NCBI RefSeq assembly: GCF_022352215.1
Contig: NZ_JAKRWF010000001.1
Location: 1-64,000 of the forward strand
Length of the DNA: 64,000 bases
From: Flavihumibacter cheonanensis
Lineage (GTDB): Bacteria > Bacteroidota > Bacteroidia > Chitinophagales > Chitinophagaceae
Reading direction: 5' to 3'
The position numbers were made by a program, and so were the translations under genes. Under the pieces are notes generated by a model that saw nothing but the letters and a program-made list of their open reading frames with translations, did not search any database and was not told the origin of the DNA. This document shows, one piece after another, positions 1 to 64,000 of this stretch (its first letter is position 1; the number at the start of each line of letters is the position of its first letter).

Positions 1-55
1 ACTGAGTTGTTTGTAATTTTTTGACATAAGCAATCCAAAGATTGCACTACTCAGT

Positions 56-93
56 CAAATGACAAAATGACCTCAAAATCATTTTGTCATTTG
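56..93. repeat. 15-bp perfect inverted repeat (terminator-like hairpin)
   Basis: CAAATGACAAAATGA at 56-70 is matched exactly by its reverse complement at 79-93, with an 8-base loop; TTTTC follows on the + strand. It lies just past the stop codon of the minus-strand gene ending at 97, so it may work as a terminator, although no long T run follows it on the minus strand. Bases 1-55 hold further small symmetries: ACTGAGT at 1-7 against ACTCAGT at 49-55, and GCAATC/GATTGC at 30-45. No gene is visible in 1-96. Confidence 0.5.
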
Positions 94-96
94 TTT

Positions 97-534
97 TCAA
101 AAATTGCACTTATCTGTTGAACTCAGCTTTTGAATGATGGATTGAATTTCTTCTAAGGTTGCTTTTACTACTTTGGAGTTGGGTAACAGATTTTGTAACG
201 CTTCTTGCGAGCTGTTATAAGAATTGTTTAGCGAGATGACAATTTTCTGATTGGATACTTCCCGGATCTTCTCTGCGATTTCTTTTTCAGCCTGATAAGG
301 AACTGCCAAAATAATTAGGTCTGCCTCCCAGGAAGCATCTGTAGGACATTCCAGTACTTCCACTTCTGCAGAGGCTGTATTATTGGTTATGTCTTGTGCT
401 ACATTCTCTACCTTTTCTTTTTCATTGGCGATGAGCAGGAGCCGGTTATTCCCTTTGGCCAATATTTTGGATATTGCTGCACCCCTATTTCCGGATGCGC
501 CGATCACTGCTATGGTTTGTTTTGTGCTCATCAT
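97..534 (-). CDS. NAD(P)-binding Rossmann protein, F420-dependent NADP reductase-like, C-terminally truncated
   Basis: The N-terminus carries a dinucleotide-binding glycine motif (GASGNRG) after a first beta strand, then a Rossmann pattern continuing through LIILAVPYQAEKEIAE and ISLNN, as in NpdG/F420-dependent NADP reductase-like and NADP oxidoreductase families. Those proteins usually run past 200 residues and continue with KAFNT after the KVVKA segment; here KVVKA is followed by a short unrelated helical, charged tail and a stop, so about one third of the fold is missing. Two adjacent ATGs (534 and 531) are possible starts; AAGGAAG precedes them directly. A GTG 18 bases upstream is less likely. 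It may be a decaying gene or a rearranged 3' end. No function is assigned beyond nucleotide binding. Confidence 0.6.
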   Translation of the reverse strand: MMSTKQTIAVIGASGNRGAAISKILAKGNNRLLLIANEKEKVENVAQDITNNTASAEVEVLECPTDASWEADLIILAVPYQAEKEIAEKIREVSNQKIVISLNNSYNSSQEALQNLLPNSKVVKATLEEIQSIIQKLSSTDKCNF

Positions 535-636
535 CTTCCTTTTTGATAACACAAAGCTACTGCCACAGCAGGGCCTGCTCCATTACGTTGGAGCAAGAAA
601 TTCCCTTGATTTTAATCAATGACTGATAACTGCGAC

Positions 637-1218
637 TTATTTTTTACCTGATACCCGTCCGCGTACTCTGCTAAGTGTTTCCGGCGTAAGACCCATATAG
701 GAGGCAATCATGTGTTGAGGTACACGCTGAACGATGCTAGGATAGAGGGCAATGAGATTCTTGTATCGTTCTTCAATTGGTAAACTGATAATCGATGTAA
801 GTCTTCTTTGCAGCGCGATATATGCACCGGTTATTTGCAGGCGGATATAGGTTTCATATTTCGGTACTTTTTGCAGCAGTTCTTCATGTGCCGCTTTACT
901 GATCAGGACCAGTTCGGCATCTTCTATCGCATCTATATGATACGTTGCTGGTTCGCCCGTGAGAAAACTGTACAGATCAGAGATGGTCCATCCTTCCAAC
1001 GCAAACTGCGTGATACGTTCCGTTCCGGCGTCATCTATTACATAAGATTTCAGCGCGCCTTTTTCTACAAATGCGATGTATTTGCAGATATCCCCTTCCT
1101 GCAGCAGGTATTGTTTCTTGCGTAATTTCTTAGGGGTGAGAAAGGTTTTAATAGTTTCCTGCTCCTCTGAAGTTAAAGGAACTTTTTCATTGAATGCCTG
1201 GAAAAAGAGTTCGTACAT
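637..1218 (-). CDS. Crp/Fnr family transcriptional regulator
   Basis: This 193-residue protein has a cyclic-nucleotide-binding-type beta barrel (about residues 25-120, with LLQEGD and VEKGALKSYVIDDAG) and a short C-terminal helix-turn-helix (RVPQHMIASYMGLTPETLSRVRGR). This is the common Bacteroidota Crp/Fnr form with a compact DNA-binding end. No cysteine cluster for an Fe-S centre is seen, so it is not an FNR-type oxygen sensor by sequence; the effector is unknown. It lies 11 bp downstream of the OsmC-ferredoxin gene on the same strand, so the two are probably co-transcribed. A second, broken paralogue lies at 12804-13391. Confidence 0.9.
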   Translation of the reverse strand: MYELFFQAFNEKVPLTSEEQETIKTFLTPKKLRKKQYLLQEGDICKYIAFVEKGALKSYVIDDAGTERITQFALEGWTISDLYSFLTGEPATYHIDAIEDAELVLISKAAHEELLQKVPKYETYIRLQITGAYIALQRRLTSIISLPIEERYKNLIALYPSIVQRVPQHMIASYMGLTPETLSRVRGRVSGKK

Positions 1219-1229
1219 GATCAGCAGTT

Positions 1230-1871
1230 CTATACTTTTTTATTATCAATAAATACCAGCGCGCCGGACGGGCACCTCTTTACCTGTTCTTCCACTCGCT
1301 CTTTATCTGCTCCCTCCGGCTCAATCCATTTTTTCTGTGTCGGCTTAAACACCTGGGGCAACTGTTTCCAGCAACGGGTGGAGTGCTGACAGAGTTCCGG
1401 TTTCCATTCAACGGTTACTTCTTCCGTACTGTAGCGGATGGTTTTGGTTTCGGGTTCCCGGAAGGCAAACATGCGGACTTTGACTTCGCCCTGTAAAATT
1501 TTGCTAACGGGACAATTTTTAGCAATCTCCTGCAGGCGCAAACGCTGGTCATCCGGTACCCCGGCAGGAAAAATCAAATCACAATCGATATAACTGGTGA
1601 TCACTTCATTTTTTGTTTCCTGGTACATATTGGCATGAATCGTCAGATTGGGAATATCCCATTGCTTACGATCGATATACATGCGAAGCGTTATCAGTTT
1701 GCAGGAAATCAAAGAAGATAATAACAAGCTGTAGGGATCCGGTCCCGTATCTTTTCCTCCCAATGAAGCCGGCTCATCCGCAATGATTTTTCCATTCCGC
1801 CATTCAATGGTACACTGGTATTTTTCGGTTTCGATGGTGCCCATCAAAGGCTTTTCCATTTTGTATTGCAT
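1230..1871 (-). CDS. OsmC-family protein fused to a divergent 4Fe-4S mono-cluster domain
   Basis: Residues 1-140 form an OsmC/Ohr-type fold and keep both cysteines expected of the peroxidatic pair, one in SSLISCKLITLRMY and one in KNCPVSKIL. Residues from about 150 match the divergent ferredoxin domain seen in YjdI-like proteins: C-x5-C (CQHSTRC), then a long gap and CPSGAL near the end. The family suggests peroxide or organic hydroperoxide reduction, with the Fe-S domain a possible electron-delivery module; the electron route is inference. The ATG at 1871 is chosen because the frame upstream offers only a TTG at 1889; ATGs at 1859 and 1844 are alternatives. It is divergent from the gene at 1946 and followed by a Crp/Fnr gene. 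Confidence 0.85.
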   Translation of the reverse strand: MQYKMEKPLMGTIETEKYQCTIEWRNGKIIADEPASLGGKDTGPDPYSLLLSSLISCKLITLRMYIDRKQWDIPNLTIHANMYQETKNEVITSYIDCDLIFPAGVPDDQRLRLQEIAKNCPVSKILQGEVKVRMFAFREPETKTIRYSTEEVTVEWKPELCQHSTRCWKQLPQVFKPTQKKWIEPEGADKERVEEQVKRCPSGALVFIDNKKV

Positions 1872-1933
1872 AAACTTTCTAATTATCAAAAAGCTACTAT
1901 TTTTTGGCCTACTAGAAATATTAATTATTCGTC

Positions 1934-1941
1934 TATCTTTG
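1934..1941 (+). promoter_or_regulatory. Bacteroidota -7 element (TATCTTTG)
   Basis: TATCTTTG matches the Bacteroidota -7 consensus TAnnTTTG and sits 4 bases before the GTG start at 1946, predicting a very short or leaderless transcript. No TTTG is found at the usual -33 distance. Confidence 0.45.
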
Positions 1942-1945
1942 CGCT

Positions 1946-2311
1946 GTGAAAAAGTTGGTTACCTTCCTATTGCTCATCGTTCATATTAACGGGGCCATGT
2001 TTCTGCCGCAACAGCAGGAAGTGGATGTGTATGATCGCCATGGCCAGCAACTGGATGATATCAACTCCCTGGCTGAATTTCTTACGGAGGTGGTTTTTGG
2101 ATACGTGGATGATACCCCCGAAGATGAAGACAGCGACAACGGACAAAAGTTTCAGCAGTTGCAACTGGTCTATTATGACTATTTACCTCATTATGAGCTG
2201 ATTAATCCGGTTATTGGAGTATCGGGAAATACCCCTCCGGCTTATTACATCAATACCATGCTCGATCGTTTATCAGGCGATATTTTTTCTCCCCCTCCTG
2301 AACTGGCATAG
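1946..2311 (+). CDS. Small exported protein of unknown function ahead of an RND adaptor
   Basis: The product is 121 residues with a hydrophobic N-terminal segment (KKLVTFLLLIVHINGAMF) that looks like a signal peptide. The mature part is acidic (EDEDSDNG) and ends in SPPPELA; no known domain was recognised. A GTG start is used because no ATG lies upstream in frame and a TATCTTTG element sits directly before it. It precedes the efflux adaptor at 2387 by 75 bp on the same strand, as small exported proteins do in many Bacteroidota efflux operons, so a link to efflux or metal response is plausible but not shown. Confidence 0.6.
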   Translation: MKKLVTFLLLIVHINGAMFLPQQQEVDVYDRHGQQLDDINSLAEFLTEVVFGYVDDTPEDEDSDNGQKFQQLQLVYYDYLPHYELINPVIGVSGNTPPAYYINTMLDRLSGDIFSPPPELA

Positions 2312-2386
2312 TGTATTCTCTTAGAACGTATTTTTTGGTCCATCAGGCTCTAATCGCCTGTATTCTCTATTAATTTATTCAGTTTT

Positions 2387-3496
2387 ATGAATTATCATAT
2401 CTATCACCTTAACAGGTGGTGCACTATCCTGTTTACAGGTATAGCTTACTTATTGGTTTCCTGCACTTCAACTGAAAAACCAGCCACCGAAGAGAAAACA
2501 AATTTTCAGGTTATTCACCCGGTAAAACTCGATACCAGTTTTCAGAAAGAATATGTCGCTTCTATTCAATCTGTCCAACAGGTTGAAATTCGTTCCAGAG
2601 TAGCCGGATTTATTGAAAAGATCCTGGTTGATGAAGGGCAATCCGTTGCAGCCGGACAGGTTTTATTTCAGTTAAACAGTCGCGCTTTCCGGGAAGATTT
2701 ACTTAAATCCAGGGCACAATTGAAATCTTTGCAAGCAGAATTGAAAGCCGTAGAACTGGAGTTGCAGAATGCACAATTACTAACGGATAAGAACATTATT
2801 TCCAGTGCAGAAATTGATTTAATTAATGCAAAAAAGGCAGCTGCAGCAGCAAAAATTGAAGAAGCAACAGCTGCGGTATCACTGGCAGAATTGAATTTGT
2901 CCTTTACACAGATTCGGGCTCCTTTTGCAGGGAAGATCAACCGAATACCTAATAAAACCGGAAGTTTGGTAGACGAAGGGGCATTGTTGACTACTTTGTC
3001 GAATGACCAGGAAGTGTTTGCCTATTTCAATCTCTCTGAAAAAGAATACCTGGACATGCAAAAAGAAACCGGCACCCGCAATCTAAAGGTGTCGATGAAG
3101 CTGGCGAACGGTGAGCTTTATCCGGTAATGGGTACAGTTGAAACGATTGAATCGGAAATAAATCAGGCTTCCGGCACCCTTGCATTTCGGGCACGTTTTT
3201 CCAATAAAAAGGGTTGGTTGAAACACGGCGCTACTGCCAAAGTGATTCGGGAAATGGAAGTAAAAGAGGTATTCGCCATACCTCAACGGTCCACTTTTGA
3301 AGTGCAGGATCAGCTCAATGTCTATGTTGTTGATTCTGCCAACCGGGTACGAATAAGAAGAATTATTCCCAAAGGCCGGTTGCCTCATCTTTTCCTGGTG
3401 GAATCCGGAATTTCAGCCACTGACCGCATTATTTATGAAGGGGTACAGCTGGCACGGGAAGGCGAGCTGGTTCAACCGGAACTGGTGAAACGTTGA
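2387..3496 (+). CDS. RND efflux periplasmic adaptor (membrane fusion protein), AcrA/MexA type
   Basis: A lipoprotein signal ending in LLVSCTS anchors this 369-residue protein to the inner membrane. The first half of a lipoyl-type hairpin (VEIRSRVAGFIEKILVDEGQ) is followed by an Ala/Glu-rich coiled coil (about residues 105-165), the second lipoyl half (APFAGKINRI, near residue 180), a beta barrel and a membrane-proximal domain. Such adaptors bridge an inner-membrane RND pump to a TolC-type channel. Its pump should be the next gene, but that gene is only a fragment (3528-3980), so this adaptor is intact yet probably orphaned unless it pairs with another pump. Confidence 0.9.
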   Translation: MNYHIYHLNRWCTILFTGIAYLLVSCTSTEKPATEEKTNFQVIHPVKLDTSFQKEYVASIQSVQQVEIRSRVAGFIEKILVDEGQSVAAGQVLFQLNSRAFREDLLKSRAQLKSLQAELKAVELELQNAQLLTDKNIISSAEIDLINAKKAAAAAKIEEATAAVSLAELNLSFTQIRAPFAGKINRIPNKTGSLVDEGALLTTLSNDQEVFAYFNLSEKEYLDMQKETGTRNLKVSMKLANGELYPVMGTVETIESEINQASGTLAFRARFSNKKGWLKHGATAKVIREMEVKEVFAIPQRSTFEVQDQLNVYVVDSANRVRIRRIIPKGRLPHLFLVESGISATDRIIYEGVQLAREGELVQPELVKR

Positions 3497-3527
3497 TTTT
3501 TATTCTTCAACTTTAATTCAATCCTAC

Positions 3528-3980
3528 ATGACGGTCAAGTTTATACGCAGACCTCTCTTATCTATTGTCATATCTGTAATTATTGCACTGCTAGGAATTT
3601 TATCCTTGTTCCGGCTGCCCATGACCCAGTTTCCAAGTGTGGCTCCGCCAGAAGTAAATGTTACTGTGGAATATACCGGGGCCAACGCGGAAACGGTAAC
3701 CAAAGCAGCCCTTGTTCCATTGGAAAGAGCTATCAATGGCGTGCCCGGAATGAAGTATATGTCATCCGATGCCGGAAATGATGGAGTGGGAGTGGTACAG
3801 GTAATTTTTGAAATTGGAACAGATCCCGATGTGGCGGCAATCAATGTACAGAACAGGGTAGCAGCCGTTACCGCCGAACTACCAGCCGAGGTTACAAAGA
3901 ATGGGGTGAAAATTGCGAAGGAAGAAAATGCGATGTTGCTGTATCTGAATATCTACAGCAGTAACCCGGAACACCAGTAA
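3528..3980 (+). pseudogene. RND multidrug pump (AcrB/HAE1 type), N-terminal fragment ending in a premature stop
   Basis: The 150 residues match the start of a roughly 1,000-residue AcrB-type permease: the first membrane helix (IRRPLLSIVISVIIALLGIL), then QFPSVAPPEVNVTVEYTGA and the first porter-domain segment (NVQNRVAAVTAELPAEV). The frame ends at TAA 3978-3980. The same frame read past that stop gives KFLY, which I recall as typical of related pumps, so the TAA probably replaced a sense codon (GAA is one base away). Homology then stops within a few bases and another gene's sequence begins near 3994. The pump cannot function. It sits 31 bp after its adaptor gene. Confidence 0.85.
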
Positions 3981-3993
3981 AAATTTCTTTACA

Positions 3994-5145
3994 GCAAAAG
4001 CTGCGCTCAAGCTTTCTGAAAATCCCAATACGTTTTTATCTACAGTGCAGATTGGAATCACGCTGATCGGCATTCTGACCGGTATTTACAGTGGTGAAAA
4101 AATTACGGAAGATGTAAAAGCGTTTATAAGCAGTATTTCCTTTTTACAGCCTTATGCTGATACAGTTTCTGTTGCGGTGGTGCTGATCGTATTGACTTTT
4201 TTCTCCATCGTATTTGGAGAACTGATCCCTAAACGTATTGGCCTGATGTTCCCGGAAACTATTGCCAAACTGGTAGCGCAACCAATGAACCTGTTATCGG
4301 TAATTACAAAGCCATTCATCTGGCTGCTTACCATTACTAATAACTTTTTCCTGGGATTGTTTGGTTTGAAGAATAAGGAAGAAGGGATTGTTAGTGAAGA
4401 AGAAATCAAAGCCATCATTCAGGATAGTACAGACAGCGGAGAGATACAGGAGATTGAGCAGGATATTGTAGAAAGAGTGTTTGCGCTTGGTGATCGAAAA
4501 GTAAATGAATTAATGACACATCGAAGCGACCTGGTGTATATGGATTACAAAGATGAACTTACAGAAATAGCCAGAAAAATTTCAGAGGAGCCTCATTCGG
4601 TATATCCGGTTATCCAGGGTTCACTTGATAAAATTAAAGGGGTTATTTCGGTAAAAGATTTGTTTCCGGTGATCTGCGGTAGACAGGCATTTGAAATTGA
4701 TCAGTTTATTCGCCAGCCGCTTTATCTGCATGGTTCTACTCCGGCTTACAGGGTGCTGGAGAAATTTCGGAAAGAAAAAATGCATGTTGGATTGGTAATT
4801 GATGAATATGGGGCATTGGAAGGACTTGTTACAATGGATGACATTCTGGATGCACTGGTAGGAGATGTCACAGAATACAACCAGGCCGAATATGCAATTA
4901 TTGAAACTGGACTTGATCAGTGGGTTGCAGACGGTCAGTATTCTTATTTTGAGTTCCTGCATTTTTTCTCCATTGAAGAAACCGATCAGGATAGTGATTT
5001 CAATACACTGGGAGGCTTTCTGCTACAGGAACTGGATCATATTCCAGCAGTAGGTGAAAAATTAAACTGGAATGGTTTAGGTTTCGAAATTCTGGAGATG
5101 GATCATCTCCGCATTGAAAAAATCAGGATTAAAAAATTATCATAA
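3994..5145 (+). pseudogene. CNNM/HlyC-CorC family membrane protein with CBS domains, 5'-truncated
   Basis: Reading from 3994 gives AKAALKLSENPNTFLSTV and then membrane helices, followed by two CBS repeats (about 4500-4850, including VIDEYGALEGLVTMDDILDALVGDV) and a C-terminal CorC/HlyC transporter-associated domain (DFNTLGGFLL). Family members begin with a membrane helix and roughly 40 further residues (ending like ARK...N) that are absent here. The only in-frame start is GTG at 4045, inside the DUF21 membrane domain. The 5' end has been replaced by RND pump sequence, so expression and folding are doubtful. Intact relatives are linked to Mg or Co export. Its stop overlaps the TolC gene end at 5140-5145 on the other strand. 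Confidence 0.85.
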
Positions 5146-6318
5146 CTGGTATTTGAAAAGCCTGGCTAAGGTTTGCTGGTATTCATGTTCCAATCGTAAA
5201 TACATATCAACCGCCTGGTAATAGTAGGACTCTTCCATGAAATATTGAATAACAGTAATTTGGCCAAGCTGAAGTGCTTTGTTCAACAGGTATTCATTGT
5301 TCAGGGAATCAAGGGTCGACTTATAATTTTTCATTGCAGTTTCCCGCACTGCCAGTTGTTCATAGAGTTGCTGGTGTTCCTTGCTATGTTCAAGGCGACT
5401 GCTAATTTCTAATTGCTGTGCATGCTCTGCCTGCTTTCTGGCGGCTTCCAGTCTGCCCCGGTTTTCCCAAAGCGGAATGACAATGCCTCCATGAATTCCC
5501 TTGTAGCTTTGCCCGAGTATTCCCTGAGAATGGTATCCGGCTTCGAACTTGGGCAGATTCAATGCTTTCTGTACCAGCACCTGTTGCTGGCTGATGATCT
5601 TTTCCTGCTCCAACGATTGGATGACAGGATCATTCGCTTCAATTATACTATCTATCCATTCGAAATTAGGTATGTCCGGATATGCCGGGTAGCTGCTGTC
5701 TTTAAAATGGAAGGTGGTTCCACCATTTAATTCTGCAAGTTTGGTATGGATTATTTGTTGTTCATTTTCAAGTAAGGCCAGTTCATTTTGTATGGTCACC
5801 AACTGCAACCGGGCCTTGTTATAATCAAGAATGGTAACGGCAGCCTGTTCCAGTTTTTTAGCATAGTCAGTAACCAGTTTTTGAGTTTTTGTCAGTCTTG
5901 CCTGAACTATGTTTCGTTTTTTGTTCAGATAAATCAATTGAATCAGCTGCAGTTTGGCTTCCAGCAAAATAGTTTGCTCATAGGCCCGGAGATAGGGTTG
6001 CGATTGATTGATCTGCAGCTGCGATACTGTTTTCTTTCTTTTATACACAGATGGAAAATCAAGTCGCTGGGTAATAGCAAAATCCCGTTGATTGCCTGCG
6101 CCTGCTGGCGAGCCAAACATGTAATCATATTCAACCAATGGATCAGTAATTGTTAAGCCTGTCTTCGATACTGCATTTTTTGCCGACCAGAATTTCTGGT
6201 TGGTTTTTATAGCCAGATTATTGATGCGAACAGCATCCAATGCCTGTTGCAGCTGTTCCTGCCCGTTCACTGTAAGAACTGAATTTAAAATGAAGCATCC
6301 AATGAAGAAGTATCGCAT
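5140..6318 (-). CDS. TolC-family outer membrane efflux protein (CzcC-like)
   Basis: The 392-residue product has a signal peptide (RYFFIGCFILNSVLTVNG) and the long, Gln/Glu/Leu-rich helical repeats of the OEP family, with two halves that would build the trimeric channel-tunnel. It is the last gene of the metal-type RND operon: its start lies 3 bp beyond the stop of the pump gene, so translation is probably coupled. In the envelope it would form the outer-membrane exit duct for the pump at 6322-9402 and adaptor at 9414-10925. Its 3' end overlaps the convergent HlyC-like remnant by 6 bp. Confidence 0.88.
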   Translation of the reverse strand: MRYFFIGCFILNSVLTVNGQEQLQQALDAVRINNLAIKTNQKFWSAKNAVSKTGLTITDPLVEYDYMFGSPAGAGNQRDFAITQRLDFPSVYKRKKTVSQLQINQSQPYLRAYEQTILLEAKLQLIQLIYLNKKRNIVQARLTKTQKLVTDYAKKLEQAAVTILDYNKARLQLVTIQNELALLENEQQIIHTKLAELNGGTTFHFKDSSYPAYPDIPNFEWIDSIIEANDPVIQSLEQEKIISQQQVLVQKALNLPKFEAGYHSQGILGQSYKGIHGGIVIPLWENRGRLEAARKQAEHAQQLEISSRLEHSKEHQQLYEQLAVRETAMKNYKSTLDSLNNEYLLNKALQLGQITVIQYFMEESYYYQAVDMYLRLEHEYQQTLARLFKYQL

Positions 6319-6321
6319 GTC

Positions 6322-9300
6322 TTATTTCTTATTATTTGAAAGGAAATAAACGATCGGAATTACAAAGAGATTAAGCAAGGTTGCACTCAGGAGTCCGCCC
6401 AGTATGACTTTAGCCATGGGGCTTTGGATTTCATTGCCTGGTAAATCGCCACCGAGCGCAAGTGGAATCAGCGCGAGCCCTGCAGTTAAAGCAGTCATCA
6501 AAATGGGAGATAAGCGGTCTTTCGATCCTTCGACAATTGCCCGCCTTAGTTCCATGCCTTCTGATTGCAGTGTTTTGTAATGGGATATAAGTAGTATACC
6601 ATTTCTTGTGGCAATCCCAAATAATGTGATAAAGCCAATTATTGCCGGAATGCTGATGATTCCTGAGCTGAAATAAATACTGAGTACACCGCCGATTAAA
6701 GCCAATGGCAAATTCAATAAGATGATTCCGGCTGTTTTCAAAGATTGGAATTCATGGTACAGCAGGAAGAATATAATAACTATGGCAAGAAGTGAGGTGT
6801 AGACCAGGGTTGCCGATGCTTCCTTCTCTGCCTCAAACTGTCCGCCGTATTCAATGCGGTATCCTTGTGGAAGTTGTAGCTTGCTGTTAACTTCCTGCTG
6901 AATGGCAGCTACGGCAGATTTCTGATCCCTTCCGGCTACATTTACCGATACAACTGTTTTTCTTTCAACATTTTCTCTGTTAATGGTATTCGGACCGGAT
7001 GCCGATACCAATTCTGCCACTGAACTCAGTGGAATTTTTTGTCCGTCAGCTGCATCGATAAGTGTATTCCTGAGTTTGTCCAGGCTTCCCCGATTACTGC
7101 TGTCGAATCTCAACACCAAATCGAATCGCTTGTTTTCATCATACACTTCTCCTACTTTTTCACCGGCAAATGCTACATCAATAAAATTGGTAAAATCTCC
7201 AATGGTGATGCCATAATAGGCCAGGCGTTCCCGGTTGGGCTTTATCTGGATTTGAGGAATTTCCACTTGTTGTTCCACACTGATATCAACGAGTCCGGGT
7301 ATGTTTTCAATAGCAGCTTTCACCTCGTTGGATAAGGAGAATAATTTATTCAGATCTGTGCCAAATAACTTGATAGCAATATTGGCCCGGGTACCTGATA
7401 ACATATGATCAATCCGGTGACCGATGGGTTGCCCGATGGTAATATTAACACCGGAAATCTCTTGCATTTTTTCTCTTACTTCCTCCAGGAATGCTTCTCT
7501 TGAACGGTCTTTCAGCACAAATGGAGCATCAATTTCAGAAGCATTTACACCTTGTGCATGCTCATCCAGTTCTGCCCGGCCGGTCCTGCGGGTTGTCATG
7601 CTGATCTCCGGAATGGTTAATAGTGCCTGTTCCACTTTAGTACCAATTGCATTGCTTTCTTCCAGTGAAATGCCAGGCAAACTGGTAGCACTGACCACCA
7701 GGGAACCTTCATTAAATTCTGGTAAGAAACTGCGACCCAGTTTGCTTAAGAGAAGGAGAGCACCAACAAAAAGCAGGAGGGCTGTAAATAAAATCGGTTT
7801 CGGAATTTTTAATGCCGGAATCAATAATTTTTCATAACCGGCTGTCAATTTCTGAACCAACCAGCTTTCTTTCTTTTGCTTTAGCAGCATTGATTCATTC
7901 GTAAGCAGGTAGCTGCACAATACCGGTGTAAGTGTAATGGCTACAATCAGGGAGGCAAATAATGCCACAATAAAGGAAATGCCTAACGGAGCAAGTAATC
8001 TTCCTTCCATACCCGAAAGAAAGAACAGGGGAAGAAAGGCAACGATGATAATAAAGGTTGCGTTAATAACAGAACTACGGATTTCAACAGACGCATCATA
8101 TATTACCTTAAGGTTCGATTGTCTTTGTTCAGGTGGTCTGCCAGCATTTTCTTTTAAGCGACGAAATACATTTTCCACATCAATAATGGCATCGTCTACC
8201 AGATCACCAATAGCAATTGCCATTCCTCCCAAACTCATGGTATTGATGGTGAAACCCATGAGTTTCAGCGCCAGAATGGCAGTAAGCAAACTGATTGGAA
8301 TAGCCAGCAGGGAAATCAGCGTGGCTCTTGTATTCATTAAAAACAGAAATAAAATCAGCACAACAAATAAGGACCCTTCCAGTAATACCTGTTTTATGTT
8401 ACCAATGGATGCATTGATAAAATCTGCCTGCCGGAATATTTTTGTATTGATGGTTAAATCTTTTGGGAGCGTCTTTTGTAAACCAGCAATCGCAGTGTCA
8501 ATCTGATCGGTCAGTTCCAGTGTATTGGTACCTGGCTGCTTCATAACAGTGAGAATCACAGCCGGCTCACCCTTAAAAGAGCCATCTCCGATTTTGACCG
8601 CCTCACCAATAACAATACTGGCTATATCTTCCAGTTTAACAGGCAGACCATTGGTGGTTTTGACAACTGATTTTCCCAGTTCCTGCAGCTCATTGGTGCG
8701 TCCAATTCCCCTGATGATGTATTCATTGCTGTATTCATTCATGAAGCCACCGGAGGCATTGAGGTTGGCTTGTTGGGCTGTTGTTAAAAGCTCTTCCAGG
8801 GTAATATTGTAATAGGCCATCTTTTGCGGGGAAGCCAGGACCTGGTATTGTTTGTAAGCGCCTCCGATCACAACCACCTGGGAAACTCCGCCAATGGAAA
8901 GTAATCGTGGCCGGATATTCCAGTCTGCAATGGTGCGTAGCTCCATCGGAGAGGTTTGGCTTCCGGTTACACTGATCAGCATAATTTCACCCATGATGGA
9001 GGATTGGGGAGCCATCACGGGTGCATTGACACCTGCGGGTAATTGATTGGCCAGCATGCCAAGTTTTTCACTAACAATCTGCCGGGCGCGATAAATTTCA
9101 GTACCCCAGTCAAACTCCACCCAAACAATGGAAATTCCTGCTGAAGAACTGGAACGCACTCTCCTTACATTGCCTGCCCCATTAACCGCAGTTTCAACCG
9201 GAAAACTTACCATTCGTTCCACTTCTTCGGGAGCCATTCCATGTGCTTCTGTGAGAATGACTACAGTGGGGGCTGTTAAATCCGGAAATACATCCACTTC

Positions 9301-9402
9301 CATGCGGTTGGCAGTATATGTTCCGGTTATAATAAGTAATGCGGAAATCGCCAGTACTATATACCTGTTCTGTATTGATCCAAGTATGATCCTGTTCAAC
9401 AT
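6322..9402 (-). CDS. Heavy-metal-efflux-type RND permease (CzcA/CusA-like)
   Basis: At 1,026 residues this is a full-length RND pump: an N-terminal membrane helix, porter domains (EVERMVSFPVETAVNGAGN), a six-helix bundle, a second periplasmic domain and a final bundle. The fourth-helix motif reads AIGDLVDDAIIDVENVF. It keeps the Asp and Glu equivalent to CzcA D408 and E415, but has Ala where CzcA has D402, which by family knowledge is closer to the CusA-type pattern; the substrate is therefore uncertain (Cu/Ag or another cation). It is the pump of an operon with the adaptor upstream (11-bp gap) and TolC downstream. His-rich proteins encoded upstream support metal handling. Confidence 0.9.
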   Translation of the reverse strand: MLNRIILGSIQNRYIVLAISALLIITGTYTANRMEVDVFPDLTAPTVVILTEAHGMAPEEVERMVSFPVETAVNGAGNVRRVRSSSSAGISIVWVEFDWGTEIYRARQIVSEKLGMLANQLPAGVNAPVMAPQSSIMGEIMLISVTGSQTSPMELRTIADWNIRPRLLSIGGVSQVVVIGGAYKQYQVLASPQKMAYYNITLEELLTTAQQANLNASGGFMNEYSNEYIIRGIGRTNELQELGKSVVKTTNGLPVKLEDIASIVIGEAVKIGDGSFKGEPAVILTVMKQPGTNTLELTDQIDTAIAGLQKTLPKDLTINTKIFRQADFINASIGNIKQVLLEGSLFVVLILFLFLMNTRATLISLLAIPISLLTAILALKLMGFTINTMSLGGMAIAIGDLVDDAIIDVENVFRRLKENAGRPPEQRQSNLKVIYDASVEIRSSVINATFIIIVAFLPLFFLSGMEGRLLAPLGISFIVALFASLIVAITLTPVLCSYLLTNESMLLKQKKESWLVQKLTAGYEKLLIPALKIPKPILFTALLLFVGALLLLSKLGRSFLPEFNEGSLVVSATSLPGISLEESNAIGTKVEQALLTIPEISMTTRRTGRAELDEHAQGVNASEIDAPFVLKDRSREAFLEEVREKMQEISGVNITIGQPIGHRIDHMLSGTRANIAIKLFGTDLNKLFSLSNEVKAAIENIPGLVDISVEQQVEIPQIQIKPNRERLAYYGITIGDFTNFIDVAFAGEKVGEVYDENKRFDLVLRFDSSNRGSLDKLRNTLIDAADGQKIPLSSVAELVSASGPNTINRENVERKTVVSVNVAGRDQKSAVAAIQQEVNSKLQLPQGYRIEYGGQFEAEKEASATLVYTSLLAIVIIFFLLYHEFQSLKTAGIILLNLPLALIGGVLSIYFSSGIISIPAIIGFITLFGIATRNGILLISHYKTLQSEGMELRRAIVEGSKDRLSPILMTALTAGLALIPLALGGDLPGNEIQSPMAKVILGGLLSATLLNLFVIPIVYFLSNNKK

Positions 9403-9413
9403 CTTGTTAGGGT

Positions 9414-10925
9414 TTAATGCTCATGGCCATGGGCAGGCAGCGCACTGCTTGCAGAAGCCAGTTTGATTTGATAGGCACCTTTTGTAACCACCCGCTCTCC
9501 TTGCTTTATGCCGGTAAGGATTTGTACCCTTTTGCCATCCCGGGCACCGGTTTGTACTTCTCTTTTTTGAAAGCTTTCACCTGCTGTTTGCACATATACT
9601 GAAAAATTTCCCTGCTCTTCCAGTAATGCAGTAACGGGAATGGTAATAGAAGATTCAAGCGAATCCGTTTTAAGAAATACATCTGCAAAAGAACCGGGTA
9701 AAAATTCCGGACGGTTATCAATTTCGAAATGCAGTGGTACTGCCGGCAGATTCGGGCTGGTAGTTGTTGCAAATGAAATCAGTTTTCCATGCAATGCTTC
9801 TGTAGTGTATAACTGATCATTCTGAAGAATGGTAAAATCAGCGCCTCTGATTTTCTTAAGAGATGCCGCATGTTTCATAGGCAAATCAGCTTTCAGCAGG
9901 ATTTTTTTGTTCTGGCTGATTACAGCAAGTGGTTGTCCGGGTTGAACATATTGACCATCGTTCACCAGCACCGTACCCAGAAAACCATTTATGGGTGCGA
10001 TGACTGATTTCCCGGATTGGCCATACTGATTCGTAAGGTTTTTTAATTGGATCTGACTGTTCCTGTACCGCAATTCTGTTGCCTGGTATTCATTTGCTGT
10101 AATCAGTTTGTCTGCCATCAATTGTTTGGCCCTTTCATATTCAATACTGGCGGTATTGGCCTCTGCTTTTGCAACTTGTACGGTTGCGTCAATATTGTCA
10201 GTGGTGAGTCCGGCACCTTTAATGGTGAACAGAGTAGTCCCTTTACGGACAGGTGTACCCAGAATGGTTTTATTGCCACTAAATTGAAGGATGCCGGCGG
10301 TGGGAGCAGCCATTGTTACCTGATCGCCCGGGGCTGCAATGAGTTGGCCGGTAACTTTAATCTGGTCAATAATCCGTTCATTGGTAGCTGGTTCATTGGC
10401 GAAGGAAATTCTCCAGGCCTGCTCTTTTAGAAAACTGATATCAGCCGTTGTGGCGGCGGCCGGTTGACTGGAAGCCGATTGCTCATCCGCATAAACCACC
10501 ACCGGTTCAATGATATGTTCGTCGGTTATGGAGTCAGATTCGATGGTAAAAACCAGTTTGCCTGTGCCGGCGGTTACAGGTTGTAAGGCAAGCCGGAATA
10601 TACCCGGAGAACCAGGTTCTGCTGCTATAGTTCTGATTCCTTTTCCATTGATGATCAGACTCAGTGTTACCTTCCCCCTGGTAAGTGGTTTGAAGACTTC
10701 CCCAAGCACCGTTAAGTGGGTTGCAAAGGAGGAAGTCTTACCAACAATCAAGGGTTTGAATTCCACAAACAATTCGGATTGCTTACTGTATTGGGTATAG
10801 GAAATAGCGGCTGGTCCTTCTTCCGGATGACTGCCATCCGCATTATGGGCATGGCTGTCTGGGGCCGGTTGTTTACAACCGATACCTAGTGCCAGCATCA
10901 GGCAAACTGTTAAAAACTGCTTCAT
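9414..10925 (-). CDS. RND efflux periplasmic adaptor, CzcB-like, His-rich N-terminus
   Basis: A lipoprotein signal ending in GIGC is followed by a short His-containing stretch (DSHAHNADGSH) that could hold metal. About 150 residues of an extra N-terminal beta domain come before the usual lipoyl hairpin halves (PTAGILQFSGNKTILG and APINGFLGTVLVNDGQYV), a coiled coil, a beta barrel (SFADVFLKTD) and a C-terminal domain; the protein ends in HGHEH. The 503-residue length and His tail fit heavy-metal adaptors, which deliver or sense metal in the periplasm. It lies between the 81-residue His-rich lipoprotein gene and the pump gene in one operon. Confidence 0.9.
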   Translation of the reverse strand: MKQFLTVCLMLALGIGCKQPAPDSHAHNADGSHPEEGPAAISYTQYSKQSELFVEFKPLIVGKTSSFATHLTVLGEVFKPLTRGKVTLSLIINGKGIRTIAAEPGSPGIFRLALQPVTAGTGKLVFTIESDSITDEHIIEPVVVYADEQSASSQPAAATTADISFLKEQAWRISFANEPATNERIIDQIKVTGQLIAAPGDQVTMAAPTAGILQFSGNKTILGTPVRKGTTLFTIKGAGLTTDNIDATVQVAKAEANTASIEYERAKQLMADKLITANEYQATELRYRNSQIQLKNLTNQYGQSGKSVIAPINGFLGTVLVNDGQYVQPGQPLAVISQNKKILLKADLPMKHAASLKKIRGADFTILQNDQLYTTEALHGKLISFATTTSPNLPAVPLHFEIDNRPEFLPGSFADVFLKTDSLESSITIPVTALLEEQGNFSVYVQTAGESFQKREVQTGARDGKRVQILTGIKQGERVVTKGAYQIKLASASSALPAHGHEH

Positions 10926-10940
10926 GCGTTTTTTTGATTT

Positions 10941-11186
10941 TTAGTGTACATGCTCTTTTCCATCTGCATGGGTATGCGCTTTTCCACTGGTATCCGTTTT
11001 TAAGGAATCTGTTTTAGTGGAATCCGTTAGTGTAAACTCCTGTTGTACGGGTTTGGTGGTATCCGTTGCATGGTCAGCGTGCGTAGAACCATCCTCGTGG
11101 GTATGAGTCTGTTCTTTCGGAGCGTCATTACAAGACATGATAAAAGATCCTGCTGCCAACAGCAGCAAACTGATGAAAGGCTTCAT
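10941..11186 (-). CDS. Small His-rich lipoprotein in metal efflux operon
   Basis: The 81-residue product has a lipobox (FIMSC) and a mature part made of His and Asp/Thr-rich segments, with THTHEDGSTHADHATD near the start and HTHADGKEHVH at the end. No folded domain is recognised. The histidines suggest a periplasmic metal buffer or donor to the adaptor, whose own N-terminus has similar HxHxxDGSH motifs; this is inference. It is 15 bp upstream of the adaptor gene on the same strand. Confidence 0.75.
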   Translation of the reverse strand: MKPFISLLLLAAGSFIMSCNDAPKEQTHTHEDGSTHADHATDTTKPVQQEFTLTDSTKTDSLKTDTSGKAHTHADGKEHVH

Positions 11187-11282
11187 GATTGTTTATTTAA
11201 GAAATGAATAAATGCGGGCCTGCAACTGTAGCCGGCTAAGTCTGCCAGCTAATCAGCTACAACTAATTATGTAAATGGGGGA

Positions 11283-11669
11283 TCAGGCGCTGGGTGGACC
11301 GCGCAGCGAATTACCGGGAGGGAATCCGGGATCTGGTTCGAAGGCCTTATTTCCACTAAATAGGGTATCCTGGTTGAATTCCCTGGCCTTAAGCTGAAAC
11401 GTGAATTGTTCAGGTAAATCAAATTCTACAAGGATGGTATAAGCTGATAAACCGGACTCTTCCTGACGGGTTACTATCTTCCCAAGATCTGCATCATGTG
11501 GAAGATCTGAGGCAGGTTCCTCATCATGGTGATGGGTGTGCGCACCGGAACCATGATGGGTATGTTCAGATGTACGCTCTTTATGGTGATGATGGGGAAT
11601 AAGGCTGTGAATCTGCAAAAGCAGGAATGCCAGCAGAAAAAAGCTACTTATTTTTTTATTGAATCCCAT
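11283..11669 (-). CDS. His-rich exported or membrane-anchored protein heading the metal efflux operon
   Basis: The 128-residue product has an N-terminal hydrophobic segment (SSFFLLAFLLLQIHSL) directly followed by PHHHH and a His cluster (HTHHGSGAHTHHH), then a non-His beta-rich region and a Pro/Gly-rich tail. Proteins of this layout often precede CzcCBA-type operons in Bacteroidota; the role is probably metal binding or sensing at the membrane, but no defined domain is seen. A TACCTTTG promoter element lies 6 bases before the ATG, so transcription of the operon probably begins here. About 95 bp separates it from the next gene. Confidence 0.7.
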   Translation of the reverse strand: MGFNKKISSFFLLAFLLLQIHSLIPHHHHKERTSEHTHHGSGAHTHHHDEEPASDLPHDADLGKIVTRQEESGLSAYTILVEFDLPEQFTFQLKAREFNQDTLFSGNKAFEPDPGFPPGNSLRGPPSA

Positions 11670-11674
11670 CCGCC

Positions 11675-11682
11675 CAAAGGTA
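11675..11682 (-). promoter_or_regulatory. Bacteroidota -7 element (TACCTTTG) for the metal efflux operon
   Basis: On the minus strand TACCTTTG matches TAnnTTTG exactly and ends 5 bases before the ATG at 11669. A -33 TTTG was not found at the usual spacing. Confidence 0.45.
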
Positions 11683-11716
11683 TAAAAATTTAGAATGGCT
11701 TTCAGGATGGCTAATT

Positions 11717-12691
11717 TTATTTTGGGGTACCGGTCTGGTCCAGTGCTTTGCGCAGGGTAATTGCCAGGGAATCAGCATTTCCGACACCCCAGTAATGGAG
11801 GAAAAATATCCGGGGATTTTCATGTACCATATGATTGTGTACCGCTACCACTTCAATATTTCCTTCAATCAGGGTTTTGATAACCGGCTCCACCTCATTC
11901 TCCAGCATGGCAAAATCACCTGCTACTGCGGCTTTCTCCATGCTGCCCTGCCAGGCTGCCCAGGTATTGAATCCCATAAAACTGCTAACCGGAATCCCAT
12001 GTTCGCGCAGGTTCACATCCGGCCGTCCGATCGTATACTTATAAACGCCTTTGGCGTATTCACCTGTATAACCCAGGAGGGTATCCAATTTCATCCGGTT
12101 TAAGGAATTTACTACGCTGTCGCTTTTACCTTCCTTAGGAATATGCCCTCTAACTTCATTTATTTTGGCCAAAATAGTTTTGACTTTGCCTGCCAGCTCA
12201 GGTACTCTGCCTTTTGCATCAATATGCATATACATCACATTCGGACGATTGCGGACAAAATGGTTGTGGATGGCAGTGATCGTAAATCCCTGCCGGATGA
12301 CCTCGCGTTGAACGGGGGCCAGGTCAGTTTCGGTAAGTACCAGGTCTCCCATCACCATGGCAGTATCTGCACAGGGGGTAAAAGCTACCCAGGTACCAAG
12401 TCCCATTGGTGGGATGATTTTAAATCCGTCCACTATGATGGAAAGATCATTCTGGGGGATGGTGATTTTAAATTCTCCATTTTTATAAACCCCTTTTTCA
12501 CCTGTTATGGATTGGATAATTGCCGTGTCGATCTGAGAGGCTCCCGGTGCACAATAAATGGTATCATTCGATGTGGCTGATGTTGTAGATAGCTCCTTAT
12601 CATCCTTTTTTAAGGAGGTGCAGGACTTGAATACAATTGTAAACAAAAGCAGTAGTAGAGATGGTGTATTAATCCGAAATTTGTATATCAT
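11717..12691 (-). CDS. DUF1259 (LppY/LpqO-like) lipoprotein with two repeats
   Basis: After a lipoprotein-like signal (LFTIVFKSC) the 324-residue protein holds two copies of the DUF1259 domain. Each has a TW-containing segment (GLGTWVAFTPC; GFNTWAAWQG), a predicted helix and an HNH-type motif (TAIHNHFV; VAVHNHMV) followed by MYMHIDAKG or FFLHYWGVG. The family's biochemical function is unknown; paired histidines suggest metal or ligand binding. It is encoded just upstream of the metal efflux operon on the same strand, with 47 bp between its stop and the start of the His-rich gene, so it could be linked to it, although that operon has its own -7 element. Confidence 0.8.
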   Translation of the reverse strand: MIYKFRINTPSLLLLLFTIVFKSCTSLKKDDKELSTTSATSNDTIYCAPGASQIDTAIIQSITGEKGVYKNGEFKITIPQNDLSIIVDGFKIIPPMGLGTWVAFTPCADTAMVMGDLVLTETDLAPVQREVIRQGFTITAIHNHFVRNRPNVMYMHIDAKGRVPELAGKVKTILAKINEVRGHIPKEGKSDSVVNSLNRMKLDTLLGYTGEYAKGVYKYTIGRPDVNLREHGIPVSSFMGFNTWAAWQGSMEKAAVAGDFAMLENEVEPVIKTLIEGNIEVVAVHNHMVHENPRIFFLHYWGVGNADSLAITLRKALDQTGTPK

Positions 12692-12803
12692 TGGTTACTT
12701 TATAATCAGAAAAAACATTGGTATCATTCTAAAGCTATTAACTTTCGGCCAATGATGAAGTATCTTAGTTGAATAGAATGGTTTTAATTGATAATAAGTT
12801 ACT

Positions 12804-13391
12804 ATGGAACAGGTGCTTTTTGATTTTATAGAACGTTATATGGAACTTTCGCCGGATGAAAAGCAGCTTATCCGCGAGTTGAGTATCATCAAATCCTACA
12901 AAAAAGGTACAATTCTCTTAAAAGAGGGCAAGGTTTCTCATGATAGCTATTTTGTTTTGGAAGGCTGCCTCAGAACCTTCTGCCTGAAAAACAACGAAGA
13001 GAAAACTACTGAATTTTATACCGAAATGGAGGCGTTATCCGCTGCTTCTTCTCTTGATGGATCCCCCTTAAAGTATTCTATTTCCTGCGTTGAGGATACC
13101 CTCGTTTGCATTTCGAACCCTGAACTTGAACAAGCAGCATTTACCAGGTTCCCCCGTTATGAAATGATGTGCAGAGTATTGTCTTAACAATTAGTTGCTA
13201 AAGCCCGATTGGAATTAGACAAGTTTAAAACCTCCTCTGCGGAAGAGCGTTACCTGGCTCTTATAGAATCGCGGCCAGATTTGTTTCAGCGGGTGCCTCA
13301 ACATCAGTTGGCAAGTTATCTTGGTATTACTCCTGAATCGCTGAGCCGATTAAGAGGCAGGCTGGTTAAACGCCAGCAATCTTACCTATAG
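12804..13391 (+). pseudogene. Crp/Fnr family regulator interrupted by one in-frame TAA
   Basis: Codons 1-127 (12804-13184) encode a cyclic-nucleotide-binding domain (TILLKEGKVSHDSYFVLEG). A TAA at 13185-13187 stops the frame, and the same frame continues directly with QLVAKARLELDKF, a conserved ERYLAL segment and a helix-turn-helix (VPQHQLASYLGITPESLSRLRGR) to 13391. A single base change at that codon (CAA or GAA to TAA) accounts for the break. As read, the product lacks its DNA-binding domain; restart at TTG 13209 would give only the C-terminal 60 residues. The MDR oxidoreductase at 13439 follows and may have been its target. Confidence 0.9.
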
Positions 13392-13438
13392 TTAAGAAGT
13401 TGATGCGTCCAGGTAACCTATACTTGCAGATGCAAACA

Positions 13439-14371
13439 ATGAAAGCTGCCATCTGTACAAGATACGGAGCACCGGAGCAATTGGAGATCCGGGAGCTGCC
13501 CAAACCTGTCTGCCAGGAAAATCAACTATTGGTGCGCATTATGGCTGCGTCTGTAAATTCCGGCGATGTAAAAGTTCGCAGTTTGGCAGTTAGCAGGTTT
13601 CAAAAATTTATCATGAAGATCATCTTTGGTTTTTATAAACCCCGCAGGTCTATACTGGGGACTGTGTTTTCCGGAATAGTAGAACAGACGGGCAAAAAAA
13701 CGTCGCGGTTTAAAAAAGGGGACCGGGTTTTCGGTATGACTGGCTTTCGTTTTGGTACCCATGCTGAATACATTACCCTAAATGAAGCCGGCATTGTTGC
13801 CTGTATGCCTGCTAATGCAAGTTTTGAGGAAGCTGCTGCCCTTCCTTTTGGATGGCATACCGCGATTTATTTTTTAGACAAAGCAGGTATCCGGAAATTT
13901 GAAAATCCCAACGTACTTATTTATGGATCAACCGGATCAGTCGGTAGCGCAGCTGTTCAGGTAGTCAGGTTTTATGGGGCAACCATAACAGCTGTTTGCA
14001 GTAGCGCCGGGGGAGAATTAATGGACCAACTGAGAGTAGATAAGGTAGTTTATTACGACCGACTAGATTTTACGCAATTAGATGAAAAATTCGATATCAT
14101 ATTCGATGCAGTGGGTTACACAAATAAAAAAATCTGCCAGCCCCTGTTAAAAAAGGGGGGAAGCTTTCTAACTGTCAATGGCATGGTTATGGCATCTGAG
14201 AAAATAGAGCATTTGCAGTTGATCTGCGATTTATTTGAGAAAGGGAAATGTTCTGCTGTTATCGACAAGGTATTCCCATTCAGTGAAATCGTTGCCGCCC
14301 ACCGATATGTTGATGCCGGAAAAAAGAAAGGAAATGTGGATGTAAGGATTAATATCCCTTTCGTAGCATAG
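13439..14371 (+). CDS. NAD(P)-dependent alcohol dehydrogenase / quinone oxidoreductase (MDR superfamily)
   Basis: The 310-residue product has the MDR layout: a GroES-like domain (MKAAICTRYGAPEQLEI at the start, ASVNSGDVKVRS near residue 45) and a Rossmann domain with YGSTGSVGSAAVQV as the nucleotide-binding loop. Zinc-ligand Cys residues of true alcohol dehydrogenases are not apparent, so a zinc-free quinone reductase-like activity is more likely. The ATG at 13439 matches the conserved MKAAxxTxYG start; an ATG at 13403 and an upstream frame add only a non-conserved lead. It follows the broken Crp/Fnr gene and its 3' end overlaps the convergent phosphoesterase gene by 23 bp. Confidence 0.85.
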   Translation: MKAAICTRYGAPEQLEIRELPKPVCQENQLLVRIMAASVNSGDVKVRSLAVSRFQKFIMKIIFGFYKPRRSILGTVFSGIVEQTGKKTSRFKKGDRVFGMTGFRFGTHAEYITLNEAGIVACMPANASFEEAAALPFGWHTAIYFLDKAGIRKFENPNVLIYGSTGSVGSAAVQVVRFYGATITAVCSSAGGELMDQLRVDKVVYYDRLDFTQLDEKFDIIFDAVGYTNKKICQPLLKKGGSFLTVNGMVMASEKIEHLQLICDLFEKGKCSAVIDKVFPFSEIVAAHRYVDAGKKKGNVDVRINIPFVA

Positions 14372-15122
14372 CTGCAAATTCATTTGGCAAGGGACTGTCC
14401 TCTATTGCTTTTGCGGCTTTCTCTACATCGTATGCAAACCGGATAAATTCAACCTGTATGGCCTCTTTATTGGTGATGCTGCTTTCGGAGTTGATTGTCA
14501 GGATTACATAGCAACCATTAGGAGTACCATCCTTAGGTTTTCCAACCGACCCAATATTGATAGCATGCCGATAGTGCGCTGGTGTAGTTGGTTCAGTTGG
14601 CAATATACGATGGTAAGGTTTATGTGTATGTCCGAAGCACAGGATATCTGCATTTGCTTCCTCCATGATGCGTAACAGACTTTTTTCCTCCCTGTCTTCA
14701 AAGAGGTATTCATTTATCTTCCTCGGACTTCCATGTACCAGTAAAAGATTGAGTTTGTCATCGTTCAGTTGAAACTCTACCCGGATATGAGCAGGTAAAG
14801 TTCTCAGATAGCGGCGTTCATCTTCTTTTACTATTGAATTGGTAAAGCCGATGGAGATTTTGCCCATGTCCTTGTCGGTATCTGTTTTGTAGGCACAACC
14901 GCTTTCACCATTCATTAACCCGATGCCCTGATCATAATTCCCTGCAATGGTTGGGATGCCTCTCTTTCTGATTTCGTTGATCACTTCATTGGGCCAAACA
15001 TTGTATCCAACCAAATCACCCAGGCAATAAATGGCATCCGGTTGGTGTTCTTCCATACTTTTAAAACAAGCTTCCAATGCCGGAAGATTGGCATGTATAT
15101 CGCTGAACAAGGCTATTCTCAT
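14349..15122 (-). CDS. Calcineurin-like metallophosphoesterase in the ars operon
   Basis: The five metal-binding blocks are all visible in this 257-residue protein: [31 protein letters not shown] and FGHTHKPY. This places it with YfcE/diadenosine-tetraphosphatase-type enzymes; the substrate is unknown. Its ATG overlaps the stop of the ACR3 gene by 4 bp (15119-15122), so it is translated with the arsenic operon. A role in handling arsenate esters or nucleotide signals is only a guess. The 3' end runs 23 bp into the convergent MDR gene. Confidence 0.85.
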
Positions 15123-16183
15123 ATACTGTAGTATTTATTTCTCAGCCAGAAAGCCACATTCACCAAGGCAATCAAAGCAGGGACTTCCACCAGTGGGCCA
15201 ATTACCCCGGCAAATGCCTGCCCGCTGTTGATGCCAAATACACCAATCGCCACTGCAATCGCCAGCTCAAAATTGTTGCCTGCCGCTGTGAATGCGATGG
15301 AAGCATTCGTGGAATAATCCGCCCCCATTTTTTTACCCAGGAAAAAACTCACGAGGAACATGATTGCGAAATAGATCACCAACGGTATGGCAATTCTTAC
15401 CACATCAAATGGGATCTGAACAATCAGTTCTCCCTTGAGACTAAACATCACTACAATGGTGAAAAGCAATGCGATTAGGGTTATGGGAGAAATAAAGGGA
15501 ATGAAACTGTTGTTGTACCATTCATCACCTTTTGCTTTGCGAAGCAGGATCCTTGTAAGGAATCCGGCAACAAAAGGAATCCCCAGATAAATGGCAACAC
15601 TTTCCGCTATCTGGCCAATGGTGATGTTTACTTCAGAACCTGTAACGCCAAAGAGAGGAGGCAAAACGGTTACAAACAGGTAGGCATAAACGCTGTATAG
15701 CAGCACCTGAAAGATACTGTTGAGTGCTACCAGTCCCGCTGCATATTCCCTGCTTCCTTCTGCCAGCTCATTCCATACAATGACCATCGCAATACAGCGT
15801 GCGAGGCCTATGAGTATGAGTCCGACCATGTATTCCGGGTAATCTTGCAAAAAAACGATTGCCAGGATAAACATCAGAATGGGGCCAATCACCCAATTCA
15901 GAAAAAGCGACATACCCAGCACTTTCGTATTCCGGAATACTTCTTTCAGTTGTTCGTACCGCACTTTGGCAAAGGGCGGATACATCATCAGTATCAGTCC
16001 CACTGCCAGTGGAATATTCGTAGTGCCGGAGGAAAAAGAATTGATAAAGCCAGAGGATTCAGGTAAAAAATAACCAATCGCAACGCCCAGTCCCATGGCC
16101 AAAAAAATCCATAGGGTTAAATACCGGTCTAAAAAGTTCAACTGTTTTCTTTCATGTGCGGGTGCACAGTTGTTTGCTGACAT
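15119..16183 (-). CDS. acr3: ACR3-family arsenite efflux transporter
   Basis: About ten membrane helices fill the 354 residues. The ACR3 signature with the conserved Cys is present ([16 protein letters not shown]), as is the second-half motif near [21 protein letters not shown]. The family exports arsenite (and sometimes antimonite) through the inner membrane using the proton motive force. It lies in the order arsR-DinB-acr3-phosphoesterase, with 4-bp gap from the DinB gene stop and 4-bp overlap with the phosphoesterase. No arsenate reductase (arsC) gene is in the operon, so reduction must be encoded elsewhere or arsenite is the main threat. Confidence 0.93.
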
Positions 16184-16187
16184 ACTA

Positions 16188-16637
16188 TTACTTGCCGTAT
16201 TTTAAAATGATCGCTAATTGCCCTGCATGATAGGCGGTATGGGTAGTGATGCGCCCCAGAGCTTCTATTTTCGTTTTGGTACCAAATTCTTTGGTCGTGA
16301 TGATCTCTTCCCATGCACTATCCGGCTGGTTGAGTAATACCGCTCTTAGTGCTTCATATGCTGTTTGCTGATAGGATAGCAATTCCGACAGATTGGTCCA
16401 TTCGCCGGTATCTTTTTGTGCTATCACTGTTTTGGCATGTACCTGCAGTCCCTCTGCTTTAAACACATTTTTGGTGAACAGGAGTTCTACATCCGCAATA
16501 TGCCGGATAAGAAATCCTGCTGAATTCGGCGCATCTCCTAATCGTTTAGTCAGATCCGCTTCGGTGATGGAAGAAAGCTGATTGGTGAACCGGGTTCTGC
16601 CTTCGGTCCAGAGTTGTAAGAGGTTTTCGGCTTGCAT
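16188..16637 (-). CDS. DinB-family protein in the ars operon
   Basis: This about 150-residue four-helix protein has the DinB/YfiT-type pattern, with histidines at the expected metal positions ([12 protein letters not shown] in the second helix and [13 protein letters not shown] near the end). DinB-fold enzymes use a metal with a thiol cofactor such as bacillithiol; some act as thiol transferases. Here the setting between arsR and acr3 suggests a thiol-arsenic step or detoxification, which is inference. ATG 16637 ([10 protein letters not shown]) matches the family start; ATG 16664 would overlap arsR by 10 bp and adds an unconserved nine residues. Confidence 0.85.
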
Positions 16638-16654
16638 AATACGTGTGTTTTTAA

Positions 16655-16984
16655 TTAGCAACATTCATTACATCCCTTGTAGCTATCGAACAATTGATTA
16701 AGGGATTTCTGTGCTTTTTTCCATTCTTTTTCATCTATGCAATAGCATACTTTGGCACCTTCGATCTCCCCTTTGATGAGCCCGGCTTCTTTCAGTTCTT
16801 TTAAATGTTGAGAAACCGTGCTTTGCGAAAGTGGCAGTTCTTCAACGATATCCCCGCACTGACAGGTGGATTTACTTACCAATAGCTTAAGAATGGCAAT
16901 TCTTGCAGGATGTCCCAGTGCCTTGGCATATTTAGCCAGCAGGTTCTCTTTCGCACTGAATTCGGATGATTTGGTTGCGCCCAT
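16655..16984 (-). CDS. arsR: ArsR/SmtB-family arsenic-responsive repressor
   Basis: A winged helix-turn-helix fills the 109 residues ([35 protein letters not shown]). Cysteines sit next to the recognition region ([12 protein letters not shown]), in the wing region (KVCYCID) and at the C-terminus (GCNECC), giving several possible arsenite-binding sets. ATG 16984 is chosen because the frame further up offers only TTG at 17002, which falls inside the operator-like palindrome at 16996-17011. It heads the operon arsR-DinB-acr3-phosphoesterase and probably represses it from that palindrome. Confidence 0.93.
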
Positions 16985-16995
16985 TGTATTATTGT

Positions 16996-17011
16996 ATCGC
17001 AATATTACGAT
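16996..17011 (-). promoter_or_regulatory. ArsR operator candidate overlapping a -7 element
   Basis: ATCGCAATATTACGAT is a 16-bp near-palindrome (one mismatched pair) ending 12 bases upstream of the arsR ATG. Read on the minus strand it contains TAATATTG (17000-17007), a 7 of 8 match to the -7 consensus TAnnTTTG. Repressor bound here would cover the promoter, as is usual for ArsR proteins. Confidence 0.6.
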
Positions 17012-17045
17012 GGAAAATTTAATTCAGGCAGATTGGAAGAATTTT

Positions 17046-18593
17046 TTAATCTTTCCCGGATAAATCATACAAATAGGCCGCCGCTTCTGTATCGGCTGTA
17101 TTGCCATCCGGGTCTGGAATATAACCTATTTGCTTTCCGATAACCTTGCCCATGTAGGCTTTAATCGTATCCGGGAAAGGTTGTTTGCGGGTCCACTGGG
17201 TAAAGAAAAACCAGACACGTTTGCGTCCTTTGAATGTATCAATATCTCTGAGTATGGAGTCTGCTGTTGCATAACCAAGACCCGCGATATAGTTGGTGAT
17301 TCCTTCCTCTGGTCCATAAAACCGAATGGCATAATTCGATTTGAAATAAACATAAAGTATGTCATCCGGTTGCAGTTGTTTTTTAAGTTCTTTTAATACC
17401 GGCTGGGCCGACTGGCTATTATAGGGTGGGTGAAGAGGTGGAACAAGGATTAATAGTAATCCGATTGGCAAGGAAACCAAAAGTGTTAAGCTCGTTGAAA
17501 TAGCAGGTGCTACTGTTTTGGGAACCCATTGTGAAATAGCATTGATTCCTGCCATACCTGTTACTAAAAAAGGCCAGGTTGCATAAATGGATACCCTGCC
17601 ATCAAAAGGTAAAACCCGGAAAATAGCAAGTACCAAGGCAACAATAACCGACGCCAGCAGCATCACCGTTGCCATGCCAGACTGCTTTCGCAAATAAAGC
17701 ATACCTGGTACTGAGAGTATCAATAGTGCCCAGGCTATGTATTTCAATTGTGGTAGTTCTTCCGTTGCGAACCAGGCTAATGAAAAACTTAGTTCCTTTT
17801 GTAATTTAAATGGTATCCACAGTAAAAAATCCGGAACAGAGCTAAGTGGCGCAAATCCTCTTGACCAGTACTCACTCATGGCCTCTTGTGTGCCGGTACT
17901 GATTACAAATTTGGCGTAGTAGGTTAATAAGATACAGGCAACAGCCCAGCTGGCAGCTACCAGCGCAAATTGCCGGACGGATAAAGCTGTTTTCTTTTTT
18001 ATCAGTTGGAGAAACACCATGCCCAGTACAAAAGGAGCCAGCACTACTGCCGGCATGGAGCAAAAGATGAACAGAAATCCGCCAATGCATAGCACCCATA
18101 GCTGTGAAGTTTTCAGTTTTCCTTTAACTAATTGAAGACTGCTCCAAACCAGGAACAGCGCTGCTGTTACATCTCCCGAATATTGTTTGGATTCACCTCC
18201 ATAGAATACCATCGAAATGCTTAATGCAAATAGGGTAAAAGCCCCTAGCAGGGGTAATCCTTTCAGGAAGTTCTTACAGATGGACAAAAACAATACGAGG
18301 GATAGCAAGGATAATACAAAGGGGAAAAATCGAAAAGCATGATCGTTTACACCAAACAGTAATGTAGCTGTTTTTTGAAGCCATAAAAAACCCAGTGGAG
18401 CTACCTGGTTGAAATCCAGGCTTTCTGTTGCTAATTGGTAAAAACTTCGTTCACTGACATTGAAAGCAGCTGCCAATTCATCCAGCCACATGGAGGATCT
18501 GCTAAAATAATGGACGGCGCGCAATACAACGGCTACTATAAAGACTAACAGCAGCCAAAAATTGAGCTTCCTGGGGCTATAGTCTTTTCTCAT
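17046..18593 (-). CDS. Integral-membrane glycosyltransferase, GT39/ArnT-like
   Basis: The 515-residue protein has about eleven hydrophobic helices and a C-terminal soluble segment. The first periplasmic loop contains SSMWLDELA, the Asp-Glu position typical of PMT/ArnT/GT-C enzymes, followed by LDFNQVAPLGFLWLQK and FRFFPFVLSLLSL. Such enzymes move a sugar from a polyprenyl-phosphate donor to lipid or protein acceptors on the periplasmic side; the substrate here is unknown. It is a single gene between arsR and a divergent lipoprotein gene, so context does not narrow the role. Confidence 0.8.
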   Translation of the reverse strand: MRKDYSPRKLNFWLLLVFIVAVVLRAVHYFSRSSMWLDELAAAFNVSERSFYQLATESLDFNQVAPLGFLWLQKTATLLFGVNDHAFRFFPFVLSLLSLVLFLSICKNFLKGLPLLGAFTLFALSISMVFYGGESKQYSGDVTAALFLVWSSLQLVKGKLKTSQLWVLCIGGFLFIFCSMPAVVLAPFVLGMVFLQLIKKKTALSVRQFALVAASWAVACILLTYYAKFVISTGTQEAMSEYWSRGFAPLSSVPDFLLWIPFKLQKELSFSLAWFATEELPQLKYIAWALLILSVPGMLYLRKQSGMATVMLLASVIVALVLAIFRVLPFDGRVSIYATWPFLVTGMAGINAISQWVPKTVAPAISTSLTLLVSLPIGLLLILVPPLHPPYNSQSAQPVLKELKKQLQPDDILYVYFKSNYAIRFYGPEEGITNYIAGLGYATADSILRDIDTFKGRKRVWFFFTQWTRKQPFPDTIKAYMGKVIGKQIGYIPDPDGNTADTEAAAYLYDLSGKD

Positions 18594-18689
18594 ATGCTGA
18601 ATTTAAATAATCTTATAAAACTTACCATAAGATAATTTATCTGTCTGCCCGGATATTGTTATTTGCACACTGCTTTTAATTTCAACACC

Positions 18690-19325
18690 ATGAGAAATTT
18701 TCACTTGTCTTTCCTGCTGATTGGCCTTGTATCGCTTTTGAGTTGTAAAGAGGCGCAGGAAGAGAAAACAGTAAAGCCAGTTGATCATCCTGAAATTGAA
18801 CAGCTTTTCCTCAAGGATATTGAAGTGCGGGAGCTTGATGCCAGAACCGATACGGTAATCCTGGAAAACTTTGATAAAGTGCATCGCAACCGGATTTTTG
18901 AGTTGCTGGCAGCCGGCCAGGTGAAGACACCCCTGGATAAATTTCGTGCAGCACTGATCCTGCAACATACTGCTGGTAAACTTTGCGAGGGGGAACTGGG
19001 CAGTGTTAGTCCCGAGAATTATTTACTGGCCTACCATCTTTCCAGTGCTGCTTTGCAAGAATTGCAGTCAGCGAATGATACCGCCTCCCTGAAAAAGGAA
19101 AACTTCCCAAGAATGGTTGCGTTGAATTATGATCGCTTTCTACTATACACGGAAGGCTATCAGAAATATGGTACCCAATTCGTGTTTGATGCTGCTACCG
19201 GAGCTTCGCTGCTGGCACCTATTGATACTACCCTGGCTACAGATGAGGAGCGCATTCGGTTGAATGTAGCGCCCCTGAGTGAGTTGCTTTCCAAACACAA
19301 GATGAAGCCGATGCCAGCCAACTAA
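18690..19325 (+). CDS. Lipoprotein, DUF6624-like
   Basis: The 211-residue product has a lipobox (SLLSC) after a clear signal peptide. The mature region includes QHTAG, a repeated Leu/Ala helix, ALNYDRFLLYTEGYQKYGTQF, which resembles the LDR...GxxQxYGTQ block I associate with DUF6624. The function of that family is unknown. The ATG at 18690 is used; the frame further up begins only with TTG and adds no signal-like sequence. It is divergent from the GT39-like gene (96 bp apart) and precedes another lipoprotein gene by 74 bp. Confidence 0.7.
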   Translation: MRNFHLSFLLIGLVSLLSCKEAQEEKTVKPVDHPEIEQLFLKDIEVRELDARTDTVILENFDKVHRNRIFELLAAGQVKTPLDKFRAALILQHTAGKLCEGELGSVSPENYLLAYHLSSAALQELQSANDTASLKKENFPRMVALNYDRFLLYTEGYQKYGTQFVFDAATGASLLAPIDTTLATDEERIRLNVAPLSELLSKHKMKPMPAN

Positions 19326-19399
19326 AAAAAACTGGAGCGTTTACCCAACCCTTTTGTTTCTTGCAGGGGTATATGAATAAACACCTTACCAATTATTAA

Positions 19400-20242
19400 A
19401 TGAAACAAATGAAAACCTGTGTTTTATTCGTACTGGCCTCCCTTTTCCTTGCCTGCGGAACTCCCAATATGCAGATTGCCATTCCAGACCGGTTCAAAGA
19501 GCAGGCGATCCAGTATCCGGTGAAAATAGCCGGTACCGGGGAGGGCAGAAAGCCTGTCCGGCTAGGGCCTTATTCTACCTCCCGGATCAAACGCGGCTTG
19601 CTTACTACCAGGGGCCGATATAACAGGAATGAACAATCGCTCTTACAGGAAAATCTGCTGAATCTGTTTCAGATTGAATTAGGTTCCCTGCGTTCGGTGC
19701 AGCGGGATAAATTTGAGTTTAGTTTTACCGATGGGAAACAAGCTGTTCAGGTACTCGCACAGGAACAGGAAATCTCAGAAGGGGCCAGGTTTCAATCCAA
19801 CACGCGTTGGGTGAGTGAAGTGTACCGGGAGCAGTCTTTTCAATATGCTTTCTCCGCCAGGTTTATACCCCAGAACCCTAATCAAGGCGAGCCATGGAAC
19901 CTGGTGATGTATAGCAATTATGATTGGTCGATCCAACAACCTTTCCAGGCAGCTGATTTCAATGAGGGTGGTTTGCTGGTTACCGCCGGTGATACGCTTA
20001 CTATAAAAACAGTACGGGTACAACGTGTGATTGATAAACACGGACAGGAACATGCCATGCCTTTTGCCATCCCCTTCGCTTATGAATTCAGAATCGGCGA
20101 TGAAGTTTGCGCCATCATTGATACCTGGGGTAAAAACCTGTGGCTCTACAAAGAGTTGGATGAGTCCACCCGGTCCGCCATTGCTGCAGCAACCACAGCC
20201 ATCCTCTCTAGAAGAATTCAGAACAGGGTAGGAGCAGGTTAA
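19400..20242 (+). CDS. Lipoprotein of unknown function
   Basis: The 280-residue protein begins with a lipoprotein signal ([11 protein letters not shown]) and has a mainly beta-type mature part, with a basic region around [18 protein letters not shown] and a C-terminal helix rich in Ala/Thr ([15 protein letters not shown]). No known domain was recognised. An ATG at 19409 gives the same signal peptide and could be the true start. It follows the DUF6624-like lipoprotein gene; its stop overlaps the convergent molybdenum-enzyme small-subunit gene by 4 bp. Confidence 0.65.
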
Positions 20243-20697
20243 CCCTTCCCCATCTCCGCCGCCATATGAATAGCTTCCCGTATTCTCAGATAAGTTCCAC
20301 AGCGGCAAATATTTCCAGCCATCGCAGCATCAATCTCTTTGTCTGTAGGATTGCTGTTTTTTCTGAGCAAGGCTGCTGCAGACATGATCTGACCGGTTTG
20401 GCAATAACCACATTGTGCAACATCCAATTCCAGCCAGGCTTTTTGCACCGGATGTTCATTCGTTTCAGACAAACCTTCTATGGTTACTACTTTTTTACCA
20501 GCCGCCTGGCTCACTCTTGTTACACAGGAGCGAACCGCTTCCCCATTCAGATGCACAGTGCAGGCACCGCATTGCGCCATGCCACAACCATATTTGGTTC
20601 CAACCAGGTCCAAATGGTCTCTGAGTACCCATAACAATGGTGTTGCAGGATCTACATCCAGGTTGTACGATTTATTATTGATAGTTAAGGAAATCAT
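20239..20697 (-). CDS. 2Fe-2S small subunit of a molybdenum hydroxylase (isoquinoline 1-oxidoreductase alpha-like)
   Basis: Both [2Fe-2S] sites are visible in 152 residues: a plant-type ferredoxin motif ([16 protein letters not shown] with a following Cys) and the helical second site ([10 protein letters not shown] and NICRCGTY). These carry electrons from the Mo site to an acceptor. It is the partner of the large subunit encoded 18 bp upstream and probably travels with it through the Tat system, since it has no signal of its own. No haem-bearing or FAD subunit lies nearby, so the electron acceptor is unknown. Confidence 0.92.
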
Positions 20698-20715
20698 CGT
20701 TGAATAATTTTGTTG

Positions 20716-22980
20716 TTAGAAAGCTCTTTTTGCACTGTTTAATTGAGGCCCATAAGGCTGATCATAATAACGTTTTCCGGTTGCTCTATACAATGCATTC
20801 GCAACTGCCCCAAATACAGGCGGGAACGGCGGCTCACCCAATCCGGTTGGATCAATATCATTCTGCACAAAATGTACTTCGATCTTTTTCGGTGTTTCAT
20901 TCATGCGGATCATTTTATATCGATGAAAGTTATTCTGTTCAGCTGCTCCTTCCTTATGTGTGAGTGAACCATATAGCGCATTGCCAATACCATCTACTAC
21001 TGCTCCCTGCACCATATTGGTGGAGGCATCCGGATTTACTACGATACCACAATCAATTGCACTGAATACCTGCTCAACAGTTGGTTTTCCGTCCTTGTTG
21101 ATGAAATCTATGACATGGGCTGCGTAGGAATTGTGACAGAAATAAGCTGCTACACCGCGACTGTATTTTTTATTTTCTTCCATATTCCAGCCGGATTTTT
21201 CTTTTACCAGATTTAATACGCCGGCATAACGGTCAGCATCATACTCTTTGTTTTTTCCAACCGGATTTTCTTTCGCACGCTTTAATAACTCCAGCCTGAA
21301 ATCAATCGGATCCTTGCCCATTGCTTCTGCTACTTCATCCAGAAAAGATTGTTCCGCAGCGGCATTGAAATTGGATCGTGGTGCTCTGAATGCTCCGATG
21401 GTAATATTGGAGGGTATCTCCCAGCCCTCTGCCAGGTAGTTGTCAATTGCACCTGCCGGAAATCTGTTGGCATGAATTGCATGTTCAGGAATACCACCTC
21501 CTTTTACATGAAATCCAATCAGGTTTTTATTGGCATCAAGCGCCGCCCGGTAGGTGGCGGTATACATGGGTCGATAAATACCATAGGTCATATCATCTTC
21601 CCGGGTATAAATCAGCTTAACCGGAGCGTTTACTTTTTTTGAAATTAAGGCAGCCTCTGCGAGATAATGCCCATAGGCACGGCGACCAAATCCTCCTCCC
21701 ATCCGGGTCATCTGTATTTCGATTTTATCTGCTGGAAGGCCTAATACTTTGGAAAGCAGGGGCTCCGTCCAGGCGGGTGCCTGCAAGGGTCCTACCAACA
21801 ATGCTTTGTCAGCTTCAACATGCGCGAAGAAATTCATCGGCTCCATACAGTTATGTGCCAAAAAAGGTGCATTGTAGGTGCGTTCGATGATTTGTGCAGC
21901 ATTTTTGAACGCTGTTTCCGGATCACCATCTTTTCGTAATTGCTGTGCAGGGCGATTGGCATATTCCTGCATAAGTTTTCGTTGTTCACTGGTAGTTTCC
22001 AGTTTTCCAGGAACAATCACTTCTTTTTTACCACCTCTGCCATTGATAATGTCCTTTGTTTCACCTGCCGGCTCCCAGTTTGCTTTCAACTTTTTTCGGG
22101 CATTCATCACTTCCCAGGTAGTCTTTCCAACTATCACCAACAATTCATTAAAGCTTCGGGTATCAAAACCTCCCTGCTCCATACCATCTGCGTACAATGT
22201 TTGCCGGAATACATCTTTGATCCCGGGCATTTTCAACACTTCTGTTGCATCGAATGATTTTAGTTTCATCCCAAATGCTGGCGGATGTTCAATCATCGCG
22301 ATCAACATGCCTTCCTGTTTAAAATCGATGCCAAAGAGTGGTTGGCCGGATACGATTTTCTGTCCCTCTACATTCTTTTTTGAATTCCGCACCAGCTTGA
22401 GGTTCTTTACATCTTTAAGCTTCATGCCTTTGGGGATGGGTATAGTGGCGGCCTTGGATGCAAATTCTCCATAGGTGCCTGATTTACCTGATTTTTCATG
22501 ATAGATCATCCCTGCTTTGGCTGTCAGTTCATCTGCTGGCAGATTCCAGGTTTGAGCAGCCGCCAGCAGCAACATTTGTCGCGCTGCAGCACCCGCTTCC
22601 CGAAGGGGTTTCCAGTACATCCGGATAGAATTACTTCCACCCGTGAACTGAGGCCCTAATTTTACATTGTCGTGCGGGCCCATTTCCACCACAATTTTGT
22701 CCCAGTCTACTTCCAGTTCCTCCGCCACGATCATGGGTAGCGATGTCATTACATTTTGTCCGAACTCCGGATTCGGATTCAATATTTTGATTTTATTGTC
22801 CGGTGTGATTTTAATATATCCGGTTATTTCATACCATTGGTCTTCGGCTTCAAGATCTGTTGGCAGTTCTCCTTTTTTGAAAGCGGAGAGAAAGGTGAAG
22901 CTGAGTAAGAGTCCGCCTCCGGCAAGTGCGGACGACTTCAGAAAAGTTCGCCGGTTAACGGAGTTGTTGGTCTGGCTCAT
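20716..22980 (-). CDS. Molybdopterin-binding large subunit, xanthine dehydrogenase family (isoquinoline 1-oxidoreductase beta-like)
   Basis: The 754-residue protein starts with a twin-arginine signal (NRRTFLK then a Gly/Leu-rich hydrophobic stretch), so the folded enzyme is exported. Mo-cofactor binding blocks include MGGGFGRRAYG, FRAPRSNFNAAAEQSFLDE and the C-terminal GLGEPPFPPVFGAVANAL with the catalytic Glu. This layout is that of IorB and periplasmic aldehyde or N-heterocycle dehydrogenases. The substrate cannot be told from sequence. The small subunit gene follows at 20697; there is no adjacent chaperone (XdhC-like) gene in the window. Confidence 0.92.
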   Translation of the reverse strand: MSQTNNSVNRRTFLKSSALAGGGLLLSFTFLSAFKKGELPTDLEAEDQWYEITGYIKITPDNKIKILNPNPEFGQNVMTSLPMIVAEELEVDWDKIVVEMGPHDNVKLGPQFTGGSNSIRMYWKPLREAGAAARQMLLLAAAQTWNLPADELTAKAGMIYHEKSGKSGTYGEFASKAATIPIPKGMKLKDVKNLKLVRNSKKNVEGQKIVSGQPLFGIDFKQEGMLIAMIEHPPAFGMKLKSFDATEVLKMPGIKDVFRQTLYADGMEQGGFDTRSFNELLVIVGKTTWEVMNARKKLKANWEPAGETKDIINGRGGKKEVIVPGKLETTSEQRKLMQEYANRPAQQLRKDGDPETAFKNAAQIIERTYNAPFLAHNCMEPMNFFAHVEADKALLVGPLQAPAWTEPLLSKVLGLPADKIEIQMTRMGGGFGRRAYGHYLAEAALISKKVNAPVKLIYTREDDMTYGIYRPMYTATYRAALDANKNLIGFHVKGGGIPEHAIHANRFPAGAIDNYLAEGWEIPSNITIGAFRAPRSNFNAAAEQSFLDEVAEAMGKDPIDFRLELLKRAKENPVGKNKEYDADRYAGVLNLVKEKSGWNMEENKKYSRGVAAYFCHNSYAAHVIDFINKDGKPTVEQVFSAIDCGIVVNPDASTNMVQGAVVDGIGNALYGSLTHKEGAAEQNNFHRYKMIRMNETPKKIEVHFVQNDIDPTGLGEPPFPPVFGAVANALYRATGKRYYDQPYGPQLNSAKRAF

Positions 22981-23090
22981 GGTCGTTTGTTTTACTGTAA
23001 GTTACCTTAAATACAATTTTAAAGATCCCATTGTTGAGGATTATAGGAAGTATACAAATTCCGGTTTTTCCTACCAGTATTCCTGATTGA

Positions 23091-23678
23091 CTAATATTTT
23101 GGCCAGCTACAGGACTCTATCTTGAATGCTGAAAAGGTTGCAGGAAATCCCGGACCAACCGGACTGCAGGCATATACTCCCACTCTAATCGTTGTTTGGA
23201 TGGTATGCAGATGAAAAATCCGCATTTGTGTGAAGGTAATGCCATCTTTACTTTGTTCGATTAAAAAGTCGTTGCCCCTTCTGGATAGCCTGAAATGGAT
23301 TGACTTTAATCCGGTAGGAATATCAGTTGTTGCCCAATCGGAATAACCAAGGTTGGTGACTACACTACCCAGTCTTGAGATGGATGCGTTCTCGAATTCA
23401 ATGGATGCCTTGAACCAGTTTTCTTCGTCGTGGTATACCAGCACCCCGCATTGATCATACAGTTTATTGTACTGAAAGGCTGCTTTCACAGAAAAGCTGA
23501 AATCTTCCGCTGTTTCCGTAAGCAGGGCAGGGGCATTGTTTACCCGAAATCCATAATAGGTCCTTTGCCAGAAATCTGTTTTAGTAGTGGTATGAATGGA
23601 TACACTCGTTTCCGTTAGTTCAAATCTATCCGGTTGATGTAACCATTGCCATTTAGTAAGGTCGATCTTGTTTGACAT
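23091..23678 (-). CDS. DUF1349 (concanavalin-like) domain protein
   Basis: The single domain of this 195-residue protein matches the DUF1349 pattern: a beta-sandwich with FSFSVKAAFQYNKLYDQCGVLVYHDEENWFKASIEF and a later sandwich strand (RVGVYACSPVGPGF); the name-giving family is close to ConA-like lectin/glucanase folds. It lacks a signal peptide, so it may be cytoplasmic. Its function is unknown; sugar binding is suggested by the fold only. It follows the heptamer repeat tract on the minus strand. Confidence 0.8.
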   Translation of the reverse strand: MSNKIDLTKWQWLHQPDRFELTETSVSIHTTTKTDFWQRTYYGFRVNNAPALLTETAEDFSFSVKAAFQYNKLYDQCGVLVYHDEENWFKASIEFENASISRLGSVVTNLGYSDWATTDIPTGLKSIHFRLSRRGNDFLIEQSKDGITFTQMRIFHLHTIQTTIRVGVYACSPVGPGFPATFSAFKIESCSWPKY

Positions 23679-23696
23679 GCTACAAAGATGTTACTT

Positions 23697-23731
23697 TCTC
23701 ACGTCTCACGTCTCACATCTGACGTCTCACC
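23697..23731. repeat. Heptamer tandem repeat, five units of TCTCACG type
   Basis: Five consecutive 7-bp units read TCTCACG, TCTCACG, TCTCACA, TCTGACG, TCTCACC (GTGAGAC on the other strand). The tract ends inside the small lipoprotein gene, whose stop codon (23727-23729) is part of the last unit. It is one of three heptamer tracts in the window sharing an RTGA core. Confidence 0.75.
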
Positions 23732-23918
23732 TCACACTCCGTACCTGCACCCTCACCCTGGGTGAATAAGTAACCGTTCCATCTTTCTGCACCTGTTTGA
23801 TGCGGATGATCATTTGCTTCTGACCAGTTGGTACTGGTTCGGCAGTTTCTTTTGCGCAGGAACTGAGCAGGAATAAGGCACTAAGGAAGAATAGAGTTGT
23901 TGCTATAGTTGTTTTCAT
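23727..23918 (-). CDS. Small lipoprotein of unknown function
   Basis: The 63-residue product has a signal peptide with lipobox (FLLSSC) and a short basic mature part (KQMIIRIKQVQKDGTVTYSP). No domain is recognised. It lies 27 bp downstream of the beta-helix surface protein on the same strand and is probably co-transcribed with it. Its last codon and stop come from the GTGAGAC repeat tract, so its C-terminus may have been changed by repeat expansion. Confidence 0.6.
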   Translation of the reverse strand: MKTTIATTLFFLSALFLLSSCAKETAEPVPTGQKQMIIRIKQVQKDGTVTYSPRVRVQVRSVR

Positions 23919-23945
23919 AACGGTCGGGCTTAAGGGAAGTCTTGA

Positions 23946-24956
23946 TTAAAATCCTAAATGAACTTTCTGTTGATATCGTTTATCGCCTTTTTCTCCTCTG
24001 GCAGGTACGATTTCTATGGTGCGGAAATTGATATTGTCTTCGGATACTTGGATCTCATAACTTTCTGTTTCTTCGTTTTCGGGTGCAGTCCATTCCAACA
24101 TAAATTGATTATTGGTTTGCGGGCGCGCCTGGAATTTTTCAAAGGAAACAGGTAGCAAATCCAGGCATGGATTATTGGCTGTTGGATTCATGTAAGCTCC
24201 TCCCCAGTTGGCATTGATAGCCGGACCCGTATAGTAAACCCCAATTGCATTACTGCTGGTTAACTGATGGCCTGTCCAGCCCGGATTTCTTCCATTGGCA
24301 AAACTCTGCGATACTACCAGGAAGCCATTGCCGGATACGGTATTGGGACTCCTTATGTCCAGGGTACTGGTACGTAGCTCACCGCATCCCGTAAAGGCCA
24401 GGTTGCCATTGTTGATCCGGCTGTTCTGGTTCGCAACCAGTAAGCCGGCTATTGTATTGGTTCCATTAAAAACAAAATTGTTAGCGTTGATGCGACCTCC
24501 GTCCAACACAGTGATACCTCCTGAATTAGAGGTAACTGTTCCTGAAACATCCAGCAAAGCATCATTTCCTACTTCAACCGGACCGGTGGATTGGGTAAAA
24601 TTTCCATTAACCGTTACCGTTGCCTGGTTGATTCGCAAACTGGCACTTCCATGATTGATCACCAGGTTACCATTTACAATTAAACTGGCACCTGGCCTCA
24701 GGGTGATATTCCCATTGGCCGCAAGTCCCTGTGATTGGATGGTCAGGCTGGCATTTTCTTCTATCACCAGGTTGCCCCCCGCGAAATTGGTATTTCCGGT
24801 AAAGCGAACCGTACTATTTGCTGCAATGGTAAGGGTTTGATTCCAGCCGGTATTGGGATAGACCCCGCTGGTTAGGGTAGTATTGGAGCTGTACCAGGCT
24901 GCAACAGCCACGGACAACAGAAAAACAGCCAGAAGGGTAACGGTTAGCTTTTTCAT
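23946..24956 (-). CDS. Exported beta-helix-like protein with C-terminal fibronectin-like domain
   Basis: After a signal peptide (LAVFLLSVAVAAW) about 200 residues consist of Asn/Gly-rich turns with a regular strand pattern (NLVIEENASLTIQSQG, NGNFTQSTGPVEV, VLDGGRINANNFVF), as in parallel beta-helix surface proteins. A linker leads to DLLPVSFEKFQARPQTNN and an EW...ESYEIQVSEDNINF segment typical of the fibronectin-like domain that often precedes a type IX secretion tail. Here the protein stops soon after (RYQQKVHLGF) without the usual sorting domain. The function may be adhesion or matrix binding. Its promoter region carries paired direct repeats (24991-25023), and a LytTR regulator gene lies upstream. 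Confidence 0.75.
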   Translation of the reverse strand: MKKLTVTLLAVFLLSVAVAAWYSSNTTLTSGVYPNTGWNQTLTIAANSTVRFTGNTNFAGGNLVIEENASLTIQSQGLAANGNITLRPGASLIVNGNLVINHGSASLRINQATVTVNGNFTQSTGPVEVGNDALLDVSGTVTSNSGGITVLDGGRINANNFVFNGTNTIAGLLVANQNSRINNGNLAFTGCGELRTSTLDIRSPNTVSGNGFLVVSQSFANGRNPGWTGHQLTSSNAIGVYYTGPAINANWGGAYMNPTANNPCLDLLPVSFEKFQARPQTNNQFMLEWTAPENEETESYEIQVSEDNINFRTIEIVPARGEKGDKRYQQKVHLGF

Positions 24957-24990
24957 GAGTTTTCTAAGGGTTGTACTTACGATCAGTAAG

Positions 24991-25023
24991 CAAAACTACC
25001 TAGATCTAACGGTATCCACCTAG
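24991..25023 (-). promoter_or_regulatory. Promoter with -7 element TAGTTTTG and two CTAGGT direct repeats
   Basis: On the minus strand TAGTTTTG (24991-24998) matches TAnnTTTG exactly, 34 bases before the ATG of the beta-helix gene. The core CTAGGT occurs at 24998-25003 and again at 25018-25023, exactly 20 bp apart, that is, on one face of the helix. The distal copy takes the place of the missing -33 element. LytTR proteins bind paired direct repeats about two turns apart, and a LytTR gene ends 66 bp away, but the binding is inference. Confidence 0.5.
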
Positions 25024-25089
25024 TCTTAGTATAAGTGTTTTATTTATTTTAGATAAATCGACTTTTTTTCCCGTTGATTAGTGCGCCTG

Positions 25090-25854
25090 TCAAGCTCCCA
25101 GCCAGTTTTTAAAGTCCGTAACCCGCTCCCGGCTCACCAGCATTTCCTCCTCCAGCGGGATCTTTAATTCAAGTTTGATCTTTCCCTTAAACCAGGGATA
25201 GATCGTTTCAATGGCTCCAATATGTAAGATGGTTTGGCGGTTGATCCGGAAAAAATCTCCGGGCTCCAGCATGTTTTCCAGCTCATCCAGGGTGTAATCC
25301 ACTACATATTTATTTTTGGTATAGGTATGCAGGTAAGTTAATTTCTGCTTCGATTCAAAGCAGGCAATCTCACTGGTTAATATGGTGAGGTACTGCTGCC
25401 CTTTTTTGACCAGGAACCTGTTCTTTACCTGGCTATCAGCCTGCAACTGGCTGAGGAGGCGACTCAATTTTTCAGTTGAAGGACTTACCTGCTGGTTGCC
25501 GTAAAGCTCGCGGTATTTTTCAAATGCCGCTTTCAATTCCTTTGGCTCAATCGGCTTTAACAGGTAGTCAATACTATTTACTTTAAAAGCTTTCAGGGTG
25601 TGTTCATCATAGGCTGTGGTGAAGATTACCGGTGCAGTTATTTTCACCTCCTGGAAGATCTCAAAACACTGACCATCTCCCAGCTCAATATCCATCAGGA
25701 TCAAATCCGGTGCTTCATTTTCCTTCAGGAAAGATATTGTGGATGCCACACTGTTAGTCCGGCTCATGATTGATGCATTCGGCTCCAGTTCCTTCACCAT
25801 TTTGGTAAGCTGACTCGCCAGCAAATTTTCATCTTCCACTATCAGCAAGCGCAT
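25090..25854 (-). CDS. LytTR-family response regulator
   Basis: The 254-residue protein has a receiver domain (LLIVEDE, the phosphoacceptor Asp in LILMDIELGDGQ, the Thr/Lys positions in FTTAYD and DYLLKPIE) and a LytTR DNA-binding domain (FLVKKGQQYLTI, FFRINRQTILH). It partners the sensor kinase encoded just upstream, whose gene overlaps this one by 26 bp. LytTR regulators bind paired direct repeats in promoters of envelope and surface genes; the repeats at 24998-25023 upstream of the beta-helix gene are a possible target. Confidence 0.92.
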   Translation of the reverse strand: MRLLIVEDENLLASQLTKMVKELEPNASIMSRTNSVASTISFLKENEAPDLILMDIELGDGQCFEIFQEVKITAPVIFTTAYDEHTLKAFKVNSIDYLLKPIEPKELKAAFEKYRELYGNQQVSPSTEKLSRLLSQLQADSQVKNRFLVKKGQQYLTILTSEIACFESKQKLTYLHTYTKNKYVVDYTLDELENMLEPGDFFRINRQTILHIGAIETIYPWFKGKIKLELKIPLEEEMLVSRERVTDFKNWLGA

Positions 25855-26908
25855 AGTTTTCTTTTTTGATTAAAGGGATGGTTACCTTGAAATGCGAGGA
25901 CGTTTCCTCCACCAGCACAGTTCCTTCATGTAGCAACTCATATTTTTTGCGCAAATTGGATAAGCCTATTTTTTCAGACCCGATCAGCACCTGCTTGGAC
26001 TGGCGATTGTTCTCCATCACCAGTTTACCTTCTTCATTTGTATAGAGTTTCACCAGTAAGGGCTGATCGGGTAATATGCTGTTGTGTTTGATCACATTCT
26101 CCAGCAGTACCTGTAGCGTTAAAGGAGGTAACTGCCATTTGTGATAAGGTTCGGCAATATGAATCATCAGTTCTATACCATCTTCAAACCTGGTTTTCAG
26201 TAACCTAAAATACTGTTCCAGGAAATCCAGTTCCATGTTCAATGGCACTAAATGATTTTCATTGGCTTTTAATACATACCTGTATACAGAAGATAGCTGT
26301 CGAACGAATTCAACCGCCCGCTCCTGATCCTCAGTAATCAACGATGCCAGCGAGCCCAGGTTATTAAATAGAAAATGCGGATTGATCTGTGCTTTGAGTG
26401 ATTCCAGTTGTATGGTCAGCGATGCGCGTTCCAATGCTTCCTTCTCTTCAAATGTGCGCTTCCATTCCCGGAAATAATAAAGACCTTCATAAATGCCCAC
26501 CACAATCACCACATACAATAAAGCGATCAGGATATTGTAGAGATAACCTTCCGGCGGAAAGAGATAACCCCAGAACAGGGTCTTATCATAGAACCAGATA
26601 TTCAGGTAACGCACCAATATGGTTACCAGCATACAGCCTATCAGAATACCAATTATGCGTTTAACACCATCTTTTCCTTCTGTATAGCGCTTATGAAAAT
26701 AGCGTAATACCAACCGGTTGGTTTCCCAGAGCAGCACAGCTTCTGCCAGGCTGATCAGAAATATCTGCCAGTAACCAAATCGCTCTTCTTCAAAATGTTG
26801 TTCATTAAAAAAAATGATATGAGAAGTAAAGGCAATCAGCGGAATGCCGATAAAGCGGATCCAGTTATCTTTCAACCGGTAAGTTTTGGTATTTTTTTGT
26901 GTACGCAT
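25829..26908 (-). CDS. LytS-type membrane sensor histidine kinase
   Basis: Four to five hydrophobic helices (residues 15-150) are followed by a coiled region, the phosphoacceptor block QINPHFLFNNLGSLASLI and an ATP-binding domain with ENVIKHN and GLSNLRKKYELL. This is the short kinase form that partners LytTR regulators. It starts within the end of the S41 protease gene (TAATG overlap at 26908) and overlaps the regulator gene, so protease, kinase and regulator are translated together. The signal sensed in the membrane is unknown. Confidence 0.9.
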   Translation of the reverse strand: MRTQKNTKTYRLKDNWIRFIGIPLIAFTSHIIFFNEQHFEEERFGYWQIFLISLAEAVLLWETNRLVLRYFHKRYTEGKDGVKRIIGILIGCMLVTILVRYLNIWFYDKTLFWGYLFPPEGYLYNILIALLYVVIVVGIYEGLYYFREWKRTFEEKEALERASLTIQLESLKAQINPHFLFNNLGSLASLITEDQERAVEFVRQLSSVYRYVLKANENHLVPLNMELDFLEQYFRLLKTRFEDGIELMIHIAEPYHKWQLPPLTLQVLLENVIKHNSILPDQPLLVKLYTNEEGKLVMENNRQSKQVLIGSEKIGLSNLRKKYELLHEGTVLVEETSSHFKVTIPLIKKENYALADSGR

Positions 26909-28323
26909 TAATGTGTTGTCTTAATCTTGTTCAGCACAAATGCTGCAACCGGATCTTTCTTGTTCAGGACATCCTTGATGGTTGTTGCTATTTTGAAATC
27001 AGGTACAACTCCTCTGCCATTCACGGGATCACTGTTCATATAAAAAGATGCCAGGGGTATACCCACTTGCAGTTTGGAATTAGGTAAGGTGAGCACAGCA
27101 AACAGTCCACTGTTGTTCACGTATCCATTGCCCCCTGTTTCTTCTCCAACAATGATGGCTCTTTTATTTTGTTTTACTACCGTGGCCAATTCGGAAGTTA
27201 CTGAAAAGCTGCGACCATTAACCAACAGGTAAACAGTTCCGGTAAAGCGGTTTTCTTTTGCAGGTAGCTCTTTCAGATAGGTTTGCAGCGGCCAATAAAA
27301 CTTTCCGTCTTTTTCCTGGATCAGGTTGCGGGCCTGGTGATAAAAGGGAGGCAACCAGGCATAGGGCTGAAAACTGAAACTGTCTTTTTTGTTGACCAGT
27401 ATGCGATCGTAATATCGGAAATTGGTGTCTGCCAGGTAGGAGTAGAGATATCCGCCCCAGTCTTCAATACCGCCTTCATTATCCCGGCAGTCAATCACCA
27501 GGTTACTGGTTAGTTTAGTTTTTAATTCACTGAATACGCTGTCTGCAAATTTCTCAAAAGGATATTGTTGCTTATCCGCCATGAAACTGCGAATGGTTAA
27601 CCAGGCAGTGCTGCCTTTCCACTCCAGTTCAAAGGGCTTTAGCCCACTTGCTTGTTGGTTGGCATTGGCCTGCTCAATAGTTTCAGAAGCAATCCCTTTC
27701 AGTGCAGCTGTGCGCTTTTTGCCCTTGTATTCATAGCTGATTGTATAAACCGGCGACTCGCCCAAAAATATTGCATACAAGGAATTGAAGGAGCGGTTAA
27801 GGGTTGCTGTTATACCTGTTTGCATGGTTCCATCCGCCGGCAGTAAGGAACTTAGTTTTTTTCTGATTTCCTGCATGGCAACCCCATTGATTCGGATGAT
27901 ACGCGCGCCGGCCGGGATGCCTGCTTCTGCACTATAACTTTCCAACACAAATACGTCCTGCTCTTCAAAATACAAACGAAGCGGAAAAGCGTGTGCAGCC
28001 GGGTATAAGAACTTTCCTTCCTGGTAGGCTGAAGGGAGGAGTTTGGTATGTCCGCAACTGATCTGCGCAATCAGCGACTGTAACCTCACTAAGAATTCTT
28101 TTTCTGTCAATGCTTCTTTCAGTTCGGTTTCTATAGAACGCACCAACTGCGTATAGGCGGACTTGTTAGTGTACCGAAAGAGTCCGGGATGCGCTTCCTG
28201 CAAAGCCTGATCTACCAGTGCCAAGTCTTCTTTCAATTGAGCCGGTGTCATTTTTTGCTGGGCCTGTAGCCCGGTACTGAGAAGGCAGCCAATCAAGAAC
28301 TGCCAGATCATGGATAGGTTCAT
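26908..28323 (-). CDS. S41-family (C-terminal processing-like) peptidase
   Basis: A signal peptide (MIWQFLIGCLLSTGLQA) starts this 471-residue exported protein. A PDZ-like part (PAGARIIRINGVAMQEI) precedes the S41 core (STAWLTIRSFM, LVIDCRDNEGG). The likely catalytic Ser lies in NGRSFSVTSELATVV, followed by IIVGEETGGNGYVNNSG. The Lys general base is not obvious by eye. ATG 28323 is used: the only earlier in-frame start is a TTG at 28344. It overlaps the kinase gene by one base pair pattern TAATG, which suggests that it takes part in the signalling or is its output. Confidence 0.85.
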   Translation of the reverse strand: MNLSMIWQFLIGCLLSTGLQAQQKMTPAQLKEDLALVDQALQEAHPGLFRYTNKSAYTQLVRSIETELKEALTEKEFLVRLQSLIAQISCGHTKLLPSAYQEGKFLYPAAHAFPLRLYFEEQDVFVLESYSAEAGIPAGARIIRINGVAMQEIRKKLSSLLPADGTMQTGITATLNRSFNSLYAIFLGESPVYTISYEYKGKKRTAALKGIASETIEQANANQQASGLKPFELEWKGSTAWLTIRSFMADKQQYPFEKFADSVFSELKTKLTSNLVIDCRDNEGGIEDWGGYLYSYLADTNFRYYDRILVNKKDSFSFQPYAWLPPFYHQARNLIQEKDGKFYWPLQTYLKELPAKENRFTGTVYLLVNGRSFSVTSELATVVKQNKRAIIVGEETGGNGYVNNSGLFAVLTLPNSKLQVGIPLASFYMNSDPVNGRGVVPDFKIATTIKDVLNKKDPVAAFVLNKIKTTH

Positions 28324-28455
28324 ACATATAAGTTTGAGACCCAAAATTCATTGGCGGCAGGCGCCCCCACCAGCCAATTCTGCCGATCCCGCATTTTTTG
28401 TAGCTGAACCTGCTTTGGCTATGGATGAATCGGAAAAAAGCAGCAGTTTTGAGCC

Positions 28456-28884
28456 ATGCTTAGCATTACCTGTAAAACCGGCATACGCGCAGTGCTTTTT
28501 CTGGCAACCAGACTCAAAACCGGGGATAAATTCTCCATCCAGGAAATTGCTTCCGGGGTGGAAGGCAATGAACATACCCTGGGAAAACTCCTGCAAATGC
28601 TGGTGAAAAAAGGAGTGATCAGTAGCAGCAAGGGGCCAACCGGTGGTTTCTTCATGACAGCTGAGCAGGTTCAGGCACCGCTATTGAATGTGGTATTGGC
28701 CCTGGATGGGGATGAACTCTTTACAGCATGCGGACTCGGATTACCGCATTGTTCAGCCTCCAAGCCCTGCCCCCTGCATGCTGCCTACGCGAAAGTGCGG
28801 GATAAGTTGGAGCAACTCTTTCGCACCAATTCTATTGAAGCGATTAGCAGGGATATTTCAAAGGGTGCCGCTTTTCTTTCTTAA
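28456..28884 (+). CDS. Rrf2-family transcriptional regulator with Fe-S-type cysteines
   Basis: The winged helix (KTGIRAVLFLATRL, IQEIASGVEGNEHTLGKLLQMLVKKGVI) is followed by a three-cysteine motif (CGLGLPHCSASKPCPLH), as in NsrR/IscR-like sensors that bind [2Fe-2S] or [4Fe-4S] clusters and respond to nitric oxide or redox state. It stands 22 bp upstream of the DUF457-type gene on the same strand. No classical target such as nitrite or NO genes is close by. The 132 bp between it and the S41 gene holds an inverted ATTGGC/GCCAAT pair but no clear promoter. Confidence 0.9.
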   Translation: MLSITCKTGIRAVLFLATRLKTGDKFSIQEIASGVEGNEHTLGKLLQMLVKKGVISSSKGPTGGFFMTAEQVQAPLLNVVLALDGDELFTACGLGLPHCSASKPCPLHAAYAKVRDKLEQLFRTNSIEAISRDISKGAAFLS

Positions 28885-28905
28885 TTTTTCACCGGAAATT
28901 TCAGC

Positions 28906-29928
28906 ATGGACTCCATCACACATTTCGCATTAGGTGCCTGTATCGGGGAAGCTTTCCTGGATAAAAAAATCGGAAAGAAAGCATTGCTCTGGGGCGGATT
29001 GGCGCAAAGCATTCCGGATGCGGATTTTGTGGCTGGTTTCTGGATGCCCCTTTCAGAGGAATTATTAGCGCACCGGGGCTTTACACATTCTATTTTATTC
29101 CTGGTATTGATAACGCCGCTTATGGCACTGCTGGGCAGGTCCCTGCACCGGGAGCTTCCTATTTCACTGAATCGCTGGATATTTTTTTTCGGAATCGAAA
29201 TCATGGTGCATATTTTCCTGGATGGGTTCAACAACTATGGCACCGGCTGGCTCGAACCTTTTAGTCACTGCCGCTTTTCTTTCAATACCATCTATGTGGC
29301 AGATCCCTTCTTTTCTTTCTGGCCGGCCCTGGCTGCTGTTGCCCTGCTGTTCATTCCCATCATGAGTCCGAAGCGCCCTTTTTGGATTAAACTGGGTATT
29401 ATACTGCCCATTGTTTACCTCGGTTATGCGACGCTGAATAAACTAAAGATTGATCGGGATACCCGTACTATTCTAGCGGAAAGAGAAATTCCCTATACCC
29501 GCTATTTTACAACCCCTGCTCCTTTGAATAACTGGCTATGGTATGTGGTGGCAGGAAATGATTCCGGTTATCATGTTGGATTCCGATCACTTTTTGATCC
29601 TCCCGGTACCCTGCATTTTGAATATTTTCCCCGGCAGGATGAATTGCTGGATACAATACGAGATCACCCCGAAGTAAAAGACCTCATCCGTTTTTCACAG
29701 GAATTTTACACAGTGGAAAAATATGGCGATAGCCTCGTGTTCAACGACCTGCGTTTTGGCCAGATCATCGGTTGGAAAGATCCCCGGGAGAAATTTGTCT
29801 TCCACTATTACCTGCAACATCCCCAAAGCAATGAATTGGTAGTACAGCGCGGCCGTTTCGCCAGGTGGGATAAAGAAATAGCCCTTGCTTTGTTAAGAAG
29901 GGCTATTGGAAAAGATGCGCGGGACTAG
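28906..29928 (+). CDS. YdjM/DUF457-type metal-dependent hydrolase-like membrane protein
   Basis: The N-terminal region matches the family (MDSITHFALGACIGEAF, LWGGLAQSIPDADFV, LAHRGFTHSILF), with conserved His and Asp that could bind metal. Several membrane helices lie in the first 190 residues, followed by a soluble C-terminal half of about 150 residues not typical of short YdjM forms. It is probably co-transcribed with the Rrf2 gene 22 bp upstream. The stop lies 1 bp from the end of the convergent YtxH gene. The physiological role is unknown. Confidence 0.85.
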   Translation: MDSITHFALGACIGEAFLDKKIGKKALLWGGLAQSIPDADFVAGFWMPLSEELLAHRGFTHSILFLVLITPLMALLGRSLHRELPISLNRWIFFFGIEIMVHIFLDGFNNYGTGWLEPFSHCRFSFNTIYVADPFFSFWPALAAVALLFIPIMSPKRPFWIKLGIILPIVYLGYATLNKLKIDRDTRTILAEREIPYTRYFTTPAPLNNWLWYVVAGNDSGYHVGFRSLFDPPGTLHFEYFPRQDELLDTIRDHPEVKDLIRFSQEFYTVEKYGDSLVFNDLRFGQIIGWKDPREKFVFHYYLQHPQSNELVVQRGRFARWDKEIALALLRRAIGKDARD

Positions 29929-29929
29929 T

Positions 29930-30157
29930 TTAGCTTGAAAATTCTTCTACGCGGTCGCGGATGGAATTCCGCATACCTGCGAGCTTTTCTTTGCCCTGGT
30001 TCATTTTATCTTTAAGGGAGTCGGAGAGTTTCCTTCCGCCTTCAGCAATTTTGTTCCGGGTATTTTCGCCCTTATCAGGAGCAAACAGCACCCCTAATAC
30101 TCCACCTACGATAATGCCTGTTGCCAATGCTGTCAAAATCTTGTTTGTGTTTGTCAT
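29930..30157 (-). CDS. YtxH-domain protein
   Basis: The 75-residue product has a Gly-rich membrane helix (ALATGIIVGGVLGVLFAPDKG) and a long amphipathic, charged C-terminal helix (RKLSDSLKDKMNQGKEKL), the usual YtxH layout, linked in some bacteria to stress. ATG 30157 is chosen over an upstream frame that lacks any conserved sequence. It lies 100 bp downstream of the MCE operon on the same strand. Confidence 0.85.
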   Translation of the reverse strand: MTNTNKILTALATGIIVGGVLGVLFAPDKGENTRNKIAEGGRKLSDSLKDKMNQGKEKLAGMRNSIRDRVEEFSS

Positions 30158-30257
30158 AACGAATGGTTGTAGAATGAGGTAATCTTGTTTCATTATAAAG
30201 TTACCAAATACAGTGCCAGTATACCCTGATAGAAGTTGTTAAAATGTATGATAAAAA

Positions 30258-31247
30258 TCAGTTGCTCTTCTCTTTGGTGGCCTTCTTCTCTTTCTTACGG
30301 AAGTATCCCCTGAACAGGAAATTATGTTGCAGGGCCGTCATGTTTTCATTGAAAGTGGCAGTGCTTTTTTCGATATTGCTCAGGCTGCGATGCAGGCTGC
30401 CCGTCATGCTGGTGTCTGATAAGATCGCATTAGCCGGACCTTTCCCTTCCTTGATTTCATTTTGTACCCCGGTGATCAGGTCATTTACTTTTTGTGTCAT
30501 GGTAACAGTTTGCTGACTGGTTTGTTCCAACTGTGCCAGAGTTCTTTCCAGTTGCCCACTCATCACGGTATCATAGATCAGGTGTTGTACCAGTCCGCGC
30601 TCCTGTTTCAAATCATGAATTACCTGGTTCAATTCTTCAGTCAGTTGCCGCGTTGAAACAGATGCCTGCTCAATATTTCCCAGGCTGGTTTTGATGGATA
30701 CAGCAAGGCTGCTGTCCTCCAGCAATGTCCAGAGCGCACTGCTATTATTAAAACGGGTGATGGTTTGCACCAATTCGGATGATAATACAGCAGCATTCTG
30801 ATTGGTAACAGAAAGTGTTTCCAGAATTGCATCCGTATCCGTGGTTTTTTTTGTGGCGATTTCATCTCCTTCCTGGATGGGTTCGGCTACTCCAATGCCT
30901 GGTACCAGGTTCACCACCCGGTTTCCGATCAATCCTTCGGTACCTATGGAGGCGAGGGCATTTTTCAGGATATGTTTGGAAGCTTCCTTATCAATTAATA
31001 ATTCAAATTCTATGGTGGTATCGTTGATCAGCTTCACTGATTTCACTGTACCAGCCTGAATGCCTGCATACCGTACATTGTTTCCGGGAACCACGCCACC
31101 TGCATGGCGGAAATAAGTTTTAACCTGGATGGAAGAACGAAAGAGTTGTTGATTTCTGCCAATCAGATAGAGCGACAACACCAGGAAGAGTAATCCGCTG
31201 ATGGTGAAGATTCCAAGTTTGACCAGGTTGGTTCTTTTGTTCTGCAT
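30258..31247 (-). CDS. MlaD-like MCE-domain lipid-transport protein
   Basis: One N-terminal membrane helix (LGIFTISGLLFLVLSLYLIG) is followed by an MCE domain (RHAGGVVPGNNVRYAGIQAGTVKSV, VNLVPG) and a long coiled C-terminal region to residue 329. MCE proteins form periplasmic rings or tubes that carry phospholipids between membranes. The gene is the last of the Mla-type operon: MlaE-like permease (32009), MlaF-like ATPase (31259), then this substrate-binding component, spaced 11-21 bp. MlaB/MlaC homologues are not in the window. Confidence 0.9.
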   Translation of the reverse strand: MQNKRTNLVKLGIFTISGLLFLVLSLYLIGRNQQLFRSSIQVKTYFRHAGGVVPGNNVRYAGIQAGTVKSVKLINDTTIEFELLIDKEASKHILKNALASIGTEGLIGNRVVNLVPGIGVAEPIQEGDEIATKKTTDTDAILETLSVTNQNAAVLSSELVQTITRFNNSSALWTLLEDSSLAVSIKTSLGNIEQASVSTRQLTEELNQVIHDLKQERGLVQHLIYDTVMSGQLERTLAQLEQTSQQTVTMTQKVNDLITGVQNEIKEGKGPANAILSDTSMTGSLHRSLSNIEKSTATFNENMTALQHNFLFRGYFRKKEKKATKEKSN

Positions 31248-31258
31248 GGGTTCTTGAC

Positions 31259-31987
31259 TTATTCAAAATACGGTAAAATAACCGGATCCGTAGATGCTTT
31301 TAATTGATCAAATTCTCCATCTGCATAAGCAATGCCATCTACCAGCAGGATCACCCGGTCGGCAGTGCGCTGGATACAATTCATATCATGTGAAATGGTG
31401 ATCGAGGAAGTATTGTATTTTTTTTGTAACTCATTCATAAGTTCGCTGATCTCCTTAGAAGTGATGGGATCCAGGCCTGTAGTAGGTTCATCATACAGGA
31501 TGATTTGCGGCTTCAGGATCAGTGTTCGCGCCAGCGCAATTCGCTTTCTCATACCACCTGATAATTCCGCGGGCATTAAATCTACTGTATGCGCGAGGCC
31601 TACATTCTCGAGCGATTCCATTACCAGATCCCCGGTTTCTTTGTTGCTGATTTCCATCCAGTGCCTGCGTAGAGGAAACTCCAGGTTCTCGCGTACTGTC
31701 ATAGAATCATAGAGGGCATTGGATTGAAAAAGGAAGCCAATTTTCACCCTGAGGTGATCCAGTTCATCCTGGTTGAGAGATCTGATTGATTGACCCAAAA
31801 CATTGATTTCGCCTTCATCCTGTTGCATCAGTCCGATGATACATTTGATCAGCACCGATTTGCCACTGCCGGATTTTCCCAAAACCGCCAGGTTTTCTCC
31901 CCTTTTTAGCTCCAGATTAAATCCTTTCAGCACATGGTTGCTCCCAAAGCTTTTATAAAGATCCTGTATGATGATTGCTGCTTCCAT
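31259..31987 (-). CDS. MlaF-like ABC transporter ATPase
   Basis: Walker A (GKSGSGKSVLIK), the ABC signature (ELSGGMRKRIALARTL), Walker B (IILYDEPTTGLDP) and a switch His (ISHDMN) are all present in 242 residues. SGGM..R rather than SGGQ..R is characteristic of MCE-linked ATPases. It powers lipid movement through the permease encoded upstream and the MCE protein encoded downstream, in one operon. Confidence 0.94.
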   Translation of the reverse strand: MEAAIIIQDLYKSFGSNHVLKGFNLELKRGENLAVLGKSGSGKSVLIKCIIGLMQQDEGEINVLGQSIRSLNQDELDHLRVKIGFLFQSNALYDSMTVRENLEFPLRRHWMEISNKETGDLVMESLENVGLAHTVDLMPAELSGGMRKRIALARTLILKPQIILYDEPTTGLDPITSKEISELMNELQKKYNTSSITISHDMNCIQRTADRVILLVDGIAYADGEFDQLKASTDPVILPYFE

Positions 31988-32008
31988 GTTTGAGATAGGT
32001 TGTCACTT

Positions 32009-32779
32009 TTAATTGAGTCCGAGTATATCTGTTACCTGCACGGCAATCAAATCGAGAATGAATACCATCAGGCTCCCCAACACTACCGAACTGTTTGCGC
32101 TATGTCCAACTCCTTCAGTGCCTTTACTGGAATTAAATCCTTTGAAACAACCGATGATGCCAATTGCAAATCCAAAGAAAAAAGATTTTACAAAGGCAGG
32201 TATCACGTCTCCGAAACTAAGATTATCAAACACCTGCGTGTAGTAGAGACTGAAACTGGTAGTGGCTTTTATGTTTACACCAAGATAGGCTCCGTATAAG
32301 GAAATGGCATCCCCTAATAATACCAGGACCGGTAACATCAGGGTGCTTGCCAGTACACGTGTTACCACGAGGTATTTGAAGGGATTGGTACCACTTACTT
32401 CCATAGCATCGATCTGCTCTGTTACTTTCATGCTACCCAGTTCTGCGCCAATGCTGCTACCAATTTTACCTGCAAAAATGAGGGCGGTTATAACCGGACC
32501 GATTTCCCTTATGATGGCAATGCCTACCATGGCAGGTAATTCACTCTCCACACCATAGTCAATTAAGGAGGGGCGTAATTGCATAGTGAGTACAAGGCCC
32601 ATGATAAAACCAGTGAGGCCCACCAGGGGCAGCGATTTGTATCCGATCATATAACACTGATGAATAAACGCAGCCCATTCGTACCGGGGACGAAATACTT
32701 CCCGGAAAAATCTGCCCGTGAATTGTGCAATAGCTCCGGCTTCTTCCAGGAATTTTTTGGTATTGGGGGGGAGTCTCAT
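32009..32779 (-). CDS. MlaE-family ABC permease
   Basis: Five to six membrane helices fill 256 residues, with MlaE signature regions (MVGIAIIREIGPVITALIFAGKIGSSIGAELG near residues 85-115 and TEQIDAMEVSGTNPFKYLV). It is the membrane part of the lipid transporter together with the ATPase and MCE protein encoded next. A Na/Pi symporter gene ends 26 bp upstream, so the operon may start further up. Confidence 0.93.
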   Translation of the reverse strand: MRLPPNTKKFLEEAGAIAQFTGRFFREVFRPRYEWAAFIHQCYMIGYKSLPLVGLTGFIMGLVLTMQLRPSLIDYGVESELPAMVGIAIIREIGPVITALIFAGKIGSSIGAELGSMKVTEQIDAMEVSGTNPFKYLVVTRVLASTLMLPVLVLLGDAISLYGAYLGVNIKATTSFSLYYTQVFDNLSFGDVIPAFVKSFFFGFAIGIIGCFKGFNSSKGTEGVGHSANSSVVLGSLMVFILDLIAVQVTDILGLN

Positions 32780-32805
32780 GATTGGGTGATCAAAAATTAC
32801 AAAAC

Positions 32806-34461
32806 TTATCGGATAAAGCCCGGTAATTCGCGCAGGCGGCTTGCATCTGGAGGGTTCAGCATCAGTTCCGATACTGCCAGCAGCAGTGATTTTTTCGCCG
32901 TATACAGCTCCCTGTTATAGTTAACAAGGGTAGATAGTTCGATATCTGTTAATTCCTGGCTCCGGTTTTTACCATAGAGCTCCATAATAGAATGTTGGTA
33001 TTGCTCAGCCAGTTCCGTAAATGCTTTCTTCAGCTCTTCACTGCTGGCTGGTTTTTCTCCCGTTAGAAAAGGAGCTAGTTCCAGTAGGAATTCTCCCATG
33101 CGCTGCCTGCTCATCTGGTAATAACCAAATTTACTATCGTTGGAAGAATTGCGCAGCTGTTCTGCATCCAGCCTTGCATCTTTCAGGCTTTTCGCTCCAT
33201 ACATGCCATTGCGGAGTGCAGCAACTAACTGGTCCAGTAAAACGGTATCCTCTTTCTCTGTAATGGCTGCCTGCAGTTGTACATAGTACTGCTGGATATC
33301 ACCGTGTACATCTTTCAGGTAATCGTACCGGTCATCAGGATTGGCAAATTGATGGCTGGGTTTCCAGACTGTTACCGGTAACTGAAAGTTTTTGATGCCA
33401 ATTGCCTCCACTGCATACTGGATGGTATGATACATAAAATGTTTGATCTCTTCCTGTGTGGCCAGTAATGCCAGTTCCGTTTCTTTAATAGATACTTTGT
33501 GGATGAAACTGGTATCCTGCTGGTTGTTGCTGTAGAGGTTTTGTAGGAATCGGCCAAAGAGCTGCAGGAAAGGAAAAAACAGGAGGATGCCTAATAAATT
33601 CACGAGGGTCTGGAAAAAAGCAAGGGAGGTAAGCTCATCTTTAACACCAATCCAGTGCTGAATGATATGTAGCAAGGGACTGATAGCAGCAAAAGCCAGT
33701 ATGGAGGAGATCGTATTGAATAAAAAATTTCCAAGTGCCACACGTTTTTTATCAACCAGTTTACCCTGTGCAAGAATCAGCAGTTTGGATGTGGTGCCAA
33801 TTTCTGCTCCCAATACAATAGCGGCTGCAGCTTCCAGGCTGATACCACCGGCATGCAGCACCGAAAGTGTTAATGCAATCGTGGCTGAACTGGCCTGCAC
33901 AATGGTAGTGATCACTGCACCCAATAAGAGAAATACAATCAGTGGAAAGCGATTGAACTGCAGCAGATCAATATGTTCAAGGCTGGAGGCAACGCCGGTT
34001 TGCATGAAGTACAATCCCAGCAGCAGGAATCCAAATCCCAATAGAAATTGTATCCAGGAATAAAATCGGTTGTGCGGTGAGAGCATGGTCCAGATTAATC
34101 CCGCGATTCCGGTAAGTGGCCATGCCAATGCTTCTATATTCAATTTGAATCCAACCAATGCAATGATCCAACTGGTAAAAGTGGTACCGAGGTTGGAACC
34201 CAGCATCAGGGCGAGTGCATTTTCCATTTGTAACACTTTCGCCCCCACGAAAGCAAGTACCATGATATTCACTACCGAACTGCTTTGCAGGAGAGCAGTA
34301 ACCAATGCGCCGCCGAGTATACCTTTTACTTTATTGCTGGTTTGTTTTTTCAGGAACAGTTTGAACGATCGGCCGGCAATTCTTTTCAAGGCATCTTCCA
34401 GCCAATGCATGCCGATGATGAAAATCACAACTCCTGCTAATAATTCCCAAACCTGGTTCAT
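32806..34461 (-). CDS. Na/Pi cotransporter family protein with PhoU-like C-terminus
   Basis: The two inverted repeats of the family are clear: QSSSVVNIMVLAFVG with GSNLGTTFTSWI, and QASSATIALTLSV with GAEIGTTSKLL. These build the Na and phosphate binding sites; the C-terminal 200 residues are a helical PhoU-like domain (about residues 340-540). It would take up phosphate with sodium. It is transcribed towards the MCE operon (26 bp apart) and divergent from the PLD gene with 20 bp between the starts. Confidence 0.9.
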   Translation of the reverse strand: MNQVWELLAGVVIFIIGMHWLEDALKRIAGRSFKLFLKKQTSNKVKGILGGALVTALLQSSSVVNIMVLAFVGAKVLQMENALALMLGSNLGTTFTSWIIALVGFKLNIEALAWPLTGIAGLIWTMLSPHNRFYSWIQFLLGFGFLLLGLYFMQTGVASSLEHIDLLQFNRFPLIVFLLLGAVITTIVQASSATIALTLSVLHAGGISLEAAAAIVLGAEIGTTSKLLILAQGKLVDKKRVALGNFLFNTISSILAFAAISPLLHIIQHWIGVKDELTSLAFFQTLVNLLGILLFFPFLQLFGRFLQNLYSNNQQDTSFIHKVSIKETELALLATQEEIKHFMYHTIQYAVEAIGIKNFQLPVTVWKPSHQFANPDDRYDYLKDVHGDIQQYYVQLQAAITEKEDTVLLDQLVAALRNGMYGAKSLKDARLDAEQLRNSSNDSKFGYYQMSRQRMGEFLLELAPFLTGEKPASSEELKKAFTELAEQYQHSIMELYGKNRSQELTDIELSTLVNYNRELYTAKKSLLLAVSELMLNPPDASRLRELPGFIR

Positions 34462-34481
34462 ACTTCAATAGCTATGCCTAA

Positions 34482-35681
34482 ATGTACTATATTAACAGTA
34501 GGATGAAAAAGCCGAATCCATTAAAAGGGTATACCTCACGCAACCGGGTTGAACTGGTTCGGGGTGGGAAAGCTTATTTTGAAAACCTGATTCGTTTGCT
34601 GGATGAAGCAACCCATTCCATCCATTTCCAAATGTATATTCTCGATGAAGATGAAACCGGCGGTGAAGTGCTGGAGCATCTTTGCCTGGCTGCAGAGAGA
34701 GGCGTAAAGGTATACATGTTGGTCGATGGTTATGCTTCTTTGCACCTGACCAAAAAACGAATCCGGGCAATCCGGGGTCGCGGTGTGCATTTCAGGTGGT
34801 TTGAACCATTGCTAAGAGCCCGCAAGTTTTATTTCGGTCGCCGCCTGCATCAGAAAGTATGTGTAGTGGATGCAGATACTGCATTGGTAGGAGGGGTGAA
34901 TGTGAGTAACCGATACAATGATTTACCTGGACAATCAGCCTGGCTCGATTGGGCGGTGCTGGTAGAAGGGGAAGCCGCGGAGAAATTATACCAGGTATGC
35001 CTGGAACTCTGGAACAAGGCAGGCTGGGGTAAATCCAAACCGATTCAATTCAGATTACCACATCATAGAAAACCATTGCCGGAGGAGAACTGCCTGGTTC
35101 GGGTGCGGCGGCAGGACTGGGTACGCTTTCGCATAGAGATATCCAATAGTTACCTGCATATGATGCAGGATGCGAAAAAAGAAGTCTACATGTTATCAAG
35201 TTATTTCCTGCCCGGTCGGCAAATGCGGAAGGCAATGGAAAACGCTGTCAAACGGGGAGTAAAAATTTATGTAATTGCAGCAGGGAAATCGGATGTATGG
35301 ATGGCCAAAGAGGCCGAACGTTATCTCTACAGATGGTTGTTGAAAAATAAGATCTCCTTATTCGAATACCAGTCGAATGTTTTGCATGGCAAGATCAGTT
35401 GTGCAGATGAAAAATGGGCTACGGTAGGTTCCTTTAATATCAACTTTATCAGTGCTTATGCCAGCATAGAACTCAACCTGGAAGTACTGGATGAAAAATT
35501 TACGGCACATGTAAAACAGGAGTTACTTGAAATCATTCAGCAGGAATCAGTTCCGGTTACGGAATCTGAAGCGCAACAGAAATATGGTTGGGCAGCACGT
35601 GCCTGGCAGAAGATCTGTTATACCAGTATTCGCCTGATTTTTGTTTTGTTTACCTTTTACTTTAAACAGCGGCGCAACTGA
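34482..35681 (+). CDS. Phospholipase D / cardiolipin synthase-like protein
   Basis: Two HKD motifs are present: LHQKVCVVDADTALVGGVN (about residue 125) and LHGKISCADEKWATVGSFN (about residue 305), each with the conserved GGVN/GSFN tail. It lacks the N-terminal membrane helices of typical ClsA but ends in a hydrophobic helix (IRLIFVLFTFYF). It probably makes cardiolipin or a related phosphatidyl transfer product. An ATG at 34503 (MKKPNPLKGY) may be the true start. It is divergent from the Na/Pi gene. Confidence 0.87.
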   Translation: MYYINSRMKKPNPLKGYTSRNRVELVRGGKAYFENLIRLLDEATHSIHFQMYILDEDETGGEVLEHLCLAAERGVKVYMLVDGYASLHLTKKRIRAIRGRGVHFRWFEPLLRARKFYFGRRLHQKVCVVDADTALVGGVNVSNRYNDLPGQSAWLDWAVLVEGEAAEKLYQVCLELWNKAGWGKSKPIQFRLPHHRKPLPEENCLVRVRRQDWVRFRIEISNSYLHMMQDAKKEVYMLSSYFLPGRQMRKAMENAVKRGVKIYVIAAGKSDVWMAKEAERYLYRWLLKNKISLFEYQSNVLHGKISCADEKWATVGSFNINFISAYASIELNLEVLDEKFTAHVKQELLEIIQQESVPVTESEAQQKYGWAARAWQKICYTSIRLIFVLFTFYFKQRRN

Positions 35682-35683
35682 AT

Positions 35684-35866
35684 TTACAATTCACATTGAT
35701 CATCAATACACCTGCGCGGACGAATAAATCCGGTTATAAAAGTAATGCCGCCAAAAATATACATTGGCCAGGCATCTTTATAAAAGAATGCGATACCGAT
35801 AAAGAGTCCGCCTAAGCCAAATCGAAGGATGCGGTGAAACCAGACTGGATTGATTTTCTCTAACAT
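35684..35866 (-). CDS. Small DUF2892-like inner membrane protein
   Basis: The 60-residue product has two short helices (LRFGLGGLFIGIAFFY, MYIFGGITFITGFI) and ends in RRCIDDQCEL; the layout resembles the YgaP membrane domain (DUF2892). Two cysteines at the end might bind metal or sulphur. It stands 10 bp downstream of the end of nothing else on its strand except the porin, whose stop is at 35877 just upstream of its start region, and converges with the PLD gene (2-bp gap). Confidence 0.6.
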   Translation of the reverse strand: MLEKINPVWFHRILRFGLGGLFIGIAFFYKDAWPMYIFGGITFITGFIRPRRCIDDQCEL

Positions 35867-35876
35867 GATGACGGAT

Positions 35877-37271
35877 TTAAAAAGTATAGTTTAAGATAAG
35901 ATTGTAATTCGACATATTGACCTTGTTCACGAGGTATTTAGCTGCATAGGATTCATTGCCCAATACAGATTTGTGAACATATAAAAACTGAATATCCATT
36001 CCTTTCAGGAAAGCCTGGAAATCGTATTTCCAGCTTAGGTTGAGTTGCTGATACGAGGGAGTTGCATATTTATTGAATGCAGCATGCTGCACATCCGGAA
36101 GGTAATAATGTCCATACCCGAGAAAGAGTTTGGAATGCAGTTTTTCTAGCTTATAATTAGCTTTAAGTGCAATTGCGTTGACATCTGCATACCCATCGTT
36201 TCGTTCTCTCTGCAGAAAAGTATAAAAAGGATCCTTACCCCATTCACGTGGCATCAGGTACCGGCCGTCTTTGGTGATGCGGGTATAATTCAGGGAGATA
36301 TTCCAGGGTTGATGCTCAATACCAATACTGCCACCCAGAACAAGTGATTTCCCACCTTTTGTAAAATAGGTTTTGGATGGATCTTCATTCCCTCCATCAT
36401 TAATCGCATCCTGGCGGATCAGTTGCAAGCCGGCTGTCAGGTTGTTTTGATTCCCGATTGGTTTTCGAAAATCAGCCTGTATCATCGCTGTATTAAAAAT
36501 ATTTTCTACAAACTGGTTCCATACCTGGATACTAAGGGTAGGGTGTACTTGTTGCTGGATGCTGGTTACCACAACACCCTTGCTTTTGAGTGCGTCTTTG
36601 TAGTTGGAAGGTTTGCCATCCGGACCAATACCTGCAGGATACACACCAATCGATTCGCCAATGGAAAACCATCGTACGGTGCTCCTGGGAGAGATCTGCC
36701 AGAGATAAGCAGCTTGTAAGGCAGTATTTTTTCCGGGTTTCCAATGTACTTGCAAACCATCAATGCCGGTTGCTCTCATCCTGCCATCCTGCTGGTTGAT
36801 AAAAGGCATATCGGGTAATTGTTTTCCGATAGTTGCTTTGAATGTTTTGTATTTGTATTGCAGATACAATTCTTCGAGGCGATTGATATCATTTTTGTTG
36901 GAAACATCCTGGATATCAAACAGCCCGATTTCATAACGATTAGCAGCATTGGTCAGGGGATCCGGTTTGGCCAGGTTGGAGGAAGCGAGATCATAAATGA
37001 AATAACCTCCGATGCCCATTGTGAATCCATGAAAGGAGCCTGTTTTGTACCGCAATCCACCTCCAATGGCAGTAGCTGCATAATCCCGGATGCCGGTTGC
37101 ATTATCAGTTGCCATTGTAAAGAGACGTGCATGGCCATTGATAGTGCCTGATTTGAACACATGCAAGAGGGAACTGGTATCCCTGGTGCTTTCCGGTTCA
37201 GGCAGGTTTTGGGCGCTTGCTGCGCTGATCAGGGTTACTTGTACTAGAAGTATGAATAGAATCCGGTTCAT
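35877..37271 (-). CDS. OprD-like outer membrane porin
   Basis: The signal peptide (ILFILLVQVTLISAASA) is followed by an amphipathic beta-strand protein of about 465 residues with aromatic strand ends and a C-terminal Phe (NLILNYTF), typical of outer membrane beta barrels. Residues such as INGHARLFTMAT and LYLQYKYKTFKATIGKQLPDMPF recall the OprD/OprB-like porin family. ATG 37271 is chosen because it begins the signal peptide; the open frame to 37394 adds an implausible lead and would overlap the small gene at 37384. Substrate unknown. Confidence 0.75.
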   Translation of the reverse strand: MNRILFILLVQVTLISAASAQNLPEPESTRDTSSLLHVFKSGTINGHARLFTMATDNATGIRDYAATAIGGGLRYKTGSFHGFTMGIGGYFIYDLASSNLAKPDPLTNAANRYEIGLFDIQDVSNKNDINRLEELYLQYKYKTFKATIGKQLPDMPFINQQDGRMRATGIDGLQVHWKPGKNTALQAAYLWQISPRSTVRWFSIGESIGVYPAGIGPDGKPSNYKDALKSKGVVVTSIQQQVHPTLSIQVWNQFVENIFNTAMIQADFRKPIGNQNNLTAGLQLIRQDAINDGGNEDPSKTYFTKGGKSLVLGGSIGIEHQPWNISLNYTRITKDGRYLMPREWGKDPFYTFLQRERNDGYADVNAIALKANYKLEKLHSKLFLGYGHYYLPDVQHAAFNKYATPSYQQLNLSWKYDFQAFLKGMDIQFLYVHKSVLGNESYAAKYLVNKVNMSNYNLILNYTF

Positions 37272-37383
37272 ATTGTGGTGCAAAACTGGAAAAAGAGGGG
37301 CAGCATTTCTGTGATAAGCATCACGTTGTGGGAATGGGCCGGAACAAAAAAGGACTATTTTTGTTAAAATTGGAAAAGCAGTT

Positions 37384-37554
37384 ATGGGCATCATGCGTCA
37401 GATAGCGGAATATCTGTATATCAAGAAAAAGGACCCCAATACACCGGAGACGAAATGGCTCAAGTACATGCATGGGATCAACCGGATTTCTATCCTGATG
37501 TTTCTCTTTGCGCTCATCTTCCTGTTTATCAAACTGGTATTCCTCAAAAAGTAA
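37384..37554 (+). CDS. Small membrane protein, DUF6728-like
   Basis: The 56-residue product (start ATG 37384; ATG 37393 is possible) reads EYLYIKKKDP, then TKWLKYMHGINRISILMFLF and ends KLVFLKK, with one membrane helix. The pattern fits a small Bacteroidota family I know as DUF6728; no function is known. It lies 27 bp upstream of lpxB on the same strand, so both may be co-transcribed, and it is divergent from the porin gene. Confidence 0.7.
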   Translation: MGIMRQIAEYLYIKKKDPNTPETKWLKYMHGINRISILMFLFALIFLFIKLVFLKK

Positions 37555-37569
37555 GTACCTCCGGCTTCC

Positions 37570-37577
37570 TATATTTG
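37570..37577 (+). promoter_or_regulatory. Bacteroidota -7 element (TATATTTG) before lpxB
   Basis: TATATTTG matches TAnnTTTG exactly and ends 4 bases before the lpxB ATG, implying a leaderless or near-leaderless message if used. It also lies just after the stop of the small gene at 37554. No -33 element was seen. Confidence 0.35.
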
Positions 37578-37581
37578 TTGC

Positions 37582-38709
37582 ATGAAGTATTATATCATCG
37601 CCGGTGAAGCCAGTGGCGATTTGCATGGCAGCAACCTGATCCGCGAGATAAAGGCAAGAGATGCGGCAGCGGAAATCCGTTGCTGGGGAGGTGATCTGAT
37701 GGAGGCAGCAGGTGCTACCCTGGTGAAACATTATCGCGATCTGGCCTTTATGGGATTTGTGGAAGTGGTAGCCAACCTCAGGACGATACTTCGCAACCTC
37801 GATTTCTGCAAGCAGGATATCCGGCAATTCCAGCCGGATCTGCTGATCTACATTGATTACCCCGGCTTTAATTTGCGAGTGGCGGACTGGGCCAAAAGAG
37901 AAGGTTTTCACAATGTCTATTATATATCGCCCCAGGTTTGGGCCTGGAAAGAGAACCGGGTGAAAACGATCAAAACGGCTATTGATAAGATGCTGGTCAT
38001 TTTGCCCTTTGAGCTGGATTTTTATCGCAAATGGAAGTACCCGGTGAGTTATGTCGGGCATCCTTTGGCTGAAGTGATAGAAAAATACAAGCAGGACAAT
38101 GCATCGGTGCAACGCAATCCAAAACTGATTGCTTTACTGCCAGGTAGCCGCAAGCAGGAGATCCTGAAAAAATTACCGGTGATGTTGTCTGTGACGCCTT
38201 CATTTCCGGACTATGAATTTGTGGTAGCCAAGGCACCGGGAGTAAGCGATGACTTTTATGCACCATTGTTGGCAAAATTTCCGAATGTGCGCACCACCAG
38301 CAATGCAACCTATGCCGTATTAATGCAGGCGGAAGCAGCGTTGGTCACCTCCGGAACTGCAACATTGGAAACTGCCTTGTTTGGAGTGCCGGAAGTAGTT
38401 TGTTATAAGGGTAACAAGATATCTTATCTCATCGCGAAGCGCCTCATCAAAGTCAAATACATTTCACTCGTAAACCTCATCATGGACCGGCTTGTAGTGA
38501 AGGAGTTGATCCAGGATGATATGAATACACAGAACCTGGTGCAGGAATTAAAAAATCTCTTACATAACCAGGAATACCGCAATAGGATAACCGGTGATTA
38601 CGATCAACTCAGGCAGCTCCTGCAACAGGGAGGTAATGCATCTGCAAAAGCAGCGGAGGAAATTGTGGATTATGCTACCAGCTTGATCAGCAAAACAACA
38701 ACACCGTAA
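37582..38709 (+). CDS. lpxB: Lipid-A-disaccharide synthase
   Basis: The 375-residue protein has the family blocks IIAGEASGDLHGSNLI at the start, RCWGGDLMEAAGATL, DYPGFNLRVADWAK, YYISPQVWAWKENRVKTI, ALLPGSRKQEI and TSGTATLETALF. It condenses UDP-2,3-diacylglucosamine with lipid X to the tetra-acyl disaccharide of lipid A at the inner membrane. Its 3' end overlaps the convergent small membrane gene by 40 bp. Confidence 0.96.
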   Translation: MKYYIIAGEASGDLHGSNLIREIKARDAAAEIRCWGGDLMEAAGATLVKHYRDLAFMGFVEVVANLRTILRNLDFCKQDIRQFQPDLLIYIDYPGFNLRVADWAKREGFHNVYYISPQVWAWKENRVKTIKTAIDKMLVILPFELDFYRKWKYPVSYVGHPLAEVIEKYKQDNASVQRNPKLIALLPGSRKQEILKKLPVMLSVTPSFPDYEFVVAKAPGVSDDFYAPLLAKFPNVRTTSNATYAVLMQAEAALVTSGTATLETALFGVPEVVCYKGNKISYLIAKRLIKVKYISLVNLIMDRLVVKELIQDDMNTQNLVQELKNLLHNQEYRNRITGDYDQLRQLLQQGGNASAKAAEEIVDYATSLISKTTTP

Positions 38710-38969
38710 ATAAGCGTTGAAACAAACACGCCTTTGGCGGTTTTATCTTTCCGGCTGTTGATATAAATCGTAAAGAGAATAGCATTTGCAATCAGAGAAA
38801 TGCTGCTAACACCCGTCAGCAGTGATTTCAGTTGTTTCAGGTAAACCAGGTATTCCATGAAACTCACATGCCTGGGCATGAACACGATCAGGTAGTAGAT
38901 GACCAGTCCGATTAAAGGAGCTACAAATCCAAGTACAATACCCAGTTGGAGATTATCTTTTTTTAGCAT
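38670..38969 (-). CDS. Small membrane protein of unknown function downstream of surE
   Basis: About 99 residues with three hydrophobic helices (LGIVLGFVAPLIGLVIYYLI, VSSISLIANAILFTIYI, VFVSTLIYGVVVLLIKL). No domain was recognised. ATG 38969 (MLKKDNLQLG) is the natural start and overlaps the end of surE by 17 bp, so it is translated with surE. Its 3' end runs 40 bp into lpxB on the other strand. Confidence 0.7.
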   Translation of the reverse strand: MLKKDNLQLGIVLGFVAPLIGLVIYYLIVFMPRHVSFMEYLVYLKQLKSLLTGVSSISLIANAILFTIYINSRKDKTAKGVFVSTLIYGVVVLLIKLVA

Positions 38970-39753
38970 CGAGTTTCCAGCTTTTTTCAAGTTTGGCTTT
39001 AAGAACGTAATTCGTAAGGTCAAATTGTACAGGCACCACACTTACATAGTTATTCTGCAAGGCCCAAACATCGGTATCTCTGCCTTTGTCAAAGTTGAGA
39101 AATTCTCCGGTAAGCCAGTAATACCGGCGACCATGAGGATCCTGGCGCTCGAGGAAATCTTCCTGGTACTTGGCATATGCCTGGCGACAGATTTTAATCC
39201 CCTTGATCTGATCTTTTGGAACCGCGGGTATGTTCACATTTAATACCAGGTGTTTATCCTGTTTTTTACTCAGCACCATTTCTGTGATGATGCGGGCATA
39301 ATGCGCAGCTGCTGTAAAATCAGCTTCGATGCTGTAATCCAGCAGGGAGAAGCCAATGGAAGGAATACTTTCAATAGCCGCTTCCACAGCAGCAGACATG
39401 GTACCGGAATAAATCACATTGATGGAATGATTCGCACCGTGATTGATACCACTCAGGCAGATATCCGGTTTGCGATGTAATACTTTATCTACCGCGAGTT
39501 TTACACAATCTACCGGGGTGCCGGTACAACCATAGGCTTCAATGCCTTCATAGATTTGAACGGGGTGTAATCTGAGGGGAGATCCTATGGTGATGGCATG
39601 TCCCATTCCGGACTGCGGCTTATCTGGTGCTACTACTACAATTTTCCCCAATCCGCGTACTGCTTCTACCAGGTTTTGGATTCCCGGGGCAGTTACGCCA
39701 TCGTCATTCGTGATCAGGATAATAGGTTCTTCTTTCTTTTTTCTGGTTGGCAT
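38953..39753 (-). CDS. surE: 5'/3'-nucleotidase SurE
   Basis: The 266-residue protein has all SurE metal-site blocks: ILITNDDGVTAPG (Asp-Asp), the Ser region SGMGHAITIG, GTPVDCVKL, and LSGINHGANHSINVIYSGT. It dephosphorylates nucleoside monophosphates in the cytoplasm, often under stress. ATG 39753 is used; longer frames add a Leu-rich segment encoded by the heptamer tract. A -7-like TATCTTCG (39758-39765) sits directly upstream, partly inside that tract. Confidence 0.95.
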   Translation of the reverse strand: MPTRKKKEEPIILITNDDGVTAPGIQNLVEAVRGLGKIVVVAPDKPQSGMGHAITIGSPLRLHPVQIYEGIEAYGCTGTPVDCVKLAVDKVLHRKPDICLSGINHGANHSINVIYSGTMSAAVEAAIESIPSIGFSLLDYSIEADFTAAAHYARIITEMVLSKKQDKHLVLNVNIPAVPKDQIKGIKICRQAYAKYQEDFLERQDPHGRRYYWLTGEFLNFDKGRDTDVWALQNNYVSVVPVQFDLTNYVLKAKLEKSWKLDAKKR

Positions 39754-39757
39754 GGAG

Positions 39758-39765
39758 CGAAGATA
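39758..39765 (-). promoter_or_regulatory. -7-like element (TATCTTCG) before surE
   Basis: On the minus strand TATCTTCG differs from TAnnTTTG by one base and ends 4 bases before the surE ATG. The heptamer tract starting at 39765 abuts it, so repeat number would shift anything upstream in 7-bp steps. Confidence 0.35.
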
Positions 39766-39858
39766 AGGTGAAAGGTGAAAGGTGAGAAGTGAGAGAGTAG
39801 AACTCCTTTTCACCTATTCCCTTTGACCATTTTTCACCTTTCACTTTTCACCTTTCAC
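39765..39858. repeat. Two opposed heptamer tracts (AAGGTGA x4 and TTTCACC x4)
   Basis: Four units of AAGGTGA type cover 39765-39792; four of TTTCACC type, the reverse complement of that unit, cover 39832-39858, with a loosely related stretch between (CTTTTCACCTATTCC). Together they could fold as an imperfect long hairpin between surE and the S24 regulator gene. Confidence 0.7.
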
Positions 39859-39905
39859 ATTTATCAAATAGAAATTTTTCTCAAAAAAATTTCTATTTGA
39901 TAAAT
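39859..39905. promoter_or_regulatory. 19-bp perfect inverted repeat, likely operator of the S24 regulator
   Basis: ATTTATCAAATAGAAATTT (39859-39877) is followed after 9 bases by its exact reverse complement (39887-39905). It is AT-rich and ends 31 bases before the ATG of the LexA-like regulator at 39937, where a self-acting repressor would bind. A loose -7-like TATTTTCG lies at 39913-39920. Terminator use is unlikely because no T run follows on the strand of surE's neighbour, and the next gene starts downstream. Confidence 0.65.
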
Positions 39906-39936
39906 TTCTTAGTATTTTCGTACTAAATCTGTTAGC

Positions 39937-40686
39937 ATGTCATTTGCCGGAAAAAATCTAAAGCATTTACGTAAGCTGCGGGGATGGACGCAGGAAGATT
40001 TTGCTGCCAAATTGAAGATCAAGCGTTCCTTGCTGGGCGCTTATGAAGAAGAGCGGGCGGAACCCCGGCTCGAGGTGCTGGAAATGGTGAGTGAATTGTT
40101 TAAAGTGAGTCTGGATGAGCTTTTCCTGAAGGATCTTTCTGAAACCAAGGGCAGTTATATTGCGAAACGCCGTGCACAAAAGCTGGCTGCTGAGCCTACT
40201 GTTATTCAGTATGTGCCTATGAAAGCTGCTGCCGGTTATTTGAATGGCTATGCAGATCCGGAGTTCATTGATGAGTTGAATACCTTCACCCTGCCCATGC
40301 TGGCCCCAGGTTCTTACCGGGCTTTTGAAATCGTTGGGGATTCCATGTTGCCAACGCCCAGTGGTTCCATTATTGTGGGGGAAAAGGTGGAAGACACGGA
40401 GAATCTTAAATCCAGCAATACGTATATCGTGGTTTCCCGCCAGGAAGGAATTGTTTACAAACGCATCATGAAAAATGGGCGGTCTAAACAGAAACTTACC
40501 CTGGTTAGTGATAACCCGGTTTACCAGCCTTACCAGATCGATGCCAATGATGTGCTGGAAATCTGGCAGGCACAGATGGTAATTACCCGGGCCAACCAGC
40601 AACAGCGCTGGGATGTGGATCAATTGGCTTCGATTGTTTCCAATTTGCACGACCAGGTTAATTCCCTGAAGAAAAAAATGAATTAG
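39937..40686 (+). CDS. XRE-family regulator with LexA/CI-type S24 peptidase domain
   Basis: The N-terminal 60 residues form an XRE helix-turn-helix (LKHLRKLRGWTQEDFAAKL, KRSLLGAYEEERAEP). The C-terminal half is an S24 self-cleaving domain: a potential Ala-Gly cleavage site at residues 99-100 (KAAAGYL), the Ser nucleophile at 136 (IVGDSMLPT) and the Lys at 175 (GIVYKRI). The Ser-Lys and site-Ser distances are close to those of LexA. A C-terminal coiled extension (LASIVSNLHDQVNSLKKKMN) may aid dimerisation. It may be a DNA-damage or stress repressor; HDAC, pdeM and the repair genes follow downstream on the other strand. A terminator lies after its stop. Confidence 0.88.
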   Translation: MSFAGKNLKHLRKLRGWTQEDFAAKLKIKRSLLGAYEEERAEPRLEVLEMVSELFKVSLDELFLKDLSETKGSYIAKRRAQKLAAEPTVIQYVPMKAAAGYLNGYADPEFIDELNTFTLPMLAPGSYRAFEIVGDSMLPTPSGSIIVGEKVEDTENLKSSNTYIVVSRQEGIVYKRIMKNGRSKQKLTLVSDNPVYQPYQIDANDVLEIWQAQMVITRANQQQRWDVDQLASIVSNLHDQVNSLKKKMN

Positions 40687-40735
40687 CAGGCTTACCCCTG
40701 ATGCATATCTGTTGTTTTTAGTACTATGGGTTAGT

Positions 40736-40766
40736 AAGGCCCCGTTTTTACGGGGCTTTCTTTTTT
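40736..40766 (+). terminator. Rho-independent terminator after the S24 regulator
   Basis: A GC-rich stem AAGGCCCCGT / ACGGGGCTTT with a four-T loop is followed by CTTTTTT. It ends at the stop codon of the convergent HDAC-like gene (40766). Confidence 0.85.
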
Positions 40767-41677
40767 CAGTAAATACTAAAAGCTTCTTTGAAGGTATTGC
40801 AATGCGCTTCTACTATATCCCGGATATCCGGAGAATAACCCCCACCCATGGAAACGGCACAGGGTATACCTGCTTTTTTGAGCGTACTGAATACCATTCG
40901 GTCTCTTTCGCGGCAACCTGCTTTGCTTACTTTCAGTTTACCAAACTTGTCGGTTTCCAGGATGTCCACTCCTGAAATGAAAAAGGCAAAATCTGGTTGC
41001 GCTTTTTCCAGCAATAGGGGCAGGTGCTTTGCTAATAACTCCAGGTAGGCGTCGGTGGTGGTTCCATCTTCCAGCGGAACATCCAGGTCTGATTGCTCTT
41101 TGTGAAAGGGATAATTATGCCGGCCATGCATGCTGAAGGTGAATACCTTCGGATTGTGCTCAAATAGTTTGGCAGTTCCATTGCCCTGGTGCACATCCAG
41201 GTCAATAACAATTGCCTGTTTAATTGTTCCTTCTTCCAGCAATACATTGGCTGCTACAGCCACATCGTTCAACAGGCAAAAGCCTTCGCCTCTGTCGGCA
41301 AATGCATGATGGGTTCCCCCCGCTACATTCAGCGCTACTCCATGCTGGAGGGCATGCCTGGCACAATCAATCGTGCCCTGGGTGATGATGAATTCCCGCT
41401 TGGTCAGGGCCTCCGATTGAGGAAATCCAATATGACGCTGCTCTTTGGCTGAGAGTGTCTGTTCCAGGAGCTTCTGCACATAATCGGCATCATGAGTTTT
41501 CAGTACCAATTCCGTGGGGCAGCTGGCAGGAGACACCAGTGCTTCTTCAGTGATTATTCCTTCATAGAGTAACTGCTCAGGTATCAGTTCATATTTCAAC
41601 ATGGGGAACCTATGTCCGGGTGGTAAGGGGTGGGCATAGATCGGATCAAATGCTATAAATCGATTGCTGGCCTTCAT
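40766..41677 (-). CDS. Histone-deacetylase-fold (acetoin utilisation/HDAC-like) hydrolase
   Basis: The 303-residue protein carries the zinc-hydrolase blocks of arginase/deacetylase fold HDACs: NVAGGTHHAFADRGEGFCLLND with the His pair, DLDVHQGNGTA with the Asp and His zinc ligands, SGVDILETDKFGKL with the third Asp, and MGGGYSPD near the end. It would remove acyl groups from lysines, polyamines or similar amides; the substrate is not known. Its ATG overlaps the stop of pdeM by 4 bp (41674-41677), so both are translated together. Confidence 0.9.
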   Translation of the reverse strand: MKASNRFIAFDPIYAHPLPPGHRFPMLKYELIPEQLLYEGIITEEALVSPASCPTELVLKTHDADYVQKLLEQTLSAKEQRHIGFPQSEALTKREFIITQGTIDCARHALQHGVALNVAGGTHHAFADRGEGFCLLNDVAVAANVLLEEGTIKQAIVIDLDVHQGNGTAKLFEHNPKVFTFSMHGRHNYPFHKEQSDLDVPLEDGTTTDAYLELLAKHLPLLLEKAQPDFAFFISGVDILETDKFGKLKVSKAGCRERDRMVFSTLKKAGIPCAVSMGGGYSPDIRDIVEAHCNTFKEAFSIY

Positions 41678-42333
41678 TGTATGGGGATGATTTCCTGTCC
41701 GGCTATAGCAAATACCGATGCCCCTGCTTCAGGAGAAACCAATGCCAACCCGGAAAATCCACTGAATGCCGGCAGGATCGCTTTTGCTTTGCCGAAATAG
41801 AAACAGGGAAGGCGAAGCGATTGTTTACCAGAACCACTTAACAGCACACCCGGATGCAGGTGACCTGAAAAAGTATAGGTATCGTTTTCTGCTTCCGGTA
41901 ATTCTTCCGGGTCATGAACAAATCGGAAAGGGCCCCTGGCATACATTCCCTGCTGCACATGAATGGCCTGTTCCTCATACCAGGATGCCTGTAAAATATC
42001 GTGATTGCCTCTTACCAGGGTAATGGCCAGATCAGCATGATCCTTTCTCCAGCGTGCAAACCAGTCCGATTCCAGGTTATAACTGCTGTGAAAGAAATCA
42101 CCTACAATAATGAGTTCTTTCGGTTTATAATACTGAACCAGGTGAAAGAGGCGCTGCAGATCCTGTTTGAATACTTCCTGTGGTACTCCGATGCCGGACT
42201 TTCTGAAATGGCCGGTTTTGCCGAAATGCAGATCCGAGAGGATCAGGGCAGATTGATCCTCCCAATAAATCGCTTTCATGGGGGTGAGCCAGAGTTGCTG
42301 ACCGAAAAGGGTAAAAGAATGCGGCGCTTTCAT
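41674..42333 (-). CDS. pdeM: Ligase-associated DNA damage response endonuclease PdeM
   Basis: The 219-residue calcineurin-like protein has ILSDLHFGKTGHFRKSG, IVGDFFHSSYN, RGNHD and FSGHLHPG, the sequence set of the PdeM family found with bacterial ATP-dependent DNA ligase, Lhr-type helicase and beta-CASP exonuclease. It is thought to act on DNA ends or phosphodiesters in repair. It has its own TAGCTTTG promoter element at 42341-42348 and is followed by the overlapping HDAC-like gene; the other ligase-associated genes are in a separate minus-strand run at 42880-49394. Confidence 0.93.
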   Translation of the reverse strand: MKAPHSFTLFGQQLWLTPMKAIYWEDQSALILSDLHFGKTGHFRKSGIGVPQEVFKQDLQRLFHLVQYYKPKELIIVGDFFHSSYNLESDWFARWRKDHADLAITLVRGNHDILQASWYEEQAIHVQQGMYARGPFRFVHDPEELPEAENDTYTFSGHLHPGVLLSGSGKQSLRLPCFYFGKAKAILPAFSGFSGLALVSPEAGASVFAIAGQEIIPIQ

Positions 42334-42340
42334 CGGAGGG

Positions 42341-42348
42341 CAAAGCTA
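42341..42348 (-). promoter_or_regulatory. Bacteroidota -7 element (TAGCTTTG) for pdeM
   Basis: TAGCTTTG on the minus strand matches TAnnTTTG exactly and ends 7 bases before the ATG at 42333. No -33 TTTG at usual spacing. Confidence 0.45.
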
Positions 42349-42390
42349 AATGCTTTATTTTTAAGAATTCCTAAATCAAATCACCTCATT

Positions 42391-42879
42391 ATGAACGTCC
42401 TGAATCCATTCGAACAAGAGCAGAAAAAGCTGCCCACCATGTTGAATGTACTGACCATTCTGACATTTATTGGCTCGGCAATTCAGCTTTTTTCTATCCC
42501 ACTTTCCAAGTTTGGAATGAAATTCGCAAAACAAGCATTAGAAAACCCGGATGCGTTAGAAAAGATGAGTGAAAAAGAAGTGGCGGATCTTGAAAAAAGT
42601 GTACGTGTATTTGATTTGATGGAGTCCAATGCTACGCTTATTTGGATTATCACAATTGCCAGTGCGGCGCTTTGTATTTATGGTGCTATCCAAATGAGAA
42701 AATTTAAAAAGGATGGATTTTTTATGTATGTAATCGGTGAGATATTACCCATCATTGCACTCACCATCATACTTGGATTTTCCAATCTATTTATTGGAGG
42801 TAGCAGTTATATCTCGAACCTGGGTGTACCACTGCTCATGATCATTTTATACGCAACCCAGCTCAAACATTTAAAATAA
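42391..42879 (+). CDS. Four-helix membrane protein of unknown function between repair genes
   Basis: The 162-residue product has about four membrane helices (MLNVLTILTFIGSAIQLFSI, TLIWIITIASAALCIYGAIQ, FFMYVIGEILPIIALTIILG, GVPLLMIILYAT) with a charged loop between the first two (EKMSEKEVADLEKSVRV). No known domain. ATG 42391 is chosen: the frame is open from 42001 but that part overlaps pdeM and lacks signal-like sequence. It is oriented opposite to pdeM and ends 1 bp before the stop of the helicase gene. Confidence 0.7.
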   Translation: MNVLNPFEQEQKKLPTMLNVLTILTFIGSAIQLFSIPLSKFGMKFAKQALENPDALEKMSEKEVADLEKSVRVFDLMESNATLIWIITIASAALCIYGAIQMRKFKKDGFFMYVIGEILPIIALTIILGFSNLFIGGSSYISNLGVPLLMIILYATQLKHLK

Positions 42880-45354
42880 TTATTTCAGCAATTGCAACTG
42901 CATTTTACGCACCCGGTCTTCCAGGGTTTCGGAGGATAACTGTTCCCGCTTACTGTCTACTTTAATCGGGAAACAGAAAGGAGTGAGTTTCTCCGGAAAC
43001 CGCAAAATGATCCGGCTTTGCTGAATGCGTTCGAGCATATTGCGTAAGCGGGTTTCTTCCATCTGCTGATCAAATACTTCCTGGTAGGCCTGCCGCATTA
43101 AGAGATTATCCGGCTCGTATTCCTGGAATACTTTAAATAAGAGCGAGGCACTTGCCTGTAAGTGTCTCGCTTTTTTATGTTCACCCGGATAACCCTGGAA
43201 CAATAAGCCACCGATCACCGCGATATCCCTGAATTTTCGTTTAGCCATCTCCGTACTGTTCACACTTCGCTGGATATCGGCAAACAGATTTTCCGTACTG
43301 AAGAGCTCATACACGTTGGTATCATCCACCGGTATGGGCTGGTCACTCAGTAATTCAAATCCATAATCATTCATCGCAAAGGAAAAGCTGATGGGCTGGA
43401 TTTTACTGATGCGGTATGCCAGGATGGCTGCCATCGCTTCATGTACCAGCCGGCCTTCAAAGGGATAGACGTACAAATGAAATCCATCTTTGGTTTCTAT
43501 CTGTTCAATCAGCAATTCATTTTCTTCCGGTACCTGGCTGAGTTGATTCTGCAATTCAAATAAGGGAGCCAGTGCATACATTTCGATATTATCCGGTCCC
43601 GCTTTTCCGGCTTCGTTTAAGGTTTGCCGTAAGAGCTGTCCCAGGTTGGCAGACAAGGGCATACGCCCACCCATCCAGCTTGGTACAATTGATTTTTTAC
43701 TGGTTGATTTTCGTACTAATACGGTCATGTCTTTGATCATTACCAGCTCCAGGTTTCTTCCCGCCAGGGTAAAGACTTCTCCCGGTTCCAGTTTGGAGAT
43801 AAACCATTCTTCAATCACACCAATATATCCACCCGATACAAATTTGACCTTCAGCATGGCATCACTTACAATAGTCCCAATATGCATGCGATGCCGCATG
43901 GCTACTCTTCTGCTTGTAATGCGATACAGCCCATCGATCAATTCTACTTTTTTATATTCATCGTACTGCTGTAAGGCCTGTCCGCCATGCACCAAAAACT
44001 GCAATACCTGCTGCCATTCCGCTTTTGTCATCTCCCTGAAACAGAAGGTAGATTTCACTTCATGATATGCCTGTTCTGAAGTAAATCCTTCCGATATAGC
44101 CAGTGTGCTGAGGTATTGAATCAGCACATCATAACATAACAGGAAGGGTTCCCTGGATTCAATCAGTTGCTTGTCCATGGCGGCTTTCAATGCGGCAGCT
44201 TCTACCAGTTCCAGTGAATGGGTGGGAAGGAAATAAATTCTGCTTACCGCCCCCGGCTGGTGACCGCTTCTTCCGGCTCTTTGTAAAAAGCGCGCGACTC
44301 CTTTTGGCGAGCCAACCTGTATAACAGTCTCGACTGGCCGAAAATCAACACCCAAATCCAGGCTCGCTGTACAGACCACACATTTCAATGTACCCGCATG
44401 TAATGCGTCTTCCACCCAGATCCGCAATTCCTGCTCAATACTTCCATGGTGTAAGGCGATGGCACCCGCCAGGTGTGGTGCCACATCCAGAATGGTCTGG
44501 TACCAGCGTTCACTCATTCCCCTGGTATTGATAAAGAGCAGGGTAGTGGTGCTCGCTTCAATGATGGGAATAATTTTTTCTACCAGCTTTAATCCCAGGT
44601 GACCGGCCCATGGATATTTTTCAATTTCATCCGGCAGGATGGAAATAAGTTCTGTTTGTTTAGGAAGGGTCGCCCGTACTATCCTTCCTTCCTCCTGCAG
44701 CGGCGATAACAATACCTCCATTGCCTGTTCCAGGTTACCGATGGTGGCGGATATACCAATAATGGAAAAACTTAGCTCAGGTTCTTGCTCTTTTCTTAGT
44801 GCCGCTATTCTGCACATGGCCAGTTCCACCAGCACCCCCCGCTTGCTGCCAATCAGTTCATGCCATTCATCTACAGCAACGAGCCGGAGTGAGTTGAAAA
44901 AATCCGGATAGCCTTTCTGTGCCAGCACCAGGTGCAGGCTCTCCGGTGTGATGATCAGTATTTCCGGTGATTTTCTTTTTTGTTTCTGTCGTTCACTGGT
45001 TGGAGTATCCCCATTTCGTATACCCACGGTCCAGGGAATGCCTAAAGCTAGTAATGCTTCCTCCATAGCGCGACCGATATCTTTGGCGAGTGCTCTCAGA
45101 GGAGAGATCCATAAGAGTTGCAGCGCCTGTGGTCGTTTGCTTCTAAAGGTATCCGGATGTTCATTGATGTATTGAATAAGGGCACCTAAGAAAACCGAAA
45201 ATGTTTTTCCATATCCGGTGGGAGCATTTACCAGTCCGGAGGAACCTGACAATATCAACTGCCATGCTTCTTCCTGGTAGGCAAACGGAGTTCTGTTGTT
45301 TTCGGCTAACCAATCCCGTATGACCTGGTATCCTATCGTTTGCCGGAGCTTCAA
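42880..45354 (-). CDS. Ligase-associated DEXH-box helicase (Lhr-core type)
   Basis: The 824-residue protein has motif I NAPTGYGKTFS, motif II as VAVDEWHELIGSKRG, SATIGNL, and VI as QRAGRSGHQPG, followed by the winged-helix and Lhr-type beta-barrel domains (RTGYIGVIEEWFI region). It belongs to the helicases that travel with the repair ligase and PdeM. No ATG is available before the conserved core; TTG at 45354 is the only plausible start, 3 bp past the cytochrome stop (45358), pointing to coupled translation. It is likely part of one operon with exonuclease, ligase and cytochrome genes. Confidence 0.9.
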   Translation of the reverse strand: MKLRQTIGYQVIRDWLAENNRTPFAYQEEAWQLILSGSSGLVNAPTGYGKTFSVFLGALIQYINEHPDTFRSKRPQALQLLWISPLRALAKDIGRAMEEALLALGIPWTVGIRNGDTPTSERQKQKRKSPEILIITPESLHLVLAQKGYPDFFNSLRLVAVDEWHELIGSKRGVLVELAMCRIAALRKEQEPELSFSIIGISATIGNLEQAMEVLLSPLQEEGRIVRATLPKQTELISILPDEIEKYPWAGHLGLKLVEKIIPIIEASTTTLLFINTRGMSERWYQTILDVAPHLAGAIALHHGSIEQELRIWVEDALHAGTLKCVVCTASLDLGVDFRPVETVIQVGSPKGVARFLQRAGRSGHQPGAVSRIYFLPTHSLELVEAAALKAAMDKQLIESREPFLLCYDVLIQYLSTLAISEGFTSEQAYHEVKSTFCFREMTKAEWQQVLQFLVHGGQALQQYDEYKKVELIDGLYRITSRRVAMRHRMHIGTIVSDAMLKVKFVSGGYIGVIEEWFISKLEPGEVFTLAGRNLELVMIKDMTVLVRKSTSKKSIVPSWMGGRMPLSANLGQLLRQTLNEAGKAGPDNIEMYALAPLFELQNQLSQVPEENELLIEQIETKDGFHLYVYPFEGRLVHEAMAAILAYRISKIQPISFSFAMNDYGFELLSDQPIPVDDTNVYELFSTENLFADIQRSVNSTEMAKRKFRDIAVIGGLLFQGYPGEHKKARHLQASASLLFKVFQEYEPDNLLMRQAYQEVFDQQMEETRLRNMLERIQQSRIILRFPEKLTPFCFPIKVDSKREQLSSETLEDRVRKMQLQLLK

Positions 45355-45357
45355 TAC

Positions 45358-46749
45358 TTAGATGGTTTTGAGATACTCCAGCAACGCCTTGCGTTCTGTG
45401 TCTGTTAGTTTATCGCCAAAATAATGGCCATAGTTACCATACCCTTTGAGCGTGGTGTTATAAATCTGGCTGCCTCCCGGTTTATCAACTACCTTGTACT
45501 CCCAACTCATGCTCTCGATATCATAGCGGGGCTTGTCAAAATTGCGTTGCCAGTAGGTAGGCCGGATTTTACTATTCAATACGGCTTCCAGGGTTGGTAC
45601 GGAACCATTGTGCAAATAAGGGGCAGTGCTCCAGATTCCATCCAGCGGTGGTGCAATGTATCCATTAAAAGGCACCAGGCTTGCCGGATGATCCCCTTGA
45701 GAAAACCAACTTTTATTGAACCAATTTACAAACTGCGGATTCTGATAGTTGCTTTGGTACAAGGCCGAATCGGTTTTAATAATCGAAGCGGGAATCAATA
45801 AGTTCGGATATTCTTCTTCGTTACCATATTTTCCGTGGCATTTGGAACAGTTATCAATAAAGAGAATGCGCCCTTTTTCTGCCAATGCCTTATCCACTTT
45901 GCCAGGATAAACAGGTGGTCGCAGGTTGTTGATATAGGCGAGTACATCACTGATGCGTTTATCCACTTCCGCTGCTTCAGAAGAATCGGTTACGGTTAGC
46001 AGGTTGGAGGCCATTAGAAATCTTCCAAAATCACCGCGACCGAATCCATTGTAGAACATGGCATTCTTTTTCCGGAGCAACCACCAGGCAGGTACATCAC
46101 TGGGAATTACTTCTTTCGGAATCTCCATATAAGCAGAGTCGGACCATTTCAGTGTATTGGGATCGCGATGCGCCACCAATACTGCTGCCAGCCGGTCTGC
46201 AGCATTCACTCCTCGTACAGCTGTTGTCAAATAGGGGCCAATGGTGCCTGCTACCTGCAGGAAATGTTTGCTTGCTTCGTATTTTGCGGGAGCGTTAGCT
46301 TTCATCAAGGTGCCCATCATCTTGATGGCAGCAGGATTCAGTTGTTGTCCCATGGAAAAATCAATCAGGGTATTGCCCATACCTACAATCAAAGAATCAT
46401 TGAATACCTGCGCATGGCATTGCATACAGTTGGGAGCCACCAGGTTTTCTCCATTCACTGCTTTTACCACGGTGTAATCATGCGGTACAGTTGCATTGAG
46501 TCCGGTTCTTTTCAGAAAATTCTGCTGCTCCTTGCCTTTGCCCATCAAGAAAAAATCATAGGGAATTCCTCCCTTGACATAATCTCCGGTGGTCAGGTAG
46601 TCAAATCCTTTGGCAGCATCACCGCTTCGTTGTTTGGAAGGAGGAATTGGCACCGGTTTATCCGGATTCAGCGCGGTTGTATGGCTGGTTAGCAACACCA
46701 CGCCACTGCCGGCTAAGAGCACCAGTAATAAAAAGATTCGGGTAAGCAT
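45358..46749 (-). CDS. Di-haem c-type cytochrome, RoxA/MauG-like region, within the repair operon
   Basis: An N-terminal signal/anchor (RIFLLLVLLAGSGVVLL) precedes two haem-binding motifs, CMQCH (residues 108-112) and CSKCH (near residue 300), with a C-terminal WSTAPYLHNGSVPTL block as in RoxA and MauG/di-haem peroxidase proteins. It would act in the periplasm. It lies between ligase (46796) and helicase (45354), with 46 bp before and 3 bp after, on the same strand, although its compartment differs from that of the repair enzymes. Its role here is unknown; redox sensing or co-transcription without a link are both possible. Confidence 0.85.
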   Translation of the reverse strand: MLTRIFLLLVLLAGSGVVLLTSHTTALNPDKPVPIPPSKQRSGDAAKGFDYLTTGDYVKGGIPYDFFLMGKGKEQQNFLKRTGLNATVPHDYTVVKAVNGENLVAPNCMQCHAQVFNDSLIVGMGNTLIDFSMGQQLNPAAIKMMGTLMKANAPAKYEASKHFLQVAGTIGPYLTTAVRGVNAADRLAAVLVAHRDPNTLKWSDSAYMEIPKEVIPSDVPAWWLLRKKNAMFYNGFGRGDFGRFLMASNLLTVTDSSEAAEVDKRISDVLAYINNLRPPVYPGKVDKALAEKGRILFIDNCSKCHGKYGNEEEYPNLLIPASIIKTDSALYQSNYQNPQFVNWFNKSWFSQGDHPASLVPFNGYIAPPLDGIWSTAPYLHNGSVPTLEAVLNSKIRPTYWQRNFDKPRYDIESMSWEYKVVDKPGGSQIYNTTLKGYGNYGHYFGDKLTDTERKALLEYLKTI

Positions 46750-46795
46750 AACACTGTATTGATCTTAATCTAACAAATTTCTTGTTCCCACGGTT

Positions 46796-48433
46796 CTAAT
46801 CTGCTTTTTCATTGCCAAATTGTTGCAATAATTGCTGCAGATCCTCCAGCGTGTTGATATCCTGCACGGTTTTATCTTTTCTCCAGCGCAGGATTCGGGG
46901 GAAACGAAGTGCCACTCCACTTTTATGCCGGGAAGAAGCTGCAATTCCTTCAAAAGCGATCTCAAAAACCAGTTCGGCTGGCACAGTTCGAACGGGACCA
47001 AATTTCTCCAGTGCATTGCGTTTCACAAATGCATCCACTTCCAGCAGTTCCTTATCCGTGAGTCCTGAATACGCTTTGGTGAATGCCAGCAGTTTATCAT
47101 CCTTTCGAACTGCAAAAGTGTAATCGGTATAGAGGTTGCTTCTGCGCCCATGGCCTTTTTGCGCATAAATCAGAACGGCATCAATGGTCATGGGATCTGT
47201 TTTCCATTTCCACCAGTCGCCCCGCTTCCTGCCTACCTGGTATACCGAGTCTTTTTTCTTCAGCATAATGCCTTCTGCTACAAATTCTCTGGATCGGCTC
47301 CTGAGTTCCGCAAGCTCTTCCCAGGTATCAAAGTTTACACTGGGAGAGAGTAGCAGCTTCGGGTGCTGAACCTGTGCTACCAGCGCTTCTAATTTAGTTC
47401 TTCTTTGTTGCAGGGGCTGATCCCGCCAGTCGGTTCCTTCCCATTCCAATAAATCATAGGCGAAAAAATGAATGGGTGCAGCTTCCAGTTGTTTTTTGGT
47501 AATATTTTTTCGGCCAATCCGGGTTTGTAAGAGTGCAAAGGGCATCGGTTTCCCCTCCATAAAGGGCAGGATTTCACCATCCAAAACCAACCCATCTGGT
47601 AAGGTATTCAGTAAACCCTGATACTCCGGAAACTTCTCAGTTATCAATTCTTCTCCCCGGCTCCAGACAAAGAGCTCGCCGTTGCGCTTGATTAATTGTC
47701 CGCGTATACCATCCCATTTCCACTCTGCCTGCCATTCGGCCGGATTCCCTAGCGCTTCCAATTCCCCTTCTACCGGATAACACAAATAAAAAGGATAGGG
47801 CTTGGAGAAATCGGTGGCTGCATAACTGCTGGACAGCAATTGTTGTAAACTCGTCTGGCGCGGATCCCACTGACCGCTAATCAGATAGGCTATCTGGCTT
47901 TGTTCCAGATTAACCAGTTTGGCAAGTGCCTGCACCAATAATTGTTGTGATACCCCAATTCGAAATCCTCCGGTTATTAGCTTATTGAACACAAATCGTT
48001 CTTCGCGATTCAGCTCATCCCAGGCATGCAGTACAAATGATTTTTTTGCTTCTACTTCCTGGTCGCTGAGCGCTTGCAATGCCTCCAGGTAGGTCTGGAG
48101 GGAATGACTGGATTCATTGGTCGGTGGTGGCAATAATAATGCAATGGTTTCAGCGAGATCCCCTACGGTATGATAGGATTCTTCAAACAGCCAGGCAGAT
48201 AAACCGGTTTGTTCAATGCACCATTCTCTCAGATAGGTACTGCTGACTGTTCTTTTAGGCCGCCTTCCGGTAAAGAGTGCGATCACCCAAATGGTATCAG
48301 CTTCCGGTGCAGTTTCAAAATAACTTAGCAGGGCTGCCAGCTTATCATTGGTTTTGGTACTGGAACCTAGTTGCTTCACCAGTTCGGCAAACAGGCGCAT
48401 GCCAGTATTGCTATTCCTGTTCTTCGGTTCCAT
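46796..48433 (-). CDS. Ligase-associated ATP-dependent DNA ligase
   Basis: The 545-residue protein has an N-terminal helical DNA-binding domain, a nucleotidyl-transferase domain with the adenylated Lys239 in EWKWDGIRGQ, further motifs VLDGEILPF and EGIMLKKKDSVY, and a C-terminal OB fold ending at RFPRILRWRKDK. Bacterial ligases of this type occur with pdeM, helicase and exonuclease genes and act in damage repair. The start at ATG 48433 overlaps the exonuclease gene by 23 bp; ATG 48400 (MRLFAELVKQ) is an alternative. Confidence 0.93.
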   Translation of the reverse strand: MEPKNRNSNTGMRLFAELVKQLGSSTKTNDKLAALLSYFETAPEADTIWVIALFTGRRPKRTVSSTYLREWCIEQTGLSAWLFEESYHTVGDLAETIALLLPPPTNESSHSLQTYLEALQALSDQEVEAKKSFVLHAWDELNREERFVFNKLITGGFRIGVSQQLLVQALAKLVNLEQSQIAYLISGQWDPRQTSLQQLLSSSYAATDFSKPYPFYLCYPVEGELEALGNPAEWQAEWKWDGIRGQLIKRNGELFVWSRGEELITEKFPEYQGLLNTLPDGLVLDGEILPFMEGKPMPFALLQTRIGRKNITKKQLEAAPIHFFAYDLLEWEGTDWRDQPLQQRRTKLEALVAQVQHPKLLLSPSVNFDTWEELAELRSRSREFVAEGIMLKKKDSVYQVGRKRGDWWKWKTDPMTIDAVLIYAQKGHGRRSNLYTDYTFAVRKDDKLLAFTKAYSGLTDKELLEVDAFVKRNALEKFGPVRTVPAELVFEIAFEGIAASSRHKSGVALRFPRILRWRKDKTVQDINTLEDLQQLLQQFGNEKAD

Positions 48434-49394
48434 AAGCTGTTTGAATTTCTTTGGCTTCGATTCCCTGCTCTGTTAAATACCGCGAAAAAGCTGCCTGGAA
48501 TCCATGGGTTACATATACAGAGGAAGCCCCGGTTGCTTTGACAGCAGTTATCAATCCATTCCAGTCGGCATGATCACTTAACACGAATCCGGCATCCACA
48601 TTTCTTCTGCGGGCATTGCCTCTAACCTGCATCCAGCCACTGCAAACAGCTACTTTAACCGGACCGAATTTCTTCAGCCAACTACTGCCATCTGCACTGG
48701 GTGGTGCTACTACTATTGATCCCTTCAGTTGATTTCGGTTAGGCTCCACCGGTACCCTTACTACCGGTGTTAATTTCCATCCGGAGTCTATCAATTTTTC
48801 CTGCACATTAGCAATGGCACCATGAGCATAAATGGGTTGTTGCAAGGGAGCCAGGCAACTGATCAAGCGTTGTGCTTTTCCCAGGCTATAGGCAAGTAAT
48901 ACAGAACTATATCCTGCTGTCTGGTTATCCAACACCCATTGCCTGATTTGCTGGTATATAATTTCCTGGTCTTCCCATTGGTAGATGGGCAATCCAAATG
49001 TAGATTCGGTTATAAAATGATGACAGGCTACCGGTTCGAAATCACCACTGATGCCATCTGACACTACTTTATAATCTCCACTTACTACCCAAACTTCTCC
49101 TTTGTATTCTACCCGAACCTGGGAGGAGCCGATGATATGTCCGGCTGGATGCAGACTTACCCTAACACCATTGATATCTAACTGCTCTCCCCAGTCCTGT
49201 GATTGTACTTCAACCGGACCCAGTCTCAATTGCAGGAGAGGTGCAGTATCCGGGTGACAGAGATATTGTTTACTTCCCCAGCGCGCGTGATCACTATGGG
49301 CATGTGTGATTACAGCCTTCTCCACAGGTTTCCAGGGATCGATATAAAATCCACCTTGGGAGCAATAGATACCTGATGGAGTAAAGCTTAGCAA
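48411..49394 (-). CDS. Ligase-associated MBL-fold beta-CASP exonuclease
   Basis: The 327-residue protein begins with LSFTPSGIYC, YIDPWKPVEKAVITHAHSDHARWG and continues with HPAGHIIGSSQVRVEY and VLSDHADWNGLI, the metallo-beta-lactamase and beta-CASP blocks of the repair exonuclease associated with bacterial ligase. A TTG start at 49394 is required because an in-frame stop lies 15 bases upstream of it and no ATG lies before the conserved start. It leads the ligase gene with a 23-bp overlap. Confidence 0.92.
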   Translation of the reverse strand: MLSFTPSGIYCSQGGFYIDPWKPVEKAVITHAHSDHARWGSKQYLCHPDTAPLLQLRLGPVEVQSQDWGEQLDINGVRVSLHPAGHIIGSSQVRVEYKGEVWVVSGDYKVVSDGISGDFEPVACHHFITESTFGLPIYQWEDQEIIYQQIRQWVLDNQTAGYSSVLLAYSLGKAQRLISCLAPLQQPIYAHGAIANVQEKLIDSGWKLTPVVRVPVEPNRNQLKGSIVVAPPSADGSSWLKKFGPVKVAVCSGWMQVRGNARRRNVDAGFVLSDHADWNGLITAVKATGASSVYVTHGFQAAFSRYLTEQGIEAKEIQTAYGTEEQE

Positions 49395-49401
49395 TGGAAG
49401 T

Positions 49402-49429
49402 ATGAATTATGAATTGTGAATTATGAATT
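49402..49429. repeat. Heptamer tandem repeat, four units of ATGAATT type
   Basis: ATGAATT, ATGAATT, GTGAATT, ATGAATT run without a break. The tract covers the end of the DUF2256 gene, whose stop codon (49421-49423) is inside it, and ends 8 bp before the exonuclease TTG start. Confidence 0.75.
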
Positions 49430-49564
49430 GCGGGAGCGGCGGCAGCGTTCACTGCAATACTTGACTTCTTCCCAAACCGCGGCCCATTTTTTTCTCCAGG
49501 AAAAGGGACGATTACAGGTAACGCAAATCTTCTGTGGCAGATTGGCTTTTTTGACTTGCTTCAT
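49421..49564 (-). CDS. DUF2256 zinc-ribbon-like small protein
   Basis: The 47-residue protein has [18 protein letters not shown] then [12 protein letters not shown]; the Cys-x2-Cys and Cys-x3-Cys pairs fit a zinc-binding fold of the DUF2256 family. Members are often found next to photolyases; here it stands at the head of the repair operon, 26 bp upstream of the exonuclease. The start is ATG 49564. Its last two residues and stop come from the repeat tract. Confidence 0.8.
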
Positions 49565-49616
49565 AACCTATTAACAATCCTTCACCGGGAAGGTTTATGC
49601 AAAAGCCAGGCCTGCC

Positions 49617-50828
49617 TTAATTCACAGTGGTGATCGTACCATTCAGGAGTTTGACCACATACATTTTTTTGTTTTCGAAATAATCCAGTTGTTGTTCCTG
49701 CTTATTGAGTAATACAGGCTGGATATCAAAATCAGTGAATACCTGGTATTTTTTTTCTCCGAGTCCCAGTGCAAGATTAGGTCCCTGGTCAGCTACCATT
49801 TTTCCAAAGCGATACATCACCTCATATCCTCTGAATACCATATCACTGGGACGTGCAAATAATTTGTCGCGGAAATAATTGGTGATGGAGACACTCAAAG
49901 AATCCGTCCGAACAGGATTGAACGGAATAGTATAAAAGATTTCGAGGTCTTTGTATTCATCGCTTTCAAAATCCCGGATACCATCCCAGGTGGGCATGCC
50001 CATAATCTGAACAGGGTAGGTCTTATTGAGTTCTGCTAAATGGCCAGCGAGTTTGCGGGCAAACTGCACATCCAGGCTACCGGCTACTGCCAGTGTACTT
50101 TTGGTACTATCCAGGTAGGGAAGCAAATTAGCTGCTTCAAAATCTGTTGGAAGTGTTACGTATTTCAGTTTTAACTGGGCGCCTGGTTTGGATTTCTCCA
50201 CATCATTCAGGTATCCTTTTAAGCGGGTTTCTTGTGCACCGTTTCGGGTGAATACAATGATGGAGGCCTGGTTTCTTTTTTTCTCGAGGTATTCATAAAT
50301 ACCCTGCGCATGGGTAGCAAGTGTACTGTTCAGAATTACCATGTAAGGATTGTTCGTGATGCCTGCATCATTGGGCAGGTTTACATTCACAAATGGCACC
50401 TGCTTTTTATTCGCAAAATCAGCCCAGGGCCTTACTTCATTATTGCCGATATGTCCAACCAGCAGATTGGCATTCTGAACTGCCGGATCCTGCATTAAGG
50501 TCTGCAGGTTTCTGTTCGAACGGGTATCAATCACGTTCACATCCAGCTCCACTTTTTCCTTATTAAGGGAATCAATGGCGAGCTGAACTCCTTCGTAGAA
50601 TTCAAGTCCGGGTAAAAAATAACGAGGAAACTGTTTCCCAAAGCGATATTGCCCTCCTGCATCAAAAGCGGAATCGAGGTACAGCGGTAGCAGGAAAGTT
50701 ACTACCTGCTTTTTTTTAGTTAGTTGTTGTGGCAGCGTTACCAGTGCACTGTCCTGGGCTAATACCGGGACAATCAATGAACTTATCAAAACAACCGTAA
50801 GAAAAAAGAGCCTGCTGTAGTTGCGCAT
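49617..50828 (-). CDS. Periplasmic type-I binding-fold protein (Leu/Ile/Val-binding-like)
   Basis: A signal peptide (TVVLISSLIVPVLA) leads 380 residues of a two-lobed binding fold (LLPLYLDSAF, GVQLAIDSLNKEKVELDVNVIDT, LVGHIGNNEVRP, VPFVNVNLPND). No partner permease or ATPase gene is nearby, so in this organism it may serve as a ligand sensor or cell-wall/lipid-linked binding protein. It is on the same strand as guaA (19 bp downstream of it) and may be in its transcript. Confidence 0.7.
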   Translation of the reverse strand: MRNYSRLFFLTVVLISSLIVPVLAQDSALVTLPQQLTKKKQVVTFLLPLYLDSAFDAGGQYRFGKQFPRYFLPGLEFYEGVQLAIDSLNKEKVELDVNVIDTRSNRNLQTLMQDPAVQNANLLVGHIGNNEVRPWADFANKKQVPFVNVNLPNDAGITNNPYMVILNSTLATHAQGIYEYLEKKRNQASIIVFTRNGAQETRLKGYLNDVEKSKPGAQLKLKYVTLPTDFEAANLLPYLDSTKSTLAVAGSLDVQFARKLAGHLAELNKTYPVQIMGMPTWDGIRDFESDEYKDLEIFYTIPFNPVRTDSLSVSITNYFRDKLFARPSDMVFRGYEVMYRFGKMVADQGPNLALGLGEKKYQVFTDFDIQPVLLNKQEQQLDYFENKKMYVVKLLNGTITTVN

Positions 50829-50847
50829 GTGCCTTGGGTTTAGTTAC

Positions 50848-52383
50848 TTATTCCCATTCGATGGTAGCTGGTGGTTTACTGCTTATATCGTATACCACCC
50901 GGTTGATACCCCGAACGTTGTTGATTATATCACTCGAAATATGTGCCAGAAAATCATAGGGCAGATGAGCCCAGTCGGCAGTCATTCCATCTACGGAAGT
51001 TACTGCTCTGAGCGCAACGGTATATTCATAGGTTCTTTCATCGCCCATAACTCCTACACTCTTTACCGGCAGCAGGATGGCGCCTGCCTGCCATACTGAT
51101 TTATATAAGTTGTGTTCTTTGAGTCCGGAGATGTATCGGTGATCAGCTTCCTGCAGCAGTTTAACTTTTTCTTCTGTTATTTCACCGAGGATACGTATAG
51201 CCAGTCCGGGGCCCGGGAAAGGATGACGATCAATTAATTCGTCCGGAATTCCCAGCTCACGGCCTACTTTTCTAACTTCATCCTTGAAAAGATAGCGCAG
51301 CGGTTCTACCAGCTCCAGGTGCATCTGCTCCGGCAATCCACCCACATTGTGATGAGATTTGATTGTTACAGAAGGACCGTGCACGGAAACACTTTCAATC
51401 ACATCCGGATAAATCGTTCCCTGTCCCAACAATTCAATGCCTTCTACTTTTTTGGCTTCTTCCTGGAAAACATCAATGAATAATTTTCCGATGACTTTTC
51501 TTTTGGCTTCCGGGTCGGTTTTGCCGGCCAGTTCTGAGTAGAAGCGATCTTTAGCATCCACCCCTTTTACATTGAGGTGCAAATTGTCTTTATAGGTTTT
51601 TAATACCTGCTCAAATTCTCCTTTTCTGAGTACTCCGTTGTCCACAAAAATACCGTAGAGCCGGTCGCCAATAGCTTTTGAAATAAGAGTTGCAGCCACG
51701 GTACTATCCACCCCACCACTGAGTGCCATGATCACTTTACGATCACCTATTTGCTTTTGCAGGGCAGCAACTGTATCAGAGATAAAATGGGCTGGTGTCC
51801 AATCCTGCGAGCAACCACATACTTCCACCAGGAAGTTGCGGATCAGTTTTTTCCCTTCAATGCTGTGGTACACTTCGGGATGGAATTGTACGGCGTATAA
51901 AATTTCTTTATCGTCTATTTTGCGAAATGCTGCAATGGGGATGGATTGCGTATCAGCCAGCAGTTCAAATCCGGCAGGGATTTCTTTCACGCTGTCTGCG
52001 TGACTCATCCATACCTGGCTCTGTTTGGACATGCCTTCGAAAATCCGGTCTTCTTTCAGGATTTGAAGGATGGCCCGACCATATTCGCGCTTGCTGCTTT
52101 TTTCTACCCTGCCTCCAAATTTTTTGGCTGTCAGCTGGGCACCATAACATACACCCAAAACAGGAAGGCGGGAAATCATGGACTGAATATCCACATCCGG
52201 GGCGTTTTCATCATTTACAGAAAAAGGAGATCCTGAAAGGATAATCCCTTTTAAACCTGGTTCATATTCGAAGGCTTTGTGATAGGGAATGATTTCACAA
52301 TATACATTGGCCTCCCGTACAGCCCTGGCAATCAACTGAGTATATTGAGAGCCAAAATCGAGGATGAGAATTTTTTCAGTCAT
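50848..52383 (-). CDS. guaA: GMP synthase (glutamine-hydrolysing)
   Basis: The 511-residue protein has the glutamine amidotransferase triad (LGVCYGAQ Cys, VQFHPEV His/Glu), the ATP-pyrophosphatase P-loop ([15 protein letters not shown]) and the C-terminal dimerisation domain ending PATIEWE. It makes GMP from XMP. A -7-like TAACTTCG is 7 bases before its ATG. It leads a minus-strand run of genes reaching through the binding protein towards the repair genes. Confidence 0.97.
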
Positions 52384-52390
52384 GGTGGCG

Positions 52391-52398
52391 CGAAGTTA
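52391..52398 (-). promoter_or_regulatory. -7-like element (TAACTTCG) before guaA
   Basis: TAACTTCG on the minus strand differs from TAnnTTTG at one base and ends 7 bases before the guaA start codon. Confidence 0.35.
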
Positions 52399-52493
52399 CA
52401 ATCTTTTTCCAGCCCTTCAGATTCCGGTAACTTTTTACAGGAATGGGCGTCTAAGACAGTAAATATTTTGTTTTTTTGACTAAACAACCTCAC

Positions 52494-53216
52494 ATGAAAA
52501 AAATTTTAATGGCTGCTTTGATTTTCAGCCTCGGATTCTCCGCCTGCATGTTTAATACCGGAAAAAAAGTAAGGGGAGATGGAAATAGTACCAGTTCCAA
52601 TCGTACGCCTGGTACCTTCACAGCAGTTGAGCAAAAAGGATCTTTTGATGTGGAATTGCTGGTAGGTGATCAACATGCTGTGATGCTGGAAGGTGAGGAG
52701 AATATCATCTCGAAAATTGAAACCTATATAGATGGCTCTACGCTGAAGATTCAGACTGAAGATGGGTTTGATTTGCGTCCTACCCGGGATGTCCGGATTA
52801 AAGTAACTGCACCTTCCTATAAGAAAGTGTACTCCTATGGTTCAGGTAACATTGTTTCTAATTCTATGGTGAAAAATGATGAGCCTATTGAAGTGGGAAC
52901 CAAAGGCAGTGGGGATATCAAAATGGAAATCACAGCACCTGAAGTAACTGCCTCCATTTATGGTAGCGGAAATGTTACCCTGAAAGGAGAAACCAGGAAA
53001 GTGACCCTGGAATGTACTGGTAGTGGAGACCTAAATGCAGTTGACCTGCTTTCTGAAGAAGCCAATGTGGATATTAAGGGAAGTGGCAATGCCAGTGTTA
53101 ATTCCAGCAAAAGCCTGCAGGTGGATGTAAAGGGAAGTGGCGATGTTCGTTACAAAGGAAATCCTTCCATTCGCTCCGATATCCATGGAAGCGGGAATAT
53201 TAAAAAACTGGATTAA
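52494..53216 (+). CDS. GIN-domain (DUF2807) lipoprotein
   Basis: A lipoprotein signal (LIFSLGFSAC) is followed by a beta-helix-like GIN domain: seven GSG turns with alternating partners (GSGNIVS, GSGDIKM, GSGNVTL, GSGDLNA, GSGNASV, GSGDVRY, GSGNIKK) at regular spacing. DUF2807 proteins are common exported proteins in Bacteroidota with unknown function. ATG 52494 is used because the 18-base longer frame adds no signal-like sequence. It ends 3 bp from the convergent YwqK-like gene. Confidence 0.88.
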   Translation: MKKILMAALIFSLGFSACMFNTGKKVRGDGNSTSSNRTPGTFTAVEQKGSFDVELLVGDQHAVMLEGEENIISKIETYIDGSTLKIQTEDGFDLRPTRDVRIKVTAPSYKKVYSYGSGNIVSNSMVKNDEPIEVGTKGSGDIKMEITAPEVTASIYGSGNVTLKGETRKVTLECTGSGDLNAVDLLSEEANVDIKGSGNASVNSSKSLQVDVKGSGDVRYKGNPSIRSDIHGSGNIKKLD

Positions 53217-53219
53217 TCC

Positions 53220-53990
53220 TTATTTATCATAAAACTGTTGGTGTACCAATTTGCCATTGCGATCATAGGTAGCCAGTGAACGGATGCGGCCCTGGGGATC
53301 ATAATAAGACCAGGTGCCGCTTCTTTTTCCATGTGTATAGGAGCCGGAAGCGCGCAATAAACCTTTGCTCAGCCAGTGCTCCCAATGCCCTTCACGTAAT
53401 CCATTTCTGAAGTATCCGGAGTCTTTGGGTGTTCCATTTGGAAAATAATTCATGTACAGCCCATGGTGCAGGCATTCCTTGAATGGGGGCATATAAGCAT
53501 TATCACCCGCCTGCTCATTCAGCTGCACACTTGCCAGCACCAGGCTGTCGATGGGTACGGGAGGCAGCTCTTCATGTCGTTTTCCATACAGATGCCAGAA
53601 AGATTGAATCGGGGAGCTTGCCTGTGTGAGCGCATTTCGATCCTTCTGGGCTTGCTGGGCCAATGGCAGCAGCACATGTTTGGGATGTTTTTTTATTTCC
53701 TGCTTTACGCGTTGCAGTTTGGTGGCACTGTAGGTTCTGATAAATCTCGGTTGTCCATTACTGTACCAGCCTTTCCATTCTCCATCCGGAATCCCCATTA
53801 CGAAATTGCCTTTGTCCCGGAGTTGAGCCGAATCAAACCAGCTCTGGTACAAACCATGAGGCAATTTTCGTTTATAGCTGACCGTGAAACGATACCCGTT
53901 TGAAGCAGCATTTCCATCCTGTTCGCCAGACCATAACAGTGCAGTGCCAGTCCCGATAAGTATCAGCCAGGTATAGAGTAATTGTTTCAT
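53220..53990 (-). CDS. Exported YwqK/MORN-repeat-like protein
   Basis: The 256-residue product has an N-terminal hydrophobic segment (LLYTWLILIGTGTALLW) and then repeats with G.W..WY.NGQ pattern (DGEWKGWYSNGQP, HGLYMNYFPNGTP, REGHWEHWLSKG, RSGTWSYYDPQGR), the MORN-type motif of YwqK proteins often labelled antitoxin. No toxin gene lies beside it, and the export signal makes an antitoxin role unlikely. ATG 53990 is chosen; the earlier frame start is non-conserved. Confidence 0.7.
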   Translation of the reverse strand: MKQLLYTWLILIGTGTALLWSGEQDGNAASNGYRFTVSYKRKLPHGLYQSWFDSAQLRDKGNFVMGIPDGEWKGWYSNGQPRFIRTYSATKLQRVKQEIKKHPKHVLLPLAQQAQKDRNALTQASSPIQSFWHLYGKRHEELPPVPIDSLVLASVQLNEQAGDNAYMPPFKECLHHGLYMNYFPNGTPKDSGYFRNGLREGHWEHWLSKGLLRASGSYTHGKRSGTWSYYDPQGRIRSLATYDRNGKLVHQQFYDK

Positions 53991-54068
53991 GGATGCAAGT
54001 ACTTGTTCAGGCACAAGGTAACAAGCCGATGGTTATCTGGTTCAGGCCTCATTATATTCTAATCTTTC

Positions 54069-55799
54069 TTAGCGTAATAACCGGTACACGGGATAGCGGT
54101 TATGACCAGGTTCGTAATAGGGAGAATTTTTAAAAATGAAATCCAGTTGCTGACCGGCTGATTTGGCAAAACTGGTATCGGTTGCCTTTTTGTCTTCGAG
54201 TGCTTTTTGCAGTTCAGGATGTTCTTTCAGGTATTTTTCTGCTGTGTCTTCGAATACATAGGAGCTGTACCCCTCTTTTTGTCCGAGTATGGGATCGAAA
54301 AAATTCCAGGTAAAATAGGAGTCCATTCCCTGTGGCTCTAATACTTCTACCAAAAACCGATTGGCCCGTTGGTTGAGAGGAATGTACCAGTCGCCTTTGC
54401 GAAATTGAATTTTTCCCTTGTGTGTGCTAACCTTCACATTGCTATTCAGGTGATGGCCTTCAAAAGCCCTGGCCGATGGGGAGTACTGCTCAATTTTATA
54501 ATATTCCACTTCTATGGTGGTATCTTTTGCCAGGGGGATCATCGTTACCCGGTTGAGCTGCAGAAGTTCTGCTACTTTCCACCAACCCTGCGGCAGGATA
54601 TAGGCTGTTGGTTTGGATATTTTTTCTGCCACCTCATACTGATTAAAGAAGCGGATGGTTTTCTCGAAAGGTTTGCTGCGATCATAATAGAGGCGGGGTA
54701 AGCCGGATATGCCACTTGGTTTTCTCCCTGCCTCGTATCCTTTGAATACAAGGTCGCTCCATTTGTCACGATTCAATTTCCACTGCAAAGCAAATTGATC
54801 TACCTGCTTTTGCTGTTCAAAACTTTGGCGGATCAGCGACTTGATGGTGCTAGCATTTTCAGACACGAAACTTACAAAGGATTCCATCAGGGCATAAGTT
54901 GCATCCACCCGTTGCGGATAGGGTTTGAGCATATGGGTTTCGGGAACAAACGCAAAGCAGTTCCACAGGCTCGCATAACCGCTGGAATAACGGGGGCCCT
55001 CCAGAAATTCCGGCCAGCCGGATTCAGGTGTATCACTAAAGGCATTTACATAGGGGATCAGGTCATAACCGCGCTTTTTCATGAGACTGTATAATCCGGG
55101 TTCAAACTGTTTGTTCATAAACTCGCCCATTGGTCCTCCCAGCTTATTGTGCTGGGAAGCGATCAGGGTCATGATATGTTGATAATCCGCGCCATTAGAG
55201 ACATGATTATCAATGAAAACATCCGGCTGGAGATAATGAAAAATCTGAACAAAGCTGCGGGCTTCCCGGGAGTCATTTTTTATAAAATCGCGGTTCAGGT
55301 CGTAGTTCTGGGAGTTGCCCCTGGAGCCAAAGGCAGCCGGACCATTCTGATCCACCCGGTAATAAGGAGAGCGGTTCAGGGCTCCTCCAATATTGTAAAC
55401 CGGAACAATAGCCAGGGCCACATTATTGGGGATTTTCTTTTTAGCCTGGATCAGGTCGCGCAGCCAAAGCATGCTGGCATCAATTCCATCTGGTTCACCG
55501 GGATGAATACCATTGAGAATAAACAATACCACTTTTTGCTGGCGGTGCCATAGAACCGGGTCAGCTGTTCCATCGTTGGAATAAAGTGCCAGATGCAGGG
55601 GATGACCGGCATCTGTAGGTCCCATGGTTTTCAAGGTCAGGCGACTTGATTGCTTATCCAGTTGCTGGTAATAGCGAATCACTTCCGGGTAGGTGGAAGT
55701 TTCTGCTCCCTGGGTTCGTTCATAAGGGGTAGGAGCTAGCTGTGCCTGGCTTTGACTGCAATAAAAAAGAAGGACCAGTAAGATGCGGGAAGCTTTCAT
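54069..55799 (-). CDS. M14-family zinc carboxypeptidase
   Basis: After a signal peptide (RILLVLLFYCSQSQA) the 576-residue protein has the zinc ligands HPGEPDG (His, Glu) and, further on, FIDNHVSNGADYQH (His), then the probable catalytic Glu in FVPETHMLKPYPQR. It has an additional C-terminal domain of about 200 residues. It would act on peptides in the periplasm or outside. It is a single gene on the minus strand with the rpsT terminator upstream. Confidence 0.9.
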   Translation of the reverse strand: MKASRILLVLLFYCSQSQAQLAPTPYERTQGAETSTYPEVIRYYQQLDKQSSRLTLKTMGPTDAGHPLHLALYSNDGTADPVLWHRQQKVVLFILNGIHPGEPDGIDASMLWLRDLIQAKKKIPNNVALAIVPVYNIGGALNRSPYYRVDQNGPAAFGSRGNSQNYDLNRDFIKNDSREARSFVQIFHYLQPDVFIDNHVSNGADYQHIMTLIASQHNKLGGPMGEFMNKQFEPGLYSLMKKRGYDLIPYVNAFSDTPESGWPEFLEGPRYSSGYASLWNCFAFVPETHMLKPYPQRVDATYALMESFVSFVSENASTIKSLIRQSFEQQKQVDQFALQWKLNRDKWSDLVFKGYEAGRKPSGISGLPRLYYDRSKPFEKTIRFFNQYEVAEKISKPTAYILPQGWWKVAELLQLNRVTMIPLAKDTTIEVEYYKIEQYSPSARAFEGHHLNSNVKVSTHKGKIQFRKGDWYIPLNQRANRFLVEVLEPQGMDSYFTWNFFDPILGQKEGYSSYVFEDTAEKYLKEHPELQKALEDKKATDTSFAKSAGQQLDFIFKNSPYYEPGHNRYPVYRLLR

Positions 55800-55828
55800 T
55801 TCCAGAGAATTAGGACGGGAAAATAAAC

Positions 55829-55857
55829 AAAAAAAGGTCCAGTCTGGTGACTGGACC
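55829..55857 (-). terminator. Rho-independent terminator of rpsT
   Basis: GGTCCAGTC and GACTGGACC form a perfect 9-bp stem with a 4-base loop, preceded on the + strand by seven A (55829-55835), so on the minus strand the hairpin is followed by seven T. It lies 36 bp past the rpsT stop and before the M14 gene. Confidence 0.9.
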
Positions 55858-55892
55858 CGTATTTAGGTCAGATAGATCGGGATTGAAATCGC

Positions 55893-56153
55893 TTATGCTG
55901 AAGCCACAGCGTTGGCACGCTTGGCGAGCTTGCTCTTCAGGTTGGCAGCCTTATTCTTGTGAATAATTCCACGCTTGGCCAGCTTGTCAATCATAGAGAT
56001 TACGTTCGGCATAGTTTCATCAACCGCTTTCTTTTCAGTAGTGGCTCTCAGATCACGAATTGCGTTACGGGTAGTCTTACCGTAGTAACGATTTCTTTCA
56101 CGGCGCTTGGCTGCCTGACGCACATCTTTTTTGGTTGCCTTATGATTAGCCAT
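55893..56153 (-). CDS. rpsT: 30S ribosomal protein S20
   Basis: The 86-residue basic protein starts [21 protein letters not shown], ends in the helical region [12 protein letters not shown], and has KSKLAKR-type basic patches, as S20 does. It binds 16S rRNA early in 30S assembly. A TACCTTTG promoter element lies upstream and a strong terminator downstream, so it is a single-gene unit. Confidence 0.97.
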
Positions 56154-56172
56154 TCTTCTAAATTTTGGACGG

Positions 56173-56180
56173 CAAAGGTA
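56173..56180 (-). promoter_or_regulatory. Bacteroidota -7 element (TACCTTTG) for rpsT
   Basis: TACCTTTG on the minus strand fits TAnnTTTG exactly and ends 19 bases before the rpsT ATG at 56153, giving a short leader. The region upstream is an A/T run (CTAAAAAATAAAAATT), with no clear -33 TTTG. Confidence 0.5.
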
Positions 56181-56353
56181 ATGGGAAAACTAAATACTAA
56201 AAAATAAAAATTAAAAAAATTGATGGATATCCGAAAAACATCCCTTTTAACGTTTGTTAAACCGATTTGCAAATTACCGGTTTGAGTGCCTTTCTTCACT
56301 TCTTTTCCCGATATTTGCTGACCCATTTTTTACGCGTAAACAGGGCTATCCAT

Positions 56354-59113
56354 ATGAAGGATTTTTCGTATATAACCAATTCGTCTCCAGCCTTTATTGA
56401 ATCACTTTACCAGGATTTTGTAAAAGATCCGGCTTCGGTTGACCCCGAGCTTCGGAAGTTTTTTGAAGGTTTTGACTTTGCAGTAGAACAGGGCCATGTA
56501 AATGGAAAGGAACAGGCGGTAACAGGAGGCACTACTACTCCCGGATTACCTGCTGATCTGGATATCAAAAAGGAAATTGCGGCTTATCGCATGATCCTGG
56601 GGTACCGGAATAAGGGGCACCTGATTGCCAAAACCAACCCAATTCGGACACGCCGCGATCGCGGTGCCAACCTGGATCTGGGCTTTTTTGGTTTTACGGA
56701 GGCAGACCTGGACAAACAATTTTATGCTGGCAACCGGGTGGGGCTTGGTACAACTACCTTGCGGAATATCCTGGCTCATCTCGAAAAATCCTATGCGTCT
56801 AAAGTTGGTATTGAATTCAAATACATCAGCGACCAGGGTAAGGTTGACTTCCTGACCAATGCAATGGAAAAGGATTTTCACAAACCCCTGACGGTAAAGC
56901 AGGAAGAACGAATCCTGGAAAAACTCAACCAGGGTGTGATCTTCGAGAAATTCCTCCATACCAAATATATCGGGCAGAAACGCTTTTCACTGGAAGGAGG
57001 GGAAACTACCATCGCGGCCCTGGATGCCATTATTAATACCGCCGGTTCTTTAGGGGTTCAGGAAGTGGTAATCGGGATGGCACACCGCGGGCGTCTGAAT
57101 ATTCTCGCCAATATAATGGGTAAAACCTATGAACATATTTTCAGTGAGTTTGAAGGAACCGCAATGATGGACCAGACCATGGGTAGTGGAGATGTTAAAT
57201 ACCATATGGGATACAGTTCCGATGTGCAAACACCCGATGGCAAAACAGTGCACCTTAAACTGGCACCCAATCCTTCCCACCTCGAAGCTGTTGATCCGGT
57301 TGTAGTAGGATTTGCCCGCGCTAAAGCAGACGTATTATATGGAAGTGAGTACGATAAAATTCTTCCGATCTTAATTCATGGTGATGCTTCCATAGCCGGA
57401 CAAGGAATCGTATATGAAGTATTGCAGATGAGCAAACTGGAAGGTTATAATACCGGTGGCACTATCCATTTTGTAATTAATAACCAGATTGGTTTTACTA
57501 CTGATTTTGATGAGGCAAGAAGTTCGGATTACTGTACTTCTCTGGCTGCAACTGTGCAGGCACCGGTACTTCACGTAAATGGTGATGATGCGGAAGCTGT
57601 AGTGAAATGTGTGGAAATTGCGACCCGTTATCGCCAGCAGTTCAACCAGGATATCTTCATTGATATGGTTTGTTATCGCAAGCATGGCCACAATGAAGGA
57701 GATGATCCGAAATTCACGCAACCTGGTTTATATGCCTTAATTGATAAACATCCGAATCCCCGTGAAGTATATGTTTCACATCTGCTGGAAAATGGAGATA
57801 CAGATGCAAGGCAGATGGCCCAGGAAATGGAAAAGAAATTCTGGACTGATCTGCAGGATCGCCTGGATGAAGTGAAACAAAATCCGCTGCCTTATAAATA
57901 TCAGTTACCTGAAAAGGCCTGGAGAAGTTTACGTCGTGCTACCGATGAAGATTTTCATGCATCACCTGTTACAGCCATCAGCAGTGCGGAATTTGATTTG
58001 TTATTTGAACAGTTAATGCAATGGCCTGATGATTTTAAGCCACTTAAGAAAGTGGATAAGATCATCCAGGACAAAGTGAAACTATTCCAGGAAGAAGGAA
58101 AAATAGATTGGGCTACGGGTGAATTGCTCGCTTATGCATCCCTGTTATTACAGGGACATGATGTGCGGATGAGTGGCCAGGATGTGAGAAGGGGAACTTT
58201 CAGCCATCGACATGCAGTATTGAGAGATGAAGAAACGAATAAGGCCTATAATCGCTTGAGTAGAATTCCTGGTGCAAATGGACAATTCCGGATCTTTAAC
58301 TCCCTGCTGAGTGAATATGGCGTATTGGGTTTTGAGTATGGATATGCGATGGCAAATCCGCTTAGCCTGGTTATCTGGGAAGCACAGTTTGGAGATTTCT
58401 GTAACGGTGCTCAAACCATGATTGATCAGTTCATCGCAGCCGGTGAACAGAAATGGAACCGCATGAATGGGGTAGTATTGTTATTGCCGCATGGATACGA
58501 AGGACAGGGACCAGAGCATAGTTCTGCGCGGATGGAACGCTTCCTGCAGATGTGTGCAGAGTTGAACATGGTGATTACTAATATTACTACTGCTTCCAAC
58601 TTCTTCCATGCATTGAGAAGACAGATTGCCTGGCCTTTCCGTAAACCAATGATCAATTTCTCTCCAAAAGCAAACCTGCGGTTGCCGGATACCTATTCAA
58701 CTAAAGCCGATTTCACTACAGGCTCCTTCAGGGAAGTAATTGATGATGCAACAGTTGAAAATGCAGGTGCTATTCGAAAAGTATTGTTCTGCAGCGGTAA
58801 AGTGTATTTTGATCTGGCTGCCAAAAAGCAAAAGGAAGGAGTGAAAGACGTAGCGTTGGTTCGGGTAGAACAATTATATCCGCTGCCTCAAAAACAATTG
58901 GATGAATTGTATCAGAAGTACAATAAAGCAACCTGGTTCTGGGTGCAGGAAGAACCATTGAATATGGGAGCGGCTTCCTTCCTTAAAATGAACCTGGCTA
59001 CCATTAATTTTGGAGTGATCAGTCGCCAGCCAAGTGCATCTACCGCTACCGGTTATGCGAAAGTGCATGCACAGGAACAGGCGGAGATTATTGAAACAGC
59101 TTTCACGATATAA
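56354..59113 (+). CDS. sucA: 2-oxoglutarate dehydrogenase E1 component
   Basis: The 919-residue protein opens with MKDFSYITNSSPAFIESLY, the N-terminal E1o helix, and has the thiamine-diphosphate and substrate blocks GMAHRGRLNILAN, GSGDVKYHMGY, IHGDASIAGQGIVYE, and the later region GYEGQGPEHSSARMERFLQ, ending TAFTI. It decarboxylates 2-oxoglutarate in the TCA cycle. The frame is open further upstream but ATG 56354 begins the conserved part. It is followed after 40 bp by sucB in the same direction. Confidence 0.97.
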   Translation: MKDFSYITNSSPAFIESLYQDFVKDPASVDPELRKFFEGFDFAVEQGHVNGKEQAVTGGTTTPGLPADLDIKKEIAAYRMILGYRNKGHLIAKTNPIRTRRDRGANLDLGFFGFTEADLDKQFYAGNRVGLGTTTLRNILAHLEKSYASKVGIEFKYISDQGKVDFLTNAMEKDFHKPLTVKQEERILEKLNQGVIFEKFLHTKYIGQKRFSLEGGETTIAALDAIINTAGSLGVQEVVIGMAHRGRLNILANIMGKTYEHIFSEFEGTAMMDQTMGSGDVKYHMGYSSDVQTPDGKTVHLKLAPNPSHLEAVDPVVVGFARAKADVLYGSEYDKILPILIHGDASIAGQGIVYEVLQMSKLEGYNTGGTIHFVINNQIGFTTDFDEARSSDYCTSLAATVQAPVLHVNGDDAEAVVKCVEIATRYRQQFNQDIFIDMVCYRKHGHNEGDDPKFTQPGLYALIDKHPNPREVYVSHLLENGDTDARQMAQEMEKKFWTDLQDRLDEVKQNPLPYKYQLPEKAWRSLRRATDEDFHASPVTAISSAEFDLLFEQLMQWPDDFKPLKKVDKIIQDKVKLFQEEGKIDWATGELLAYASLLLQGHDVRMSGQDVRRGTFSHRHAVLRDEETNKAYNRLSRIPGANGQFRIFNSLLSEYGVLGFEYGYAMANPLSLVIWEAQFGDFCNGAQTMIDQFIAAGEQKWNRMNGVVLLLPHGYEGQGPEHSSARMERFLQMCAELNMVITNITTASNFFHALRRQIAWPFRKPMINFSPKANLRLPDTYSTKADFTTGSFREVIDDATVENAGAIRKVLFCSGKVYFDLAAKKQKEGVKDVALVRVEQLYPLPQKQLDELYQKYNKATWFWVQEEPLNMGAASFLKMNLATINFGVISRQPSASTATGYAKVHAQEQAEIIETAFTI

Positions 59114-59153
59114 AGAACTGAGCGCATAATACATATACTTTGAATTTTGATTT

Positions 59154-60704
59154 ATGATAGATATAAAAGTTCCGACAGTTGGGGAATCCATAACAGAAGT
59201 AACGCTTATCAAGTGGTTGAAACCAAATGGAAGTTATGTTCACCGGGATGAGGTAATTGCTGAACTGGAAAGTGAAAAAGCAACCTTTGAACTAAATGCC
59301 GAACAGGCAGGTATCCTGGTTACCAAAGCAGCGGAAGGAGATACCATCAAAATTGGAGACGTGGTTGCATCCATCGATGAAACTGCTGTAGCGCCTGCGG
59401 GTAATGCCCCTGCAGCAAAAGCAGAAGAGCCCGCGAAAGCAGCTGCAGCACCTGTTGAAGCTGCTCCTGCAAAAGCTGTTGGAAAAGGTATCATTGAAAT
59501 GAAAGTGCCAACTGTTGGCGAATCTATCACAGAAGTGACACTGGTTAAGTGGCTGAAGAAAGAAGGTGATCTGGTTCAGCGCGATGAAGTTTTGTGTGAA
59601 CTGGAAAGTGAAAAAGCAACTTTTGAATTGAATGCGGAAGATGCCGGTCAACTTAGTCAGAAAGCCAAAGAAGGAGATGTAATCAAAATTGGAGATCCAA
59701 TCGCTTCCATTAATACGGATGTGGCTGTTCCTACTGCTGCACCACAGCCTGCTGCTACTGCAGTTAAACCTGAAGCAAAACCTGCTGCCACCAATGCACC
59801 GGTTACTACAGTTCCCAATGATGTAAAAGCAACTCCGGTTGCTGCAGCGATCATTGCTGATAAAAAAATTGATCCTAAATCAGTGCCTGCCAGCGGTAGC
59901 GGTGGTAAGATCCTGAAAAACGATGTGCTGGAAGCACTTAATAATCCGGGGCGTAAACCTGGTGCTGAACTCTTCACCCGTAATGAAAAGCGGGAAAAAA
60001 TGAGCAACCTGCGTAAGACGATTTCCCGCCGGCTGGTTGAGGCAAAGAATACAACCGCCATGCTTACCACTTTCAATGAAGTGGACATGGGGCCAGTTAT
60101 GGCGTTGAGAGCACAGTATAAAGACAAATTCAAGGAAAAGCATGGTGTGAACCTTGGCTTCATGAGCTTCTTTACCAAGGCAGTTTGTTTTGCCTTGCAG
60201 GAATGGCCTGCTGTGAACGCTTACATTGATGGAGACTCCATCGTGTATCATGATTATTGCGATATTTCCATTGCGGTTTCTGCACCAAAAGGTCTGGTAG
60301 TACCTGTTATCCGGAATGCAGAAAGTATGGGTATGGCTGATATCGAGAAAAAAGTTGTGGAGCTCGCAACCAAGGCGCGTGATAATAAACTGACCATTGA
60401 AGAAATGACTGGTGGTACGTTCACCATCACCAATGGAGGTGTGTTTGGTTCTCTTATGAGTACTCCTATCATCAATATTCCGCAGTCCGCTATTCTGGGT
60501 ATGCATAAGATTGAAGATCGGCCCATGGCAGTGAACGGGCAGGTGGTAATCAAGCCAATGATGTACCTGGCACTCAGTTACGACCACCGTATTATTGATG
60601 GTCGTGAATCTGTTGGGTTCCTGGTTCGGGTGAAAGAATTGCTAGAAAAACCTGAACAACTGCTGTTCGGTAAGGATCCTGTCAAGACCTTGCTGGAACT
60701 CTGA
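59154..60704 (+). CDS. sucB: Dihydrolipoyl succinyltransferase (E2) with two lipoyl domains
   Basis: The 516-residue protein has two lipoyl domains, about residues 1-78 and 116-194, each with the lipoylated Lys in [13 protein letters not shown] (Lys42 and Lys154), joined by Ala/Pro-rich linkers; then a peripheral-subunit-binding domain ([15 protein letters not shown]) and the catalytic domain, with the active His in [14 protein letters not shown]. Typical 2-oxoglutarate E2 has only one lipoyl domain. The two copies are also very alike in DNA. The next gene begins on the shared A of its TGA stop. Confidence 0.94.
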
Positions 60705-61906
60705 TGTTTGCCCGTGCACATCTGGTAGTTGCATTGCAACTGGTTCAGGGCTATACTGGTCATATTCCTTTTGTACATCATCTCAAACAGTATTTTTCAA
60801 CGCATAAAAAACATGGCTCGCGCGATCGTAAACAGATCGCGCAGCTTTGTTATTGCTGGTTCCGGTTGGGTCATGCGTTCAAAAACCTGGAGCCGGTTGA
60901 CCGGATGATAGCCGGACTCTTTTTGTGTTCAAAAGAACCCAATGGATTGCTGCAGTCTTTGCATGAGGAATGGAATGAAAAAACAACGCTTTCGACAGAA
61001 GCCAAATTGGCATTGATTGATCCGGAAAACATTCTTTCTCTTGCTGTATTTGCTGCAGTGCTATTTCCTTTACAGTCTGAATTAAGTGCCGACATAGATG
61101 CCACTGCTTTTGCCTGTTCACATCTTGACCAACCTGATTTATTTATCCGTATTCGACCCGCCTACCTGGAATCGGTTCAGAAAAAACTGAATAAGGCCGG
61201 TGTTCCTTTTATTATGGAAACCAGTGATGGTTGCAGGCTTCCGAATGGATTTAAGGTGGAGGAATTGTTCTCTTTGAACCAGGAACTGGTGGTGCAGGAC
61301 CTGAATTCACAACGGGCAACTGGAATGGTGGAAGAAATCGCCATCAGTCTGCGTCAACAGGATGACCTGGCTATCTGGGATGCCTGTGCAGCAAGCGGCG
61401 GCAAATCCATTTTTGTGTTTGACCGGTTGCCGGGAGCCAGACTAACAGTATCCGACATACGTAGTTCTATTTTACAGAATTTATACCAGCGTTTCCGCCA
61501 GGCGGGACTCTATTCCTATAATGGCTTTGTAGCTGATTTATCGGATCCGGCCAAAGCAGGAGAGGAGTATAGGAAACTGGAACCACAACAGCTGATCATA
61601 GCTGATCTTCCCTGCACGGGTAGCGGTACCTGGAGCAGGACTCCGGAACAACTCTGTTTCTTTGAAGCAGGTGCTATTGAAAACTATGCTGCTTTACAGA
61701 AAAAAATCCTGGCCTCGCTCATTCCAAAACTGGCAGAAGGTGGTTACCTACTCTACATAACCTGTTCTGTTTTTAGTAAGGAAAATGAAGCGAATATCAA
61801 CTGGCTGCTGGAAACCTATCCGCTTCAATGTTTAAAAATGAAGACGCTGAATGGTTATTCGGAAAAGGCGGACTCGATGTTCGCGGCATTACTGCAAAAG
61901 TTGTAG
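60704..61906 (+). CDS. RsmB/NOP-type SAM-dependent RNA m5C methyltransferase
   Basis: The 400-residue protein has a long N-terminal helical region, then a Rossmann SAM domain with WDACAASGGKSIFVFD (motif I), ADLPCTGSGTWSRTPE (motif IV) and YITCSVFSKENEANI (motif VI, catalytic Cys). These are the features of rRNA (RsmB-like) m5C methyltransferases. The first base of the start codon is the last base of sucB's TGA, so it is translationally coupled, although the functions differ. Confidence 0.9.
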   Translation: MFARAHLVVALQLVQGYTGHIPFVHHLKQYFSTHKKHGSRDRKQIAQLCYCWFRLGHAFKNLEPVDRMIAGLFLCSKEPNGLLQSLHEEWNEKTTLSTEAKLALIDPENILSLAVFAAVLFPLQSELSADIDATAFACSHLDQPDLFIRIRPAYLESVQKKLNKAGVPFIMETSDGCRLPNGFKVEELFSLNQELVVQDLNSQRATGMVEEIAISLRQQDDLAIWDACAASGGKSIFVFDRLPGARLTVSDIRSSILQNLYQRFRQAGLYSYNGFVADLSDPAKAGEEYRKLEPQQLIIADLPCTGSGTWSRTPEQLCFFEAGAIENYAALQKKILASLIPKLAEGGYLLYITCSVFSKENEANINWLLETYPLQCLKMKTLNGYSEKADSMFAALLQKL

Positions 61907-61915
61907 GTTTATAGG

Positions 61916-62746
61916 ATGAGAAATCGTCTGTTCTTCTGCGTTATTTTATTTATCTGTTTTGCTTTTTCCCTTCAGGCTGCAACAGTGGATACTTTGGTGA
62001 CCCGGAGTGCATCCATGAAGAAAGATATCAAAGCAGTGGTGATCAAACCGGCTGGTTATGAAACCGGAAAACGTTTTCCAGTGGTTTATTTGCTGCATGG
62101 TTACAGCGGTAACTTCAGTAACTGGATTGAAAAAGTACCTGCTATCAAAGAAGATGCAGATCGCTACAATGTACTGATCGTTTGTCCGGATGGTGGTTTC
62201 GGTAGTTGGTACTGGAACAGCCTGGTTGATCCAGCTTTTCAATATGAAACTTATGTGGCAGAGGAACTGGTAGCGATCATCGATCGCCAGTTTAAAACCA
62301 TTCCAACAGCTGCCGGTCGTGCTATTACCGGCCTTAGTATGGGAGGACATGGGGCACTGTATCTGGCCTTAAAACATCTGGATGTTTTTGGTGCAGCGGG
62401 AAGTATGAGTGGGGGAGTTGACATCCGCCCATTTCCGAATAACTGGGATATGGCAAAAAGACTGGGTACTTATGCGGAGAACAAAACCAGATGGGAGGAG
62501 CATACCGTCATCAACCTGCTACACCTGGCTCAACCTGGCAAGCCAGCTCTGATGATCGATTGCGGAACAGCAGATTTTTTCTTTGCTGTAAATGAAAGGT
62601 TGCACCAGGAATTAATATATCGCAATATTCCACATGAATACATAACAAGACCTGGCTCGCACAACTGGGACTACTGGAAAAATGCAGTCCGTTTCCAGCT
62701 TCTGTATTTTCATGAATTCTTCCGGGAGAAAAACAGTAATAATTAA
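61916..62746 (+). CDS. Exported alpha/beta-hydrolase esterase (EstD/feruloyl-esterase-like)
   Basis: A signal peptide (CVILFICFAFSLQA) is followed by an alpha/beta-hydrolase fold: PVVYLLHGYSGN (oxyanion region), the nucleophile in GLSMGGHGALYLAL, an Asp in DCGTADFFF and the His in GSHNWDYW. This is the putative-esterase family that includes S-formylglutathione hydrolase-like and feruloyl esterases. It lies 9 bp after the methyltransferase gene and its stop overlaps the convergent lipoprotein gene by 4 bp. Confidence 0.88.
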   Translation: MRNRLFFCVILFICFAFSLQAATVDTLVTRSASMKKDIKAVVIKPAGYETGKRFPVVYLLHGYSGNFSNWIEKVPAIKEDADRYNVLIVCPDGGFGSWYWNSLVDPAFQYETYVAEELVAIIDRQFKTIPTAAGRAITGLSMGGHGALYLALKHLDVFGAAGSMSGGVDIRPFPNNWDMAKRLGTYAENKTRWEEHTVINLLHLAQPGKPALMIDCGTADFFFAVNERLHQELIYRNIPHEYITRPGSHNWDYWKNAVRFQLLYFHEFFREKNSNN

Positions 62747-63531
62747 TTATGACTGATCAGGCGTAAACGAATACCTCCTCCCTCCGTTCTTCCATAAGGG
62801 AAGGGTTGTGCCGGATTACCCAAATTGTCCAGCGTTCTGGCTGAATAAGTCCAGTAGCGAAGTTCCTTATAAATCAGTCCCAGTTCTTTTGCATACACTT
62901 CCACACTATAGGTCCTGTAAGCATCCAGGTCTGGATCTTCCGGTTTTTCATTCTGCACACCGAGGGCTTCATCTGCCTGCAATACGGTTATCGTATTTTC
63001 AAATGGAGTGTCAAAAGGACTAAAAGATTCGCCAATTGAAGAATAACTATATTCCCAGGCATCCAGGTAATCCAGCGGACCACCAGGAGTTGTATTAATA
63101 TGAGAATTGCCACGCCAAACGGTGTTCTGGTCAATCGGGAACACCAGTTTCTGGAAGCGAAGATTTTCTTCAATTACTTCCACTGCTTTTCTCATTGGAG
63201 TAATCAAATAAGTCATGTTTGGAGTCCACGCATTTTCATCTGTACTGTTAAGCGGGCGAAGATAGCGGAAGACTCTCCAGCTGGGTCTGCCCAAATTATC
63301 AGTGATCTCAGCATCCACTACATCTTTGGCCTGGTAGCTGATGGTAGTAAAAGCGGTATCATTGAAAGGAGTTTTGACAATCGAATCCAACTGGTAGATC
63401 AGAGTTTTGCCAGGTTCCAGCACCAGATAGTCGGAAACTTCTTCAAAATCCGGATTGGCTGTTTCTTTGCCACAGGCAACCAGTGTGATCAACCCGGCCA
63501 GTAGCAGCCAGTTTCCGATTGTTTTTCTCAT
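62743..63531 (-). CDS. Lipoprotein of unknown function
   Basis: The 262-residue product has a lipobox (GLITLVACG) and a beta-rich mature part with many aromatic residues (TWRGNSHINTTPGG-like and YSYSSIGESFSPFD regions). No domain was recognised. It lies 34 bp downstream of mnmA on the same strand. Confidence 0.65.
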   Translation of the reverse strand: MRKTIGNWLLLAGLITLVACGKETANPDFEEVSDYLVLEPGKTLIYQLDSIVKTPFNDTAFTTISYQAKDVVDAEITDNLGRPSWRVFRYLRPLNSTDENAWTPNMTYLITPMRKAVEVIEENLRFQKLVFPIDQNTVWRGNSHINTTPGGPLDYLDAWEYSYSSIGESFSPFDTPFENTITVLQADEALGVQNEKPEDPDLDAYRTYSVEVYAKELGLIYKELRYWTYSARTLDNLGNPAQPFPYGRTEGGGIRLRLISHN

Positions 63532-63564
63532 AGCGATGTAACGATTTTCGGGTTGGTTTATTGC

Positions 63565-64000
63565 TTAAATCAGGTCGATGGACGGTCTCTGAATGATACC
63601 ACCACCAATCACATCATTTCCCTCGTAAAATACGGCACTTTGTCCGGGTGCGATCCCCTTCACTTCTTCAAAAAACCGCACTTCCACACCTGCTTCATTC
63701 TGGTGCAGGGTGGATAAGGATCCTTTGTCTTTGTACCGGATTTTTGTGGTTGCTTCCATCCCTTCAGGTACTCCCTCGTATTTGATCCAGTTGATTTTAT
63801 TAACCTGCATCACAGAGCGATTTAGGTCTTCTTCATCACCCAGTACTACTGTATTGGTTTCAGGAAAGATGCCGGTTACATACACAGGTTTACCCAATGC
63901 GATATCAAGTCCTTTTCTTTGCCCAATGGTATAAAAGGGATAGCCTTTGTGTTTGCCAAGGATCTTACCTGTTTTGTCAACAAATAATCCTCCGTCCACA
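63565..64000 (-). CDS. mnmA: tRNA-specific 2-thiouridylase MnmA, C-terminal part (partial)
   Basis: The window ends inside this gene; the visible 145 residues include FYTIGQRKGLDIALGKPVYVTGI and the C-terminal domain with GQSAVFYEGNDVIGGGII, as in MnmA, which thiolates U34 of tRNAs for Lys, Glu and Gln. The GTG at 63997-63999 is internal, not the start; the catalytic N-terminal part lies beyond the window. Confidence 0.93.
   Translation of the reverse strand, partial: VDGGLFVDKTGKILGKHKGYPFYTIGQRKGLDIALGKPVYVTGIFPETNTVVLGDEEDLNRSVMQVNKINWIKYEGVPEGMEATTKIRYKDKGSLSTLHQNEAGVEVRFFEEVKGIAPGQSAVFYEGNDVIGGGIIQRPSIDLI

Follow-up and report, generated by a model that had tools for sequence, protein, structure and literature searches.

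The window, i.e. the whole stretch of DNA analyzed here, comprises 64,000 nt of Flavihumibacter cheonanensis (GCF_022352215.1, NZ_JAKRWF010000001.1, positions 1–64,000, forward strand). The locus of interest holds the following features:

39899–39936, + strand: two SOS boxes in tandem, belonging to the LexA gene (39922–39936 exact, 39899–39913 with one mismatch)
39937–40686, + strand: LexA-type regulator (HTH_3, 50.8 bits; Peptidase_S24, 33.4 bits)
40766–41677, − strand: HDAC-fold enzyme, assigned to class IV (PF00850, 190.1 bits), overlapping pdeM by 4 bp
41674–42333, − strand: PdeM/MPE endonuclease, cassette gene and first of the pdeM-HDAC pair (TIGR04123, 211.9 bits; cut-off 150)
ATG at about 42391, to 42879, + strand: ORF for a small membrane-type protein without Pfam match, between helicase and pdeM
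42880–45354, − strand: Lhr-type DEXH helicase, cassette gene (TIGR04121, 1078.6 bits; cut-off 850; WH_Lhr and DEAD_assoc domains)
45358–46749, − strand: di-haem cytochrome of RoxA-like kind (RoxA-like_Cyt-c, PF21419, 82.7 bits)
46796–48433, − strand: ATP-dependent DNA ligase, cassette gene (TIGR04120, 645.8 bits; cut-off 400)
48411–49394, − strand: exonuclease Xnuc_lig_assoc, cassette gene (TIGR04122, 472.7 bits; cut-off 325)
49421–49564, − strand: DUF2256 mini-protein, 47 aa (PF10013, 80.8 bits)
49617–50828, same strand as DUF2256: periplasmic-binding-like gene (ABP), 52 bp upstream of DUF2256
50848–52383, same strand as DUF2256: guaA, 19 bp beyond the periplasmic-binding-like gene

Family-model scores bear out every gene identity proposed in an earlier note on this DNA. 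The exonuclease, ligase, cytochrome, and helicase genes are tightly spaced on one strand, as that note described, with a 23-bp overlap (exonuclease–ligase) and gaps of 46 bp (ligase–cytochrome) and 3 bp (cytochrome–helicase), and the 4-bp overlap of pdeM with the HDAC gene is confirmed. The DUF2256 gene, 26 bp from the exonuclease gene, had been taken to head this run; it does not, as the periplasmic-binding-like gene and then guaA lie upstream on the same strand, and a weak stem-loop is found between the former and DUF2256. At the other end, the opposite-strand ORF lies between the helicase gene and pdeM, which makes it probable that pdeM and HDAC form a transcription unit of their own. Clustering finds this membrane-type ORF in 10 of 81 family loci. 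The HDAC and LexA-like genes are arranged tail-to-tail and have no promoter in common.

The products of the ligase, helicase, exonuclease, and pdeM genes all exceed the curated NCBIfam cut-offs (TIGR04120, TIGR04121, TIGR04122, and TIGR04123), in agreement with their description as a recognized repair set, and the genes are clustered at 41674–49394 on one strand, interrupted by one opposite-strand gene. Judged by family identity, this is the Chitinophagaceae form of the known ligase-associated repair cassette, with a predicted role in surviving DNA damage. The Lhr-Core, exonuclease, MPE, and ligase cluster of Pseudomonas putida is an example of this cassette. The window shares with the known system all four families and the order exonuclease, ligase, helicase, pdeM, but differs from it in the cytochrome gene between ligase and helicase, the opposite-strand gene ahead of pdeM, and the HDAC gene appended to pdeM. 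More broadly, an excerpt of a published survey places MPE near bacterial lhr in 276 of 319 genomes (PMC8301817).

We surveyed 117 genomes of the same family (Chitinophagaceae). Among the matches listed, 81 of these genomes have both helicase and PdeM, 2 have the helicase alone, and 3 have PdeM alone. The helicase total of 83 comprises 79 genomes above the cut-off and 4 with fragmentary or split genes below it (G025, G033, G048, and G059), and weaker rows (about 240 bits and below, i.e. other helicases) were left out. In 62 of the 81 genomes, PdeM and helicase are no more than 9 kb apart, a limit far wider than the 500 bp applied to pdeM and HDAC, and a ligase is found among the matches listed in 56 of the 83 helicase-bearing genomes; the PdeM total of 84 and the ligase total of 56 each take in one genome below the cut-off. 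We read the cassette as a core of helicase and PdeM, plus a separable, losable module of exonuclease and ligase. Clustering of the surroundings of the helicase in 81 family loci also recovers guaA (31 loci), ABP (35), LexA (39), surE (20), and lpxB (15).

The earlier note had made DUF2256, the cytochrome, and the HDAC partners in a larger repair system, and the three genes fare differently. In DUF2256, the 40-residue PF10013 domain is matched over its full length; the domain is described, in the part of PMC4047054 consulted, as a member of a TRASH-like metal-binding superfamily. The gene is located at the cassette in only 7 of the 33 family genomes that carry it. By contrast, three photolyase-type classes are present in 28 of the 33 genomes with DUF2256 vs 3 of the 84 without, an association that is post hoc and confined to these three types, typed by eye from bit scores after inspection of the table; two fragmentary G095 rows were set aside, as was the large group of ordinary photolyases, which score from about 230 bits upward and end near position 156. 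Away from the cassette, 17 of 23 DUF2256 loci (of 26 in total, three of which had no locus cut) lie beside photolyase-type, SDR, DUF2805, DUF2071, or flavin reductase genes; here, the neighbor is the repair ligase cassette. We therefore reject DUF2256 as a cassette partner and judge it to be a photolyase-associated gene that is placed at the cassette in a minority of relatives.

The regulator next door had been called LexA-like, and this holds. Its HTH_3 and Peptidase_S24 matches supply the CI-type HTH plus S24 domain required of a Bacteroidetes LexA, an exact SOS box precedes the LexA gene itself in 41 of 48 orthologues, and in this genome the box also stands before recA, a umuDC-like pair, a DnaE-type polymerase, and an RNase_T/GIY-YIG gene. 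The regulator resembles the non-canonical Bacteroidetes LexA of the CTAA-N5-TTAG box group in its HTH_3 and S24 domains and in the boxes at its own promoter and at SOS genes, with no difference found from the portion of the description seen (PMC8565304). On these domains and boxes, we assign it to that LexA group, as a neighbor only of the cassette.

Control of the cassette by this LexA was also proposed, and we reject it. Exact SOS boxes are found before 1 of 41 exonuclease, 0 of 48 ligase, 0 of 90 helicase, and 0 of 76 pdeM genes, and before 0 of 26 cytochrome, 1 of 108 HDAC, and 0 of 6 DUF2256 genes; these counts pool family and named loci, loci outside the family are among the 108 HDAC rows, and some genomes are counted twice (L036 and L208 are an example). 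In the window, matches with up to one mismatch number 5 vs 6.7 expected. One of them (42345–42359) overlaps a promoter-like TAnnTTTG element directly upstream of pdeM, and across 76 pdeM upstream regions the box with at most one mismatch occurs 5 times vs 2 for the reversed motif. The TAnnTTTG element, which we take to be the Bacteroidetes -7 box, is conserved directly upstream of pdeM in the window and in 4 distinct relatives (5 stretches, as L036 and L208 are the same genome). A scan for sigma-70-type promoters returned 16 vs 20.1 expected by shuffling.

The N-terminus of the cytochrome is signal-like and the protein carries two CXXCH motifs (CMQCH at 108 and CSKCH at 301), so it is probably periplasmic. 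These motifs, together with a PF21419 score of 82.7 bits against 26.7, place it among RoxA-like cytochromes. It scores far below the cut-offs for the rubber dioxygenases RoxA/B/C, and also below that for di-haem cytochrome c peroxidase (NF040606; 122.4 bits, cut-off 150). Of 31 family genomes, 24 have the gene near the helicase or ligase; where cytochrome and ligase are both present, they are at most 500 bp apart in 13 of 17 genomes. Partnership stands as this looser link and not as membership of a single larger system; the cytochrome is probably a second, weaker accessory of the cassette, acting in the periplasm, where it would perhaps handle peroxide.

These results bear on the model of the earlier note, i.e. 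one larger damage-response system under LexA that includes HDAC, cytochrome, and DUF2256. The compact, co-directional genes and the true LexA-type SOS repressor beside them speak for it. Against it are the near absence of SOS boxes ahead of cassette genes, the tracking of photolyase-type genes by DUF2256, the probable separateness of pdeM-HDAC, and the 46 cassette loci examined outside the family: 2 contain HDAC, none contains the cytochrome, and the 2 with DUF2256 have it 6 kb away on the opposite strand. Presence also changes at least 18 times for HDAC, 17 for the cytochrome, and 18 for the ligase on a helicase tree. These counts do not separate gain from loss, and the tree, built by a quick search, leaves 27 of its 84 inner branches open and does not bring the outgroup rows to one side. 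We consider this model very improbable, and a single ten-gene damage system is not supported. Close relatives without the extra genes, which that note took as evidence against itself, are found for DUF2256 and in part for the others; the same-genus genome G108 has HDAC and cytochrome, with no match to DUF2256 or ligase. What stands of the larger repair system is the four-gene set, the pdeM-HDAC pair, and the looser cytochrome.

The HDAC carries His123, His124, Asp161, His163, Asp238, and Tyr281, all invariant in 9 of 9 aligned rows. It also has an HRFP arginine, Gly84, and Thr122, in line with the definition of clade A, i.e. Arg replacing the Pro of HPFD, Gly replacing Glu94, and a Thr/Ser foot gatekeeper (PMC13325672). 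Pairwise scores place 9RJE, the clade A structure of that study, first among solved structures. From these signatures, the intact active site, and the 9RJE match, features it has in common with clade A of class IV (the HDAC11 family), the protein is classed as a class IV enzyme of clade A type. Clade A enzymes were inactive on acyl-peptides, and non-peptide substrates have been suggested for them (PMC13325672). Operon, neighborhood, and DNA-repair passages sought in two HDAC surveys gave no link to pdeM or a repair cassette, and a search for papers joining ligase-associated DNA damage with histone deacetylase found none in the collection searched.

Within the family, HDAC follows pdeM within 500 bp on the same strand in 33 of the 41 genomes with both, and is unlinked in the other 8. 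This persistent link upholds HDAC as a cassette partner: among the extra genes it is the durable one, tied to pdeM. Still, 43 of the 84 PdeM-bearing genomes have no such HDAC, and with about half lacking it the gene is an optional accessory. Among 80 named HDAC loci, pdeM is directly upstream in 15, every one of them in the group of 21 whose identity reaches 64% or more, and in 0 of the 59 below that value. Outside the family, HDAC is common and mostly unlinked, being near the cassette in 2 of the 34 phylum genomes with both. Around 25 free-standing HDACs (flanks of about 1.5 kb), the only recurrent neighbors besides HDAC form clusters of 2–3 loci.

Co-occurrence with the helicase was also considered. 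In 190 non-family genomes, 34 have both genes, 36 HDAC only, 12 helicase only, and 108 neither (P = 5e-9), but the association vanishes inside the two families tested (f22, P = 0.60; f5, P = 1.0), and we dropped it as evidence. Within Chitinophagaceae the corresponding counts are 42, 2, 41, and 32 (P = 1.9e-6, ignoring descent), a value that may be inflated in the same way.

Synteny alone proves little, because guaA, surE, and lpxB, which have no repair role, are conserved here too. One alternative is a conserved chromosomal block without functional coupling, in which descent alone keeps guaA, ABP, the cassette, HDAC, LexA, surE, and lpxB side by side, HDAC and cytochrome being passengers that are readily lost. 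The recurrence of guaA, ABP, LexA, surE, and lpxB near the helicase fits this reading, as do the repeated presence changes of HDAC and cytochrome on the helicase tree. So does a locus of Sediminibacterium magnilacihabitans (L209) in which HDAC keeps its place between ABP and LexA, with exonuclease, ligase, helicase, and PdeM not found within the 16.9 kb examined. However, the pdeM-HDAC pair is intact away from the helicase in 4 genomes (G058, G070, G071, and G080) and also in L013 and L038, where its orientation to the helicase is reversed, and only 3 of the 44 HDAC-bearing family genomes lack PdeM. We regard an uncoupled block as possible, if unlikely.

A second alternative, which overlaps in part with our preferred explanation, is that the substrate of the HDAC is a metabolite, either a small molecule or one of the cell envelope. 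Co-expression with pdeM would then reflect only a shared role of the two genes in stress, with no DNA mechanism. The non-peptide substrates suggested for clade A and the free-standing HDACs of other Bacteroidota are consistent with this, but taken alone it leaves unexplained why HDAC stays beside pdeM after rearrangement, and we find it doubtful.

With moderate confidence, we instead favor a repair cassette in which a class IV, clade-A-type HDAC is the second gene of a family-specific pdeM-HDAC unit and an optional accessory supporting PdeM, with the cytochrome a weaker accessory and DUF2256 and LexA as neighbors. Specifically, a clade-A-type HDAC-fold hydrolase would have become the second gene of this transcription unit in Chitinophagaceae, with both genes presumably co-transcribed and translationally coupled, and the HDAC would support PdeM function. 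It could deacylate PdeM or a different protein of the cassette; a better fit to the clade A signature would be hydrolysis of an acyl-amide compound that is not a peptide and arises under the same stress. DUF2256 would belong with photolyase-type genes and LexA with the SOS regulon, both being mere neighbors here. The narrower proposal that pdeM-HDAC is a working unit in which the target of the deacylase is PdeM itself or an acylated molecule derived from damaged nucleic acid seems improbable; if true, it would give a first genetic handle on the role of clade A enzymes and add reversible acylation to a bacterial nuclease system.

The cassette itself was known, and adjacency to LexA does not imply control by LexA here. 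What is added is the division of the cassette into a core of helicase and PdeM and an exonuclease-ligase module that can be lost, the genome-wide association of DUF2256 with photolyase-type flavoproteins, which offers a starting point for a domain of no known function, and the PdeM/class IV HDAC pairing, which is lineage-specific and survives rearrangement. The lasting lead is this pdeM-HDAC pair: the HDAC clade has no known natural substrate, and the pairing makes the substrate question testable in culturable soil bacteria.

Every gene that the earlier note had named in the window was found where it had been placed, with the family assigned to it, and each of the four cassette proteins (exonuclease, ligase, helicase, and PdeM) exceeds its curated NCBIfam cut-off. 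The DUF2256 gene does not head the run, as had been proposed—i.e. a periplasmic-binding-like gene (ABP) and guaA extend it upstream, with gaps of 52 and 19 bp. Helicase and pdeM are split in the window by an opposite-strand gene (about 42391–42879, +). The protein it encodes is of membrane type and has no Pfam match, and family loci repeatedly show such a gene in this position and orientation. A TAnnTTTG element (Bacteroidetes -7 box) lies immediately 5' of pdeM in the window and in the four distinct relatives compared, and the LexA-like regulator at 39937 and the HDAC gene stand tail-to-tail.

We searched 117 Chitinophagaceae genomes for helicase, HDAC, DUF2256, PdeM, cytochrome, LexA-like regulator, ligase, and FAD_binding_7; in 198 genomes from across the phylum, the search was for helicase and HDAC. 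The surroundings of the helicase were read in 127 stretches (81 within the family, 46 beyond it), and HDAC loci from named genomes were the best 80 of 580 confirmed, the nearest named relative among these being a Flavipsychrobacter MAG (L208; HDAC, 92%).

Helicase is present in 83 family genomes (79 over the cut-off plus 4 with fragmentary copies, included manually) and PdeM in 84; the two co-occur in 81, with helicase alone in 2 and PdeM alone in 3. Ligase is found in 56 genomes, every one of which has the helicase, and its presence requires at least 18 changes on the helicase tree. Therefore, helicase–PdeM is the stable core and exonuclease–ligase a losable module, the exonuclease being judged from the 127 stretches and the genome-wide counts covering helicase, PdeM, and ligase. 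The cassette itself is already known: passages of PMC8301817 report that 276 of 319 genomes have MPE in the vicinity of bacterial lhr, and a gene table in the part of PMC12654122 consulted shows members of this set for Paracoccus. One family genome (G111; L032, L069, and L070) carries three cassette-type helicase genes, two of them in divergent cassette copies whose proteins are ∼26–37% identical to those of the window and whose ligase and exonuclease genes run on the opposite strand. Another (G103:C15:264087-265599) has an additional PdeM-like gene, scoring 118.6 bits and so under the cut-off (150), tail-to-tail with LexA and away from the helicase, a placement of PdeM also seen in G014, G068, and G113.

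DUF2256, proposed as a partner of the cassette, occurs in 33 of the 117 family genomes and at the cassette in 7. Its presence is not associated with that of helicase (P = 0.37), ligase (0.15), PdeM (0.50), HDAC (0.14), or cytochrome (0.64) in these 117 genomes. It tracks 3 photolyase-type classes instead, which, when pooled, are present in 28 of the 33 genomes with DUF2256 vs 3 of the 84 without (P = 1e-18); these classes were drawn by eye after viewing the search table and leave out ordinary photolyases, and all of these P values ignore common descent, while DUF2256 presence itself requires at least 12 changes on the helicase tree. DUF2256 lies within 4 kb of a gene of these classes in 12 of the 33 genomes. 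For the 23 non-cassette loci that were read, a photolyase-type gene is present within the 1.8–3.1 kb stretch in 10, and a photolyase-type, SDR, DUF2805, DUF2071, or flavin reductase gene in 17. Each of the 7 genomes whose DUF2256 gene is at the cassette (the window's among them) encodes the shorter photolyase-like protein elsewhere. DUF2256 is better grouped with the photolyase-type genes.

The cytochrome, found in 31 of the 117 genomes, was the second proposed partner, and it keeps part of that standing: where both genes are present, it lies within 9 kb of the helicase in 21 of 29 genomes and within 500 bp of the ligase in 13 of 17. However, it is near neither in 7 of the 31, and no cytochrome of the window type was found at the 46 cassette loci outside the family. 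Where ligase and helicase are apart, the cytochrome adjoins the ligase in 3 genomes (G029, G038, and G077) and the helicase in one (G068), and it is near the helicase in 9 family genomes without ligase. The case of G029 is weak evidence, because its guaA-ABP-exonuclease-ligase-cytochrome side simply stayed whole. The window protein begins with a hydrophobic, signal-like segment and contains two CXXCH motifs, and c-type haem attachment is periplasmic; judging from these features, it is therefore unlikely to work directly on DNA. The cytochrome is a loose accessory. In 5 family loci (L019, L030, L044, L046, and L062), a second haem protein, a small Haem_bd (PF14376; cluster of 6), is encoded in the interval from helicase to pdeM. 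Among unassigned ORFs, CXXCH occurs in 6 of 46 within the cassette (five from Haem_bd cluster 17, one other in L038) vs 7 of 716 outside.

The LexA-like gene at 39937 encodes a known regulator, the LexA with a CTAA-N5-TTAG box that PMC8565304 describes. Its gene is preceded in the window by:

39899–39936 (+), tandem SOS boxes

Exact RCTAA-N5-TTAGY sites, often in tandem, are present upstream of 41 of 48 regulator orthologues, and sites with at most one mismatch upstream of 46 (reversed control: 0 and 1, respectively). Cassette genes almost never have this box upstream, which argues against the suggested control of the cassette by its neighbor. The box precedes surE, divergent from lexA in the window, in 9 of 28 loci. 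Thirteen sites were counted in the genome of the window, each appearing once per strand (the backwards pattern gives 54), and the other 12 were read in 11 stretches. Four precede SOS-type genes—i.e. a DNA polymerase III alpha type (DnaE-type) gene, recA, an S24 (UmuD-like) and IMS (UmuC-like) pair, and an RNase_T/GIY-YIG gene, the last counted only if its start is an internal ATG. A second site in the polymerase stretch is inside the polymerase gene, and five more are inside open frames (L288 and L294–L297) and may be due to chance. Two ORFs, one of 92 aa without Pfam match (L293:861-1139, −) and one of 176 aa (L298:485-1015, −), start ∼10 and ∼40 bp downstream of exact boxes and are possible unknown SOS genes. 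Exact boxes also precede guaA in 5 of 39 loci (L042, L068, L211, L215, and L216; reversed control 0), and the region upstream of guaA often has an opposite-strand gene of cluster 8.

Among solved structures, the window HDAC best matches 9RJE (E = 7e-69), followed by 9GKV and 9GZ5. In the passages of PMC13325672 consulted, 9RJE is the clade A structure and 9RJD (identical in sequence to 9GZ5) that of clade B; the window HDAC carries all three of the signatures given for clade A (Arg in HRFP, Gly84, and Thr122). Clade A enzymes are described there as inactive on acyl-peptides, with non-peptide substrates suggested. Among passages of PMC13325672 and PMC11532494 on operons, neighborhoods, and DNA repair, none was found that ties HDAC to pdeM.

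HDAC of the window type occurs in 44 of the 117 family genomes, and within the family it is linked to pdeM: the two are within 500 bp on the same strand in 33 of 41 genomes with both. In the helicase clade surrounding the window (61 rows; SH-aLRT 99), HDAC is paired in 32, unlinked in 4, and absent in 25. As counter-evidence, 43 family genomes have PdeM without HDAC, 3 have HDAC without PdeM, and 8 have both unlinked. Outside the family, HDAC is present in 70 of 190 phylum genomes, 34 of them with helicase, but close by at only 2 of 46 cassette loci (L106 and L107). Among the best 80 of 580 named loci, pdeM is directly upstream of HDAC in 15, all within the 21 with at least 64% identity, and adjacent in none of the other 59, one of which (L271, Pedobacter) has pdeM ∼4 kb away. 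Fourteen of these pairs come from records titled Chitinophagaceae or a genus of that family, and the 15th (L227) is titled Bacteroidetes only. Also against the link, in Sediminibacterium magnilacihabitans (L209) the order guaA-ABP-HDAC-LexA-surE is kept, with HDAC between ABP and LexA and with helicase, PdeM, ligase, and exonuclease not detected in the stretch read. In 4 of the 33 genomes (G058, G070, G071, and G080), the pair is found at a site apart from the helicase, and reading these loci confirmed gene order and strand. While its function is something we infer, the pairing of pdeM with HDAC is genuine at the level of the family, withstanding rearrangement without being obligatory.
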